Origin: Gracilibacter sp. BRH_c7a
GTDB lineage: Bacteria; Bacillota; Desulfitobacteriia; Desulfitobacteriales; Syntrophobotulaceae
Length of the DNA stretch: 43,470 nt
NCBI GenBank assembly: GCA_001516055.1
Contig: LOEZ01000028.1
Span: 1-43,470 of the forward strand
Direction of reading: 5' to 3'
Below, one piece after another: positions 1 to 43,470 of this stretch (position 1 is its first letter; the number at the start of each line of letters is the position of its first letter). The notes beneath the pieces are model-generated. The model did no database searches and was not told where the DNA came from. It saw only the letters and a list, made by a program, of their open reading frames with translations. Position numbers and translations under genes: made by a program.

Positions 1-478
1 ACTTAACCTTGTGCTCCACGAACCACTTGCCGGCATCGATGCCAGTACCGCAGGAGTAATGATAGTACTCCTTGGAGTCGTCAAACTTACGATGCATGCC
101 GGTATTTAAGCAAATGACCATGCCTTCCAGTTCGCTCGGCTTGATACCTACCTTTTCGCAGGCGGCCTCAAGGTGCTTCGGACCGATCAGTCCCCAGCGC
201 TCGATCTCGATGGGAAGGCAAATCCCATCGCCAGTGTATGCATCAACAGGCATCTCATGGGTGTACCGAGCTCTTTTGCCATCGAATTCTATTTCCATAA
301 CGTGACGGGGAGCATCGCAATGTGTACCGGTGTGCATGGTGCAGGTAATCTTCTGCGTCAGAACACCGCCTTTTGCCATAGTGTGCGCATTATCGATTAC
401 CGGCTTCTCAAAATAAGGCCAGCGGGGAATTTCCGCACTAAAGGGATGCGATAAGTCCACAAATACTTTTTTTGCCAT
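1..478 (-). CDS. Cyclase family protein (kynurenine formamidase-like), 3' end outside window
   Basis: The reading frame opens with ATG at 478, preceded by AAGGAGG, and runs to the left edge without a stop, so only about 159 N-terminal residues are visible. The N-terminus MAKKVFVDLSHPF and the motif HTGTHCDAP (about residue 47) are the metal-binding signature of the cyclase family (PF04199), metal-dependent hydrolases that include arylformamidase and several amide or lactone hydrolases. It is the last visible gene of the minus-strand operon that starts with the CoA-transferase genes, and lies about 100 bases downstream of the 3-hydroxyacyl-CoA dehydrogenase. A hydrolytic role in the same catabolic route is inferred; the substrate cannot be read from the sequence. 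Confidence 0.85.
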   Translation of the reverse strand, partial: MAKKVFVDLSHPFSAEIPRWPYFEKPVIDNAHTMAKGGVLTQKITCTMHTGTHCDAPRHVMEIEFDGKRARYTHEMPVDAYTGDGICLPIEIERWGLIGPKHLEAACEKVGIKPSELEGMVICLNTGMHRKFDDSKEYYHYSCGTGIDAGKWFVEHKVK

Positions 479-581
479 TTCATTGTTCCTCCTTGATGAT
501 TTAATGAATTTTATTTGTAAGTCTTTGGTAACATCGATCAGATAATCTCTCAGGCACCTGTTGGCGGAGAGATTGTTATTA

Positions 582-1517
582 TCAGCTGCTCAGCTGTTTT
601 AATAAATATTGATTGAGGCGTTTTTTGGACGCCTCTCTTTCCTCAAGAGTCCATTCAAAAAAACCTTGACACGATTTAAAACCCAAGCTTCCCTGATCAA
701 CCATCTTTTGCAGCAATGGTGATGGTTCAGGTGAATTTTCGATGTGTTTAAGGATATACTGATGGATTGCCAACGTCAGATCGGTGCCAACCATATCGGA
801 GTTTTCCAGCGGTCCAAGCGTAGGCAGTCTGAAACCAAAGCCATAACGGATACATTCATCGACAGTATCTGCTGTAGCGATACCTCTCTCGACGATAGAG
901 ATCGCCTCTCTCCAGAGAGCATGCTGGAGTCTGTTACCTACAAATCCAGGTACATCTTTGTTTACTCTTACAGGATGTTTGCCTATCTGATCTAAAAGGC
1001 TAAAGGTTTTTGCGAAAACTTCTTCGGAAGTGTTCTCTGTTCTAATCACTTCGACTAGCGGGATAAGAAACGGAGGGTTCCAAAAATGTGTACCTATAAC
1101 TCTATCTTTGAAGTGTGCTTTTTGAGCGATTTCAGTAATACTAATTACCGAAGTATTGGTTGCCAAAACAGTATCTCTTGGACAGAGAGAATCTAACTCC
1201 TGAAAGAGGTTCTGTTTAAGCTCCAGGTTTTCTGGGGCACACTCGATTACAAAATTAGCATCTTGAACAGCTTTTCGAAGTTCCAGGGAGGAACTAACTC
1301 TATCCAGGACGTAATCGACCTCACGCTGATCTCCAATCCCATGCTGGGCCATTAGTTCAAGATTAGTTCGGATATTCGCTTTGGCTTGGGAAAAGGCTTC
1401 CTCCTGTGTATCATAGAGAGCAACCTGAAAGTTTTTCTGTGCAAATATTAAAGCAATCCCACTCCCCATTAAGCCCGAACCAATGATGGCTATCTTTTTC
1501 CCTACTGCGGTTGTCAA
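582..1517 (-). CDS. 3-hydroxyacyl-CoA dehydrogenase family protein
   Basis: The protein has about 311 residues. The N-terminal Rossmann fold carries GSGLMGSG (about residues 13-20), the NAD-binding loop of the 3-hydroxyacyl-CoA dehydrogenase family. The catalytic-His region reads GTHFWNPPF, and the C-terminal helical domain contains PGFVGNRLQHAL. HFWNPP in place of HFFNPV is typical of divergent members, including carnitine dehydrogenase-like enzymes, so the substrate may not be a simple acyl-CoA. I place the start at TTG 1517 because GGGAGGA lies five bases before it and the conserved fold begins directly after it. A longer frame to 1604 would overlap the upstream gene much further. This TTG start still overlaps the end of the short-chain dehydrogenase frame or abuts it closely, indicating an operon. 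Confidence 0.88.
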   Translation of the reverse strand: MTTAVGKKIAIIGSGLMGSGIALIFAQKNFQVALYDTQEEAFSQAKANIRTNLELMAQHGIGDQREVDYVLDRVSSSLELRKAVQDANFVIECAPENLELKQNLFQELDSLCPRDTVLATNTSVISITEIAQKAHFKDRVIGTHFWNPPFLIPLVEVIRTENTSEEVFAKTFSLLDQIGKHPVRVNKDVPGFVGNRLQHALWREAISIVERGIATADTVDECIRYGFGFRLPTLGPLENSDMVGTDLTLAIHQYILKHIENSPEPSPLLQKMVDQGSLGFKSCQGFFEWTLEEREASKKRLNQYLLKQLSS

Positions 1518-1533
1518 AGAAAGTCCTCCCTTC

Positions 1534-2322
1534 TCACCCTGCAGTACAGCCGCCATCAACGTACAAAATCTGGCCCGTGATAAAATCGGATGCTGACGAA
1601 GCAAAGAATACTACACTACCTGTCATATCTTCAGTTACTGCCGCTCTTCCCAGAGGAATTCTGGATAAGAATATTTGCTTTAGCTTTTCATCTTCCAGCA
1701 CTTGTTGGGTAAGAGGAGTCCAAAAAATAGTAGGTGCAATGGAATTCACTGTAATACTATACTTGGCCCATTCAGTCGCTAGTTGCTTAGTCAGAATATT
1801 GACTGCGCCTTTACTCATACTGTAAGCAGCATATCCTCCTTGATGACCTGCAAAAGCACGAACGGAAGAAACCGTGATAATCTTACCGCCACCTTGTTCT
1901 TTCATTACTTTACCGACAGCCTGACAGCAGAGGAAGGTCCCTTTGACATTGATATCCATAACTAAGTCATAATCTTCCAATGGGAATTCTTCAGCAGGAT
2001 AACGTCTAGCAATCCCTGCAGCGGTCACTAAAATATCGATTTTTCCGAAATGTTCCAAGGTTTTCCTGACCAATAGATCTACATCTTCTTGTTTGCTCAC
2101 ATCGCAAACTACGGCTAAAGCTTTGCGTCCCAACTTCTCTATTTCACTAATGGTTTTTTCCAGGGTCGAGAGCGTCCTCCCAGTAACCACTACATCTGCT
2201 CCATAGGAAGCTAACCCAATAGCCGTCGTACTGCCCAAGGCACCTGCTCCGCCTGTGACAATAGCCACTTTATTACTTAGATCAAAAAGATTCTTGATTC
2301 CTTCGGGACTTTTTGGTTTCAT
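1534..2322 (-). CDS. Short-chain dehydrogenase/reductase (SDR) family oxidoreductase
   Basis: The 262-residue protein is a classical SDR. The cofactor motif TGGAGALG is at about residues 23-30, the NAAG-equivalent is TAAGIA near 100, the catalytic serine lies in VSSVRA near 153, and the YSMSK motif gives Tyr167 and Lys171. The C-terminus (ITGQILYVDGG) is also typical. ATG 2322 follows AAAGGAGG. The overall pattern resembles gluconate 5-dehydrogenase and 3-oxoacyl reductase-like SDRs, so it probably interconverts a secondary alcohol and a ketone with NAD(P)H. It lies between the cupin and hydroxyacyl-CoA dehydrogenase genes in the sigma-54-controlled operon. Two different hydroxy/keto dehydrogenases side by side suggest two successive oxidations of one substrate, which is an inference. 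Confidence 0.9.
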   Translation of the reverse strand: MKPKSPEGIKNLFDLSNKVAIVTGGAGALGSTTAIGLASYGADVVVTGRTLSTLEKTISEIEKLGRKALAVVCDVSKQEDVDLLVRKTLEHFGKIDILVTAAGIARRYPAEEFPLEDYDLVMDINVKGTFLCCQAVGKVMKEQGGGKIITVSSVRAFAGHQGGYAAYSMSKGAVNILTKQLATEWAKYSITVNSIAPTIFWTPLTQQVLEDEKLKQIFLSRIPLGRAAVTEDMTGSVVFFASSASDFITGQILYVDGGCTAG

Positions 2323-2374
2323 TAATTTTCCTCCTTTCTCTTATGCGGGTAACTTTCATAAGTTTTTATAATTT

Positions 2375-2710
2375 TTACGGATAATTGATTACCACCAGCA
2401 TGCTGGCCGGCTTATTAGTATCGTTGATGATTTCTCTCTCTTCATTAGGTCCGATAAAGATGGAATCCCATGCTTTGAGAACGTGAGTTTCTTCTTTGCT
2501 TCTGACTGTCACTTCTCCCTCTAAAACGAAGTAAATCTTGTCGGTCGGACTAGAATCTAATTCTGCCCCTCCGCCGGGTAGAAAATGGGAAAGGCCCATC
2601 CAAAATTTACTGGACCCCGTCTCGTCTTTGCCGTGTAATCTTAGCGCAGTCATATCGAAATGCTTAGCTACCTGATACGGCTTGACATCTTTTAGCTCAA
2701 CTTTTTTCAC
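2375..2710 (-). CDS. Small cupin-domain protein
   Basis: The 111-residue protein is a single cupin barrel. The segment GLSHFLPGGGAELDSSPTDKIYFVLEGEVTV covers cupin motif 1, and the later LKAWDSIFIGPNEER covers motif 2. The usual first-motif histidine pair is not clearly present, so metal binding is doubtful. The start is GTG 2710, seven bases after GGAGGTGA. It sits between CoA-transferase B and the SDR gene and is co-directional with both, so it belongs to the same transcript. Small cupins of this sort may be isomerases, sugar- or acid-binding accessory proteins or sensors. I cannot choose among these. Confidence 0.8.
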   Translation of the reverse strand: MKKVELKDVKPYQVAKHFDMTALRLHGKDETGSSKFWMGLSHFLPGGGAELDSSPTDKIYFVLEGEVTVRSKEETHVLKAWDSIFIGPNEEREIINDTNKPASMLVVINYP

Positions 2711-2785
2711 TTAATATCACCTCCTTTTAAATTTTTCAAGAAACATAATCTTTCCTTTTTTGCCTGTGATTCTATTGCCTATCAT

Positions 2786-3442
2786 TTATTCCATTACTTT
2801 TAAGTTTTTGCTAACAGTCAATTCAGCTTCTGTAACTTGTTGGACTTCTTCCACCGTTAAGCCTGAGGCGATCTCTTGAAGCAGCAAGCCCTCGGCGGTG
2901 ACTTTAATCACTGCCTTATTCGTAATAATCAAATTCACTTGTTGGGAGGCAGTTAATGGCAGCTTACACTTCTTAAGTATCTTGGGCTGTCCATCTTTAG
3001 TGGTATGTTCCATAGCTACAATTACTTTCTTAGCACCAACAACAAGATCCATGGCTCCACCCATGCCGGGAACCATTTTACCTGGTATCATCCAGTTGGC
3101 GAGGTTGCCTTCCTGATCAACCTGAAGAGCTCCGAGTACCGTCTTATCAACATGTCCGCCTCGAATCATGGCAAAGGAGAAAGAGCTATCAAAGAAAGCA
3201 CCACCGGGGTTAATCGTCACCGGTTTGCCTCCGGCATCCACGATATTCATATCTTCTTTTCCCGATTCAGGTCTGGAACCCAAGCCGAGAAAGCCGTTCT
3301 CTGACTGAAAAATTACTTTTATTCCTTCTGGTATATAGTTCGCTACTAAAGTGGGCATCCCGATTCCCAAATTAACAACATCGCCATCGCGGAGTTCTTT
3401 AGCCACTCTTTTTACAATTTCTATTTGATCAGCATTGGACAT
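2786..3442 (-). CDS. CoA-transferase subunit B (3-oxoacid CoA-transferase type)
   Basis: The protein has about 218 residues and belongs to the class I CoA-transferase beta subunits (ScoB/AtoA/CtfB type). The catalytic glutamate is in SENG at residues 47-50, preceded by the conserved VNLGIGMPT; the later GGAMDLV motif is also typical. In this family the glutamate forms an enzyme-bound CoA thioester during CoA transfer between an acyl-CoA and a free acid. I prefer ATG 3442 to a GTG at 3451, which would sit only two bases after its AGAGG. The frame overlaps the end of subunit A by 14 bases, the usual arrangement for translational coupling of the two subunits. The acid substrate is not determined. 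Confidence 0.92.
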
Positions 3443-4103
3443 TTTGCGCACAACCTCTCACAATACAATCTACAAATATTCCAGGCAGCATAACATCTTC
3501 TGGATCGATCCCTCCGATTCTGACATGTTCTTCTACTTCCGCAATCACATATTCGGCAGCAGTTGCCATGATGAGATTAAAGTTGCGAGTCGCTCCCCGA
3601 AAAACCAGATTTCCAAATTCGTCGGCTTTATAGGCTTTAATTAATGCTACATCGGCTTTTAGTGGAGTTTCAAGCAGGTAGGTCTGACCGTTGATTTCCA
3701 TCTTTTTTTTACCGTTTTCAATGATGGTTCCGAAACCTGTAGGAGTTAAAAACCCACCAAGTCCCGCCCCGCCCGCTCTGATCCTTTCTGCGAGAGTTCC
3801 TTGGGGATTTAATTCCACAGCAATTTCTCCAGAGTTGAGTTTTCTGCCCGTCTCTGGGTTAGTTCCTATATGAGACGCAATCAGGCGCGAAATCATTCCC
3901 CTTTTAACTAATTTACCAACTCCTACCCCTTCAAAATCCGTATCATTGCTAATCACGGTAAGGTTTCTGACATTAGTTTCTGCCAACTTATCAAGAACGT
4001 ACTTAGGGCTTCCGCATCCCATAAACCCACCAATCATGACAACACTTCCGCTGCTAATACACTTTATTGCTTCCGGTGCACTTTTTAGCTTATCGTTACT
4101 CAT
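3429..4103 (-). CDS. CoA-transferase subunit A (3-oxoacid CoA-transferase type)
   Basis: The 224-residue protein matches the alpha subunit of class I CoA-transferases (ScoA/AtoD/CtfA). Visible features are the N-terminal [11 protein letters not shown] loop (family GGFG/CG region) and the glycine-rich stretch near residue 115 ([13 protein letters not shown]). It forms a heteromer with the B subunit encoded immediately downstream and transfers CoA to an organic acid, so that the acid can enter beta-oxidation-like steps. It is the first gene of the operon: ATG 4103 is about 50 bases downstream of the start site predicted from the sigma-54 promoter at 4166-4181. This position explains the operon's regulation by the adjacent activator. 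Confidence 0.92.
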
Positions 4104-4165
4104 CTCAGCTCACCTTTTCGTCAGTTTTTCCTTCTAGGATTCTTATGCATTCACTCCACATATAA

Positions 4166-4181
4166 TGCAAAAATCGTGCCA
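4166..4181 (-). promoter_or_regulatory. Sigma-54 (-24/-12) promoter of the CoA-transferase operon
   Basis: Read on the minus strand this is TGGCACGATTTTTGCA, a near-perfect match to the RpoN consensus TGGCACG-N4-TTGCW, with exactly ten bases between the GG and GC dinucleotides. The predicted transcription start is near 4155, about 50 bases before the ATG of subunit A. A gene for a sigma-54 activator lies upstream. A second TTGGCAC, 15 bases further upstream, lacks a matching -12 element. Confidence 0.9.
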
Positions 4182-4231
4182 ACTAAAAAGGTGCCAAAAC
4201 AAGCCTACTTTTAGATTATATATTTTAATAA

Positions 4232-4249
4232 CGATACAATTTTGTATCA
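4232..4249. promoter_or_regulatory. Palindromic activator site 1 (promoter-proximal)
   Basis: The sequence CGATACAATTTTGTATCA contains 7-base arms GATACAA/TTGTATC around two central bases. The same 18-base motif recurs at 4297 and 4320. Its centre is about 85 bases upstream of the predicted sigma-54 start site, a suitable distance for an enhancer bound by the neighbouring TyrR-like activator. That the activator binds here is inferred. Confidence 0.7.
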
Positions 4250-4261
4250 GCTCACATCACA

Positions 4262-4297
4262 AAAAGGGAAAAGCCCGACGATAGGCTTTTCCCTTTT
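4262..4297 (-). terminator. Intrinsic terminator of the sigma-54 activator gene
   Basis: A perfect inverted repeat (AAAAGGGAAAAGCC and GGCTTTTCCCTTTT) surrounds an 8-base loop and is followed on the minus strand by a run of T. It lies 55 bases after the activator's stop codon and before the sigma-54 promoter, so it separates the regulator transcript from the operon. It sits between activator sites 1 and 2. The stem is nearly symmetrical and could act on both strands. Confidence 0.8.
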
Positions 4298-4314
4298 GAT
4301 ACAATTATGTATCA
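4297..4314. promoter_or_regulatory. Palindromic activator site 2
   Basis: TGATACAATTATGTATCA is a perfect palindrome with 7-base arms TGATACA/TGTATCA. Its centre is about 150 bases upstream of the predicted sigma-54 start. It begins at the foot of the terminator stem and lies 23 bases, about two helical turns, from site 3, which suits cooperative binding by an oligomeric activator. Confidence 0.7.
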
Positions 4315-4319
4315 GTGCT

Positions 4320-4337
4320 TGATTTAATTTTGTATCA
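4320..4337. promoter_or_regulatory. Palindromic activator site 3 (degenerate left arm)
   Basis: TGATTTAATTTTGTATCA matches the motif of sites 1 and 2 with an intact right arm and two changed bases in the left arm. It lies just 15 bases after the activator's stop codon, about 173 bases upstream of the predicted start site of the operon. Confidence 0.6.
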
Positions 4338-4351
4338 TGGAATCTCACGTC

Positions 4352-5821
4352 TTATTTTGATTTAATACCTAACTCTCTTACTTTCCTTACCACGGTTGGC
4401 TGACTTACACCTAAAGCACGAGCCGCTTTATGTGTACTTCCATAGGCCTTAATAGCTTTCTCTATCACTTGCTTCTCCACCATATCAACAGCCTCTTTAA
4501 GCGTTAAATCACTTTTTTCAAAATAATCTCCCAGAAGATCACTGTTATCAATAATTTTCAAGATATTGTTGGCTCCAATAGCCGGCTCTTTAATGATTAC
4601 CACCATTTGCTCGATGAGATTTTCCAGTTCTCTGACATTTCCCGGCCACCTATACTGCTGCATAAGCTCTATGGCGGATAGCTCAATATATTTTATCTGA
4701 TTATATTTTTCATTATATTTATGTATAAAGAGATTAATCAATAACGGGATATCCTCCTTGCGCGATCGCAGAGGAGGGATTTGAATCGGAACAACATTCA
4801 AACGATAATACAGGTCTTGACGGAACTTACCTTCAGCAACTTGCTGTTCTAGTTTTTGATTCGTTGCAGCAATCACCCGGACATCAAGTTTGATCGATTT
4901 GGTTCCACCTAAGCGTCTAATTTCTTTTTCCTGAAGAACCCGCAATAGCTTTGATTGTAGGTTGATTGGCATTTCACCAATTTCATCTAGGAGAATGGTC
5001 CCTGAGTTAGCAATCTCAAAGAGACCTAGCTTTTCTTTATTATGAGCCCCTGTAAATGCTCCCCTCTCATAGCCAAATAACTCTGATTCCAATAAGGACT
5101 CAGGAATAGCAGCACAATTTACTTTGATATAAGGTGCGTCTTTTCTGAGGCTATTTTTATGGATTTCCCTAGCCACAACTTCCTTGCCAACGCCAGTTTC
5201 TCCACTGATAAGAACTGTAACATCTACTTGGGCTACCTGGATAATCAACTCTTTTAATTGTATCATCCCGGCACTACTGCCAACGAGTTCACTTTGCTGA
5301 ATCTCTTTAGTTCGAAAGTACTGCAGCTCATCCATATACTTCTGCGTAATCTTTTCCGACTGTTCCAATTGTTCTTGGAGGCGAACTAACTCTGTCACAT
5401 CTCGCATGACAATCAATACCTGAACTACATTTCCTTCTTCATCAAAAATAGGATTACCCGTGACCACAATCTTCTGATTGTTGATTGTGGCGACAACTGA
5501 AATTTTTTCTTTTCTTTCTAATACCATTCTGCCAATAGGCTTTTTAATAATTTTCTTTTCACTAAGGAATTCTATGGGCTGCCCGATTATCTCTACTTCT
5601 TCTATCCCAGTTATCTGAGTAAATACTTTATTGACAGCAATGACGACACCCATTTTATCAATAATATAGATTCCGTCATATAAAGCGTCTCCAATGACAA
5701 AAGCTTCAAGTTCTCTTTCTTTGTACACCTTTAGCTCTTGAGTAATCTTTTGGATTTCCTTTGACAATTGTTCTACTTCTTTCAAGGTATCAGTATCTAT
5801 TTCCATCATGGGTTTTGGCAT
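4352..5821 (-). CDS. Sigma-54-dependent transcriptional activator, PAS-AAA+-HTH
   Basis: The protein has about 489 residues in three parts. A short coiled segment is followed by a PAS sensor domain (about 45-145), then a linker coiled coil, then the AAA+ domain. Walker A is GETGVGKE (about 207-214), the sigma-54 contact loop is GAFTGA (254-259) and Walker B is LLDEIG (about 277-282). The C-terminal helix-turn-helix ([17 protein letters not shown]) is of the TyrR/PrdR-like type. It should hydrolyse ATP to open RNA polymerase-sigma-54 complexes. I chose ATG 5821 because AGGGGG lies eight bases before it; a TTG at 5845 has no such site. The gene lies directly upstream of the sigma-54 operon, with palindromic sites between, so that operon is the likely target. 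The PAS ligand is unknown. Confidence 0.93.
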
Positions 5822-5885
5822 CCTAGTTCCCCCTAGCTTTCCCAAATAAGTTCTTTTTAATATTTTATATGAAGTTAATCAAAGA

Positions 5886-6260
5886 CTAGCTATCTTCCAT
5901 GATTACGATATATTTTACTCCCTCAATACTGGTGGCCTTTAATAACTCACAGTGACGCAGAACAGTAAATTCTCTACTCATTTGGCTCTCTGATAGGTGG
6001 AATTGTTGCATTAGAGCGTCTAGGGTGACTTGGCCATTCACCATTAAATATTCATATATATTTTTTTGCAATTCGGTTAACCCATCAGTACCTTCTTGTC
6101 CCGCCATTTTTCTTGTCATTTTAGCACTATGAACAGCTACAACATCACAGGTTTTAGGGAGGCTTACAGCATCAACGTAACAATCTTCGCATAAAATCTG
6201 CCCTCTGTAATTCATTTCCTCGCCCATAGGAATTTCTTCTCGACATTTTATACAAATCAT
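5886..6260 (-). CDS. Small zinc-ribbon plus winged-helix protein
   Basis: The 124-residue protein has an N-terminal zinc-binding module with CIKC at residues 3-6 and CEDC at 24-27, a LIM- or ribbon-like spacing. After a linker comes a C-terminal winged-helix region (about 62-124) in which QVTLDALMQQFHLSESQMSR reads as a helix-turn-helix. ATG 6260 follows GGGAGGT. It lies 64 bases upstream of the sigma-54 activator's ATG and is co-directional, so the two are probably co-transcribed. A DNA- or protein-binding role modulating the activator or its target operon is plausible but inferred. I do not recognise a named family. Confidence 0.75.
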   Translation of the reverse strand: MICIKCREEIPMGEEMNYRGQILCEDCYVDAVSLPKTCDVVAVHSAKMTRKMAGQEGTDGLTELQKNIYEYLMVNGQVTLDALMQQFHLSESQMSREFTVLRHCELLKATSIEGVKYIVIMEDS

Positions 6261-6392
6261 TTTGTTTACCTCCCTTTTATCACAATTGTTTTAATCCATT
6301 ATTTAACAGTATTGTAAACACATTATCTGATTAAAACAAGAACAATCTTTTAATTTCCAAATTCTTAATTATAAACTTTTTGCATAGCCACA

Positions 6393-6430
6393 ATAAAGAG
6401 GATGCCCCAACTTCGGGACATCCTCTTTAT
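6393..6430 (-). terminator. Terminator-like hairpin after the membrane-anchored protein gene
   Basis: ATAAAGAGGATG pairs perfectly with CATCCTCTTTAT, extended by CCC/GGG after one mismatch, with a six-base loop. It lies 18 bases after the stop of the gene at 6448. The trailing T-run is weak on the minus strand, so the stem is the main evidence. Confidence 0.65.
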
Positions 6431-6447
6431 CTTCTTTCATGATATTT

Positions 6448-7116
6448 TTACTTGGCAGCCGTTGGAGGCTGTATGGATATCTTTCTTCCAAAATCTTTAA
6501 ATTCCAGGATAATGGTCATTGGCTCTTCTGTTTCTTTGTTATAGGCCTTTACTTCCGCTTTGACTACGTTTTTACTTGACTTGGAAATATAGATTGTGTA
6601 CTCAAAGTCAGACCAGAATCTTTCCATCATCTGATTCTGAATACTGGGCTTTAAAGTGCAAACCCAGCTTTTCTTACCGTTCACCTCTTCTTGTCCTCTA
6701 AGCATCACCTCTCCCATCTCTTTGATCTGTAATGTAGCCAAGGGATCGAGCTCCACCAGGAAGACCTCCTGAGCAACTGTAACATTACTAAACTCTATCC
6801 ATTCCTTACTAAATGGATCTTTGTTATACAGGTTGTGACCGACTTTAATCATCTCTACTTCGCTTCCTGCAAGTTGGCCTTGAATATGGATGTTTTCGCC
6901 GCTCTTAATACCGGTTATCTTGGTTAGAAGGCGCTCCTGACCATCAACTGTTTGTTGTTGCGTAAGACTATAGGAAAATGAATTAGCCTTACTCAAGTTG
7001 TCTAACCCTTGAAATACTAATTTCTGAGGGTCTGGTTGACGGAAGAAGGAGAATATCCCACCTATAACCAGTAAGAAACATATGACAATAGACACCAGAA
7101 ATATTATTCTTTTCAT
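6448..7116 (-). CDS. Membrane-anchored protein with LolA-like fold (putative)
   Basis: The protein has about 222 residues. One N-terminal hydrophobic segment (about residues 4-22, IIFLVSIVICFLLVIGGIF) acts as an uncleaved anchor or signal peptide, and there is no lipobox cysteine. The extracellular part is rich in beta strands, with the pattern SFSYSLTQQ and later YTIYISKSSKNVVKAEV, which resembles the LolA/LppX-like sheet proteins common in Firmicutes. I chose ATG 7116 because GGGAGGGC lies five bases upstream; an ATG at 7152 has no ribosome site. The gene stands between two hairpins or promoter gaps and is probably monocistronic. Its role outside the membrane, perhaps lipid or peptidoglycan related, is unknown. 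Confidence 0.7.
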   Translation of the reverse strand: MKRIIFLVSIVICFLLVIGGIFSFFRQPDPQKLVFQGLDNLSKANSFSYSLTQQQTVDGQERLLTKITGIKSGENIHIQGQLAGSEVEMIKVGHNLYNKDPFSKEWIEFSNVTVAQEVFLVELDPLATLQIKEMGEVMLRGQEEVNGKKSWVCTLKPSIQNQMMERFWSDFEYTIYISKSSKNVVKAEVKAYNKETEEPMTIILEFKDFGRKISIQPPTAAK

Positions 7117-7225
7117 GTCTTGCCCTCCCGGCGGAGTTCTTATCATATTCATATGACGCTACTTAGAAAGGTATTACTGGTAAATTCTTTAATAATGGTT
7201 GAGACATGAATTCAGTTTTGTCTAC

Positions 7226-7495
7226 TCAGTCTTTCAAAGAGGTTTCAAAAACATCCTGTACAATGTCTTTAGTGGGAACCCCTTCATGGACCTTAGTTCC
7301 ATCCACAAAATAGGTTGGCACATAATAGTACTTATAATTATGTTGTCTAGCAAAATCGGGTTGAATTTCTTCATCAACGATTGTAATCTCGACTTCTTTG
7401 TACTCTGAATTTTCCTTTTTAAGTTCTTCCATCCAGCTAAGTGCATTCTTACAATGAGGGCAGGATTTTAAAATAAACATAGTGACTGGTTTCAT
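7226..7495 (-). CDS. Glutaredoxin/thioredoxin-like protein with CPHC motif
   Basis: The protein has about 89 residues. It starts with MKPVTMFIL, carries the redox motif CPHC at residues 12-15, and has the cis-proline loop VPTYFVDG near residue 60, as in glutaredoxin/thioredoxin-fold proteins. It should reduce disulfides or mixed disulfides in the cytoplasm, as there is no signal peptide. ATG 7495 is preceded by AAGGAG at nine bases. An upstream TTG (7543) would add 16 residues without homology to the fold and has no good ribosome site. It lies between the membrane protein gene and groEL as an apparently single gene. Confidence 0.85.
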   Translation of the reverse strand: MKPVTMFILKSCPHCKNALSWMEELKKENSEYKEVEITIVDEEIQPDFARQHNYKYYYVPTYFVDGTKVHEGVPTKDIVQDVFETSLKD

Positions 7496-7570
7496 TTCAA
7501 TCAACTCCTTAGCAGTAATTTTTTTTAATATAGTATTAGTCAATTCAAGAGATAAAGAAACATTTTTAAA

Positions 7571-7615
7571 GAAAAGGCCTCACAATCGTTTAGCAAACGA
7601 ATGAAAGGCCTTTTC
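7571..7615 (-). terminator. Terminator of groESL
   Basis: GAAAAGGCCT pairs with AGGCCTTTTC, and an inner stem TCGTTT/AAACGA strengthens the structure. On the minus strand the stem is followed by TTTCTTTAAAAA. It lies 45 bases after the groEL stop codon. Confidence 0.75.
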
Positions 7616-7659
7616 GAAAAAACTCAAACCCTGATACAGTGAGGGGTTAATGAGCGAAT

Positions 7660-9333
<1,674 letters not shown>

Positions 9334-9336
9334 TTA

Positions 9337-9621
9337 CTAACCGATAATGGCCTGAATATCTGCTTCTCTTAAGATAAGATATTCTTGTCCATCATATTTT
9401 ACTTCAGTGCCGGCATATTTGGAGTATATTACTTTATCGCCGACTTTTACATCCAAAGCTATTCTGTCACCCTTTTCAATCCTACCTGGGCCTACCGCTA
9501 CGATTTCACCCTCTTGGGGTTTTTCTTTAGCAGTGTCAGGCATAATAATTCCGCTTTTTGTCTTTTCTTCTGATGGGAGTGCTTTTATAATCACTCTGTC
9601 TGCTAATGGTTTTAGGTTCAT
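9337..9621 (-). CDS. groES: Co-chaperonin GroES (10 kDa)
   Basis: The 94-residue protein has the GroES start [13 protein letters not shown], the mobile loop [18 protein letters not shown] (about residues 18-35) that contacts GroEL, and the [15 protein letters not shown] strand. It caps the GroEL ring during folding. ATG 9621 has AAGGAGGG upstream. It is the first gene of the groES-groEL operon, and its leader contains the CIRCE operator at 9663-9689. The length is the usual one for bacterial GroES. Confidence 0.99.
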
Positions 9622-9662
9622 AGAAGTGTTTCCCTCCTTAAAAACTTATGTTATATTATTTG

Positions 9663-9689
9663 TTAGCACTCACTTAAGATGAGTGCTAA
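9663..9689. promoter_or_regulatory. CIRCE operator (HrcA site) of groESL
   Basis: TTAGCACTC, nine bases, then GAGTGCTAA: the exact CIRCE consensus inverted repeat. It lies between the predicted promoter (9702-9730) and groES, inside the transcribed leader. HrcA binds CIRCE and represses the operon under non-stress conditions. Confidence 0.98.
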
Positions 9690-9701
9690 TACCTAGGTAT
9701 A

Positions 9702-9730
9702 ATAATATGCAAGGTCAGGTAGTTATGCAA
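9702..9730 (-). promoter_or_regulatory. Sigma-A promoter of groESL
   Basis: On the minus strand TTGCAT (-35) is separated by exactly 17 bases from TATTAT (-10). The predicted start near 9695 places CIRCE at the very beginning of the transcript, as in other groESL operons. Confidence 0.65.
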
Positions 9731-9904
9731 CTCTGCCTACGCATAATTATTGCCAATTATTGTTTATTATCTCATAATTGCTTTATTTTTCTTTCTAATG
9801 CTCTCCTTGAAAAAGGATTCATTTTCCAACTTTTAAACCACTTATAGAATAACCTTGTTTTTCCTTATTTATGCAAAAGATAATTATTTTTTTTGTAATT
9901 GTAA

Positions 9905-11545
9905 TTAATATTCCATAAAGAACCTGCTTTGAAACAATTGACCCAAAACTATTTCCAGCTCTTCTGTTGTTAACTTGGTATTCATCTCATCTAGGATTTC
10001 TTCTTTAATTAGACGTTCTTCAGACATTATGGCAGATGCTTTTTCTGCATCAGCGTTAAGCTTCATTATTCTTGGTTTGTCTTCTTGCTTTTGCCAGGAG
10101 TACCATTTTGACAGTCCATCATGGTTTGGATCTCCATAATTAAGAAAACTTTTAGTATACTGCATAACCAAATCAGTCAGGGCTTTCCTGCCCGGTTTAT
10201 TACCCTCAGAATAACATTTGCCCGGAAATAAGGTGTTCACAACATAGTTCTCATAGCCTGTAAAAAAATCAAGATCTACTTGGTGAGATGCACCTACTAG
10301 TTTTCGCAGAGGATCACTTATGGTTCCGCGTTCAGTCCCCCAACCTAGTCTGTAGACATAGACAGGAGGTTGATTCTGAATTTCAGTAATTAAGTCTGCC
10401 GTACTATCAGCATTAAGACAAGCAAACAATTTGCTTCCATATTCTAAAGCGGCAAGATAAAGCTTTAATTTCTTCGGATTATCGAGAATGCTTAAATCTA
10501 TAACGACGGATCCCCAAAAACTATCCAGTATATTATAGATAGCATATTCCGTAGCATCACTGCCCAGAATAAGAGGAACTTGATTATAATCCCCCTTTTT
10601 AACCAGGTCAAACCCTTCTCGAGGAATAACATGGCCATCTAGGAAAAGATGCGGAAAATCCTTCATTCGAATTTCCACTGGCCCTAAGAAAGAAAGGAAT
10701 TGTTCAGGACTTTTCTCTTTTAAATAAGATACTATTGTATGATTTGCTTCCTTCTCCAGCCATTTCTTTGCTGATATCTTATCATATGCTTTACCATCTT
10801 TGATTAATACGTTCATGACTATTTCTTCTGCATATTCTTCTCCTTGCTTAGCTTCAGCCAGAGTCCTACCACCGCTTACGATTAAGGCTTTATGAAATAG
10901 TCCTTTTGCTAAAGGAGATATCAGTGCCGCGAGAACATTTCTAGCACCAGCTGAATGTCCTCCCAAAGTTACGTTATTAGGGTCTCCCCCCAAGCATTGG
11001 ATATTTTCTTTAACCCATTTCAATGCTTGAAAAATATCAAGTAATCCATAATTACCAGAACTGTCGAGTTTATTGTCTGTATTCAAGGCTTTAAGTTTAA
11101 ACCATCCCATTATTCCTAGTCGATAATTGATAGAAATAATCACACTATTGGTTTGAGCCGCTAAGATATCTCCTTGAAAATCTTCCCCTGAACCAAGAAG
11201 ATTGCCCCCTCCATGAGCCCAAACTAGAATCGGAAGGTTTTCTTCCTTAGAATCCGGCCTCCAGATATTAAGATATAGACAGTCCTCACTGCCTAGAATA
11301 TTATCACCTATCTTCTGAAGCGATTTATGATTAAACTCTGTAGTATGTAAGATTCCACTCCATTTTTCTAAACTCCTGGGTGACTTCCACCTTAACTCCC
11401 CTATTGGAGGCTGAGCATAAGGTACGCCCAACCAAGCAATAGTTTGCGTTTGTTCGTCTCTTGTTCCTTGAATGAGACCATTTCTTAGCTGTTGTAATGT
11501 ATTTCTTTGGTATCTATTTCTCTGGTCTTTATTATCTTCCAACAT
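9905..11545 (-). CDS. Type B carboxylesterase
   Basis: The 546-residue protein belongs to the carboxylesterase/para-nitrobenzyl esterase family. It has the oxyanion-hole motif HGGG (111-114), the nucleophile elbow GHSAG (196-200, Ser198), the family cysteine region SEDCLYLNIW (about 86-95) and AWLGVPYAQPP near the N-terminus. No signal peptide is visible, so it is probably cytoplasmic. It hydrolyses carboxylic esters; the physiological substrate is unknown. ATG 11545 has GAGGAG about ten bases upstream. It appears to be monocistronic, between the groESL promoter and mobA. Confidence 0.93.
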   Translation of the reverse strand: MLEDNKDQRNRYQRNTLQQLRNGLIQGTRDEQTQTIAWLGVPYAQPPIGELRWKSPRSLEKWSGILHTTEFNHKSLQKIGDNILGSEDCLYLNIWRPDSKEENLPILVWAHGGGNLLGSGEDFQGDILAAQTNSVIISINYRLGIMGWFKLKALNTDNKLDSSGNYGLLDIFQALKWVKENIQCLGGDPNNVTLGGHSAGARNVLAALISPLAKGLFHKALIVSGGRTLAEAKQGEEYAEEIVMNVLIKDGKAYDKISAKKWLEKEANHTIVSYLKEKSPEQFLSFLGPVEIRMKDFPHLFLDGHVIPREGFDLVKKGDYNQVPLILGSDATEYAIYNILDSFWGSVVIDLSILDNPKKLKLYLAALEYGSKLFACLNADSTADLITEIQNQPPVYVYRLGWGTERGTISDPLRKLVGASHQVDLDFFTGYENYVVNTLFPGKCYSEGNKPGRKALTDLVMQYTKSFLNYGDPNHDGLSKWYSWQKQEDKPRIMKLNADAEKASAIMSEERLIKEEILDEMNTKLTTEELEIVLGQLFQSRFFMEY

Positions 11546-11705
11546 TCCCCTTTTTCTCCTCTACTTAAAAAGCACGGTTAATCCTAGTCTAAAATATGTT
11601 CTCTGGTGCGGATACGTATAAAGTCTTCAATTGCAGTAGTCTAAATTACCCCATCTCCAATATCATAATACTATTTTTTGTACTTTTTTGAATGTGATTT
11701 CTAGT

Positions 11706-12329
11706 TTAATCCTTACTTTTATTAATTTTACTCATCAGATACTGCCAATCATAAGGTGTATTCACATTCATCAAGTTCTCTTCTTTGACAGCCATATTGG
11801 CATGTAGTTCTGAACTTTTATCTATTTCAACAATCCTAGCTCGGCATTCATCTAAAATTTCTGATATCCTCAGTTTTTCTTTCCAAACATTTTGTTCAAC
11901 CAATGCTAGTATTCTCTTATGATAAAAAGCATGTAACGGATGGAGTTTACCAAGTGCTTTAGGGACAAGAGCATCGTAATCCCCCAGCTGACCATAAAGA
12001 GAGCGAATGCCTTCCCCGCTTAAAAGAGGCATATCACATGCAACCAGGAAGACATATTCATGCCTTGCTTCCGAAAGAATAGAATAAAGCCCCCCTAATG
12101 GACCTTTGCCCTTAATTCTGTCAAGAATAACCGGATAACCAAACTTTTCATATGACTCAGCTTGTCTACTGCTGATTAACACCTCTTGGCACACATCGTT
12201 TAATATCTCCAGGCTTCTCTCACAAAGCATGGTCTCTCCAATTTTCAAAAAAGCCTTATTCTCCCCCATCCTTCTACTTTCTCCTCCAACAAGAAGAGCT
12301 CCTGTGATAGGCAATTTACTTTTTGACAT
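11706..12329 (-). CDS. mobA: Molybdenum cofactor guanylyltransferase
   Basis: The 207-residue protein has the nucleotidyltransferase signature LVGGESRRMGENKAFL (about residues 13-28), the segment GKGPLGGL near 75 and CDMPLL near 99 with the metal-binding aspartate. MobA attaches GMP to molybdopterin to make the bis-MGD cofactor used by DMSO-reductase family enzymes, one of which is encoded at 40194 in this window. ATG 12329 follows GGGGAG. The gene overlaps the 3' end of the CoA-disulfide reductase gene by 14 bases, so the two are translationally coupled, an unusual partnership. Confidence 0.92.
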   Translation of the reverse strand: MSKSKLPITGALLVGGESRRMGENKAFLKIGETMLCERSLEILNDVCQEVLISSRQAESYEKFGYPVILDRIKGKGPLGGLYSILSEARHEYVFLVACDMPLLSGEGIRSLYGQLGDYDALVPKALGKLHPLHAFYHKRILALVEQNVWKEKLRISEILDECRARIVEIDKSSELHANMAVKEENLMNVNTPYDWQYLMSKINKSKD

Positions 12330-14016
12330 TTATTATCTCCCCAGTATCATCAATTACCTCTAAATCATCTACCTTTTCTCGAGGAATATAGACGCTTGAG
12401 TAAGTCTTATAACCTCCATCAAGGTTAAAAGCTTCATAACCTTTCTCTTCAAGAATACGCGTTGCCAGATATCCCCTAAGACCTACCTGGCAATATATAT
12501 AGATTGTTTCATTAGGTAATTCCCCTAAGCGGTTGCGCAAATCATCCAAGGGAATATTGATTGAACCATCTATCTTACCTAGCCTCACTTCAGATGGTTG
12601 GCGTACATCAATCAATGCGTTACCTGCCTTAAGTATCTCTGCTATCTCATGGTACTGTATAGTTTTTACTGAACCATTGATAATATTAGAAGCAACATAA
12701 CCCAGCATATTAACAGGGTCCTTAGCCGAGGAATAAGGTGGGGCATAGGCTAGTTCCAACTCTTGAAGATCGTATACACTAAGTCTTCCCTTAATTGCTG
12801 TCGCGATTACATCTATTCTCTTTTCCACACCTTTTACCCCGACTCCCTGAACTCCCAATATCCTGCCATCTGTTCCAAAGACCATTTTAAGAGAAATAGG
12901 AAAAGCTCCCGGATAATATCCTGCATGAGAATTAGGATGGATATGAACAACATGGTAATCGTATTTCAGTTTTTTGACAGTCTTTTCCGTCAACCCTGTC
13001 GAAGCAACAGTAAGGTCAAATACTTTTGCAACCGATGTCCCTAATGTACCTTTATAAGGAGTTAATTTACCGTGAATATTATCTGCTACTAATCTTCCCT
13101 GGCGGTTGGCCGGCCAAGCTAAAGGAATATGGGTTGGCAATCCGCTAATATAATTCTTAACCTCTATAACGTCACCTATAGCATAAATATCTTGGTCACT
13201 GGTTTGGAGATACTCATTTACTCTGATAGATCCTCTTTCTCCTAGTTCTAAACCTGCTTCGAGAGCAAGTTTATTTTCAGGTTGGACCCCAATAGAGATA
13301 ATGATCAAGTCTGTTTTTATTTCTCTGCCACTCTTTAGTATAGCCTTGGAAGCTTGTACTTCGACAACACTATCATTCAAAAGAAGTTTGACCCCTTTAT
13401 CTTTGAGGTGAGAATGTAGGATACACGCCATCTCATAGTCAATTGAAGGTTGGACCTGGTCAGATGCTTCAACCATGACTACTTCCAAGTTCCTATCCCT
13501 CAGATTTTCCGCCATCTCCAAGCCGATAAATCCCCCGCCGACAATCATAGCGGATCCGCAATTGTTCTCCTTGATATGTTGTAGGATTTTTTCAGTATCT
13601 GGGATATTCCTTAAAGTAAAAACATTGGATACAGCTGTCAAACCGGTAATAGGCGGTACAACAGGCTTAGCACCAGGAGATAGAACAAGATAGTCATAGC
13701 TCTCTTTGTATTCCTGGCTGGTTTCCAAGTTTATTACTTCTACGAACTTTTGCTGACGATTAATCCTCTTAACTTCAGATTTGTTCCTAATGTCAATATT
13801 ATACCTATTGGCCATTCCTTCTACCGTTTGAACTAATAGGTCTTCTTTACTCTTTATAGTTCCGCCGATGTAATAGGGCAGACCACAGTTGGCAAACGAT
13901 ATATGCTCTTCTCTCTCGAATAAGATTATTTCAGATTTTTCGTCAAGCCTTCGCAGGCGGGCAGCAGCTGTTGCGCCCCCGGCAACTCCCCCGATTATTA
14001 GAATTTTACTACTCAT
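12316..14016 (-). CDS. CoA-disulfide reductase with C-terminal rhodanese domain
   Basis: The 566-residue flavoprotein has an FAD-binding N-terminus (IIGGVAGGATAAARLRR), the active-site cysteine in SFANCGLPYY (Cys44), a second NAD(P)H-binding Rossmann motif VGGGFIGLEMAE near 160, and the FAD-closing motif IYAIGDV near 275. A rhodanese domain follows from about residue 460, with its active cysteine in IYIYCQVGLRGY. This layout defines the CoA-disulfide reductase/NADH persulfide or polysulfide reductases, which reduce CoA disulfide, CoA persulfide or polysulfide. The gene suits a sulfur-exposed anaerobe. ATG 14016 follows GGAGGG. It leads a two-gene operon with mobA. Confidence 0.93.
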   Translation of the reverse strand: MSSKILIIGGVAGGATAAARLRRLDEKSEIILFEREEHISFANCGLPYYIGGTIKSKEDLLVQTVEGMANRYNIDIRNKSEVKRINRQQKFVEVINLETSQEYKESYDYLVLSPGAKPVVPPITGLTAVSNVFTLRNIPDTEKILQHIKENNCGSAMIVGGGFIGLEMAENLRDRNLEVVMVEASDQVQPSIDYEMACILHSHLKDKGVKLLLNDSVVEVQASKAILKSGREIKTDLIIISIGVQPENKLALEAGLELGERGSIRVNEYLQTSDQDIYAIGDVIEVKNYISGLPTHIPLAWPANRQGRLVADNIHGKLTPYKGTLGTSVAKVFDLTVASTGLTEKTVKKLKYDYHVVHIHPNSHAGYYPGAFPISLKMVFGTDGRILGVQGVGVKGVEKRIDVIATAIKGRLSVYDLQELELAYAPPYSSAKDPVNMLGYVASNIINGSVKTIQYHEIAEILKAGNALIDVRQPSEVRLGKIDGSINIPLDDLRNRLGELPNETIYIYCQVGLRGYLATRILEEKGYEAFNLDGGYKTYSSVYIPREKVDDLEVIDDTGEIINVKK

Positions 14017-14091
14017 TTTTCCCTCCCAAAAATCATTCTGCTTGTAGTTTCTAGAAAATTTTTCTAAATCCTTTTATCATGACTTACTATA

Positions 14092-14117
14092 CTAGTTTGT
14101 GCTTAGATTCAAACTAG
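14092..14117. promoter_or_regulatory. Inverted repeat in the divergent promoter region
   Basis: CTAGTTTG and CAAACTAG form perfect 8-base arms around ten bases. The repeat lies between the divergently oriented CoA-disulfide reductase and the small membrane protein gene. It could be an operator for either side. No terminator-like T-run follows. Confidence 0.45.
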
Positions 14118-14209
14118 CCGGATACCCTTTATCCTAGAAATAGTTATCTACAAGAGATTGTGTGGATATAATTTATATAATACAATATACTAGAAGTGAG
14201 GTGAGCAAA

Positions 14210-14443
14210 TTGAAAAAAATAATCGCTCCTATAGTCATTACATTGTTAGTACTTACTATACTATTTTTTTACATTGCAGCCTTAGTTGTTACTTCTGGTC
14301 AGACTACTGATTTTCTAAGTAACGCATTTCTTATTGTTATTATGATTATTATAGTTATTATCATGGCCACAATGATTTACGTCTTATTCCAACGGATAAA
14401 GGAAATAAAGGAGGAAGATAAAGATGATATTAGTAAATACTGA
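14210..14443 (+). CDS. Small membrane protein with two transmembrane segments
   Basis: The protein has about 77 residues. It has two hydrophobic helices (about residues 5-25 and 37-60) and a charged C-terminus (RIKEIKEEDKDD). I start it at TTG 14210, five bases after GAGGTGA, because the charged KKI then precedes the first helix in the usual way. An upstream GTG at 14162 lacks a ribosome site. Its 3' end overlaps the YbjQ-family gene by 20 bases, which indicates translational coupling. No known family is recognised; such short proteins often accompany YbjQ-like genes in Firmicutes, but that is context only. Confidence 0.65.
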   Translation: MKKIIAPIVITLLVLTILFFYIAALVVTSGQTTDFLSNAFLIVIMIIIVIIMATMIYVLFQRIKEIKEEDKDDISKY

Positions 14444-14735
14444 TTATATTCCAGGTAAAGAATTTGAACTACTCGGACTCGTGAAAGGTCAAAGCATTCG
14501 CGCCAAACATATTGGAAGAGATATCGGTAATGCACTGAAAAACTTAGTGGGAGGAGAGCTTACCTCCTATACTGAAATGATGAATGAATCCAGAGCCCTT
14601 GCTACTAAACGCATGGTTGATGAAGCGGAAGGTCTCGGAGCAGATGCTGTCGTTAATATAAGATATGCTTCCAGTCAGATTATGCAGGGTGCTGCCGAAG
14701 TATTGGTCTATGGCACTGCAGTTAGATTCAAATAA
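14424..14735 (+). CDS. YbjQ/UPF0145 family protein
   Basis: The 103-residue protein matches the YbjQ (DUF74) family: MILVNTDYIPGKEFELLGLVKGQS, the central IGNALKNLVGGEL, and LGADAVVNIRYASS near the C-terminus. Members form pentameric rings of unknown function, once annotated as putative heavy-metal-binding. ATG 14424 follows AGGAGGA at eight bases. The gene overlaps the preceding small membrane protein, so the pair may act together at the membrane. A strong terminator follows at 14766. Confidence 0.9.
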   Translation: MILVNTDYIPGKEFELLGLVKGQSIRAKHIGRDIGNALKNLVGGELTSYTEMMNESRALATKRMVDEAEGLGADAVVNIRYASSQIMQGAAEVLVYGTAVRFK

Positions 14736-14765
14736 TCACCTTATCACAAGGGATATTTAAACGAG

Positions 14766-14800
14766 AAAGAGCCCGCTCCGACAGGAATTGGCTCTTTTTT
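14766..14800 (+). terminator. Terminator of the YbjQ-family operon
   Basis: AAAGAGCC and GGCTCTTT pair around 16 bases and are followed by T residues through 14800. It lies 31 bases after the stop codon of the YbjQ gene. Confidence 0.85.
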
Positions 14801-14843
14801 GGATTGACAATATCACTTTAGAGTGATTCTATCTAGCCTTTAG

Positions 14844-15689
14844 TTAATCTGGAAGACAGCTTATCCCTACACAACCTCCACCCGTATGTGTCCCGATAAC
14901 GGCACCTATTTGCAATTCAATAATCTCCTTAGGCTGATAATCTTTAAGAATCTCTTTCTTGAATTCAGCAGCACCCTCTGGGGCAGACGCGTGTGCGAGA
15001 CAAATAGTCTTGTTATTTAAATCTATGTTATTCTTCTTAGCATCTTCTAAAACCCAGTTAAAGGCTTTCTTCTGGCCCCTAGCTTTAGCTATGAGAGCTA
15101 CTGCCCCGTCTCTGAGTGTGATTATAGGTTTTATTCCAAGAAGGCTTCCGGCAAATGCTCCGCTAGAGGAAAGCCTTCCGCCCTTCTTAAGATTTTCCAA
15201 TGTATTTATAACACCATAAAAATGGACACCATTTTTAATCTCTTCGATTCTCCGAACAATCTCTTGAGCACTTTTGCCTTCTTGGATCATCCTCCCTGCC
15301 TCGATTACCTGTATTCCTAGACCGAAGCTGGCACTCAAGGAATCAATAATATTTATCCTGCTATCATTAGCCATTGTCTCTTTGGCAATCACAGCGGAAC
15401 CATAAGTACCGCTAAGCTTAGCCGATATGAAAATTCCTATAACCTCATCTCCATTGTCGATGTGACGAGTGAATTCCTCAATGAACTCGCCTGGATTAAC
15501 CTGAGAGGTAGTAGGAAGCTTCTTATGTTTAGCCATCTTTTCATAGAACTCTTTATTCGTTAAATCTATTCCATCTCTATACACTTCTTCTCCAAAAAGA
15601 ACCTTAAGAGGGATAACACTTATCCCTAGTTCTTGAATTATATTGGCTGGAAGATCACATGTACTGTCTGTAACAATTTTAATTGTCAT
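14844..15689 (-). CDS. DegV family protein (fatty-acid binding)
   Basis: The 281-residue protein is a DegV domain throughout. It has the N-terminal TDSTCDLP motif (residues 7-14), LPTTSQVNPGEF near 58-69, SAKLSGTYGSA near 90, and the C-terminal HTGGGCVGI. DegV/FakB proteins bind a fatty acid and present it to the fatty-acid kinase FakA; no fakA is in this window. ATG 15689 follows TAGGAGG. It lies 56 bases downstream of the FabT-like MarR gene in the same direction and is probably co-transcribed, which fits a fatty-acid role. Confidence 0.93.
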   Translation of the reverse strand: MTIKIVTDSTCDLPANIIQELGISVIPLKVLFGEEVYRDGIDLTNKEFYEKMAKHKKLPTTSQVNPGEFIEEFTRHIDNGDEVIGIFISAKLSGTYGSAVIAKETMANDSRINIIDSLSASFGLGIQVIEAGRMIQEGKSAQEIVRRIEEIKNGVHFYGVINTLENLKKGGRLSSSGAFAGSLLGIKPIITLRDGAVALIAKARGQKKAFNWVLEDAKKNNIDLNNKTICLAHASAPEGAAEFKKEILKDYQPKEIIELQIGAVIGTHTGGGCVGISCLPD

Positions 15690-15745
15690 CCTTTTTTCCT
15701 CCTATTTGTGATACTTGAAATTTTTTTGTTAAATTCATAACATTC

Positions 15746-16207
15746 TTATTTATACTGCTTTTTATGATTATATTTCTCTTTAAAGTAACTATTTATATTT
15801 CCCAAAGCTGAAATTAATACTTTCATCTCTTCATCTGAAAGTCTTGAGATTGTAGTATTAATCATTTCCTCATGGAATTTTTCATGATGTCTATAAACTT
15901 TTTTGCCTTTATCAGAAAGTGATATAAGCACGATCCTTCTATCTTTATCACATCGAACTCTATCTACATAAGCTTTCCTGACTAAGTTATTGATCGCTAT
16001 CGTCAAGGTGCCGATCGTAATATCCAAATCCCGAGCAACCGAGGACATATTCCTCGCTTTTTCAGGTCCGATAGCTTCAAGAACATGTATTTCAGTAATT
16101 GAAAGATTACTAAACTCATCAATCTTGAGAGCATCTTCCTCAATCTGGAGGATATCGTTAAAAAGTTTAACTAATAACTCATTAAGAGTACCATAAATGT
16201 TATTCAT
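15746..16207 (-). CDS. MarR family regulator, FabT-like
   Basis: The protein has about 153 residues and a MarR winged helix: LSITEIHVLEAIG (about 36-48), the recognition region MSSVARDLDITIGTLTIAINNLVRKAYV, and the wing RDKDRRIVLISLSDKG-like segment DKDRRIVLISLSDKG. The sequence pattern resembles FabT, the repressor of fatty-acid synthesis genes in Firmicutes. I start it at ATG 16207: a TTG at 16240 would fall inside the operator 16229-16241 and too near the promoter. The TTTGA-N3-TCAAA operator in its own leader points to autoregulation, and degV follows it. No fab genes are in the window. Confidence 0.85.
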   Translation of the reverse strand: MNNIYGTLNELLVKLFNDILQIEEDALKIDEFSNLSITEIHVLEAIGPEKARNMSSVARDLDITIGTLTIAINNLVRKAYVDRVRCDKDRRIVLISLSDKGKKVYRHHEKFHEEMINTTISRLSDEEMKVLISALGNINSYFKEKYNHKKQYK

Positions 16208-16228
16208 ACCACACCACTTTACAAATGC

Positions 16229-16241
16229 TTTGAGAGTCAAA
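16229..16241. promoter_or_regulatory. FabT-type operator in the marR leader
   Basis: TTTGAGAGTCAAA is a perfect palindrome of the TTTGA-N3-TCAAA type described for FabT. It lies about 22 bases before the ATG of the MarR gene and just after the predicted transcription start, where a bound repressor would block its own transcription. Confidence 0.65.
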
Positions 16242-16256
16242 TCATTTTACAATTAA

Positions 16257-16285
16257 AATATATTCTACCCATCAAGTTTTGTCAA
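16257..16285 (-). promoter_or_regulatory. Sigma-A promoter of the marR-degV operon
   Basis: On the minus strand TTGACA is followed after exactly 17 bases by TATATT. The match to consensus is strong. It is back to back with a plus-strand promoter at 16286-16314. Confidence 0.75.
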
Positions 16286-16314
16286 TTGCTTAAGGTAAAT
16301 TTTAGTAATAATAT
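16286..16314 (+). promoter_or_regulatory. Predicted plus-strand promoter, divergent from marR
   Basis: TTGCTT, 17 bases, TAATAT. It abuts the -35 box of the marR promoter. The only plus-strand gene downstream is the small membrane protein at 16536, which would give a leader of about 215 bases. In this leader (16320-16535) I see a short CCCAT/ATGGG hairpin at 16486-16504 and no riboswitch that I recognise. Confidence 0.5.
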
Positions 16315-16535
16315 ATAATTAGTTGGTAGATTCTAATAAAACTTCGCTGATAGGTGAACCATACAATGACAAGCGGCATATTATAAAACAGACAAGCTGA
16401 GGTGCTTCTTCCCAAACTATCTTTAACAGAGTTTCTCCATTTTTAAGATTCAAGCTCAAAATATCAGATGAGTCATTTTCTTATGAAACCCATGAATTAA
16501 TGGGTCATCTTGAACTAAAGAAGGAGGAACATCCA

Positions 16536-16757
16536 ATGGCTTTATTATTTGATAGAATTGGTGGATGTTGCATTAAAACCCCAGTTCCAACCCCTCGCCC
16601 CTTTCCAGTCATCGGTCGTATTATTCTGGCTATAATTATTGGTGCCTTACTAATTGGTCTAGGGGTATTGATTATCGTCAGTCCTCTTGTTGCAATCGCT
16701 TTACTAATCTTAGCCTTGATACTTTTCCTAATTGGGAGATTATTATTCGCCGCTTAG
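16536..16757 (+). CDS. Small hydrophobic membrane protein
   Basis: The protein has about 73 residues. The N-terminal part contains a Cys-Cys pair and a proline-rich stretch (CCIKTPVPTPRPFP), followed by two closely spaced transmembrane helices (about residues 26-48 and 50-71). ATG 16536 is preceded by AAGGAGG at eight bases; an ATG at 16500 upstream has no such site. The gene stands alone between the divergent promoter at 16286 and a strong terminator. I recognise no family. The ribosome site and hydrophobic pattern make it a credible gene. Confidence 0.65.
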   Translation: MALLFDRIGGCCIKTPVPTPRPFPVIGRIILAIIIGALLIGLGVLIIVSPLVAIALLILALILFLIGRLLFAA

Positions 16758-16852
16758 AATTCAAAAAATACTTGCCAGGTTCTTTTGAACAACTATTTTC
16801 GAATCGATTGAAACTGAGAGGAAGAACGTTTGAGGACTGGCTCGTCGTACCA

Positions 16853-16882
16853 AGAAGAGGCTGCCTATAGGCAGCCTCTTCT
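16853..16882. terminator. Bidirectional terminator between convergent genes
   Basis: AGAAGAGGCTGCC and GGCAGCCTCTTCT form a perfect 13-base stem with loop TATA. On the plus strand it is followed by a T-rich stretch (AAATATTTTCTTTTTT). It serves the small membrane gene on one side and the gene at 16898 on the other. Confidence 0.85.
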
Positions 16883-16897
16883 AAATATTTTCTTTTT

Positions 16898-17338
16898 TTA
16901 TTTCCTACTTAAGATACCTAGAGATCTAATTGTATTCTTATAATAATTGAATTTTAACCCTTGAATAGAATTTTTTAGCAGATAAAACTTATTAATATCC
17001 GAATCAATAGCTTTGATTAAACTCATAATACGGTTGCTAGATTTACTAATATTTTTATAATTATCAAGACTAAATTCTGAAAGGGTATTTTTGATTAAGA
17101 TAATCTTCTCCAAATCTGAATCGATATTATCTAAGAACTCAAATATTCCCATCATCTTTTCACTTTTTATAATGCCCTGGCTTACTAGACCTAATAAGAT
17201 CTGGTAATAAATATCATAACCGCGTATGAAACGTTTCTTTATGCCTGATTCTTGATAATCACTCAGCCTTTCTATTTGTATTAAACTATTTAACATATTG
17301 GCTAGTAAGTCCGTGTATGAGAGATTATTATCAGTCAT
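16898..17338 (-). CDS. Hypothetical helical protein, partner of the NYN-domain gene
   Basis: The 146-residue protein has no recognised domain. It is rich in Ile, Leu, Lys, Asn and Ser and appears all-helical, with heptad-like stretches such as LLANMLNSLIQIERL and MSLIKAIDSDINKFYLL; there is no transmembrane segment. ATG 17338 follows GGAGGAGGATC. It overlaps the NYN gene by eight bases, so the two proteins are made together. Its repeated pattern of I-K-N-x-L suggests a helical-bundle partner or adaptor. The function is unknown. Confidence 0.7.
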   Translation of the reverse strand: MTDNNLSYTDLLANMLNSLIQIERLSDYQESGIKKRFIRGYDIYYQILLGLVSQGIIKSEKMMGIFEFLDNIDSDLEKIILIKNTLSEFSLDNYKNISKSSNRIMSLIKAIDSDINKFYLLKNSIQGLKFNYYKNTIRSLGILSRK

Positions 17339-18182
17339 TATCCTGATCCTCCTCCGCCCTCGTCAGATAATCTAGACGAGAATAACGAACTTTTAGCTGA
17401 TCAATCAAATCTCCCACTATATTTTTAATCCCAATATTATCCAGGTTCAATAAATATATTTTTGTTTTTTTAATTACTAAATTAGAGTCATAAGTCTCTT
17501 TTTCAATTAAATAGTTTTCAGTAAACAAATATTGAATATAATCTTTTATTTCTGACGTAGTACGTTCCAGCTTTTTACTTAAAGCCATACGCGCCCGGGT
17601 AGAAGCAACGTACGGAAGCTTTATCTGCATTTCAGCAATTAACTTAATACCTTTGACCAGATCGTCAGAGGGTTTATATTCTGAGGATCCCTTTTTCAAA
17701 AGGGTACAAAATACATCGAAGCTTTCGCAATAAGGATGTAACAATTGATGAATCTTATTCTTTACACCTATAATCCGAATGTCTTTGCCCCAAGCACGAA
17801 CTCTTCTAATAATCGGAAGAAAATCACCATCTCCTGAGAATAAGAGAATAACATCTGCTGCACTGGGCTTCGTTAGGAGTATATCCTGTATTTCCAGCAT
17901 CATCTCCGTATCTGCAGCATTATGGCGGACCTCCGTATTAACATAGTTATTCTTTCCATAAACATGACGAGTAAAGATACTCTCTTTCTCAAAAGCTGTT
18001 TGCGTTCTCCAGAATTCTTCCTTGTCAAAGTTGGCATAGAGATATATGGCCGTTAAATCTACTTCAATATAATTTGCATATTCTTCAAGGAGTTGAATGA
18101 ATTCCTCAGGTGTAAGTCTATAGCCATATTCATGAAGGCCCTCCCAAATATTTTCATAATCTACAAATCCTATAGCCTTCAC
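17331..18182 (-). CDS. NYN domain (LabA/DUF88-like) putative ribonuclease
   Basis: The 283-residue protein starts with an NYN/PIN-like domain. FVDYENI (about residues 6-12) and FSGDGDFLPIIRRV (about 119-132) carry the acidic residues that bind metal in this fold, and HNAADTEMMLEI lies between them. The C-terminal third (about 190-260) looks like a winged helix of the OST-HTH/LOTUS kind, but this is uncertain. Such proteins are thought to be RNA-binding nucleases. The start is GTG 18182 with GAGGG eight bases upstream. It overlaps the unknown helical partner gene downstream. Confidence 0.85.
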   Translation of the reverse strand: MKAIGFVDYENIWEGLHEYGYRLTPEEFIQLLEEYANYIEVDLTAIYLYANFDKEEFWRTQTAFEKESIFTRHVYGKNNYVNTEVRHNAADTEMMLEIQDILLTKPSAADVILLFSGDGDFLPIIRRVRAWGKDIRIIGVKNKIHQLLHPYCESFDVFCTLLKKGSSEYKPSDDLVKGIKLIAEMQIKLPYVASTRARMALSKKLERTTSEIKDYIQYLFTENYLIEKETYDSNLVIKKTKIYLLNLDNIGIKNIVGDLIDQLKVRYSRLDYLTRAEEDQDND

Positions 18183-18312
18183 TGGTCATTCCCTCACTTT
18201 ACAGTTTATTTCTCTTTGCATTATATGATTTTTTGGGACAAGGAGTGACAAGCTCAATTAAATACAAAAACACATCTAAATTTAACAATCCTTTCATCAA
18301 TAAAAAAACAAA

Positions 18313-18348
18313 AGGATGGACAATCTAGTTCCAGAGATTGTCCATCCT
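18313..18348 (-). terminator. Strong minus-strand terminator-like hairpin in a divergent gap
   Basis: AGGATGGACAATCT pairs perfectly with AGATTGTCCATCCT around an 8-base loop. Only the minus strand has a trailing T-run (TTTTGTTTTTTT). No minus-strand gene lies directly upstream, so it would stop antisense transcription coming out of the DUF4474 gene. On the plus strand it lies in the leader of that gene, 50 bases before the ATG. Confidence 0.7.
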
Positions 18349-18397
18349 TCATAATATATATAAGCATTATTATATAATTGGAGGAGGCGGATATGAA

Positions 18398-19237
18398 ATG
18401 CTATTTCCGGAAATCAGATCTTTAAATAGAAGAAACGGCTTAGGGTCGTTACTTCAAAAACCAGGTAATAAAAACCTAGAAAGTCTAATAGCTATAGCCG
18501 GCTACGCCCATGATCCAAACCAAGACATTTTTTATTCTACTATGGATTCCTGGCAAAGAGATGTTGGTTTTTGTCACCTATATGACGAAGCAGCATCACC
18601 TTTAAGTATGATAATAGATTGCGAACCGGTCTACTTTGAATATGATGGAGAAAAATGGCTAATAGAATTCTGGAAAGGCCAGTATGGTATGGTAACAGGT
18701 GGTGAGATTGGCGTATATACAGGAGGAATAGATGTAAAAATCCTAGGTATCTATAATGATACTTTTTATAACTGTGCCAGCGAAGACAATCTGCTAGAAA
18801 TGTCATATACTTTAAAAAAGAATGGCAGTATTCTCTTTGCCCGAGAAGGAACACATTGGTGGTTGACTGGTTTTAAGCTAGGAGAATTTTCCGAGCCTTC
18901 AGAATTATCGATGGATATTAGCATAACCTTAAAAGATGAGATAATGCGGGACGCATTTCTGGGTGGCTTTCGTAGTGCAGGATACTCTGATAATGAATAT
19001 ACAGTTGTCGGTAATACAGTTAATTTTACTTTTGACATTCCTCGCACACAGCAACCAAGGACGCGAACAAAGGTTACGGATTGGATGATCCAAAGAAAAA
19101 ATGAATTATTATGTAATATTTATCAAAGTAATATATATCCAAGGAAAAATTACCAATTATCCGGGAAATTAGTCGTGCCTATAATTTTGAGTCTGATTAC
19201 CCTCTTCAGTTTAGCCACTATAAAAGAAGCAATTTGA
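18398..19237 (+). CDS. DUF4474 domain protein
   Basis: The protein has about 279 residues. The central region has the DUF4474 pattern: AGYAHDPNQDIFYSTMDSWQR, then FCHLYDEAASPLSMIIDCEPVYFEYDG, then LIEFWKGQYGMVTGGEIGVY (about residues 28-113). A hydrophobic C-terminal segment (about 258-275) may anchor it in the membrane with the domain in the cytoplasm; there is no signal peptide. ATG 18398 follows GGAGGAGG at ten bases. The family is found in clostridia and has no known function. It stands alone, with a hairpin before and a terminator after. Confidence 0.8.
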   Translation: MLFPEIRSLNRRNGLGSLLQKPGNKNLESLIAIAGYAHDPNQDIFYSTMDSWQRDVGFCHLYDEAASPLSMIIDCEPVYFEYDGEKWLIEFWKGQYGMVTGGEIGVYTGGIDVKILGIYNDTFYNCASEDNLLEMSYTLKKNGSILFAREGTHWWLTGFKLGEFSEPSELSMDISITLKDEIMRDAFLGGFRSAGYSDNEYTVVGNTVNFTFDIPRTQQPRTRTKVTDWMIQRKNELLCNIYQSNIYPRKNYQLSGKLVVPIILSLITLFSLATIKEAI

Positions 19238-19307
19238 TTTTTTCCGGCATATTGGAAACTAGACTTTTATGTAATTGTAAAACCTGAATCAAATCAAAAT
19301 TAATGTT

Positions 19308-19354
19308 AGAAGACCGTGCCCCTCATGCGCAAGCAACAGAAGGTACGGTCTTCT
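19308..19354. terminator. Bidirectional terminator between convergent genes
   Basis: AGAAGACCGT pairs with ACGGTCTTCT, with the pair extended imperfectly by GTT/AAC outside and GCC/GGT inside. It sits between the stop codons of the DUF4474 gene and the convergent DUF6765-like gene. Confidence 0.75.
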
Positions 19355-19367
19355 TAACATTTGTTTA

Positions 19368-20486
19368 TTAGTCAGGAAAACACAATTGATATTTGATACA
19401 GTATCCAAAGAATTTTTGCTTATACCATTTAACAGCTAAATAAAATTGATACCAGCAAGAATCCAGAAAATCTTCTGCTAGTTGTACTCCTTCAACTTTC
19501 CAATTATAAAAAAGAAGCGGGTCAAAATTAACAAACGCTTGTTCCAACCATTTATTCTCATCATAAACGATTAAATCCAGCTCATATATCCTAAATAAGT
19601 TTTGTTCAATCAAAAGTGCTTTCCATTTCTCTTCTCTTGTTTTATCTGTCTTCTCTAATAAGAGGGTTTCTATAAACATATCGAATCTTTCGAACTCCTG
19701 ATTATTACTATCAGCATATTTACCATGCTTTAGCAGATACATCTTCAAATATTTTTCAATTCCGCGAAAAGCTCGTTTAAACCTGACTTTGTTATTAACA
19801 TCTACCTCCTTATAACAACCACTAGAATCCTCAGACTCATCATATTCGTACGACCATTCCAGATAAGGAATGTCCGGAAAATCCATTGCTTGTCCATGTC
19901 CGTAAGCTGGCACAATACGATTTAATAAACTTTCATCTTCATATTGACTAAAATACTCAAATAAATAGACAATACTGTCCACTAGCCCTAAGTAACCTTC
20001 AGTTTTTGCTTTACAATTTTTTATATAATTTATTTTATCTATAAACCCACCAAAACCCTGATGAGAGAATGTATCTGCATAAGCATGAAGGACAATACCG
20101 AGCTTAATTAAATCATCCTCTAATAATACATCGTTTAATATATCTAAAATTAGCGGAGATTCTTCCTTACACCGAAGCTTTTGGGTAGGATTGTTACCCC
20201 CACATCCTGGCACAAAATGAAAAGCACATGTATTTTTTTCCATTTCCTTACAATTCAATGCCTTTAGCCAAAAATAAGTGTGACAAGTAGCCATATCAGT
20301 AAAGGCAGGCTGATTATCAACAATATTATATTCAATCTCAGCCTTAGGGTTATCTATAAACATCAAATTAATCTTAGCATCATCAACAAATTGTGAAGCA
20401 TAAGCAATCAAATAAGCACTTTCTTTATTAAAACCACATGCCCGACATAAAGCTAATGTAGCGTAATAATGAGCATCTCTTTTCAA
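19368..20486 (-). CDS. DUF6765-like protein, putative zinc-dependent hydrolase fold
   Basis: The 372-residue protein begins with KRDAHYYATLALCRACGF and contains HAYADTFSHQGFGG (about residues 134-147). The HxxxDxxxH arrangement together with His6 and an Asp-Asp at 35-36 resembles the metal site of the phospholipase C/S1-P1 nuclease fold. This supports a metal-binding hydrolase-like protein, but activity is not shown. No signal peptide is visible. The start is TTG 20486 after GGAGGAA. It stands alone, convergent with the DUF4474 gene. I place it in the DUF6765 family from memory of its motifs, with moderate certainty. Confidence 0.7.
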   Translation of the reverse strand: MKRDAHYYATLALCRACGFNKESAYLIAYASQFVDDAKINLMFIDNPKAEIEYNIVDNQPAFTDMATCHTYFWLKALNCKEMEKNTCAFHFVPGCGGNNPTQKLRCKEESPLILDILNDVLLEDDLIKLGIVLHAYADTFSHQGFGGFIDKINYIKNCKAKTEGYLGLVDSIVYLFEYFSQYEDESLLNRIVPAYGHGQAMDFPDIPYLEWSYEYDESEDSSGCYKEVDVNNKVRFKRAFRGIEKYLKMYLLKHGKYADSNNQEFERFDMFIETLLLEKTDKTREEKWKALLIEQNLFRIYELDLIVYDENKWLEQAFVNFDPLLFYNWKVEGVQLAEDFLDSCWYQFYLAVKWYKQKFFGYCIKYQLCFPD

Positions 20487-20541
20487 AGTTATTCCTCCAT
20501 TTCTTTAACCCAGTCAGGGGTTATTCAGGAGGTTTTTGTTT

Positions 20542-20730
20542 CCATATATTCCCGAAAGCATCGCCAATAAATGAGGAATATCTTCTAGCATCCTGCCACA
20601 TCCTACTTTGAAAATCAATCTAGTTCAGGATATGGTACAAACAGGTGAACTGTTACAAATTACCAATCCGTTCTCTTTGCATCATGCCTATTGTGTATGG
20701 CTATGGCAAAACAACATCTATCCAGGATAG
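20542..20730 (+). pseudogene. Possible C-terminal remnant of a LysR-type regulator
   Basis: One plus-strand frame reads through about 52 codons after an in-frame TGA at 20572. Its pattern I-L-P-H...L-V-Q-D-M-V-Q-T-G-E-L-L-Q-I resembles the end of the LysR effector-binding domain (xLPxxLVxDxLxxGxLVxL), followed by an aromatic-rich tail. There is no start codon with a ribosome site and no DNA-binding domain. The end overlaps the last codons of the cyclo-ligase gene on the other strand, where ATCTATCC-A-GGATAGAT is palindromic. It may be a decayed gene end, or chance. Confidence 0.35.
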
Positions 20731-21287
20731 ATTACACCATTTTCTGTGATGAGAATATCCATCTTGAAATCATACTCATCAGTTGGGATCCTGTCTACTA
20801 GCTGGCATGTAAAGCACAGTCCTGCCGCTAACACACCTTCTTTTAACTGAGGAAGAAAGCGATCATAGTATCCTCTGCCGTAACCTAACCTATTTCCCTG
20901 ATAATCAAAAGCTAATCCGGGGACCATCACCAAATCAATCTCCAGTGGTGGAAGAGGGCGTAGTCTGTCCTTCCTCGGTTCTAAGATTCCCCATGTGCCA
21001 GCATGAATATCTTGGTCTAAATTGTTAATTAGACAAGGAATTAGATTATCATTATTACATAAGGGAACAACCAAACGTTTCCCCCTATTTAGTATTTCTG
21101 CTGCTAATTCTCTTGTTTCTACCTCACCCCGGAAATCTAGATATGCCATAATCGTACTTGCATATTCGAACTCCGACAAAGCTAAGATATTCTTTAAAAT
21201 CGATTTATTCTTCTCCCTGCGTTGACTTTCATCCAAGGCACTTCTCTTTGTAAGAGCAACTCTTCTTAATTCACCTTTTTCATTCAT
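20718..21287 (-). CDS. 5-formyltetrahydrofolate cyclo-ligase
   Basis: The protein has about 189 residues and matches the MTHFS/YgfA family. It has the N-terminal basic helix LRRVALTKRSAL, the MAYLDFRGEVET segment near 48-59, and the ATP/folate-binding motif RLGYGRGYYDRFL near residue 135. It converts 5-formyl-THF to 5,10-methenyl-THF with ATP, supporting one-carbon metabolism. I chose ATG 21287 with AGGAGG nine bases upstream; a TTG three codons earlier lies too close to that site. It follows the LysO-type exporter gene at a 34-base gap in the same direction. Confidence 0.93.
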   Translation of the reverse strand: MNEKGELRRVALTKRSALDESQRREKNKSILKNILALSEFEYASTIMAYLDFRGEVETRELAAEILNRGKRLVVPLCNNDNLIPCLINNLDQDIHAGTWGILEPRKDRLRPLPPLEIDLVMVPGLAFDYQGNRLGYGRGYYDRFLPQLKEGVLAAGLCFTCQLVDRIPTDEYDFKMDILITENGVIYPG

Positions 21288-21321
21288 CTGAAACAACCTC
21301 CTTTGTTCAAAAAAGGATATA

Positions 21322-22245
21322 TTAGCTTAACAATAAAGGAACTAGAATTGGGACAAGTGAAGAAAGTACAAATCCATTGATGAAAGCAATTATTGCAATT
21401 CCCGGAGGGCCCAATGCTGCGATTATAGGTAATGTTGTATCCATGGTGGTTGCCCCTCCTGGAGCAATCAAGGTAAGCTTACCTACCCTTCCAACCAGAA
21501 ATGGTGTAATAACAATAGTAAGGATCTCTCTAATTACGTTACTGAGAAAAGAAATGGTGCCAAGAGCCACCGAGTGTATCTCTGAGATAAGCACTCCCGA
21601 AAGACTGTACCAACCGAAACCAGCCCCAACGGCACCTCCCTCCCAAACTGTCCAACCCAAAAACTTTCCAACAAGCATCCCCGCAATCACACTGCCCAGA
21701 CTAACGCCGAGAGGAACAAGAAAAACAAAGCGACCAAGTTGCATGAACTGTTTCCAAATTTGTTTATTATGTCCTAAATCGATACCAATAGCAAAGAGAG
21801 TAAAATAAAGTGCCCCATTCGTAAGAGATGGGAGTATATCATTTACCCAAGTCGGAATGAATACTAGCCCTAGGGCAATACCTAGGAAGAAAGCTCCAAT
21901 TATTTTAAACGTCATCCTGTAAGGATTTGGATGAGAGTCCGTCATGACTTCCATTTGTTCTTCGGAAACAATAACAAGTTCTGAAGCAAATAATTTCTCA
22001 AGAAAAGCCACAAACCCTAAACTAAAAAAAATGGTTATAAAGGCAAATAGGAATGCTTGCAGACCATACATCCCAAGATTATTCATGGTTTGTTTATCAA
22101 GGCCAATCTTAAGTCCCATCGTAATAAGTAGGATCATGATAGCGATCGTAATAATTCTCCCACTATTAGCTATAATTTTCTCTGGTAAGAGCTTTTTCCA
22201 CCCTAAAAACACTCCAAATCCGATACATCCTAATAAAGCTGCCAA
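21322..22245 (-). CDS. LysO family transporter (DUF340), putative lysine exporter
   Basis: The 307-residue protein is very hydrophobic, with about eight predicted membrane spans. It carries the DUF340/LysO motifs: GLKIGLDKQTMNNLG, the acidic-residue region FAIGIDLGHNK, and GAGFGWYSLSGVLISE with LSNVIREILTI. The E. coli member LysO exports lysine and its toxic analogue. The start is TTG 22245 with GAGAGG upstream. It is co-directional with the cyclo-ligase gene. No lysine riboswitch is visible upstream; instead the leader region holds DnaA-box-like sequences. Confidence 0.88.
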   Translation of the reverse strand: MAALLGCIGFGVFLGWKKLLPEKIIANSGRIITIAIMILLITMGLKIGLDKQTMNNLGMYGLQAFLFAFITIFFSLGFVAFLEKLFASELVIVSEEQMEVMTDSHPNPYRMTFKIIGAFFLGIALGLVFIPTWVNDILPSLTNGALYFTLFAIGIDLGHNKQIWKQFMQLGRFVFLVPLGVSLGSVIAGMLVGKFLGWTVWEGGAVGAGFGWYSLSGVLISEIHSVALGTISFLSNVIREILTIVITPFLVGRVGKLTLIAPGGATTMDTTLPIIAALGPPGIAIIAFINGFVLSSLVPILVPLLLS

Positions 22246-22396
22246 TTCTCTTTACCTCTCTCATAAAGCTAGTACATTAAGACAAAATCTGAATACTACA
22301 ATTTTCCGCAATCTTTTTAATTTATAAGATATATTTCGATTCAATAACAAAAATTCCTTAAGATTTGTTCACAATAACCATTCATTCACTATTATT

Positions 22397-22493
22397 TTAT
22401 CCCCAAGCCCAAAGATGAATTTTAACGTTTTTTACTCCCTTTATCCACAATATCCACAGCCTCTGTGGATAACTTATTGCTTTCTTATCAACA
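22397..22493. promoter_or_regulatory. Cluster of five DnaA-box-like sequences
   Basis: The gap 22246-22602 has no gene. It contains TTATCCCCA (22397), TTATCCACA (22441, exact consensus), ATATCCACA (22450), TGTGGATAA (22464, exact consensus, reverse) and TTATCAACA (22485). The sites at 22452-22470 also form a hairpin ATCCACAG-CCT-CTGTGGAT. AT-rich sequence follows to 22590. DnaA could bind here for regulation, titration or replication. dnaA and dnaN are not in the window. Confidence 0.6.
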
Positions 22494-22602
22494 ACTTAAC
22501 CACGCTCCCAAATAATTATTTTCTTAATTTTTTGTCGATAAGTTTTGTTATTGATAAAGATTTAGTTTCCCCTAATATCATTTGAGTAAATGAAACAAGA
22601 TA

Positions 22603-23622
22603 TCAGAGACTTAAGCCGGGAACAGCATTTAGTTTCCAAGATGCCTTATTCTCAGCCAAAAAGTGATAATATCCAGCCATGGCTATCATGGCTCCATTAT
22701 CTGTACAAAAAACAGGCGAAGGATAGATAAACCTTATCTTACGTTCTTCAAGTGCTGGGCTTAAGGCTTCCCTCAGAACGCTATTAGCAGCCACACCTCC
22801 CGCTAAAGCGAAGGTCTTAACAGATATCTGGTCTAAAGCCTTCAAAGATTTTCGGATAAGGACATCTACTACAGCCATCTGAAAAGAGGCTGCCAGATCG
22901 TTTATGTTTATTTTTTCTTCTTTCATGCGGGCTGTATTTAAAGTGTTAAGTACAGAAGATTTTAAACCGCTGAAACTAAAATCGAAACTTCCAGGTTCTA
23001 ACATTGCCCTAGGGAAATCATAGGCTTGAGGATTTCCAATAACAGCTGCTTTTTGGATATAGGGTCCTCCCGGATAACCAAGACCGAGAGTACGAGCAAC
23101 CTTATCAAAAGCCTCGCCTGCTGCATCATCTCGGGTTCTTCCTAAAACCTCATAATCCAGGTGATGCTTAAATAGTATGAGATTGGTATGCCCACCTGAG
23201 GCTAAGAGAGCAAGTAATGGAAAGTCTATATCTTGGTGTTCAAGAAAGTTGGCATAAACATGTCCCTCGAGATGATTAACTGCTATTAAAGGAATTCCTG
23301 CAGCATATGCCATAGCTTTAGCTCCAGCTACCCCTACAAGGAGAGACCCGACAAGACCGGGACCATAAGTAACAGCTATCGCAGAAAGATCCTGGAAGCC
23401 TAAGTTCGCTGCCTCAAGGGCTTGATCAACAACTTTCCCGATATGCACACAATGCTCCCTGGAAGCAATCTCAGGAACTACTCCACCATATTTTTGATGG
23501 GTTTCTATCTGGGAAGAGATAATATGACTTTTTAATTCTTGACCATTGATGAGAACCGCTGCCGACGTTTCATCACAGCTGGTCTCAATACCTAAGATTG
23601 AAATTCTTTTACTATGATTCAA
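22603..23622 (-). CDS. tsaD: tRNA N6-adenosine threonylcarbamoyltransferase
   Basis: The 339-residue protein is TsaD (Gcp/YgjD/Kae1 family). It has GIETSCDETS near the N-terminus, the metal-binding HLEGH (His117 and His121), ALLASGGHTNL near 137-147, and CTDNGAMIA near the C-terminus with the third metal ligand aspartate. It transfers threonylcarbamoyl to A37 of ANN-decoding tRNAs (t6A), working with TsaB and TsaE, both encoded upstream. The start is TTG 23622 after GGAGGAA. The order tsaE-tsaB-rimI-tsaD is a typical arrangement in Firmicutes. Confidence 0.98.
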   Translation of the reverse strand: MNHSKRISILGIETSCDETSAAVLINGQELKSHIISSQIETHQKYGGVVPEIASREHCVHIGKVVDQALEAANLGFQDLSAIAVTYGPGLVGSLLVGVAGAKAMAYAAGIPLIAVNHLEGHVYANFLEHQDIDFPLLALLASGGHTNLILFKHHLDYEVLGRTRDDAAGEAFDKVARTLGLGYPGGPYIQKAAVIGNPQAYDFPRAMLEPGSFDFSFSGLKSSVLNTLNTARMKEEKININDLAASFQMAVVDVLIRKSLKALDQISVKTFALAGGVAANSVLREALSPALEERKIRFIYPSPVFCTDNGAMIAMAGYYHFLAENKASWKLNAVPGLSL

Positions 23623-23651
23623 AGCTTATTCCTCCATTGAGGCGTTCAGAA

Positions 23652-24161
23652 TTATAAACTTGCCCACATGATTAAAGCATCTTCCTGGTTATCTGAATAG
23701 TATCTCTTTCTTACCCCGGCAACGTGAAAACCTAACTTAGCATATAGATTCTGAGCTGTTTCATTCGTTACCCTTACCTCAAGAGTCAAGCGTCGGACAC
23801 CGGAAGAAAGCATTTTATTCATAACGGCACGCATCAAGTATTCTCCCCATCCTTGACCACGACATCCAGGCCAGATGGCAATATTGGTGATATGGGCTTC
23901 ACCCATAACTATCCAAAGACCCATATATCCAATAACCCTATTATTAATTTCCAAACAGAAATACCGGGACAGATAATTATCTTTAAGTTCAGATTCAAAA
24001 GATTCTGCCTTCCAAGGTGTCGCAAAAGATACTTCTTCAATCGTTAGGATGGTCGGAATATCTTCTAAGGCCATAGCACGGATTACTGGTGTCTTTGATA
24101 TTTTTTCCTTATTGGAAACCTCTCCAGTATTATTATCTTGTAAATGCACTTTATTTTGCAT
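23652..24161 (-). CDS. rimI: Ribosomal-protein-alanine N-acetyltransferase
   Basis: The 169-residue GNAT acetyltransferase has the acetyl-CoA loop CRGQGWGEYLM (about 99-109), EVSFATPW near the N-terminus of the fold, and the C-terminal NLYAKLGFHVAGVRKRYY typical of RimI. RimI acetylates the N-terminal alanine of ribosomal protein S18. It lies between tsaB and tsaD, the usual RimI neighbourhood. An extra, polar stretch of about 25 residues precedes the GNAT fold; the ATG at 24161 has GGAG six bases upstream, so this extension is probably real. Confidence 0.93.
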   Translation of the reverse strand: MQNKVHLQDNNTGEVSNKEKISKTPVIRAMALEDIPTILTIEEVSFATPWKAESFESELKDNYLSRYFCLEINNRVIGYMGLWIVMGEAHITNIAIWPGCRGQGWGEYLMRAVMNKMLSSGVRRLTLEVRVTNETAQNLYAKLGFHVAGVRKRYYSDNQEDALIMWASL

Positions 24162-24215
24162 TACCTTCTCCTCAACGGCTTTTTTTGCATCTTATGCAGG
24201 ATATCCTTGTCTTGG

Positions 24216-24926
24216 TTAATTTACCACGTTTTTCTTTTTAAAATTAACTTCAGCTTCTGATAACCTTAGATAACAGGGTTCTACAACCTTGTAATTATCG
24301 GTAGTTATATCTTTATTATTCCATTTCTCCCAAGCCTCATAAGCTGCGTAAGCTCCTCTTGGCAGATATTGATATTCCAAAGGTATAATAGCCTTCTCAC
24401 CTAAAGTTTTTTGAAGGTATTCTTTCGCACCTGGAACCGCATCGCCAACAAAAATAAATTCCTTATCCAGCTTGGTTAGTTCAATCATGAGATCTTCTGG
24501 ACTTGCAGCTTTAGGGGGTTCCAGACATTCTCTGTTATCCTTCCAGCTATAGCGCGCTGAATACCACTCATTCTTTCTGGCATCAAGGATTACAACGGTA
24601 TCTTCTTTCCTTCCCCACCCTGCCCATGACAAAGTATCCAGGGAACCTATCCCAATCATAGGTATTTTAAGAACTTGACTCAGACCTTGGGCCGTTGAAA
24701 TCCCGATACGTATCCCTGTGAAAGATCCGGGACCATTAACCACTCCAATAAAATCCAAGTCTTTCAATTCCCAATCCGCAGCTATCAGAAGCTGCTCGAG
24801 CATAGGTATAAGCCTTTCCGAATGAGTCTTACGGGTATGAAGAAAGCCCTCACTGATTAGTTTCCCTTCCTCACCTAAGGAAAGTGCCGTAATTTTTGTG
24901 GTAGTATCTATAGTTAGGTATTTCAT
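24216..24926 (-). CDS. tsaB: tRNA threonylcarbamoyladenosine biosynthesis protein TsaB
   Basis: The protein has about 236 residues and starts with the TsaB signature MKYLTIDTTTK. It also has GPGSFTGIRIG (near residue 67-77), the family hallmark. It is an inactive ASKHA-fold partner of TsaD, needed for the t6A modification. I chose ATG 24926 because the family begins here, but its GAGG lies only three bases away. A GTG at 24935 is an alternative that adds three residues. The gene is about 90 bases downstream of tsaE and belongs to the same operon. Confidence 0.93.
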   Translation of the reverse strand: MKYLTIDTTTKITALSLGEEGKLISEGFLHTRKTHSERLIPMLEQLLIAADWELKDLDFIGVVNGPGSFTGIRIGISTAQGLSQVLKIPMIGIGSLDTLSWAGWGRKEDTVVILDARKNEWYSARYSWKDNRECLEPPKAASPEDLMIELTKLDKEFIFVGDAVPGAKEYLQKTLGEKAIIPLEYQYLPRGAYAAYEAWEKWNNKDITTDNYKVVEPCYLRLSEAEVNFKKKNVVN

Positions 24927-25016
24927 AAGCCTCACAACTTCTTATATATTCGAGTATTACCCATTGACTATAATGCTCAAATATATCAGTATACTTATCA
25001 ATTCATTGTACCAGAT

Positions 25017-25493
25017 TTAAGTATTATTTGCAGATTCCATTAAGTCACTCAATACCATTTGACCAAAAGATTTTAAGGAGATCTCCCTTGGGAGATCCCC
25101 ACTGCCAACAATGTTAATTTCTAATATATCAGCCGGAATACTATCGGCTATTAGCTCGGGCCATTCCATTAGACAAACGCAGTCCTCCTGAAAATAGTCA
25201 AAAACACCAATAGTCTCAGCTTCCTCAGGATATTGTAATCTATACAGATCCATATGGATAAATTTAATGTCCTTTTTTAAATCTGAGGTATATTCTTGGA
25301 TAAGGGTAAAAGTAGGGCTAGTAATCTCTTCCGCTACCCCTATCCCCTTACCAAGTCCTTTTGCAAAGACAGTTTTTCCTGCTCCTAGTTCACCATAGAG
25401 ACAGATGACCTCTCCACCTTCAAGTTTCTGCCCTAGTCTCTCTCCTAGGATAAAGGTCTCTTCCGGACTTTTGGATATTATTATGCTTTCCAT
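25017..25493 (-). CDS. tsaE: tRNA threonylcarbamoyladenosine biosynthesis ATPase TsaE
   Basis: The protein has about 158 residues. It has the P-loop GELGAGKT near 38-45, SPTFTLIQEY near 63-72, and HMDLYRL near 86-92, all typical of TsaE (YjeE). TsaE hydrolyses ATP to drive turnover of the TsaB-TsaD complex. ATG 25493 has GGAG eight bases upstream; the GTG at 25502 would place that site inside the coding sequence. The start is within a few bases of the amidohydrolase stop at 25499, which implies tight coupling between the two. Confidence 0.95.
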   Translation of the reverse strand: MESIIISKSPEETFILGERLGQKLEGGEVICLYGELGAGKTVFAKGLGKGIGVAEEITSPTFTLIQEYTSDLKKDIKFIHMDLYRLQYPEEAETIGVFDYFQEDCVCLMEWPELIADSIPADILEINIVGSGDLPREISLKSFGQMVLSDLMESANNT

Positions 25494-25498
25494 CCATT

Positions 25499-26725
25499 TC
25501 ACTCCGGTTTAACTATTTTTCCGTTAATCATAACTACTTCAGGGTTAGACTCCAAACTGAGAGGATTTCCGTCCCAGATAACTAAATCAGCATCTTTACC
25601 TATCTCTATTGTCCCTATTCTTTCTGCTACTCCCAGAATCTGGGCGGGCCAAACAGTAATTGCTTTCAACGCATCTTCTTCTCTCATTCCATTGCGTACC
25701 GCCAAAGCCGCACACAGTGGTAGGTGTTCAATAGGGGTGACGGAATGGTCGGTCATGATTGCAACTTTGACACCCAGCCCGGCTAAAACACCAGGAGTCT
25801 TAAATGTTTTATCTTTCAGTTCAACTTTGGCTCGGTTCACTAGTGAAGGTCCTACAATCGCAGGATAATCGTACGTTTTAATAATATCCGCAATTTTATG
25901 GCCATCTGTACAGTGATCTAAAACAAGATCCACATCGAATTCCCGAGCTATCCTGATAGCTGTCATAATATCATCTGCTCTGTGAGCATGTGCTCTCAAG
26001 GGCATTTTTTTCTCTAGAACTAGGTTAATTGTTTCCATTCCCAAATCACGTTCGGGAGCTTTATCTGGATCTTTCTGGCCCAATTCCAGCTTTTCCTTGT
26101 AATTACGTGCATCTACCAATACTTGTCTAAGTAAAGCAGCTGTACCCATCCGCGTCATAGGCATCTTCTTCTGCTCACCATAGACAGTTTTAGGATTCTC
26201 TCCAAAAGCTACTTTCAATCCAGCGGGATCCCTGACTATCATATCTTCTACCACCCTACCGGCAGTTTTCAACACTACACCTGTCCCTCCAACCACGTTG
26301 GCACTTCCCGGACAGGAGAATACACAAGTAACACCTCCGAGGCGGGCATCTCTAAATCCCACATCTTCAGGATTAATACCATCTATCGCTCTCACCTCAG
26401 GTGTAAGAGGGTCAGTCATCTCATTGAGATCGTCTCCCTCATATTGATAAATCTCTTCACCTATACCTACATGACAGTGAGCATCAATAAACCCTGGAAG
26501 TACACTCTTTCCTTGTGTATCGATTACTCTAATCGGAATATTCTCTTCTAGTTGAAAAATATTCCTCAGATATATCTCATCTACTCCTGAACTCATTAGA
26601 GAGTGTTTAACTATCATTGATATCTTACTGCCATTAACCAATACACTTCCTGAAAATTCCCCTTCTTCAGACATTGGCCGAATTCGCCCATTCGCAATTA
26701 TTATCGCTGATTCTATTTCATTCAT
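25499..26725 (-). CDS. Amidohydrolase family protein
   Basis: The 408-residue protein is a metal-dependent amidohydrolase. It has PGFIDAHCHVG with the first HxH (His83, His85), later metal or catalytic histidines in RAHAHRADD and LDHCTDGH, and the aspartate in IMTDHSVTP. The N- and C-terminal beta strands end in GKDADLVIWDGNPL, the typical composite-domain closure. The family includes imidazolonepropionase-like and dipeptidase-like enzymes; the substrate is unknown. ATG 26725 has GAGG upstream. It lies directly before tsaE, in an operon with it, and after the GC-rich structured element. Confidence 0.92.
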   Translation of the reverse strand: MNEIESAIIIANGRIRPMSEEGEFSGSVLVNGSKISMIVKHSLMSSGVDEIYLRNIFQLEENIPIRVIDTQGKSVLPGFIDAHCHVGIGEEIYQYEGDDLNEMTDPLTPEVRAIDGINPEDVGFRDARLGGVTCVFSCPGSANVVGGTGVVLKTAGRVVEDMIVRDPAGLKVAFGENPKTVYGEQKKMPMTRMGTAALLRQVLVDARNYKEKLELGQKDPDKAPERDLGMETINLVLEKKMPLRAHAHRADDIMTAIRIAREFDVDLVLDHCTDGHKIADIIKTYDYPAIVGPSLVNRAKVELKDKTFKTPGVLAGLGVKVAIMTDHSVTPIEHLPLCAALAVRNGMREEDALKAITVWPAQILGVAERIGTIEIGKDADLVIWDGNPLSLESNPEVVMINGKIVKPE

Positions 26726-26756
26726 ATTTTTACTTCCTCTCTTTATAGTGTCATGA

Positions 26757-26910
26757 AACCGTACCGAAGTAAGAGCGGTAAGCAGAGCATTGAGGCGGAG
26801 CGCAGCTGTTTACCGCTCCTTGCCATCCATGGCACCGCGATATTAGTCCATCCGTGGACGTTGCAACATGAGGCAGCTATCTGCCGAATAGTGCTTACTG
26901 CGGTGCGGTT
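26757..26910. repeat. GC-rich multi-stem element of about 154 bases
   Basis: A closing stem pairs 26757-26773 with 26894-26910 (one mismatch, one G-T pair). Inside lie a 12-base-pair stem (26774-26785 with 26806-26817), and three small hairpins: TGCCA-TCCA-TGGCA (26821-26834), GTCCA-TCCG-TGGAC (26846-26859) and GGCAG-CTAT-CTGCC (26872-26885). The block is much richer in G+C than its surroundings. It fills the gap between tex and the amidohydrolase gene. It has no reading frame and no trailing T-run. It could be a mobile palindromic repeat or a structured RNA. Confidence 0.7.
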
Positions 26911-26916
26911 CTAACT

Positions 26917-29067
26917 CTATATCCCTTTCATAGAAAGACCGACTCTTCCTCTCTCGATATCTAAACTTAAAACTTTTACCTTGACTATGTCTCCCACAGA
27001 AGCAACTTCCATAGGATGCTTTACGAAATTATCACTAAGCTGGGAGATATGTACAAGCCCATCATTTTTCAAACCTATATCAACAAAAAGGCCAAAGTCG
27101 ACAATGTTTCTAACTGTCCCTTCCAGAAGCATCCCTTCTTGTAAGTCCTCTAACCTGGTGATATCTTGGCGCAGAAGAGGTCGAGGTAAATCTTCCCTTG
27201 GATCCCTTCCTGGTCTCTGTAAAGCCTCAATTATATCTTTAACGGTAGGAATCCCCGCATTAAGTTCTTGGGCGAGTTCTTCCGGCTTAAATGAAGCGAG
27301 TACTGTTCTTATTTTAGTTGTTTGACTTTTTAAATCTTGGACATGAAATCCAGCCTTGTTTAAGATTTTCACAGCTAGCTCATATGATTCAGGATGGACA
27401 GGAGTGTTTTCAAGATAATTCTCCCCATCTGAGATACGAATAAAACCTGCGCATTGAATAAAAGTTTGCCCACCAAGCCGCGGTACCTTTTTGAGATCAT
27501 CTCTACTTCGGAACTTACCATTCTTTTCTCTATAAGTAATGATATTCTTGGCTACAGTAGTATTTAATCCAGAAACGAACTTTAATACTGAGGAAGAAGC
27601 TGTATTCAGATCAACTCCTACCGTATTAACACACGATTCTACCACTGCTCCAAGCGAGCTTTCCAGTGTCTTAGGAGATACATCATGTTGATATTGCCCT
27701 ACTCCAATAGATTTAGGATCTATCTTAACAAGTTCGGCTAAGGGGTCTTGCAGACGGCGGGCAATGGATACCGCACTACGAAGGGAAAGATCGAAATCAG
27801 GAAACTCTTCCTTGGCCAGGGGGGAAGCTGAGTATACCGAGGCCCCCGCCTCACTCACAATAATATATTCCAATTGAAGATTATTCTCTCGAATAATCTC
27901 TGCAACCAATTCCTCGGTTTCTCTAGAAGCGGTGCCATTTCCTACTGCAATTATTTGGACTCCGTTTTCACTAACTTCTTTGAGAATATCATTTTTTGAT
28001 TGTTCTCTTTGGTTCTGGGGAGGGTGAGGATAGATTACTCCTACTTTAGATAGTTTCCCAGTATCATCAATCAAAGCCCACTTGCATCCTGTCCGATAAG
28101 CAGGATCAATAGCCATGATTACTCTCCCTCTCACCGGAGGTTGCAGTAATAATTGACGCAGATTGGCAGCAAACACCTTAACTGCTTGCTCTCCTGCCCT
28201 ATTTGTCAACTCTGTCCGAAGCTCTCTTTCTATGGAAGGAAAGATTAAGCGCTTATAAGAATCCAGGATTGCTTCAGCTACAAGTTTGGAACAAGGTACT
28301 TTCTTCATCCCTTTGTCCAGATACTTTTGTTCGATAAGAGGAATTATCATTTCTGGTTCAACTGAGATACCAACCGTTAGAAATTCTTCCTTCTCTCCCC
28401 TATTTAAAGCCAATACCCTATGCGGCGGAATCTTCCTTACTGGTTCCTTGTATTCATAGTACATCTCATAAGGCGAGCGTTCTTCTTTTTTAGCCTTAGC
28501 AACAATATCCGCCGATTCATAAGTTTTCATTCTAACCAAACTTCTAACATCAGCATTATCTGATACTTCCTCGGCGATTATATCAAGTGCCCCATTAAGC
28601 GCATCTTGCACATTATTTATTCCTTGCTCTGGATTCAGGTAATTTGAAGCCTCTTCTTGAGGGTCTGCTTCTGGAGGTTGACTTAATATCCACATGGCTA
28701 GAGGTTCCAATCCTTTTTCCCTAGCCACAGAAGCTCTGGTCTTTTTCTTCTGTTTAAACGGTCTATATAAATCCTCTACTTCTTGCAATTTAACCGCTTT
28801 TTGAATCTTGGCTCTTAGCAAATCATCCAGTTTTCCTTGTTCATCAATGAGTCGTATAACTTCTTCTTTTCTTTTTTCTAAGTTGCGAAGGTATTCTAAT
28901 CTTTCCACAATACTTCTTAAATGAGTCTCATCCAGTTCTCCGGTCGCTTCCTTGCGATACCGTGCAATAAAAGGGATTGTATTGCCCTGATCGACTAATT
29001 TAACTACTTCTCCAACCTGCCAGGGCTTTAGTTTCATCTCCCCAGCAATAATATTATTAAAATCCAC
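26917..29067 (-). CDS. tex: Tex family RNA-binding transcription accessory protein
   Basis: The protein has about 716 residues and the full Tex layout. It has the N-terminal helical Tex domain (PFIARYRKEATGELDE), the YqgF/RuvX-like nuclease fold (IMAIDPAYRTGCKWALID), a helix-hairpin-helix region (LNTASSSVLKFVSGL and later RSRDDLKKVPRLG), and a C-terminal S1 RNA-binding domain (about 635-710, GTVRNIVDFGLFVDIG). I start it at GTG 29067, with GGGGG ten bases upstream and the conserved MDFNNIIAGEM beginning there; a longer start at 29097 lacks homology. Tex binds RNA and influences transcription and stress tolerance. It runs towards the amidohydrolase gene. Confidence 0.95.
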   Translation of the reverse strand: MDFNNIIAGEMKLKPWQVGEVVKLVDQGNTIPFIARYRKEATGELDETHLRSIVERLEYLRNLEKRKEEVIRLIDEQGKLDDLLRAKIQKAVKLQEVEDLYRPFKQKKKTRASVAREKGLEPLAMWILSQPPEADPQEEASNYLNPEQGINNVQDALNGALDIIAEEVSDNADVRSLVRMKTYESADIVAKAKKEERSPYEMYYEYKEPVRKIPPHRVLALNRGEKEEFLTVGISVEPEMIIPLIEQKYLDKGMKKVPCSKLVAEAILDSYKRLIFPSIERELRTELTNRAGEQAVKVFAANLRQLLLQPPVRGRVIMAIDPAYRTGCKWALIDDTGKLSKVGVIYPHPPQNQREQSKNDILKEVSENGVQIIAVGNGTASRETEELVAEIIRENNLQLEYIIVSEAGASVYSASPLAKEEFPDFDLSLRSAVSIARRLQDPLAELVKIDPKSIGVGQYQHDVSPKTLESSLGAVVESCVNTVGVDLNTASSSVLKFVSGLNTTVAKNIITYREKNGKFRSRDDLKKVPRLGGQTFIQCAGFIRISDGENYLENTPVHPESYELAVKILNKAGFHVQDLKSQTTKIRTVLASFKPEELAQELNAGIPTVKDIIEALQRPGRDPREDLPRPLLRQDITRLEDLQEGMLLEGTVRNIVDFGLFVDIGLKNDGLVHISQLSDNFVKHPMEVASVGDIVKVKVLSLDIERGRVGLSMKGI

Positions 29068-29199
29068 CTGTTCGTACCCCCATCTTCCTAAAATCAAACT
29101 CTGCTGAAATTATTGTCCATATTTTATGCTGATATCGTGCATAGAGCCAACCGCACAAATATTAATCATCATATAACATAAAGAACAAAAAATAAAATA

Positions 29200-29229
29200 A
29201 GCGTCGAGGGGTTTAAAGCCTAAGACGCT
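29200..29229 (-). terminator. Terminator of the EndoAI-EndoA operon
   Basis: AGCGTC and GACGCT pair around 18 bases. On the minus strand the sequence continues TTATTTTATTTTTTG, a strong T-rich tail. It lies about 40 bases after the toxin stop codon. Confidence 0.7.
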
Positions 29230-29270
29230 GAGTGAAACCACTGTATATGTAATTCAGCTTCTTGATTTGG

Positions 29271-29621
29271 CTAGATCTCGGTTAACCCAAGGCTGACTTC
29301 TATTGCTTCATCAACCCTGAGCATAACCTCTTCATCAAGAACCGCAACTTTTTCCTTCAAACGACTTTTATCAATTGTTCTAATCTGTTCGGTCAAAATA
29401 ACAGAGTCTCTTTCTAATCCACTTCTTTTGGATTTGACTTCCACATGAGTTGGAAGCTTAGCCTTAGAAATTTGGGATGTAATCGCTACCACAATTGTAG
29501 TAGGACTATACTGATTTCCAATATCGTTTTGGATAACCAAAACGGGCCTTGTTCCTCCTTGTTCTGAACCGATAACGGGGTTTAACTCCGCATAAAAGAT
29601 TTCCCCGCGTCTAATACTCAT
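29271..29621 (-). CDS. ndoA: Type II toxin EndoA (MazF/PemK family mRNA interferase)
   Basis: The 116-residue protein closely follows the EndoA/NdoA pattern. It begins [23 protein letters not shown] and has [10 protein letters not shown]. Arg25 and Thr48, the catalytic residues in the B. subtilis enzyme, are both conserved. It cleaves single-stranded mRNA at short specific sites to arrest growth. ATG 29621 overlaps the antitoxin end by 11 bases, so the antitoxin is made first and the toxin is coupled to it. The length matches the family. A terminator follows. Confidence 0.96.
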
Positions 29622-29898
29622 AGCCTACACTCCACGCTAATTTCCTTTCATAACAGACCGTTGCTTCTTCTTCAGCTTGGCATAAATCTACCGCCATACT
29701 TAGGTTTATCTGAGCCATTTCTACATATCCCTGACGCATCTGCTCCCGTACCCCAGCTTTACGTCGTTCTAAAAGGACACTATAGACAGCCTCTTTGATA
29801 AACTCACTGCGATTCTTCTTTTCATTGGATACAATATCATCCACTTCATCAATAATACTTTCCGGTAAACAGACCATAATACGTCTAGTTTCTGCCAA
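29611..29898 (-). CDS. Antitoxin EndoAI (ribbon-helix-helix, CopG/MazE-like)
   Basis: The protein has about 95 residues. The N-terminal ribbon-helix-helix region reads [21 protein letters not shown], followed by [10 protein letters not shown]. The C-terminal part ([17 protein letters not shown]) is the typical toxin-binding tail of EndoAI. It inhibits EndoA and likely represses its own operon. I start it at TTG 29898, with AAGGGGGTG about six bases upstream, because the conserved fold begins there. A longer frame to 30015 has no homology upstream. It overlaps the toxin gene. Confidence 0.93.
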
Positions 29899-30066
29899 GC
29901 TAGGCACCCCCTTGACAATATGAAAAAGAATTCTTACTCTATTATAGCTATTTAACCTAGAAAGTGTCAACGAACATGCTGTGTAGTACAAGCAATTCTG
30001 GTATATAATTACCATTCTTCACCATGTAATTTTTTCCAGTAGTCTGCAATAACTGTTAATCCTTCG

Positions 30067-30855
30067 TTACCTATTACTACCAAACCTTGATATTATGGCT
30101 TGATGAGCTACTATTTCCATATTATCTCCCAAAAGCGATACCGTTGAAACATTTTCTCTTCTTTCCCAAGCTAATCTTATTAGTAAATCAGCAATATGGG
30201 GATTTTTTGGCAGAAATGGCCCGTGGAGATAAGTGCCGAAAACATTCTTGTATCGTACTCCTTCTTCATCATCTTCTCCATTATTACCATATCCTCGAAG
30301 GACCTTACCCAATGGTCTCAGGTTAGATCCAAGATAAGTCTTGCCCGAGTGGTTCTCGAACCCTACCAGCGTATTAAGTTTCTGCGCAGACTCCTCTTCA
30401 ACGCTTGAAGCATAACTGTCTAAGACATTTTTCTTCAATTCAGGTTCTAACTCAATAATCACATTGCCGATAAGTCTCTTATTGCCTGCTACAGTATATA
30501 AATCGAGGATTCCCAGACCAGGGATTTTTTTCCCCTCGCCAGTTTGATAATACTGTCCCAAGAGTTGATATCCTCCACAAATTGTTAATAATACAAGACC
30601 GTCTTCAATCCCATCTCTTAAGTCTGTTCCTCTGGAACTTAAATCTTCAACCAAGATACTTTGTTCTCTATCGGATCCCCCGCCCAGAAAAACAATATCC
30701 GCTGCCGAAAAATCAATTGGATCTCCGAGGGATGCTCTGCGAATGTCTACCTCTATCCCCCGCCATCTGCATCTAGCGGCCAAGGCCAAGACATTTCCTC
30801 TATCTCCATATAAGTCTAACAAATCAGGGTAAAGATGATAAATAGTTAATTTCAT
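30067..30855 (-). CDS. gatD: Lipid II isoglutaminyl synthase, glutaminase subunit GatD
   Basis: The 262-residue protein is a class I glutamine amidotransferase of the CobB/CobQ type. The catalytic cysteine is in TICGGYQLLGQ (Cys93) and the partner histidine in TYLHGPFLPKNP (His211). FLGGGSDREQ near 56-65 is another GatD motif. It supplies ammonia from glutamine to MurT, which amidates the D-glutamate of lipid II. Its ATG overlaps the murT stop codon by four bases (ATGA), so both subunits are coupled. It ends the two-gene operon. Confidence 0.96.
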   Translation of the reverse strand: MKLTIYHLYPDLLDLYGDRGNVLALAARCRWRGIEVDIRRASLGDPIDFSAADIVFLGGGSDREQSILVEDLSSRGTDLRDGIEDGLVLLTICGGYQLLGQYYQTGEGKKIPGLGILDLYTVAGNKRLIGNVIIELEPELKKNVLDSYASSVEEESAQKLNTLVGFENHSGKTYLGSNLRPLGKVLRGYGNNGEDDEEGVRYKNVFGTYLHGPFLPKNPHIADLLIRLAWERRENVSTVSLLGDNMEIVAHQAIISRFGSNR

Positions 30856-32228
30856 GCACTCTCCCCCTTAACTCTACTGTCCGGTATCCTCTTCGTAACC
30901 AAGATATCTCGTAACGGGAAAAGAGCTGTATAGGTTGGAAGGATGAAGACTGCATCTTTGTCCATTTTTTGATATTCTCCCAGTTTATCTACGGCTTGGG
31001 CCAATGATTTCTCTATTATTATCTTATCTTCTGTAAACCCAGCATACTTGAGTCTTAAAGCCATATCTTCAGCCCTTAAACCTGAGCACAATAATTGATG
31101 AATATCAGCCCTTTTCTCTGCCAATGTTTCAAAATCCACGTCCCATAACCATGATATATCTCTACCATCCGCCGCAAGGTCATTAATGGCTATGAGTAAA
31201 TGCAGTGGCTTATCTATTTCAGCTAAAGTCTTAATAACTTGGTCAAAGCCGGTAGGGTTCTTAACCAAGGTTAGGGTTAACTTGTATCCAGGAAGGGTAA
31301 ACTGCTCCATCCTCCCAGCATCTGAAATAAATATCTGTAATCCACGACCTATATCTTCCCTAGCTATACCTATACGGTCAGCTGCACAAAAAGCAGCCAG
31401 AGCATTATACAGATTATAGGAGCCGATTAGAGGAATGTGATATTCTCTATCGACCCAGAAAGATATTCCTTGTTCCCCTTGATTTATATCTTTAGCTTCA
31501 ATATAAGGGTCGGGACGCTGAAAGCCACAGAACGGACATTTATAGACTCCCAATTGTCCATAATGGAAGAGGGTATAGGTCAGCTCCTGTCCACATTTAG
31601 CACAATACCTACCTTCCCTGGTTTCTGAACTCTCTTTCTTACTCGAAGGTAGTGATTGCACTCCATAGTAATAAACCTCTTCCTTACCTATTCCTATCTG
31701 TGCCACAAGTGGATCATCGGCATTCAGGATAAGTTGTGTATCATCAGGCAAGGCCTCTTTAACCAAGTTAATGGTTGTATCTAATTCTCCATAGCGATCC
31801 AATTGATCACGGAAAAAATTCGTAACCACTGCCAGACGTGGTGTTAATTGTTGACATAATCCAGGCACAGTAGCCTCATCCACTTCCAGTAGGAGAATGT
31901 CCGCTTTACTCTTGCCTGAAAAACTGGTGAATTGCAAAAGGGCTCCCGTGATACCTGTAAGCATATTAGCCCCTTCCCTATTAAAAGCCACCTCTAATCC
32001 TGCGGTCTTTAAGACGGATGCTAATAAGTTATTCGTGGTAGTCTTACCGTTGGTTCCGGTAATAATTATCGTACCTTCTTTAAAGGATAACGCAAGTAAC
32101 TTAATTATATCAGGGTAAATCTTACGAGCTATGACCCCTGGAAAAGTTGTGCCTTTTTTACCCAAGACTTTAATAATTAAACCAACTATTTTTCCCGTCC
32201 ATAAAGCAAGCCAAAAACGAACTCTCAT
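30852..32228 (-). CDS. murT: Lipid II isoglutaminyl synthase, Mur ligase-like subunit MurT
   Basis: The protein has about 458 residues. It has a Mur-ligase ATP site GTNGKTTT (58-65), and a four-cysteine zinc ribbon (CAKC and CPFC) inserted in the central domain, as in MurT. DUF1727 follows at the C-terminus. MurT uses ATP and the ammonia from GatD to amidate D-Glu in the lipid II stem peptide, which is needed for cell-wall cross-linking in many Gram-positives. ATG 32228 has AAAGGAG 11-12 bases upstream; the frame extends further to 32273 but has no better start. Confidence 0.96.
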   Translation of the reverse strand: MRVRFWLALWTGKIVGLIIKVLGKKGTTFPGVIARKIYPDIIKLLALSFKEGTIIITGTNGKTTTNNLLASVLKTAGLEVAFNREGANMLTGITGALLQFTSFSGKSKADILLLEVDEATVPGLCQQLTPRLAVVTNFFRDQLDRYGELDTTINLVKEALPDDTQLILNADDPLVAQIGIGKEEVYYYGVQSLPSSKKESSETREGRYCAKCGQELTYTLFHYGQLGVYKCPFCGFQRPDPYIEAKDINQGEQGISFWVDREYHIPLIGSYNLYNALAAFCAADRIGIAREDIGRGLQIFISDAGRMEQFTLPGYKLTLTLVKNPTGFDQVIKTLAEIDKPLHLLIAINDLAADGRDISWLWDVDFETLAEKRADIHQLLCSGLRAEDMALRLKYAGFTEDKIIIEKSLAQAVDKLGEYQKMDKDAVFILPTYTALFPLRDILVTKRIPDSRVKGESA

Positions 32229-32330
32229 TATTAATATTACTCCTTTTATACTAAGCCTTTTAAGCTTGTACAAACCAAATACTGATATCTAATATTAAAC
32301 TATTTTTAACCCCAGGCAAATAGGAAAGAT

Positions 32331-33452
32331 TCAATCTTCGAATAATCCTTTAACATCTTTTAGCCGTTCGCGAATTGGAATGTTTTGTGGACAGTGTTCT
32401 TCGCACTTACCACAATCCGAACAGTTTGAAGCTTTAGAAATTCGGTTGTACCAGAAAAGTGCTCCCTTGATATCATCAAACATATAGGCCCTATTATAAT
32501 AATTAAATGACTGTGGGATATCTACCCCCGAGGGACAAGGCATACAATACTTACAATCCGTACAGTTAATCTTAATCCTATCTCGGTAATTCTGCTGAAT
32601 AGCTTGGATAACTTTCGTTTCTTCAGCTGTTAAAGGTTTACTGCTTTCAGACGCATACTTGACATTGGCTTCTACCTGACTCATTTCGGACATTCCACTC
32701 AAAACTATACCTACTTCAGGATGATCCCAGACCCATTTTAACGCCAATTCAGCAGGAGTTCTCTGAATTGAGGCCTTAGAAATAAAATCATAAGCTTCCG
32801 GGGTTAACTTCTTTACAAGAGTACCGCCTTTTAATGGTTCCATGATAACTACTCCAAGTCCTTTTCCCCAAGCATATTCTAACCCTTTCCTCCCTGCTTG
32901 AAAATCCTCGTCCAGATAATTATATTGTATCTGGCAAAATGACCAGTCAAAACCATCTACGATTTCTTTAAAAAGACTATAATTATCATGGAAGGAGAAT
33001 CCTAAGTGCTTTACTTTACCTTTTTCTTTAGCGTCAAGAAGAAACTCTAATAAGCCGAGCTCTAGCAGCTTAGACCAGTACTGTTTGTTCAAGGCGTGCA
33101 CCAGGTAAAAATCTATACAATCTGTTTCCAAATTATTAAGCTGTTCATCTAAAAGTCTTACCATATCTGCTCTATTTTCAACATTCCAGATAGGAAGTTT
33201 AGTAGCCAACAGAATTTTTTTCCTGTAACCATCTTTCAAAGCCTTAGCTACTAAGCCTTCAGCTGTGCCTTCATGGTAGACGTAAGCTGTATCAATATAG
33301 TTAACTCCATGGTCTACTGCATAGCGAATCATACGGATAGCTTCAGGTTCATCTATCTGCTTCATGTTTCCATCAATAACAGGCAGCCTCATACAACCAA
33401 AACCCAAAGCTGATATCTTTTCTCCTGTTTTACCTAAGACTCTATACTCCAT
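32331..33452 (-). CDS. Aldo/keto reductase with C-terminal [4Fe-4S] domain
   Basis: The 373-residue protein joins an aldo/keto reductase barrel to a ferredoxin-like tail. The barrel has DTAYVYHEG with the catalytic tyrosine near residue 58, the lysine in ATKLP, and the histidine in LVHALN. The tail holds two cysteine clusters, CTDCKYCMPCP (about 299-309) and CSDCGKCEEHCPQ (about 344-356), which suits two [4Fe-4S] clusters. Such fusions are common in anaerobes and suggest electron exchange with ferredoxin. ATG 33452 follows AGGAGGT. It is divergent from the gamma-carbonic anhydrase homologue. Confidence 0.94.
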   Translation of the reverse strand: MEYRVLGKTGEKISALGFGCMRLPVIDGNMKQIDEPEAIRMIRYAVDHGVNYIDTAYVYHEGTAEGLVAKALKDGYRKKILLATKLPIWNVENRADMVRLLDEQLNNLETDCIDFYLVHALNKQYWSKLLELGLLEFLLDAKEKGKVKHLGFSFHDNYSLFKEIVDGFDWSFCQIQYNYLDEDFQAGRKGLEYAWGKGLGVVIMEPLKGGTLVKKLTPEAYDFISKASIQRTPAELALKWVWDHPEVGIVLSGMSEMSQVEANVKYASESSKPLTAEETKVIQAIQQNYRDRIKINCTDCKYCMPCPSGVDIPQSFNYYNRAYMFDDIKGALFWYNRISKASNCSDCGKCEEHCPQNIPIRERLKDVKGLFED

Positions 33453-33547
33453 GTTGTTACCTCCTTCTAGACAAATACATTATGTAATCTTATAATAATG
33501 CCCAACGAGTTGATTTTCAAATTTCTACCACCGAAAGGAGCCTCCTC

Positions 33548-34075
33548 ATGATTTTACCCTATCAAGGTAAGAAACCCCAAATTGGAGACCATGTCTATAT
33601 CGCAGAAGGATCCCAGATTATCGGTGATATTACGATAGGTGAGTATTCTAGCATCTGGTTCAATTGTGTCCTGCGCGGAGATATCGACTCCATCAATATA
33701 GGGAAAAGAACCAATATCCAAGACTTAAGTGTCATTCACGTTAACACAGGGCAACCAACGATTATCGAAGACGATGTCTCTATCGGCCATTCCTGTGTTC
33801 TCCACGGGTGTCTGATTCGCCAGGGTAGTCTTATCGGGATGGGGACTATCATACTTAACGATTCTGAAATAGGAGAATATTCAATAGTTGGTGCCGGGTC
33901 TCTTATTCCAGAAAGAAAAAAATTCCCTTCCTACTCCCTTATCCTTGGTTCACCTGCCAAGGTCGTAAGAGAACTTACTTCAGAAGAGATCGCTTATCTT
34001 AAAGATATTTCAAACATATATATGCTCAGAGCCCAAGAATACCTAAAAATGACCCAATCAGAGAAAAGATTATAA
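33548..34075 (+). CDS. Gamma-class carbonic anhydrase family protein
   Basis: The 175-residue protein is a left-handed beta-helix with hexapeptide repeats (for example IIGDITIGEYSSIW). The likely zinc ligands His64, His81 and His86 are all present (VIHVNTGQP, IGHSCVLHGC). It belongs to the gamma-carbonic anhydrase/YrdA/PaaY group, whose members may hydrate CO2 or hydrolyse thioesters; I cannot decide which. ATG 33548 follows AAAGGAG. The stop codon lies inside the terminator stem that follows at 34060. Confidence 0.9.
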   Translation: MILPYQGKKPQIGDHVYIAEGSQIIGDITIGEYSSIWFNCVLRGDIDSINIGKRTNIQDLSVIHVNTGQPTIIEDDVSIGHSCVLHGCLIRQGSLIGMGTIILNDSEIGEYSIVGAGSLIPERKKFPSYSLILGSPAKVVRELTSEEIAYLKDISNIYMLRAQEYLKMTQSEKRL

Positions 34076-34096
34076 TTATATTATAATCTTTTCTCT
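34060..34096. terminator. Terminator overlapping the carbonic anhydrase stop codon
   Basis: AGAGAAAAGATTATAA and TTATAATCTTTTCTCT make a perfect 16-base stem with loop TTATA. The TAA stop codon (34073-34075) lies in the left arm. It separates this gene from the T-box promoter just downstream. Confidence 0.8.
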
Positions 34097-34102
34097 ACCC
34101 TC

Positions 34103-34131
34103 TTGACCTTTGCCTGTTTTAATAGTAGAAT
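34103..34131 (+). promoter_or_regulatory. Sigma-A promoter of the T-box transcript
   Basis: TTGACC, exactly 17 bases, TAGAAT. The predicted start near 34138 leads directly into the T-box leader. Confidence 0.75.
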
Positions 34132-34138
34132 ACGTCCA

Positions 34139-34466
34139 TAAATTAAAAATCTACGGCTATGATGAGAAGTAGTAAATCCTTGTAAGCTGTTCTAGCGAGT
34201 CAGAGATGGTGAAAGTCTGATACATATTCTTGGATTGAATGGATCTCAGAGCTGCTAGCTGAACTCGGACATATTCCGATAGTAGGTGATGCCGGGGAGT
34301 TTCCCGTTATAGAGACAGGATATCGAGAAATTAAGGTTTCTCCGTATCTGGAAGAGATGCTTTTAGAATATCTCAGATAAATATCTCAAATATACCAATT
34401 ATTCTAAGAGCAACAAAGGTGGCACCGCGGATAATCCTCCGTCCTTTCAGGGACGGGGGTTTTTTA
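34139..34466 (+). promoter_or_regulatory. T-box leader, predicted tryptophan-specific
   Basis: The signature T-box AAGGTGGCACCGCGG is at 34416-34430. It is followed by a terminator stem CCTCCGTCC (34436-34444) and GGACGGGGG (34451-34459) and a T-run. Stem I contains AGTAGTAAA early and the specifier region GAATGGATCTCAGAGC, where TGG (34240-34242) fits tryptophan in the usual place. Uncharged tRNA-Trp should stabilise the antiterminator and let transcription reach the downstream TrpX-type gene, which agrees with the specifier. The specifier choice rests on alignment by eye. Confidence 0.93.
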
Positions 34467-34491
34467 TATTGTTTTATAGGAGGGGATATTG

Positions 34492-34605
34492 ATGGATAAC
34501 CCAGATTGGTGGCCTTGGCCAAAGACATCATTTAGATATAAAACCCAAACAACTTTACTTCTGAATAGAGCAGGAATTAAATCCATTCCAGTTAAGCTGA
34601 TTTAG
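34492..34605 (+). CDS. Short tryptophan-rich reading frame between T-box and trpX (leader peptide candidate)
   Basis: A 37-codon frame begins with ATG 34492, preceded by AGGAGGGG at seven bases. Its start is M-D-N-P-D-W-W-P-W-P, with three Trp codons in four positions, and it ends in I-P-V-K-L-I before TAG 34603. The stop codon sits in a hairpin loop AGCTGA-TTTAG-TCAGCT (34595-34611), close before the ribosome site of the TrpX-type gene at 34634. The Trp run at codons 6-9 would slow ribosomes when charged tRNA-Trp is scarce. It may be a regulatory leader peptide or a small functional protein. I recognise no family. Confidence 0.6.
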   Translation: MDNPDWWPWPKTSFRYKTQTTLLLNRAGIKSIPVKLI

Positions 34606-34633
34606 TCAGCTATTATGAGAGGAGATTATAAAA

Positions 34634-35614
34634 ATGAAAAAGTTTTTACTCACAACACTCGTTATTCTGTTATCTGCTAGCCTGATTCTTACAGGCTGCT
34701 CTTCTGCCCCCGCATCCAGTGATAAAATCTTGAAGGTTGGCCTTATCCAACTCGTTGAACATCCTTCTCTGGATTATGTGAGAGAAGGCATGTTGGAAGC
34801 TATTAAAGACGCTGGTTTTGAACAAGGTGTCAATATAGATATTGATTATCAGAATGCTCAAGCTGACCAGTCCACCATGAATACCATCGCCAACAAATTT
34901 GTGGGTGATCAAGTAGATCTGATAATTTCTATAACTACTCCATCTACCCAAGTAGTTGCGGCTAATACTACAGATATCCCCATAGTCTTTGGCGCGGTCA
35001 CTGATCCGATTGCCGCTAAATTAGTAAAAAGTTTAGAAAAACCAGATACCAATGTGACCGGTGTAAGTGACCTTAATCCATTTGAAGCCCAGTTTGAAAT
35101 GATGCAGAAGGTAGTTCCCGACGCTAAAAAAATAGGGATAGTTTTCAACACGAGTGAGGTCAACTCCCAGGTTCAAGTGGATAAAGCTAAAGAATTCGGG
35201 GACAAACTTGGCTACGAAATTATTACCGCCCCAATAGTTAATAGCAGTGAAGTTCTTCAAGCGGCCCAGATGCTGGCAGGTAAGGAAATAGATGCTTTTT
35301 ATGTGATTACCGATAACACAGTAGCTCAATCTATCAATTCTTTATCCCAAGTCGCTATCGAAAATAATATCCCCACCATAGTAGCTGAAGATAGCCAAGT
35401 TGAAGGCGGCTGCCTTATAAGTATCGGAATCGATTATAAGATTCATGGTTACCAAGCAGGAGAGATGGCTGTACGTGTTCTAAAAGGAGCAAATCCCGCA
35501 GAGATGCCAATCGAATATCAGAAAGATCTCAAAGTGGTGATCAACAGTGAAACTCAAAAAGCTTTAGGTATAGAAATCCCTGAGGAGTATACGAAAGAGG
35601 CTACTTTCATTTAA
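34634..35614 (+). CDS. ABC transporter substrate-binding lipoprotein, TrpX-like
   Basis: The 326-residue protein has a lipoprotein signal peptide, with the lipobox LTGC at about residues 19-22. The mature part matches the ABC substrate-binding family PF04392 (PIVFGAVTDPIAAKLV, ADVGIVFNTSE-like region KKIGIVFNTSEVNSQ, AFYVITDNTVAQS). With a Trp-type T-box upstream, it is the TrpX-like binding protein for tryptophan or a related compound. ATG 34634 has GGAG nine bases upstream. Unlike the usual trpXYZ order, no permease or ATPase gene follows; a terminator comes at 35682. Confidence 0.9.
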   Translation: MKKFLLTTLVILLSASLILTGCSSAPASSDKILKVGLIQLVEHPSLDYVREGMLEAIKDAGFEQGVNIDIDYQNAQADQSTMNTIANKFVGDQVDLIISITTPSTQVVAANTTDIPIVFGAVTDPIAAKLVKSLEKPDTNVTGVSDLNPFEAQFEMMQKVVPDAKKIGIVFNTSEVNSQVQVDKAKEFGDKLGYEIITAPIVNSSEVLQAAQMLAGKEIDAFYVITDNTVAQSINSLSQVAIENNIPTIVAEDSQVEGGCLISIGIDYKIHGYQAGEMAVRVLKGANPAEMPIEYQKDLKVVINSETQKALGIEIPEEYTKEATFI

Positions 35615-35681
35615 GTACTTCTATACCTAATAAATCAATGACTTAATATATGTTTGATTCTTTTTCCTTCCTATATAAGTT

Positions 35682-35705
35682 AGAGGCCTTATTGTCAAGG
35701 CCTCT
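35682..35705 (+). terminator. Terminator of the trpX-like gene
   Basis: AGAGGCCTT and AAGGCCTCT form a perfect 9-base stem with loop ATTGTC. The plus strand then reads GATTTTTTATAC. It lies 67 bases after the stop codon. Confidence 0.85.
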
Positions 35706-35754
35706 GATTTTTTATACTTTTCTAGTTTCTCTTTTCACCTTATTCTTGATTCTT

Positions 35755-36948
35755 CTATGGGGTTTTTCTAGTCGTTAGGGGGCGAATAAATTCTTTGAGA
35801 TCAGACTTAAGGATACTATCTATCTCGCTCCAGTAATTTGGTTTAGTCTCAGCAAAGATAAACCCAAAAACAGGATGTTTCTGATAGTCTATTCTTCTTA
35901 TTTCCAGAGGATTGCTGAAATAAGCGGCAAGCAATTCATAGTCTATTTCTATCTCCCTAACATCTACATCTTTGGGAATATCGGCTATAACGATACTGTA
36001 AATTTCATCTTTTTTATCTTTTAAAATTTTATCCCAGTCTGGTTCTTTTTGGGAGAAGAAGTATTCATAAACATTAATTCCGTAGGCATAGTAAGCCATA
36101 TCAGTGGTACACCATCCGGCAAATCTCATAGGATTTACTTCTATAGGAATTACTTTGTCTTTCGAGTCTACTTTTACTTCAATATGAACAGGAAAATTTT
36201 TCAAAGATATCAAGTTCCCCATCTTAGATAAGAAATCCAAGAAAACCGTTTGATATCTTTCCATAATTTCCTTTGATGTAATATAAATACGATCACTAAC
36301 ATCTGTATCTGAGCTAAATAAATGCTTTAGGATATTTAGAATTATAGGCTTGCCCTCATTATTATAGTAGGCATCAATAGCAAATTCTTGTCCGTCTATA
36401 TATTCCTCAATAATAAATTTATCGGGATTGACTACCTCTAGTGGAAAATTATCATTAAATTGTTTAACCTCTTGCTTTAATTCATCGAGGGCTTTATTCC
36501 ATTCCTCAGTGTTATTGAGCTTATATACACCCATACTGAAAAAACCTATAGAAGGTTTAAGGATGAAAGGCATTTTCAATTCAACAATATTAACTCTGTC
36601 TAATTCTTCAAACTTAATTTCTTTATAAAAGAAATCCGGGTAAATTTCTTTTAGTAATTCTCTGAATCTAACTTTATCTTTAAAAACTTTAATTTTCTCG
36701 GGTAAATCCAGAAAGTTTAAATTCTCCATAATCCAATCAATACTATTTTCCGAAGTACAATAAATAAGATTATTATTGTCTTTGGCCGACATCATAATTG
36801 ATGATGGCTTTTCCACAAATGATATTTTATCGGATAGTTGAAGCTCCTTAGTAAATTCATTCTTCAGGACATTTACGTTCATTTCTTCAAGAGTTTTTTG
36901 AAGGAAACTCGAAACATAAGGTTTATCTAAAATTATCATTTTTAGCAT
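35755..36948 (-). CDS. ATP-grasp domain protein
   Basis: The protein has about 397 residues. The central part is an ATP-grasp fold: MPFILKPSIGFFSMGVYKL with the ATP-binding lysine, IIEEYIDGQEFAIDAYY, and HIEVKVDS followed by IPIEVNPMRFAGWC with the metal-binding glutamate and asparagine. ATP-grasp enzymes join a carboxylate to an amine or similar partner via an acyl phosphate. The substrate is unknown. I start it at ATG 36948, with GGAG eight bases upstream; the frame's first 38 codons beyond it lack a ribosome site. It is divergent from the bactofilin gene and apparently monocistronic. Confidence 0.85.
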   Translation of the reverse strand: MLKMIILDKPYVSSFLQKTLEEMNVNVLKNEFTKELQLSDKISFVEKPSSIMMSAKDNNNLIYCTSENSIDWIMENLNFLDLPEKIKVFKDKVRFRELLKEIYPDFFYKEIKFEELDRVNIVELKMPFILKPSIGFFSMGVYKLNNTEEWNKALDELKQEVKQFNDNFPLEVVNPDKFIIEEYIDGQEFAIDAYYNNEGKPIILNILKHLFSSDTDVSDRIYITSKEIMERYQTVFLDFLSKMGNLISLKNFPVHIEVKVDSKDKVIPIEVNPMRFAGWCTTDMAYYAYGINVYEYFFSQKEPDWDKILKDKKDEIYSIVIADIPKDVDVREIEIDYELLAAYFSNPLEIRRIDYQKHPVFGFIFAETKPNYWSEIDSILKSDLKEFIRPLTTRKTP

Positions 36949-37123
36949 TATTTCATCTCCATATCTTGATATAAAATTATTAAAAGTTATCAAAATCATC
37001 AAAAACAGTTCTTTGGTCCTATTGTAAAGGGACCAACGTAATATATAAAAGCTTATCATCATGTATTATCATGTTGATAAAGATATAATTTTACCTTATT
37101 TTAACATTAAGGGAAGTGATTGT

Positions 37124-37630
37124 TTGTTTGGTTTTAAAGATAGTCGTTCCAAAGATTCAGGAGTAATAATAGGTCTTCAATCAGAATCCGATCTAAAAGA
37201 TACGGGGAAAAACCAGAATGTTCTCAGCCTCAATAATATGTATATTCCCGAGAACTGCTTGGTAATAGGTACTATCGAATCCAAAGGTGATGTTAGAATC
37301 GCGGGCAAAATCGAAGGGGAAATTATTGTCTCAGGTAAGCTCGATATAGCTCAATCTGCGCTTATCACTGGTAATATCCAGGCTGATTCATTACTTATAA
37401 ATGGAGAATTACATGGTAATATTAATGTTAAAAACCTCTTAGAAGTTGGCCCAACGGGAAGATTGTTTGGCGATATTGTTGCTAACTTTCTTAAAATTGT
37501 CAGAGGTGCCCACTTTGTGGGAACGAGTACTCATCATGATGAGTCTTCTTTATCTACTAATAAAATAAACGCTTCTTCTCATAGCTCTCTCTTACAATCC
37601 ATAATGGCTAAAAATAGCAGAGCAATTTAA
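37124..37630 (+). CDS. Bactofilin (polymer-forming cytoskeletal protein)
   Basis: The protein has about 168 residues. After a short polar N-terminus (FGFKDSRSKDS) the bactofilin domain (about 50-145) has the repeated beta-helix pattern: IGTIESKGDVRIAGKIEGEI, GKLDIAQSALITGNIQADSL, INGELHGNINVKN and GRLFGDIVAN. These proteins polymerise without nucleotides and help shape cells or place cell-wall enzymes. I start it at TTG 37124 after GGGAAGTGA because the family often begins MFGFK; an ATG at 37061 has no ribosome site. It stands alone with a terminator at its 3' side. Confidence 0.88.
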   Translation: MFGFKDSRSKDSGVIIGLQSESDLKDTGKNQNVLSLNNMYIPENCLVIGTIESKGDVRIAGKIEGEIIVSGKLDIAQSALITGNIQADSLLINGELHGNINVKNLLEVGPTGRLFGDIVANFLKIVRGAHFVGTSTHHDESSLSTNKINASSHSSLLQSIMAKNSRAI

Positions 37631-37690
37631 CATCTACATATTGCTTGATTTCAAGGTCTATCATCACTCTTTCCGGAAGGGTATATGTTT

Positions 37691-37721
37691 AAAGAAAAAC
37701 GGCTAATTGCCGTTTTTCTTT
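37691..37721. terminator. Bidirectional terminator
   Basis: AAAGAAAAACGGC and GCCGTTTTTCTTT form a perfect 13-base stem with loop TAATT. It lies between the convergent bactofilin and HAD phosphatase genes. Confidence 0.85.
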
Positions 37722-37763
37722 TATTGGCTATTGTACACCCAATGAGTAGTTTTCTGCAATCCT

Positions 37764-38387
37764 TTATTTTATTATTTCTAAGATATCCTTGGGTTTTTGG
37801 GCTACATAATCCGGAAACTTATGCTTCACTGTTTCTATTACATCCAATCCCCATTCTACCCAGATTATTTTGACACCATTTTTCTTACATGCCACAATAT
37901 CTCTCTCTTCATCTCCGATATAGATTATCTCAAGATTCTTAAGTTTGTTTTTTCTAAGAAATTCGTTAATAACCTTATCCTTACCTAATATCTTCTCGGA
38001 ACACAGAATTTGTTCTATATAATCTAACTTATTTTTGTGCAAAAACTCCTTAATATTAGCCTCAGAATTTGACGAGATAATCGCTAAATCATACCCTTTG
38101 TTTTTCAGTTCATTTAATACTTCTTTCATCTCTTCAAACAAAACTAAATCTTTTATTTTTTGACTGTATAATTTATAAAACTCCATAATCCAGAACGGGA
38201 TTTTATACATAGGCAGATCCAGTTCTTTAAGCCTTTCACCAAAAGATAGTCTTCTGAAAGTTTCAATATCTTCGGCCTTCATATTTTTGAACCTATGTTT
38301 ATGAGCAAGCTCATTATATACTGATAGAACAACCTCTTTAGAGTCAACTAACGTTCCATCAAAATCAAATATTATATATTTGATCAT
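37764..38387 (-). CDS. HAD family hydrolase (phosphoglycolate phosphatase-like)
   Basis: The protein has about 207 residues. It has motif I DFDGTLVDS (Asp8, Asp10), motif II ISSNS near 107, the lysine in the SEKILGKDKV region near 130-139, and motif IV IYIGDEERD near 156. The helical cap after motif I places it in the beta-phosphoglucomutase/phosphoglycolate phosphatase subgroup. It should hydrolyse a small phosphate ester. ATG 38387 follows AGGGG at eight bases; a GTG three codons upstream would lie right beside that site. It is co-directional with the HD gene upstream at a 112-base gap. Confidence 0.92.
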   Translation of the reverse strand: MIKYIIFDFDGTLVDSKEVVLSVYNELAHKHRFKNMKAEDIETFRRLSFGERLKELDLPMYKIPFWIMEFYKLYSQKIKDLVLFEEMKEVLNELKNKGYDLAIISSNSEANIKEFLHKNKLDYIEQILCSEKILGKDKVINEFLRKNKLKNLEIIYIGDEERDIVACKKNGVKIIWVEWGLDVIETVKHKFPDYVAQKPKDILEIIK

Positions 38388-38499
38388 AGTTAGCACCCCT
38401 TTCTATGTCTAAAGGTCCTCTACTATCAGTATTATTCAAACTACTAACCAAGAACTGATTTTACATTAATCCTTAAACTCACACTCTACTCTCCAGATT

Positions 38500-39168
38500 T
38501 CAGTTTTCTCCGTTAATTTCTTCTCTCAGAATACGAAAAAACTCTTCCATATAAGAGATTCTTCTAAGGGCTATCTCTTTCCCTTTTTTAGTGTAAAGTC
38601 TCTGAGGAATCTTTTTAAGTTTTAATTCAAACTCAAGATTAATCCCATGTTTAGAATTATCCTTTATTCTGCCGTTTTCCCCTACATTCTCCACAATGTA
38701 TTCTTCAATTGGTATATCTTGAAACAATTTTTCGCCATGCTGTCCAGCCACCATAAATGAACGCGCTATCCCAATAGCACCTATTACGTCGAGTTTATCA
38801 GCATCGAAAAGTATTTTAGCCTCAATGGTCTCAGGATTGTGACCACTTCTGAATCTGTGGGCTAAGATGCAATGTTTTATTCTTTCTATTGCGCCCTCTT
38901 CATAACCCAATCTTTCTAGAATCCCTGAAGCCATCTTTGCCCCCAGCACAGCATGGTCACTCTCTCCTGATTTATCTTCATCTTCTATAACTCGGGCAAT
39001 GTCATGCAATAAAGCTGCAGGGATCAAGATGTCCATATCCACCCCCGCTTCATGCACTGCAAGCCGCTTACAAAGGTTATATACTCTTAGCACATGATCT
39101 AAATCATGAGCGGTACAGAGTTTATTATCTTTAATGATGTTTTTAATTATTTCATGTCTATCTTGCAT
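38500..39168 (-). CDS. HD domain phosphohydrolase-like protein
   Basis: The 222-residue protein has an HD domain: HDLDHVLRV with the first His (about 21-25), LLHDIAR with the HD pair (His55, Asp56), a histidine in LAHRFRSGHNP near 98-105, and FDADKLD near 113-118 with the last metal aspartate. The layout is like the YedJ/metal-dependent phosphohydrolases acting on nucleotides or related phosphates. ATG 39168 follows GAGGGAG. It is followed by the HAD phosphatase gene in the same direction and is preceded by the tatA terminator. Confidence 0.9.
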   Translation of the reverse strand: MQDRHEIIKNIIKDNKLCTAHDLDHVLRVYNLCKRLAVHEAGVDMDILIPAALLHDIARVIEDEDKSGESDHAVLGAKMASGILERLGYEEGAIERIKHCILAHRFRSGHNPETIEAKILFDADKLDVIGAIGIARSFMVAGQHGEKLFQDIPIEEYIVENVGENGRIKDNSKHGINLEFELKLKKIPQRLYTKKGKEIALRRISYMEEFFRILREEINGEN

Positions 39169-39256
39169 AAAAAAACTCCCTCAGATTCATAGCTATAACT
39201 GAATTAATCGTATCCATAGCTTTCCTCACAGAGCTAAACCAATTCCTGTTTTAATT

Positions 39257-39294
39257 ATAATGGCTATATAGTCATGTAACTATATAGCCATTAT
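39257..39294 (-). terminator. Terminator after tatA
   Basis: ATAATGGCTATATAGT and ACTATATAGCCATTAT form a perfect 16-base stem with loop CATGTA. It lies about 125 bases after the tatA stop and before the HD gene. Confidence 0.7.
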
Positions 39295-39390
39295 TTAAAA
39301 ATGTGAGCTGTTATACTTAAAAAGTTTTCACACGCTATGAGGTAAAAAATCATTATTTATATTAATATCTAACCTTAACAACAAAAGATA

Positions 39391-39440
39391 TAGCTATCCC
39401 TCGTCTCTGAAAAACAATTTTAGCTATCCTTCGTCTCTGA
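39391..39440. repeat. Tandem duplication of the tatA tail
   Basis: Two copies of TAGCTATCCYTCGTCTCTGA, at 39391-39410 and 39421-39440, differ at one of 20 bases and are 30 bases apart. The second lies on the end of tatA, including its stop codon; the first lies just outside. It looks like a recent tandem duplication past the stop codon. Confidence 0.8.
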
Positions 39441-39632
39441 AGAATCTATCTTTTTTACATCCTTTGCTTTCTCAGCTGCTTCTTCTTCAGTCGATGCTGA
39501 TTTAAATTCTTTAATCCCCCGTCCTAGTGATTTTCCTAGCTCAGGTAGCTTTCCAGGTCCGAATATAATTAAAGCAAGTACCAAAAGAATTACTGCGACA
39601 GTAGGGGTTAGCATTCCTAGAATAGGTTCCAT
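39420..39632 (-). CDS. tatA: Twin-arginine translocase subunit TatA
   Basis: The 70-residue protein has one N-terminal transmembrane helix (about residues 8-23, [16 protein letters not shown]), then the hinge [21 protein letters not shown] typical of TatA/E, and a charged C-terminal tail. TatA polymerises to form the Tat export path. ATG 39632 follows GGAGGG. It is divergent from the dmsA-like gene, whose product carries a Tat signal; this placement suggests that it serves that export. No tatC is in the window. Confidence 0.95.
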
Positions 39633-40193
39633 AGTATTCCCTCCTAATAATTAATCCCTGTGTTATCCTGATAATATAATAATGATTCTGGCTGATAAAT
39701 CCTTCGGTTTTTTAAAAAAACAAATGGATTTTTATTTTTTACAGGTTTAAACAAGGGAGATAGATTTAATTATTTGTATTATACATCCAGTTGTAATAGA
39801 AATACAGAACAATATTTCTAACAAACTATTAATAAGTTCTTAATGAAAAATTTCTTATAAAATTGTTTTAATTTGAAAGAAGAGAGTAGAAGAAGATTTT
39901 GGAACTAATTTGTAATATAAGCTTAAAGATGTAAAACATTGGTTGTTGAAGGACTGTGATTATATACCCCTCTCTCCCTCAAGAAATGATAATATAAGAA
40001 AAGAATAATATTTCGTTAATATCTTGTTAACCTTTTAGTGCCTATATTATTAGTTGGTTAATAACTTTGTGATAAAATACACTATAAAATCTATTCATGT
40101 TTTCCTAATATACAACTTGGAGAGGGGAGGCACTTTTTCAATTTTTGATTGGTAACTTTTTATAAGTATGTTGTAAGGAGGTAAATAACACAA
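39633..40193. promoter_or_regulatory. Long divergent regulatory region between tatA and dmsA
   Basis: This AT-rich stretch of about 560 bases holds no credible gene. It contains 11-base-spaced repeats: TTAAT at 39829 and 39840, and GTTAA at 40015 and 40026, with another GTTAA at 40057. Such spacing suits OmpR/PhoB-type response regulators. A TATAAA at 40083 could be the -10 of the dmsA promoter; no good -35 lies 17 bases upstream, so activation is likely. I see no FNR-type site. All of this is tentative. Confidence 0.35.
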
Positions 40194-42770
40194 ATGGCTG
40201 ATTTAATCGACAGAATTAGTAATCTAAACCTTAGCCGCAGAAATTTCATTAAAGCGAGCACAGCTGCTGCTGCCAGCTTGTCTTTAGCGGGATGCGGCAA
40301 TTCGTTAATGTCGGTAAGTGCCAATCCAACAGCCGATCAAGAAGGCAAATGGATTACTGCTGCCTGCTGGCATAACTGCGGTAGTAGATGCTTGAATAAA
40401 GCACTTGTGGTTGATGGTGTAGTTGTACGACAAAAAACCGATGATACCCATCCGGATAGTCCTGATTATCCACAACAAAGAGCTTGCGTTCGGGGACGTT
40501 CTCAACGACAACAGGTTTTTGGTGCCGATCGCTTGAAGTATCCGATGAGAAGAAAGAATTGGGCTCCTGGTGGCGGTAATAAAGAACTGCGTGGACAAGA
40601 CGAATGGGTAAGAATATCCTGGGAAGAAGCCTTAGATAACATTGCCGGGGAAATAAAGAGAATCAAAGAAGAACACGGCAACCGTGCTTTCTTTGTCAAT
40701 GGTGGGGAAATCACTAAGACTTTATCTTTATATGGTGGTTGTGTAGGCAATTGGGGTACGACATCCAGAGGCACTTGGCACGGTACTAGCGGTCCAGTTG
40801 GTATTGGGCCATCAGCAGTTGAGGGTATTAATGACAGATTGGATATACGTAACTGCGATACTGTTATAATGTTCAGCATGAATCCTGCATGGAGTTCCGC
40901 CGGTAATCCTGCTTACAATTTCCTGCAAGTGAAAAAAGCTGGAGCTGAATTCATTGCTGTTGACCCATATTATAATGATACTTACGCCTTAATGGAGGCA
41001 GACTGGATTCCTTCTCGTCCCTCTACAGACACAGCTCTGTTAATAGGAGTTGCTCATACCTTAATCGTAGAAGATGATCCTATTACCAACCCTTTAATTG
41101 ACTGGGAGTATCTAAAGAATAATACAATAGGCTTTGATGCAGATAGTATGCCTGAAGGCGAAGATCCTAAAGGTAACTTCAAAGACTATGTTTTAGGAAC
41201 TTATGACGGTATTCCTAAAAGTGCTGAATGGGCATCTGAAATTTGTGGTGTAGAGCCTAATAGAATCCGCTATTTGGCTAGGGCCATGAATAAAAACAAG
41301 AAAGTAGCTATTATATTTGGTTGGGCCTCAGCCAGAACTCAAAATGCAGATAGTCTCCCCCATATTATTATGACTATCGGGGCGATGACAGGTCATTATG
41401 GAAAATCAGGTCATATGTGTGGAGTAAGTTGCCACACCGGTTCTAGCAATGGCGGACCAGGTTTAGTAAGTGCTGGTAAAGACGGTTTGCCATCGGTTAA
41501 AAACCCCGTCGACGATAGTATGAATCATACAGAGATGTGGCGAGGCATTATTGATGGCAAATATAATTACACCGGTAACAAAAAATGGTTTAAAGGTGAA
41601 ATGAGAGATATCGATATTCATATGATTTACCATGCTGGAAATGCAAGACTGCAAACTGCTGATGGTATGACCAAAGGAATCGAGGCTCATCGTAAAGTTG
41701 ATCTAGTAGTTAGTCATGGTCAATTTTTGACCACTAATGCTAAATATTCCGACTTTGTGCTTCCACTCACTACCGAGTGGGAAAAACCCGGCGGATTCTT
41801 AACAGGTAATCGAGAGATTCTAATTATGTATTCTCAGATTACTGAACCACTGTATGAATGTCAGAGTGATGAATGGATCGCAATAGAATTGGGGAAACGT
41901 CTGGGAGTAGATACAGATAAGGCATTTCCTTTCGGTGCCAAGCAACAACTCTTTAATAAAATCGCCGGATGTAAAGTGACACTGCCAGACGGCAAAACTA
42001 AAGCTACTTTGGTTACCATTACCGAAGCAGATATTGCCGAGTGGGGCGTTGAAGGTGAACCTCAGCAAGGTCAAATTAGCTTACAAGAATTTCAAGAAAA
42101 AGGCCTTTACCAAGTTGAAAGAAAGCCCGGTGATAACTACGGCTATATAGCTTACAAAGACTTCAGAGATGATCCAGAAGCCAATCCAGTCAATACTGAG
42201 AGTGGCAAGATGGAGATTTATTCCAGAGCATTAGCTGAAAGAATCAATAATATGGGTTATGGCAAAATTGAAGCTATCCCAACCCATACCCCACCTGTGG
42301 AAGGTTACGAAGCAACCTTTAGCGATTGGAATAATAAAGTTAAAGGTGATTATCCCTATCAAGTTGTTAATCCTCACTATTTACGTCGGTCCCATACTGT
42401 TTTCGATAATGTTCAGTGGCTAAGAGAAACATGGCCCAACCCTCTTTTCATCAATACACAAGACGCCAAAGAAAAAGGCATAAGCGATGGTGATACTGTC
42501 TTGTTGACAAGTCAGCACGGAAAAACTTTACGTACTGCTTTATTGACCGACCGCTTTATGCCAGGTGTCATTGGATTACCTCACGGTTCTTGGGTGGATA
42601 TGGATGAAAAAACCGGCATCGACCGCGGTGGTGCGGATAATATTCTGTGTGGCCCGATTTCTACCGGTCAGGGCGCTTCAGGCTGGAATAGCTGCGTAGT
42701 GAATATGGAGAAGTATTCTGGTACTCCACTAGTTCCAGATGTTGAAAAACCGCAGAGAATTATTTTTTAG
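40194..42770 (+). CDS. Molybdopterin oxidoreductase, DMSO reductase family catalytic subunit (DmsA-like)
   Basis: The 858-residue protein begins with a Tat signal (SRRNFIK at residues 14-20, hydrophobic stretch to about 33) that ends in LAGC, a lipobox-like site (Cys34). An N-terminal [4Fe-4S] site follows, with Cys58, Cys62, Cys66 and Cys98. GGCVGNWGTTSRGTW places Ser191 as the candidate molybdenum ligand, as expected for DMSO reductases. The C-terminal molybdopterin-dinucleotide-binding domain includes INTQDAKEKGISDGD (about 755-770). It probably reduces an external acceptor in anaerobic respiration; the acceptor is unknown. ATG 40194 follows AAGGAGGT. It leads a DmsABC operon. Confidence 0.93.
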   Translation: MADLIDRISNLNLSRRNFIKASTAAAASLSLAGCGNSLMSVSANPTADQEGKWITAACWHNCGSRCLNKALVVDGVVVRQKTDDTHPDSPDYPQQRACVRGRSQRQQVFGADRLKYPMRRKNWAPGGGNKELRGQDEWVRISWEEALDNIAGEIKRIKEEHGNRAFFVNGGEITKTLSLYGGCVGNWGTTSRGTWHGTSGPVGIGPSAVEGINDRLDIRNCDTVIMFSMNPAWSSAGNPAYNFLQVKKAGAEFIAVDPYYNDTYALMEADWIPSRPSTDTALLIGVAHTLIVEDDPITNPLIDWEYLKNNTIGFDADSMPEGEDPKGNFKDYVLGTYDGIPKSAEWASEICGVEPNRIRYLARAMNKNKKVAIIFGWASARTQNADSLPHIIMTIGAMTGHYGKSGHMCGVSCHTGSSNGGPGLVSAGKDGLPSVKNPVDDSMNHTEMWRGIIDGKYNYTGNKKWFKGEMRDIDIHMIYHAGNARLQTADGMTKGIEAHRKVDLVVSHGQFLTTNAKYSDFVLPLTTEWEKPGGFLTGNREILIMYSQITEPLYECQSDEWIAIELGKRLGVDTDKAFPFGAKQQLFNKIAGCKVTLPDGKTKATLVTITEADIAEWGVEGEPQQGQISLQEFQEKGLYQVERKPGDNYGYIAYKDFRDDPEANPVNTESGKMEIYSRALAERINNMGYGKIEAIPTHTPPVEGYEATFSDWNNKVKGDYPYQVVNPHYLRRSHTVFDNVQWLRETWPNPLFINTQDAKEKGISDGDTVLLTSQHGKTLRTALLTDRFMPGVIGLPHGSWVDMDEKTGIDRGGADNILCGPISTGQGASGWNSCVVNMEKYSGTPLVPDVEKPQRIIF

Positions 42771-42788
42771 AAAGGAGCGTGAATAATA

Positions 42789-43367
42789 ATGGCTCAAAAG
42801 GGATTTTACTTTGATATGACTGTATGTATAGGCTGTAGAACCTGTCAGATTGCCTGTAAAGATAAAAACGATTTAAAAGTCGGTACGATTTTTAGACAAG
42901 CAAGAACTTTTGAAACCGGTGCTTATCCTAAGCCTGGGGTCTACCATTATTCCGGTACTTGCAACCATTGTGCCAATCCAAAATGCGTACAAGGATGTCC
43001 TACCAAGGCCATGCATAAGTTAGATAATGGTATCGTGGATCACGATAAAGAAAAATGTATCGGCTGCCGCTTCTGTACCTGGAACTGCCCCTATGGAGTC
43101 CCTCAATTCATAGAAGAAATCGGCAAAGTAAGTAAATGTGATATGTGCAAAGATTTAATCGATAAAGGAGATAATCCGGCCTGTGTGGATGCTTGCCCAA
43201 TGCGTGCCATCCAGTGTGGAGAACTTGAGGACTTAAAGGCTAAATATGGCAGCGAAAGCGTTAATGAATTGGCCATCCTGCCTCTTTCTTCCGTCACCAG
43301 CCCCTCGACCCTTATTAAACCAAAATCTATAGCACAGCAAAAAGATTTCCAGGAAAAGGAGGTTTAA
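42789..43367 (+). CDS. DMSO reductase family iron-sulfur subunit (DmsB-like)
   Basis: The 192-residue protein has four [4Fe-4S] cysteine clusters: CIGCRTCQIAC (about residues 13-23), CNHCANPKCVQGCP, CIGCRFCTWNCP and CDMCKDLIDKGDNPACVDACP. It carries electrons from the membrane anchor to the molybdenum subunit. ATG 42789 follows AAAGGAG. It is 18 bases downstream of the dmsA-like gene and is followed by the anchor gene start at 43371, so the operon is dmsA-dmsB-dmsC. There is no Tat signal; DmsB-type subunits are exported together with the catalytic subunit. Confidence 0.96.
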   Translation: MAQKGFYFDMTVCIGCRTCQIACKDKNDLKVGTIFRQARTFETGAYPKPGVYHYSGTCNHCANPKCVQGCPTKAMHKLDNGIVDHDKEKCIGCRFCTWNCPYGVPQFIEEIGKVSKCDMCKDLIDKGDNPACVDACPMRAIQCGELEDLKAKYGSESVNELAILPLSSVTSPSTLIKPKSIAQQKDFQEKEV

Positions 43368-43370
43368 AAA

Positions 43371-43470
43371 ATGGGTGAAACTAGTTTGTTGATTTTTTCC
43401 TTTTGCTTACAGGCCGCTATCGGCACTATGATTTTCATCACTATTGGTAAGCATCTTTATAAAGATAAAA
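43371..43470 (+). CDS. DMSO reductase family membrane anchor subunit (DmsC-like), start only
   Basis: Only the first 33 codons are in the window. ATG 43371 follows AAGGAGG at eight bases, three bases after the DmsB stop. The visible residues start MGETSLLIFSFCLQAAIGTM and contain one hydrophobic helix, as expected for the DmsC/NrfD-like anchor that oxidises menaquinol. The position after the dmsB-like gene supports the call. Confidence 0.85.
   Translation, partial: MGETSLLIFSFCLQAAIGTMIFITIGKHLYKDK

Follow-up and report, generated by a model that had tools for sequence, protein, structure and literature searches.

A short tryptophan-codon leader frame lies between a Trp-type T-box and a trpX-like gene and may provide a second check on the charging of tRNA-Trp

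The window analyzed here is the whole 43,470-nucleotide stretch of Gracilibacter sp. BRH_c7a contig LOEZ01000028.1. In the window, a T-box leader, a short frame with Trp codons near its start, and a trpX-like gene follow one another on the plus strand, and the locus contains the following features.

34103-34131, plus strand: putative promoter-like site TTGACC-17-TAGAAT (consensus scan, 10/12 matches)
34150-34449, plus strand: T-box leader of the Trp type, RF00230 (Rfam; specifier UGG and acceptor-pairing UGGC from the sequence)
34436-34465, plus strand: T-box terminator, hairpin at 34436-34459 and T run (terminator scan)
34478-34485, plus strand: Shine-Dalgarno of the leader frame, AGGAGGGG (sequence; a G-rich site is kept at 4/4 orthologous loci)
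34492-34605, plus strand: leader frame of 37 codons, ATG 34492-34494, TAG 34603-34605 (sequence)
34595-34611, plus strand: hairpin AGCTGA-TTTAG-TCAGCT around the leader stop codon (sequence, MFE fold)
34617-34624, plus strand: Shine-Dalgarno of the trpX-like gene, GAGAGGAG (sequence)
34634-35614, plus strand: trpX-like ABC transporter substrate-binding protein, 326 aa (PF04392, NF041285)

A gene for an ATP-grasp protein (PF13535, 219 bits) lies at 35755-37062 on the minus strand, convergent to the trpX-like gene, and a coding stretch resembling it is visible 3' of trpX in G001, a genome from the same genus.

With the RF00230 covariance model, the element upstream of the leader frame scored 106 bits, above the cut-off of 93. 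Its UGG specifier, in the context GAAUGGA, and its UGGC acceptor-pairing motif agree with the original prediction that a tryptophan T-box precedes the frame. PMC9382623 describes a Trp T-box in front of trpX in Streptococcus suis (trpX/trpXYZ) whose specifier is likewise UGG and whose acceptor motif is likewise UGGC; the two systems differ in that a keyword check found no mention of a leader frame there and in that the window trpX stands alone.

The predicted leader peptide begins MDNPDWWPWPKTSF (full frame, MDNPDWWPWPKTSFRYKTQTTLLLNRAGIKSIPVKLI), and its codons 6, 7, 8, and 9 read W W P W, with Trp codons at 34507, 34510, and 34516. The GGAGG core of the leader Shine-Dalgarno ends 8 nt 5' of the ATG. 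The leader stop lies in the loop of a hairpin (34595-34611), 11 nt before the trpX Shine-Dalgarno and 28 nt before the trpX start. The earlier description of a 37-codon frame with a strong ribosome site and W-W-P-W within its first nine codons was correct in all its coordinates and sequence statements.

The protein encoded downstream matches PF04392 (ABC_sub_bind, 286.8 bits), and its sole NCBIfam match, NF041285 TrpX, scored 309.9 bits, under the cut-off of 390; we therefore call the gene trpX-like, and its Trp specificity rests on the T-box. The protein contains no Trp residues. Of the four TrpX orthologues considered below, this one included, three lack Trp and the fourth has one residue. 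We rejected a Trp-free TrpX as an adaptation linked to the leader, since Trp is likewise absent from the 300 residues read in relatives for which neither a T-box nor a leader is recognised. Genes resembling trpYZ sit beside a second trpX elsewhere in the genome: at C55:75204-76142, a second TrpX-like protein (55% identical) is followed by permease-like and ATPase-like genes, with no recognised T-box. The T-box trpX of the window may supply one transporter with an additional, regulated binding protein.

When 41 genomes were searched with the leader peptide, the matches were weak, and two of them lay between a T-box and a trpX-like gene: one in G001 and one in a genome from another genus of the same family (G006). 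A TrpX search covering 74 genomes from the order yielded four orthologues with a T-box in front, in the window, G001, G012, and G006, whose proteins are 76-100% identical to that of the window. The T-boxes of G006 and G012 were confirmed by Rfam; that of G001 aligns with the other three but has no Rfam match over the cut-off. In the four-locus alignment, the specifier region reads GAAUGGAUCUC and the UGGC-bearing segment GGUGGCACCGCG, with GGUGGCAACGCG in G001.

A leader is present at all four orthologous loci: MDNPDWWPW... (37 codons), MDNPDWWPWS and a stop (10 codons), MDNSDWWFWPTS and a stop (12 codons), and MDNPGWWLRPDIL... (26 codons; in full, MDNPGWWLRPDILINNASDNMKNLMK and a stop). The T-box itself is conserved, and the spacer behind it cannot be aligned among the four loci save for one island, in which the G-rich ribosome site is followed by ATGGATAAC yCn Gry TGGTGG yyT yGG yCA. 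The Trp pair at codons 6 and 7 is invariant at the four loci, and the third Trp is usual, being replaced by Arg in G012. Past codon 10, similarity is gone until the trpX ribosome site. The conserved unit is thus the ribosome site plus the first ten or so codons (34492-34521 in the window for codons 1-10).

These data place conservation where the original prediction had looked for it, in the T-box-to-trpX spacer: the Shine-Dalgarno, ATG, and MDN..WW are kept at 4/4 loci, which represent three genera of a single family. They do not extend it to the whole frame, since relatives keep neither codons 11-37, nor the position of the stop, nor its placement in a hairpin. The 37-codon length is peculiar to this genome, and the tail to codon 37 is probably accidental. 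The leader stop is 11 nt from the trpX Shine-Dalgarno in the window, 57 nt in G012, 45 nt in G001, and 48 nt in G006, and it lies at least 60 nt from the trpX start at the three non-window loci. A hairpin like that around the window's stop was found among the relatives only in G001, the closest, where it falls outside the leader frame. Because the leader stop moves among relatives, its position in a hairpin is peculiar to the window's genome. We therefore rejected the stop-codon hairpin as a shared working part, the relatives stopping at codon 10, 12, or 26; the arrangement that had been described is present in the window, but the working role assigned to it did not hold. Among codons 1-10, the substituted columns comprise four first, two second, and two third codon positions; this pattern has no third-position bias and gives no sign of coding constraint.

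Chance expectation was estimated from 20,000 dinucleotide-preserving shuffles of each spacer, scored for a Shine-Dalgarno-preceded frame with WW in its first 11 codons. Such a leader arose at frequencies of 7.5e-4 (window), 2.0e-3, 3.0e-3, and 4e-4 across the four spacers, and one with a third W at 5e-5 in the window (5e-5 to 2.5e-4 over the four loci), frequencies that are not independent because the loci share descent. The observation is better than chance.

A loose pattern (T-box core, T run, and TGGTGG at the right distance) matched 17 of the 348 genomes in a phylum sample. Among these 17, TGGTGG lay inside a short Shine-Dalgarno-preceded frame only in the window, and in two others it fell in long open reading frames (278 and 446 aa), so the scan of this sample found no such short frame outside the window. 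In a collection-wide pattern scan, most matches were chance ones, and credible cases were counted among the matches listed; these held at least two besides G006. One (L135, Clostridiales MAG SIG367, minus strand, T-box at 6032-6265 and 200 bases beyond it) has a Trp T-box, a TTG-started frame MQDGWWKNKITYNMTMKI ending in a stop, and a trpX-like gene with a permease-like frame behind it; its leader stop is 6 nt from the trpX Shine-Dalgarno. The other (L069, a Bacillota MAG, 3306-3711) has a Trp T-box, a TTG-started frame MQNPATFFRWWANIQSENAYH ending in a stop, and a Shine-Dalgarno at the contig end, the next gene being missing. Both were picked for WW and tell nothing of frequency. Two further candidates (L098 and L138) were discarded, as their T-boxes precede serS-like genes and their WW is due to chance. 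L069 also carries another T-box (2785-3083) on the opposite strand.

Strict patterns, applied to 390 other genomes from the class to which L135 belongs, gave no further match, and none of 11 unselected T-box/trpX loci from its class and family has two Trp codons in a leader. These 11 take in a relative in its family (L187), which has the T-box and trpX with no such leader. Because the frame is missing from 11/11 unselected loci elsewhere, we regard the design, as judged from the genomes sampled, as a trait of the window's family lineage with at best scattered parallels. The T-box-trpX spacers of two other loci (L219 and L220), from genomes that may be close relatives, contain short frames that resemble each other, MSLADGWR(F/S)L..., each having a single Trp codon.

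In the T-box mechanism, uncharged cognate tRNA lets RNA polymerase pass the terminator. The presence of a short Trp-rich frame between such an element and the trpX-like gene suggests that this gene is probably checked twice for Trp shortage. In the first step, the UGG-specific T-box would allow read-through of the terminator when tRNA-Trp is uncharged. In the second, a ribosome would load on the escaped transcripts at the strong site behind the terminator and meet Trp codons 6, 7, and usually 9, so that the functional unit would be the Shine-Dalgarno and about 10 codons. With plentiful Trp-tRNA, the ribosome would complete the short frame and trpX initiation would be held low; in the window, it would terminate 11 nt short of the trpX Shine-Dalgarno. 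With scarce Trp-tRNA, the ribosome would halt at the Trp codons, leaving the trpX ribosome site free and the Trp-free trpX message translatable.

This logic has a precedent in the Bacillus subtilis at (rtpA/yczA) operon, where, according to PMC2311275, a Trp T-box is followed by RtpLP, a leader with three Trp codons whose full translation prevents translation of rtpA. PMC4027176 and PMC11255114 likewise describe induction of AT by uncharged tRNA-Trp at both transcription and translation. In outline, the operon has in the same order what the window has: a Trp T-box, a short Shine-Dalgarno-preceded frame with adjacent Trp codons, and the controlled gene. The systems differ in their target, which in the window is a Trp transporter binding protein (ABC_sub_bind/TrpX-like) and not anti-TRAP, and the window leader, compared here without the RtpLP sequence, has no evident relation to RtpLP. 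Stop-to-Shine-Dalgarno distance is a further difference, as a stop near the downstream site is not found across the orthologues here (57 nt for G012, 45 nt for G001, and 48 nt for G006). The block of rtpA reportedly depends on a leader stop close to the rtpA Shine-Dalgarno (Chen and Yanofsky, 2004). In E. coli trpL, a short leader with adjacent Trp codons senses Trp-tRNA. The window differs from that attenuator in that its sole terminator-like site (34436-34459) is 5' of the frame; with no terminator 3' of the frame or overlapping it, stalling cannot set transcription termination there.

How a stalled ribosome would act on trpX is constrained by the relatives. Gaps of 45-57 nt between stop and Shine-Dalgarno in three of the four orthologues mean that a block by the terminating ribosome is not the shared mechanism there; a stop near the Shine-Dalgarno makes that geometry possible in the window (11 nt) and in L135 (6 nt). 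When partition-function folding was performed with ribosome footprints at the Trp codons, there was no consistent opening of the trpX site at the four loci: with footprints, values for the trpX Shine-Dalgarno being unpaired were 0.33 to 0.34 in the window and 0.33 to 0.75 in G001, and footprints of a stall at WW brought no gain in its accessibility in G006 and little in G012. We rejected on this inconsistency a conserved role of the leader in sequestering the trpX Shine-Dalgarno.

Several observations argue for tandem sensing: a Trp-type T-box on the 5' side, a trpX-like gene on the 3' side, a WW leader at 4/4 loci in an otherwise diverged spacer, the rarity of such leaders in shuffles and in the phylum, the independent-looking arrangement in L135, the Trp-free target, and the B. 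subtilis precedent. Against it we count the long gaps between stop and Shine-Dalgarno at three loci, the inconsistent folding result, the missing third-position bias, the Arg codon in G012, and the absence of the frame from the 11 unselected loci. We give a probability of about 0.5 to a tandem transcriptional and translational sensor of uncharged tRNA-Trp that would follow the rtpLP/rtpA logic with another target and a variable geometry. The two successive Trp sensors originally proposed thus stand as the likeliest reading, given the island conserved at 4/4 loci and the rtpLP/rtpA precedent, but without a role for the stop in the hairpin.

The constant parts of the locus, a strong ribosome site and Trp codons near the terminator, fit a 5' roadblock too, which makes message protection the main rival, though an unlikely one. 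A ribosome bound at the strong leader Shine-Dalgarno and held at the Trp codons in starvation would block 5' exonuclease and raise trpX output, acting as a Trp-controlled roadblock that stabilises the T-box-released message with no fixed relation to the trpX ribosome site. This would accommodate a Shine-Dalgarno and Trp codons that follow the terminator closely at 4/4 loci, together with a distance to trpX that ranges from 78 to 138 nt, but the distance from terminator to leader ATG varies as well (17, 26, 26, and 55 nt). Stalled ribosomes and strong Shine-Dalgarnos stabilise downstream mRNA in B. subtilis, where tRNA-antitermination leaders such as that of thrS are cut just 5' of the terminator (PMC3997798). 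The Bacillus 5' stabilisers and STAB-SD elements (ermC, ermA, and cryIIIA; PMC3997798) share with the present locus a strong Shine-Dalgarno and a possible stalled ribosome near the 5' part, and they differ in that the signal proposed here is Trp-tRNA, not an antibiotic. If the roadblock reading were true, a single tRNA state would control first whether the mRNA is made and then how long it lasts.

We consider it improbable that the short leader is translated without sensing Trp, feeding trpX by termination-reinitiation or keeping the region unstructured. Reinitiation-boosting leader frames have been proposed (PMC4833913), and the 28 nt between stop and trpX start in the window would suit one, but the distances of at least 60 nt at the other three loci would not, and an invariant WW behind a Trp T-box would be left unexplained. 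Somewhat less probable again is coincidence or recent descent, a chance frame kept by the kinship of the genomes; the leader occurs in four related genomes only and is absent from the 11 unselected loci elsewhere, yet the Shine-Dalgarno and codons 1-10 are kept in a spacer that is otherwise unalignable, and the shuffle frequencies are 5e-5 to 3e-3. The least probable reading makes the frame a by-product of an RNA element, a hairpin of codons 7-10 (UGGC/GCCA with CUUG, UUUG, or UUCG loops) by the G-rich site. The pairing is possible in 4/4 sequences, with two one-sided wobble-preserving changes, and the spread of substitutions over codon positions would be compatible with it. This fold has only four pairs, however, at about -2 to -5 kcal/mol, with no compensatory change and no excess over a shuffled control in the four sequences; ATGGATAAC is invariant though it lies outside the hairpin, at Shine-Dalgarno distance; and the link to a Trp T-box is left unexplained. 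Because TGG and CCA codons are reverse complements, the pairing of codons 7-10 in part comes free.

The original prediction was right in outline and overweighted the stop-codon hairpin; the Trp-sensing function is a predicted one. To our knowledge, anti-TRAP in Bacillus is the only case in which a double check on uncharged tRNA-Trp has been established. If tandem sensing is true here, it would show that genes under T-box control are able to acquire a further check at the level of translation, in this instance as a lineage-specific case on a transporter gene. A different leader with a free distance from its stop to the gene would also let block, refolding, and message protection be told apart. 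Spacers between T-boxes and their genes are worth inspection, as the T-box covariance model stops short of them.

Viewed by eye, the other T-box spacers in the window's own genome (13 loci, two incomplete) contain no leader rich in the cognate residue, and T-boxes before trpE-like and trpB-like genes, named by eye from their N-termini, have no such frame; we rejected a leader of the Trp type as a general habit of this genome's T-boxes on the basis of those spacers. Two T-box matches of identical score in this genome (L028 and L029, on C16 and C49) precede the same proC-like frame and represent a genome or assembly duplicate.
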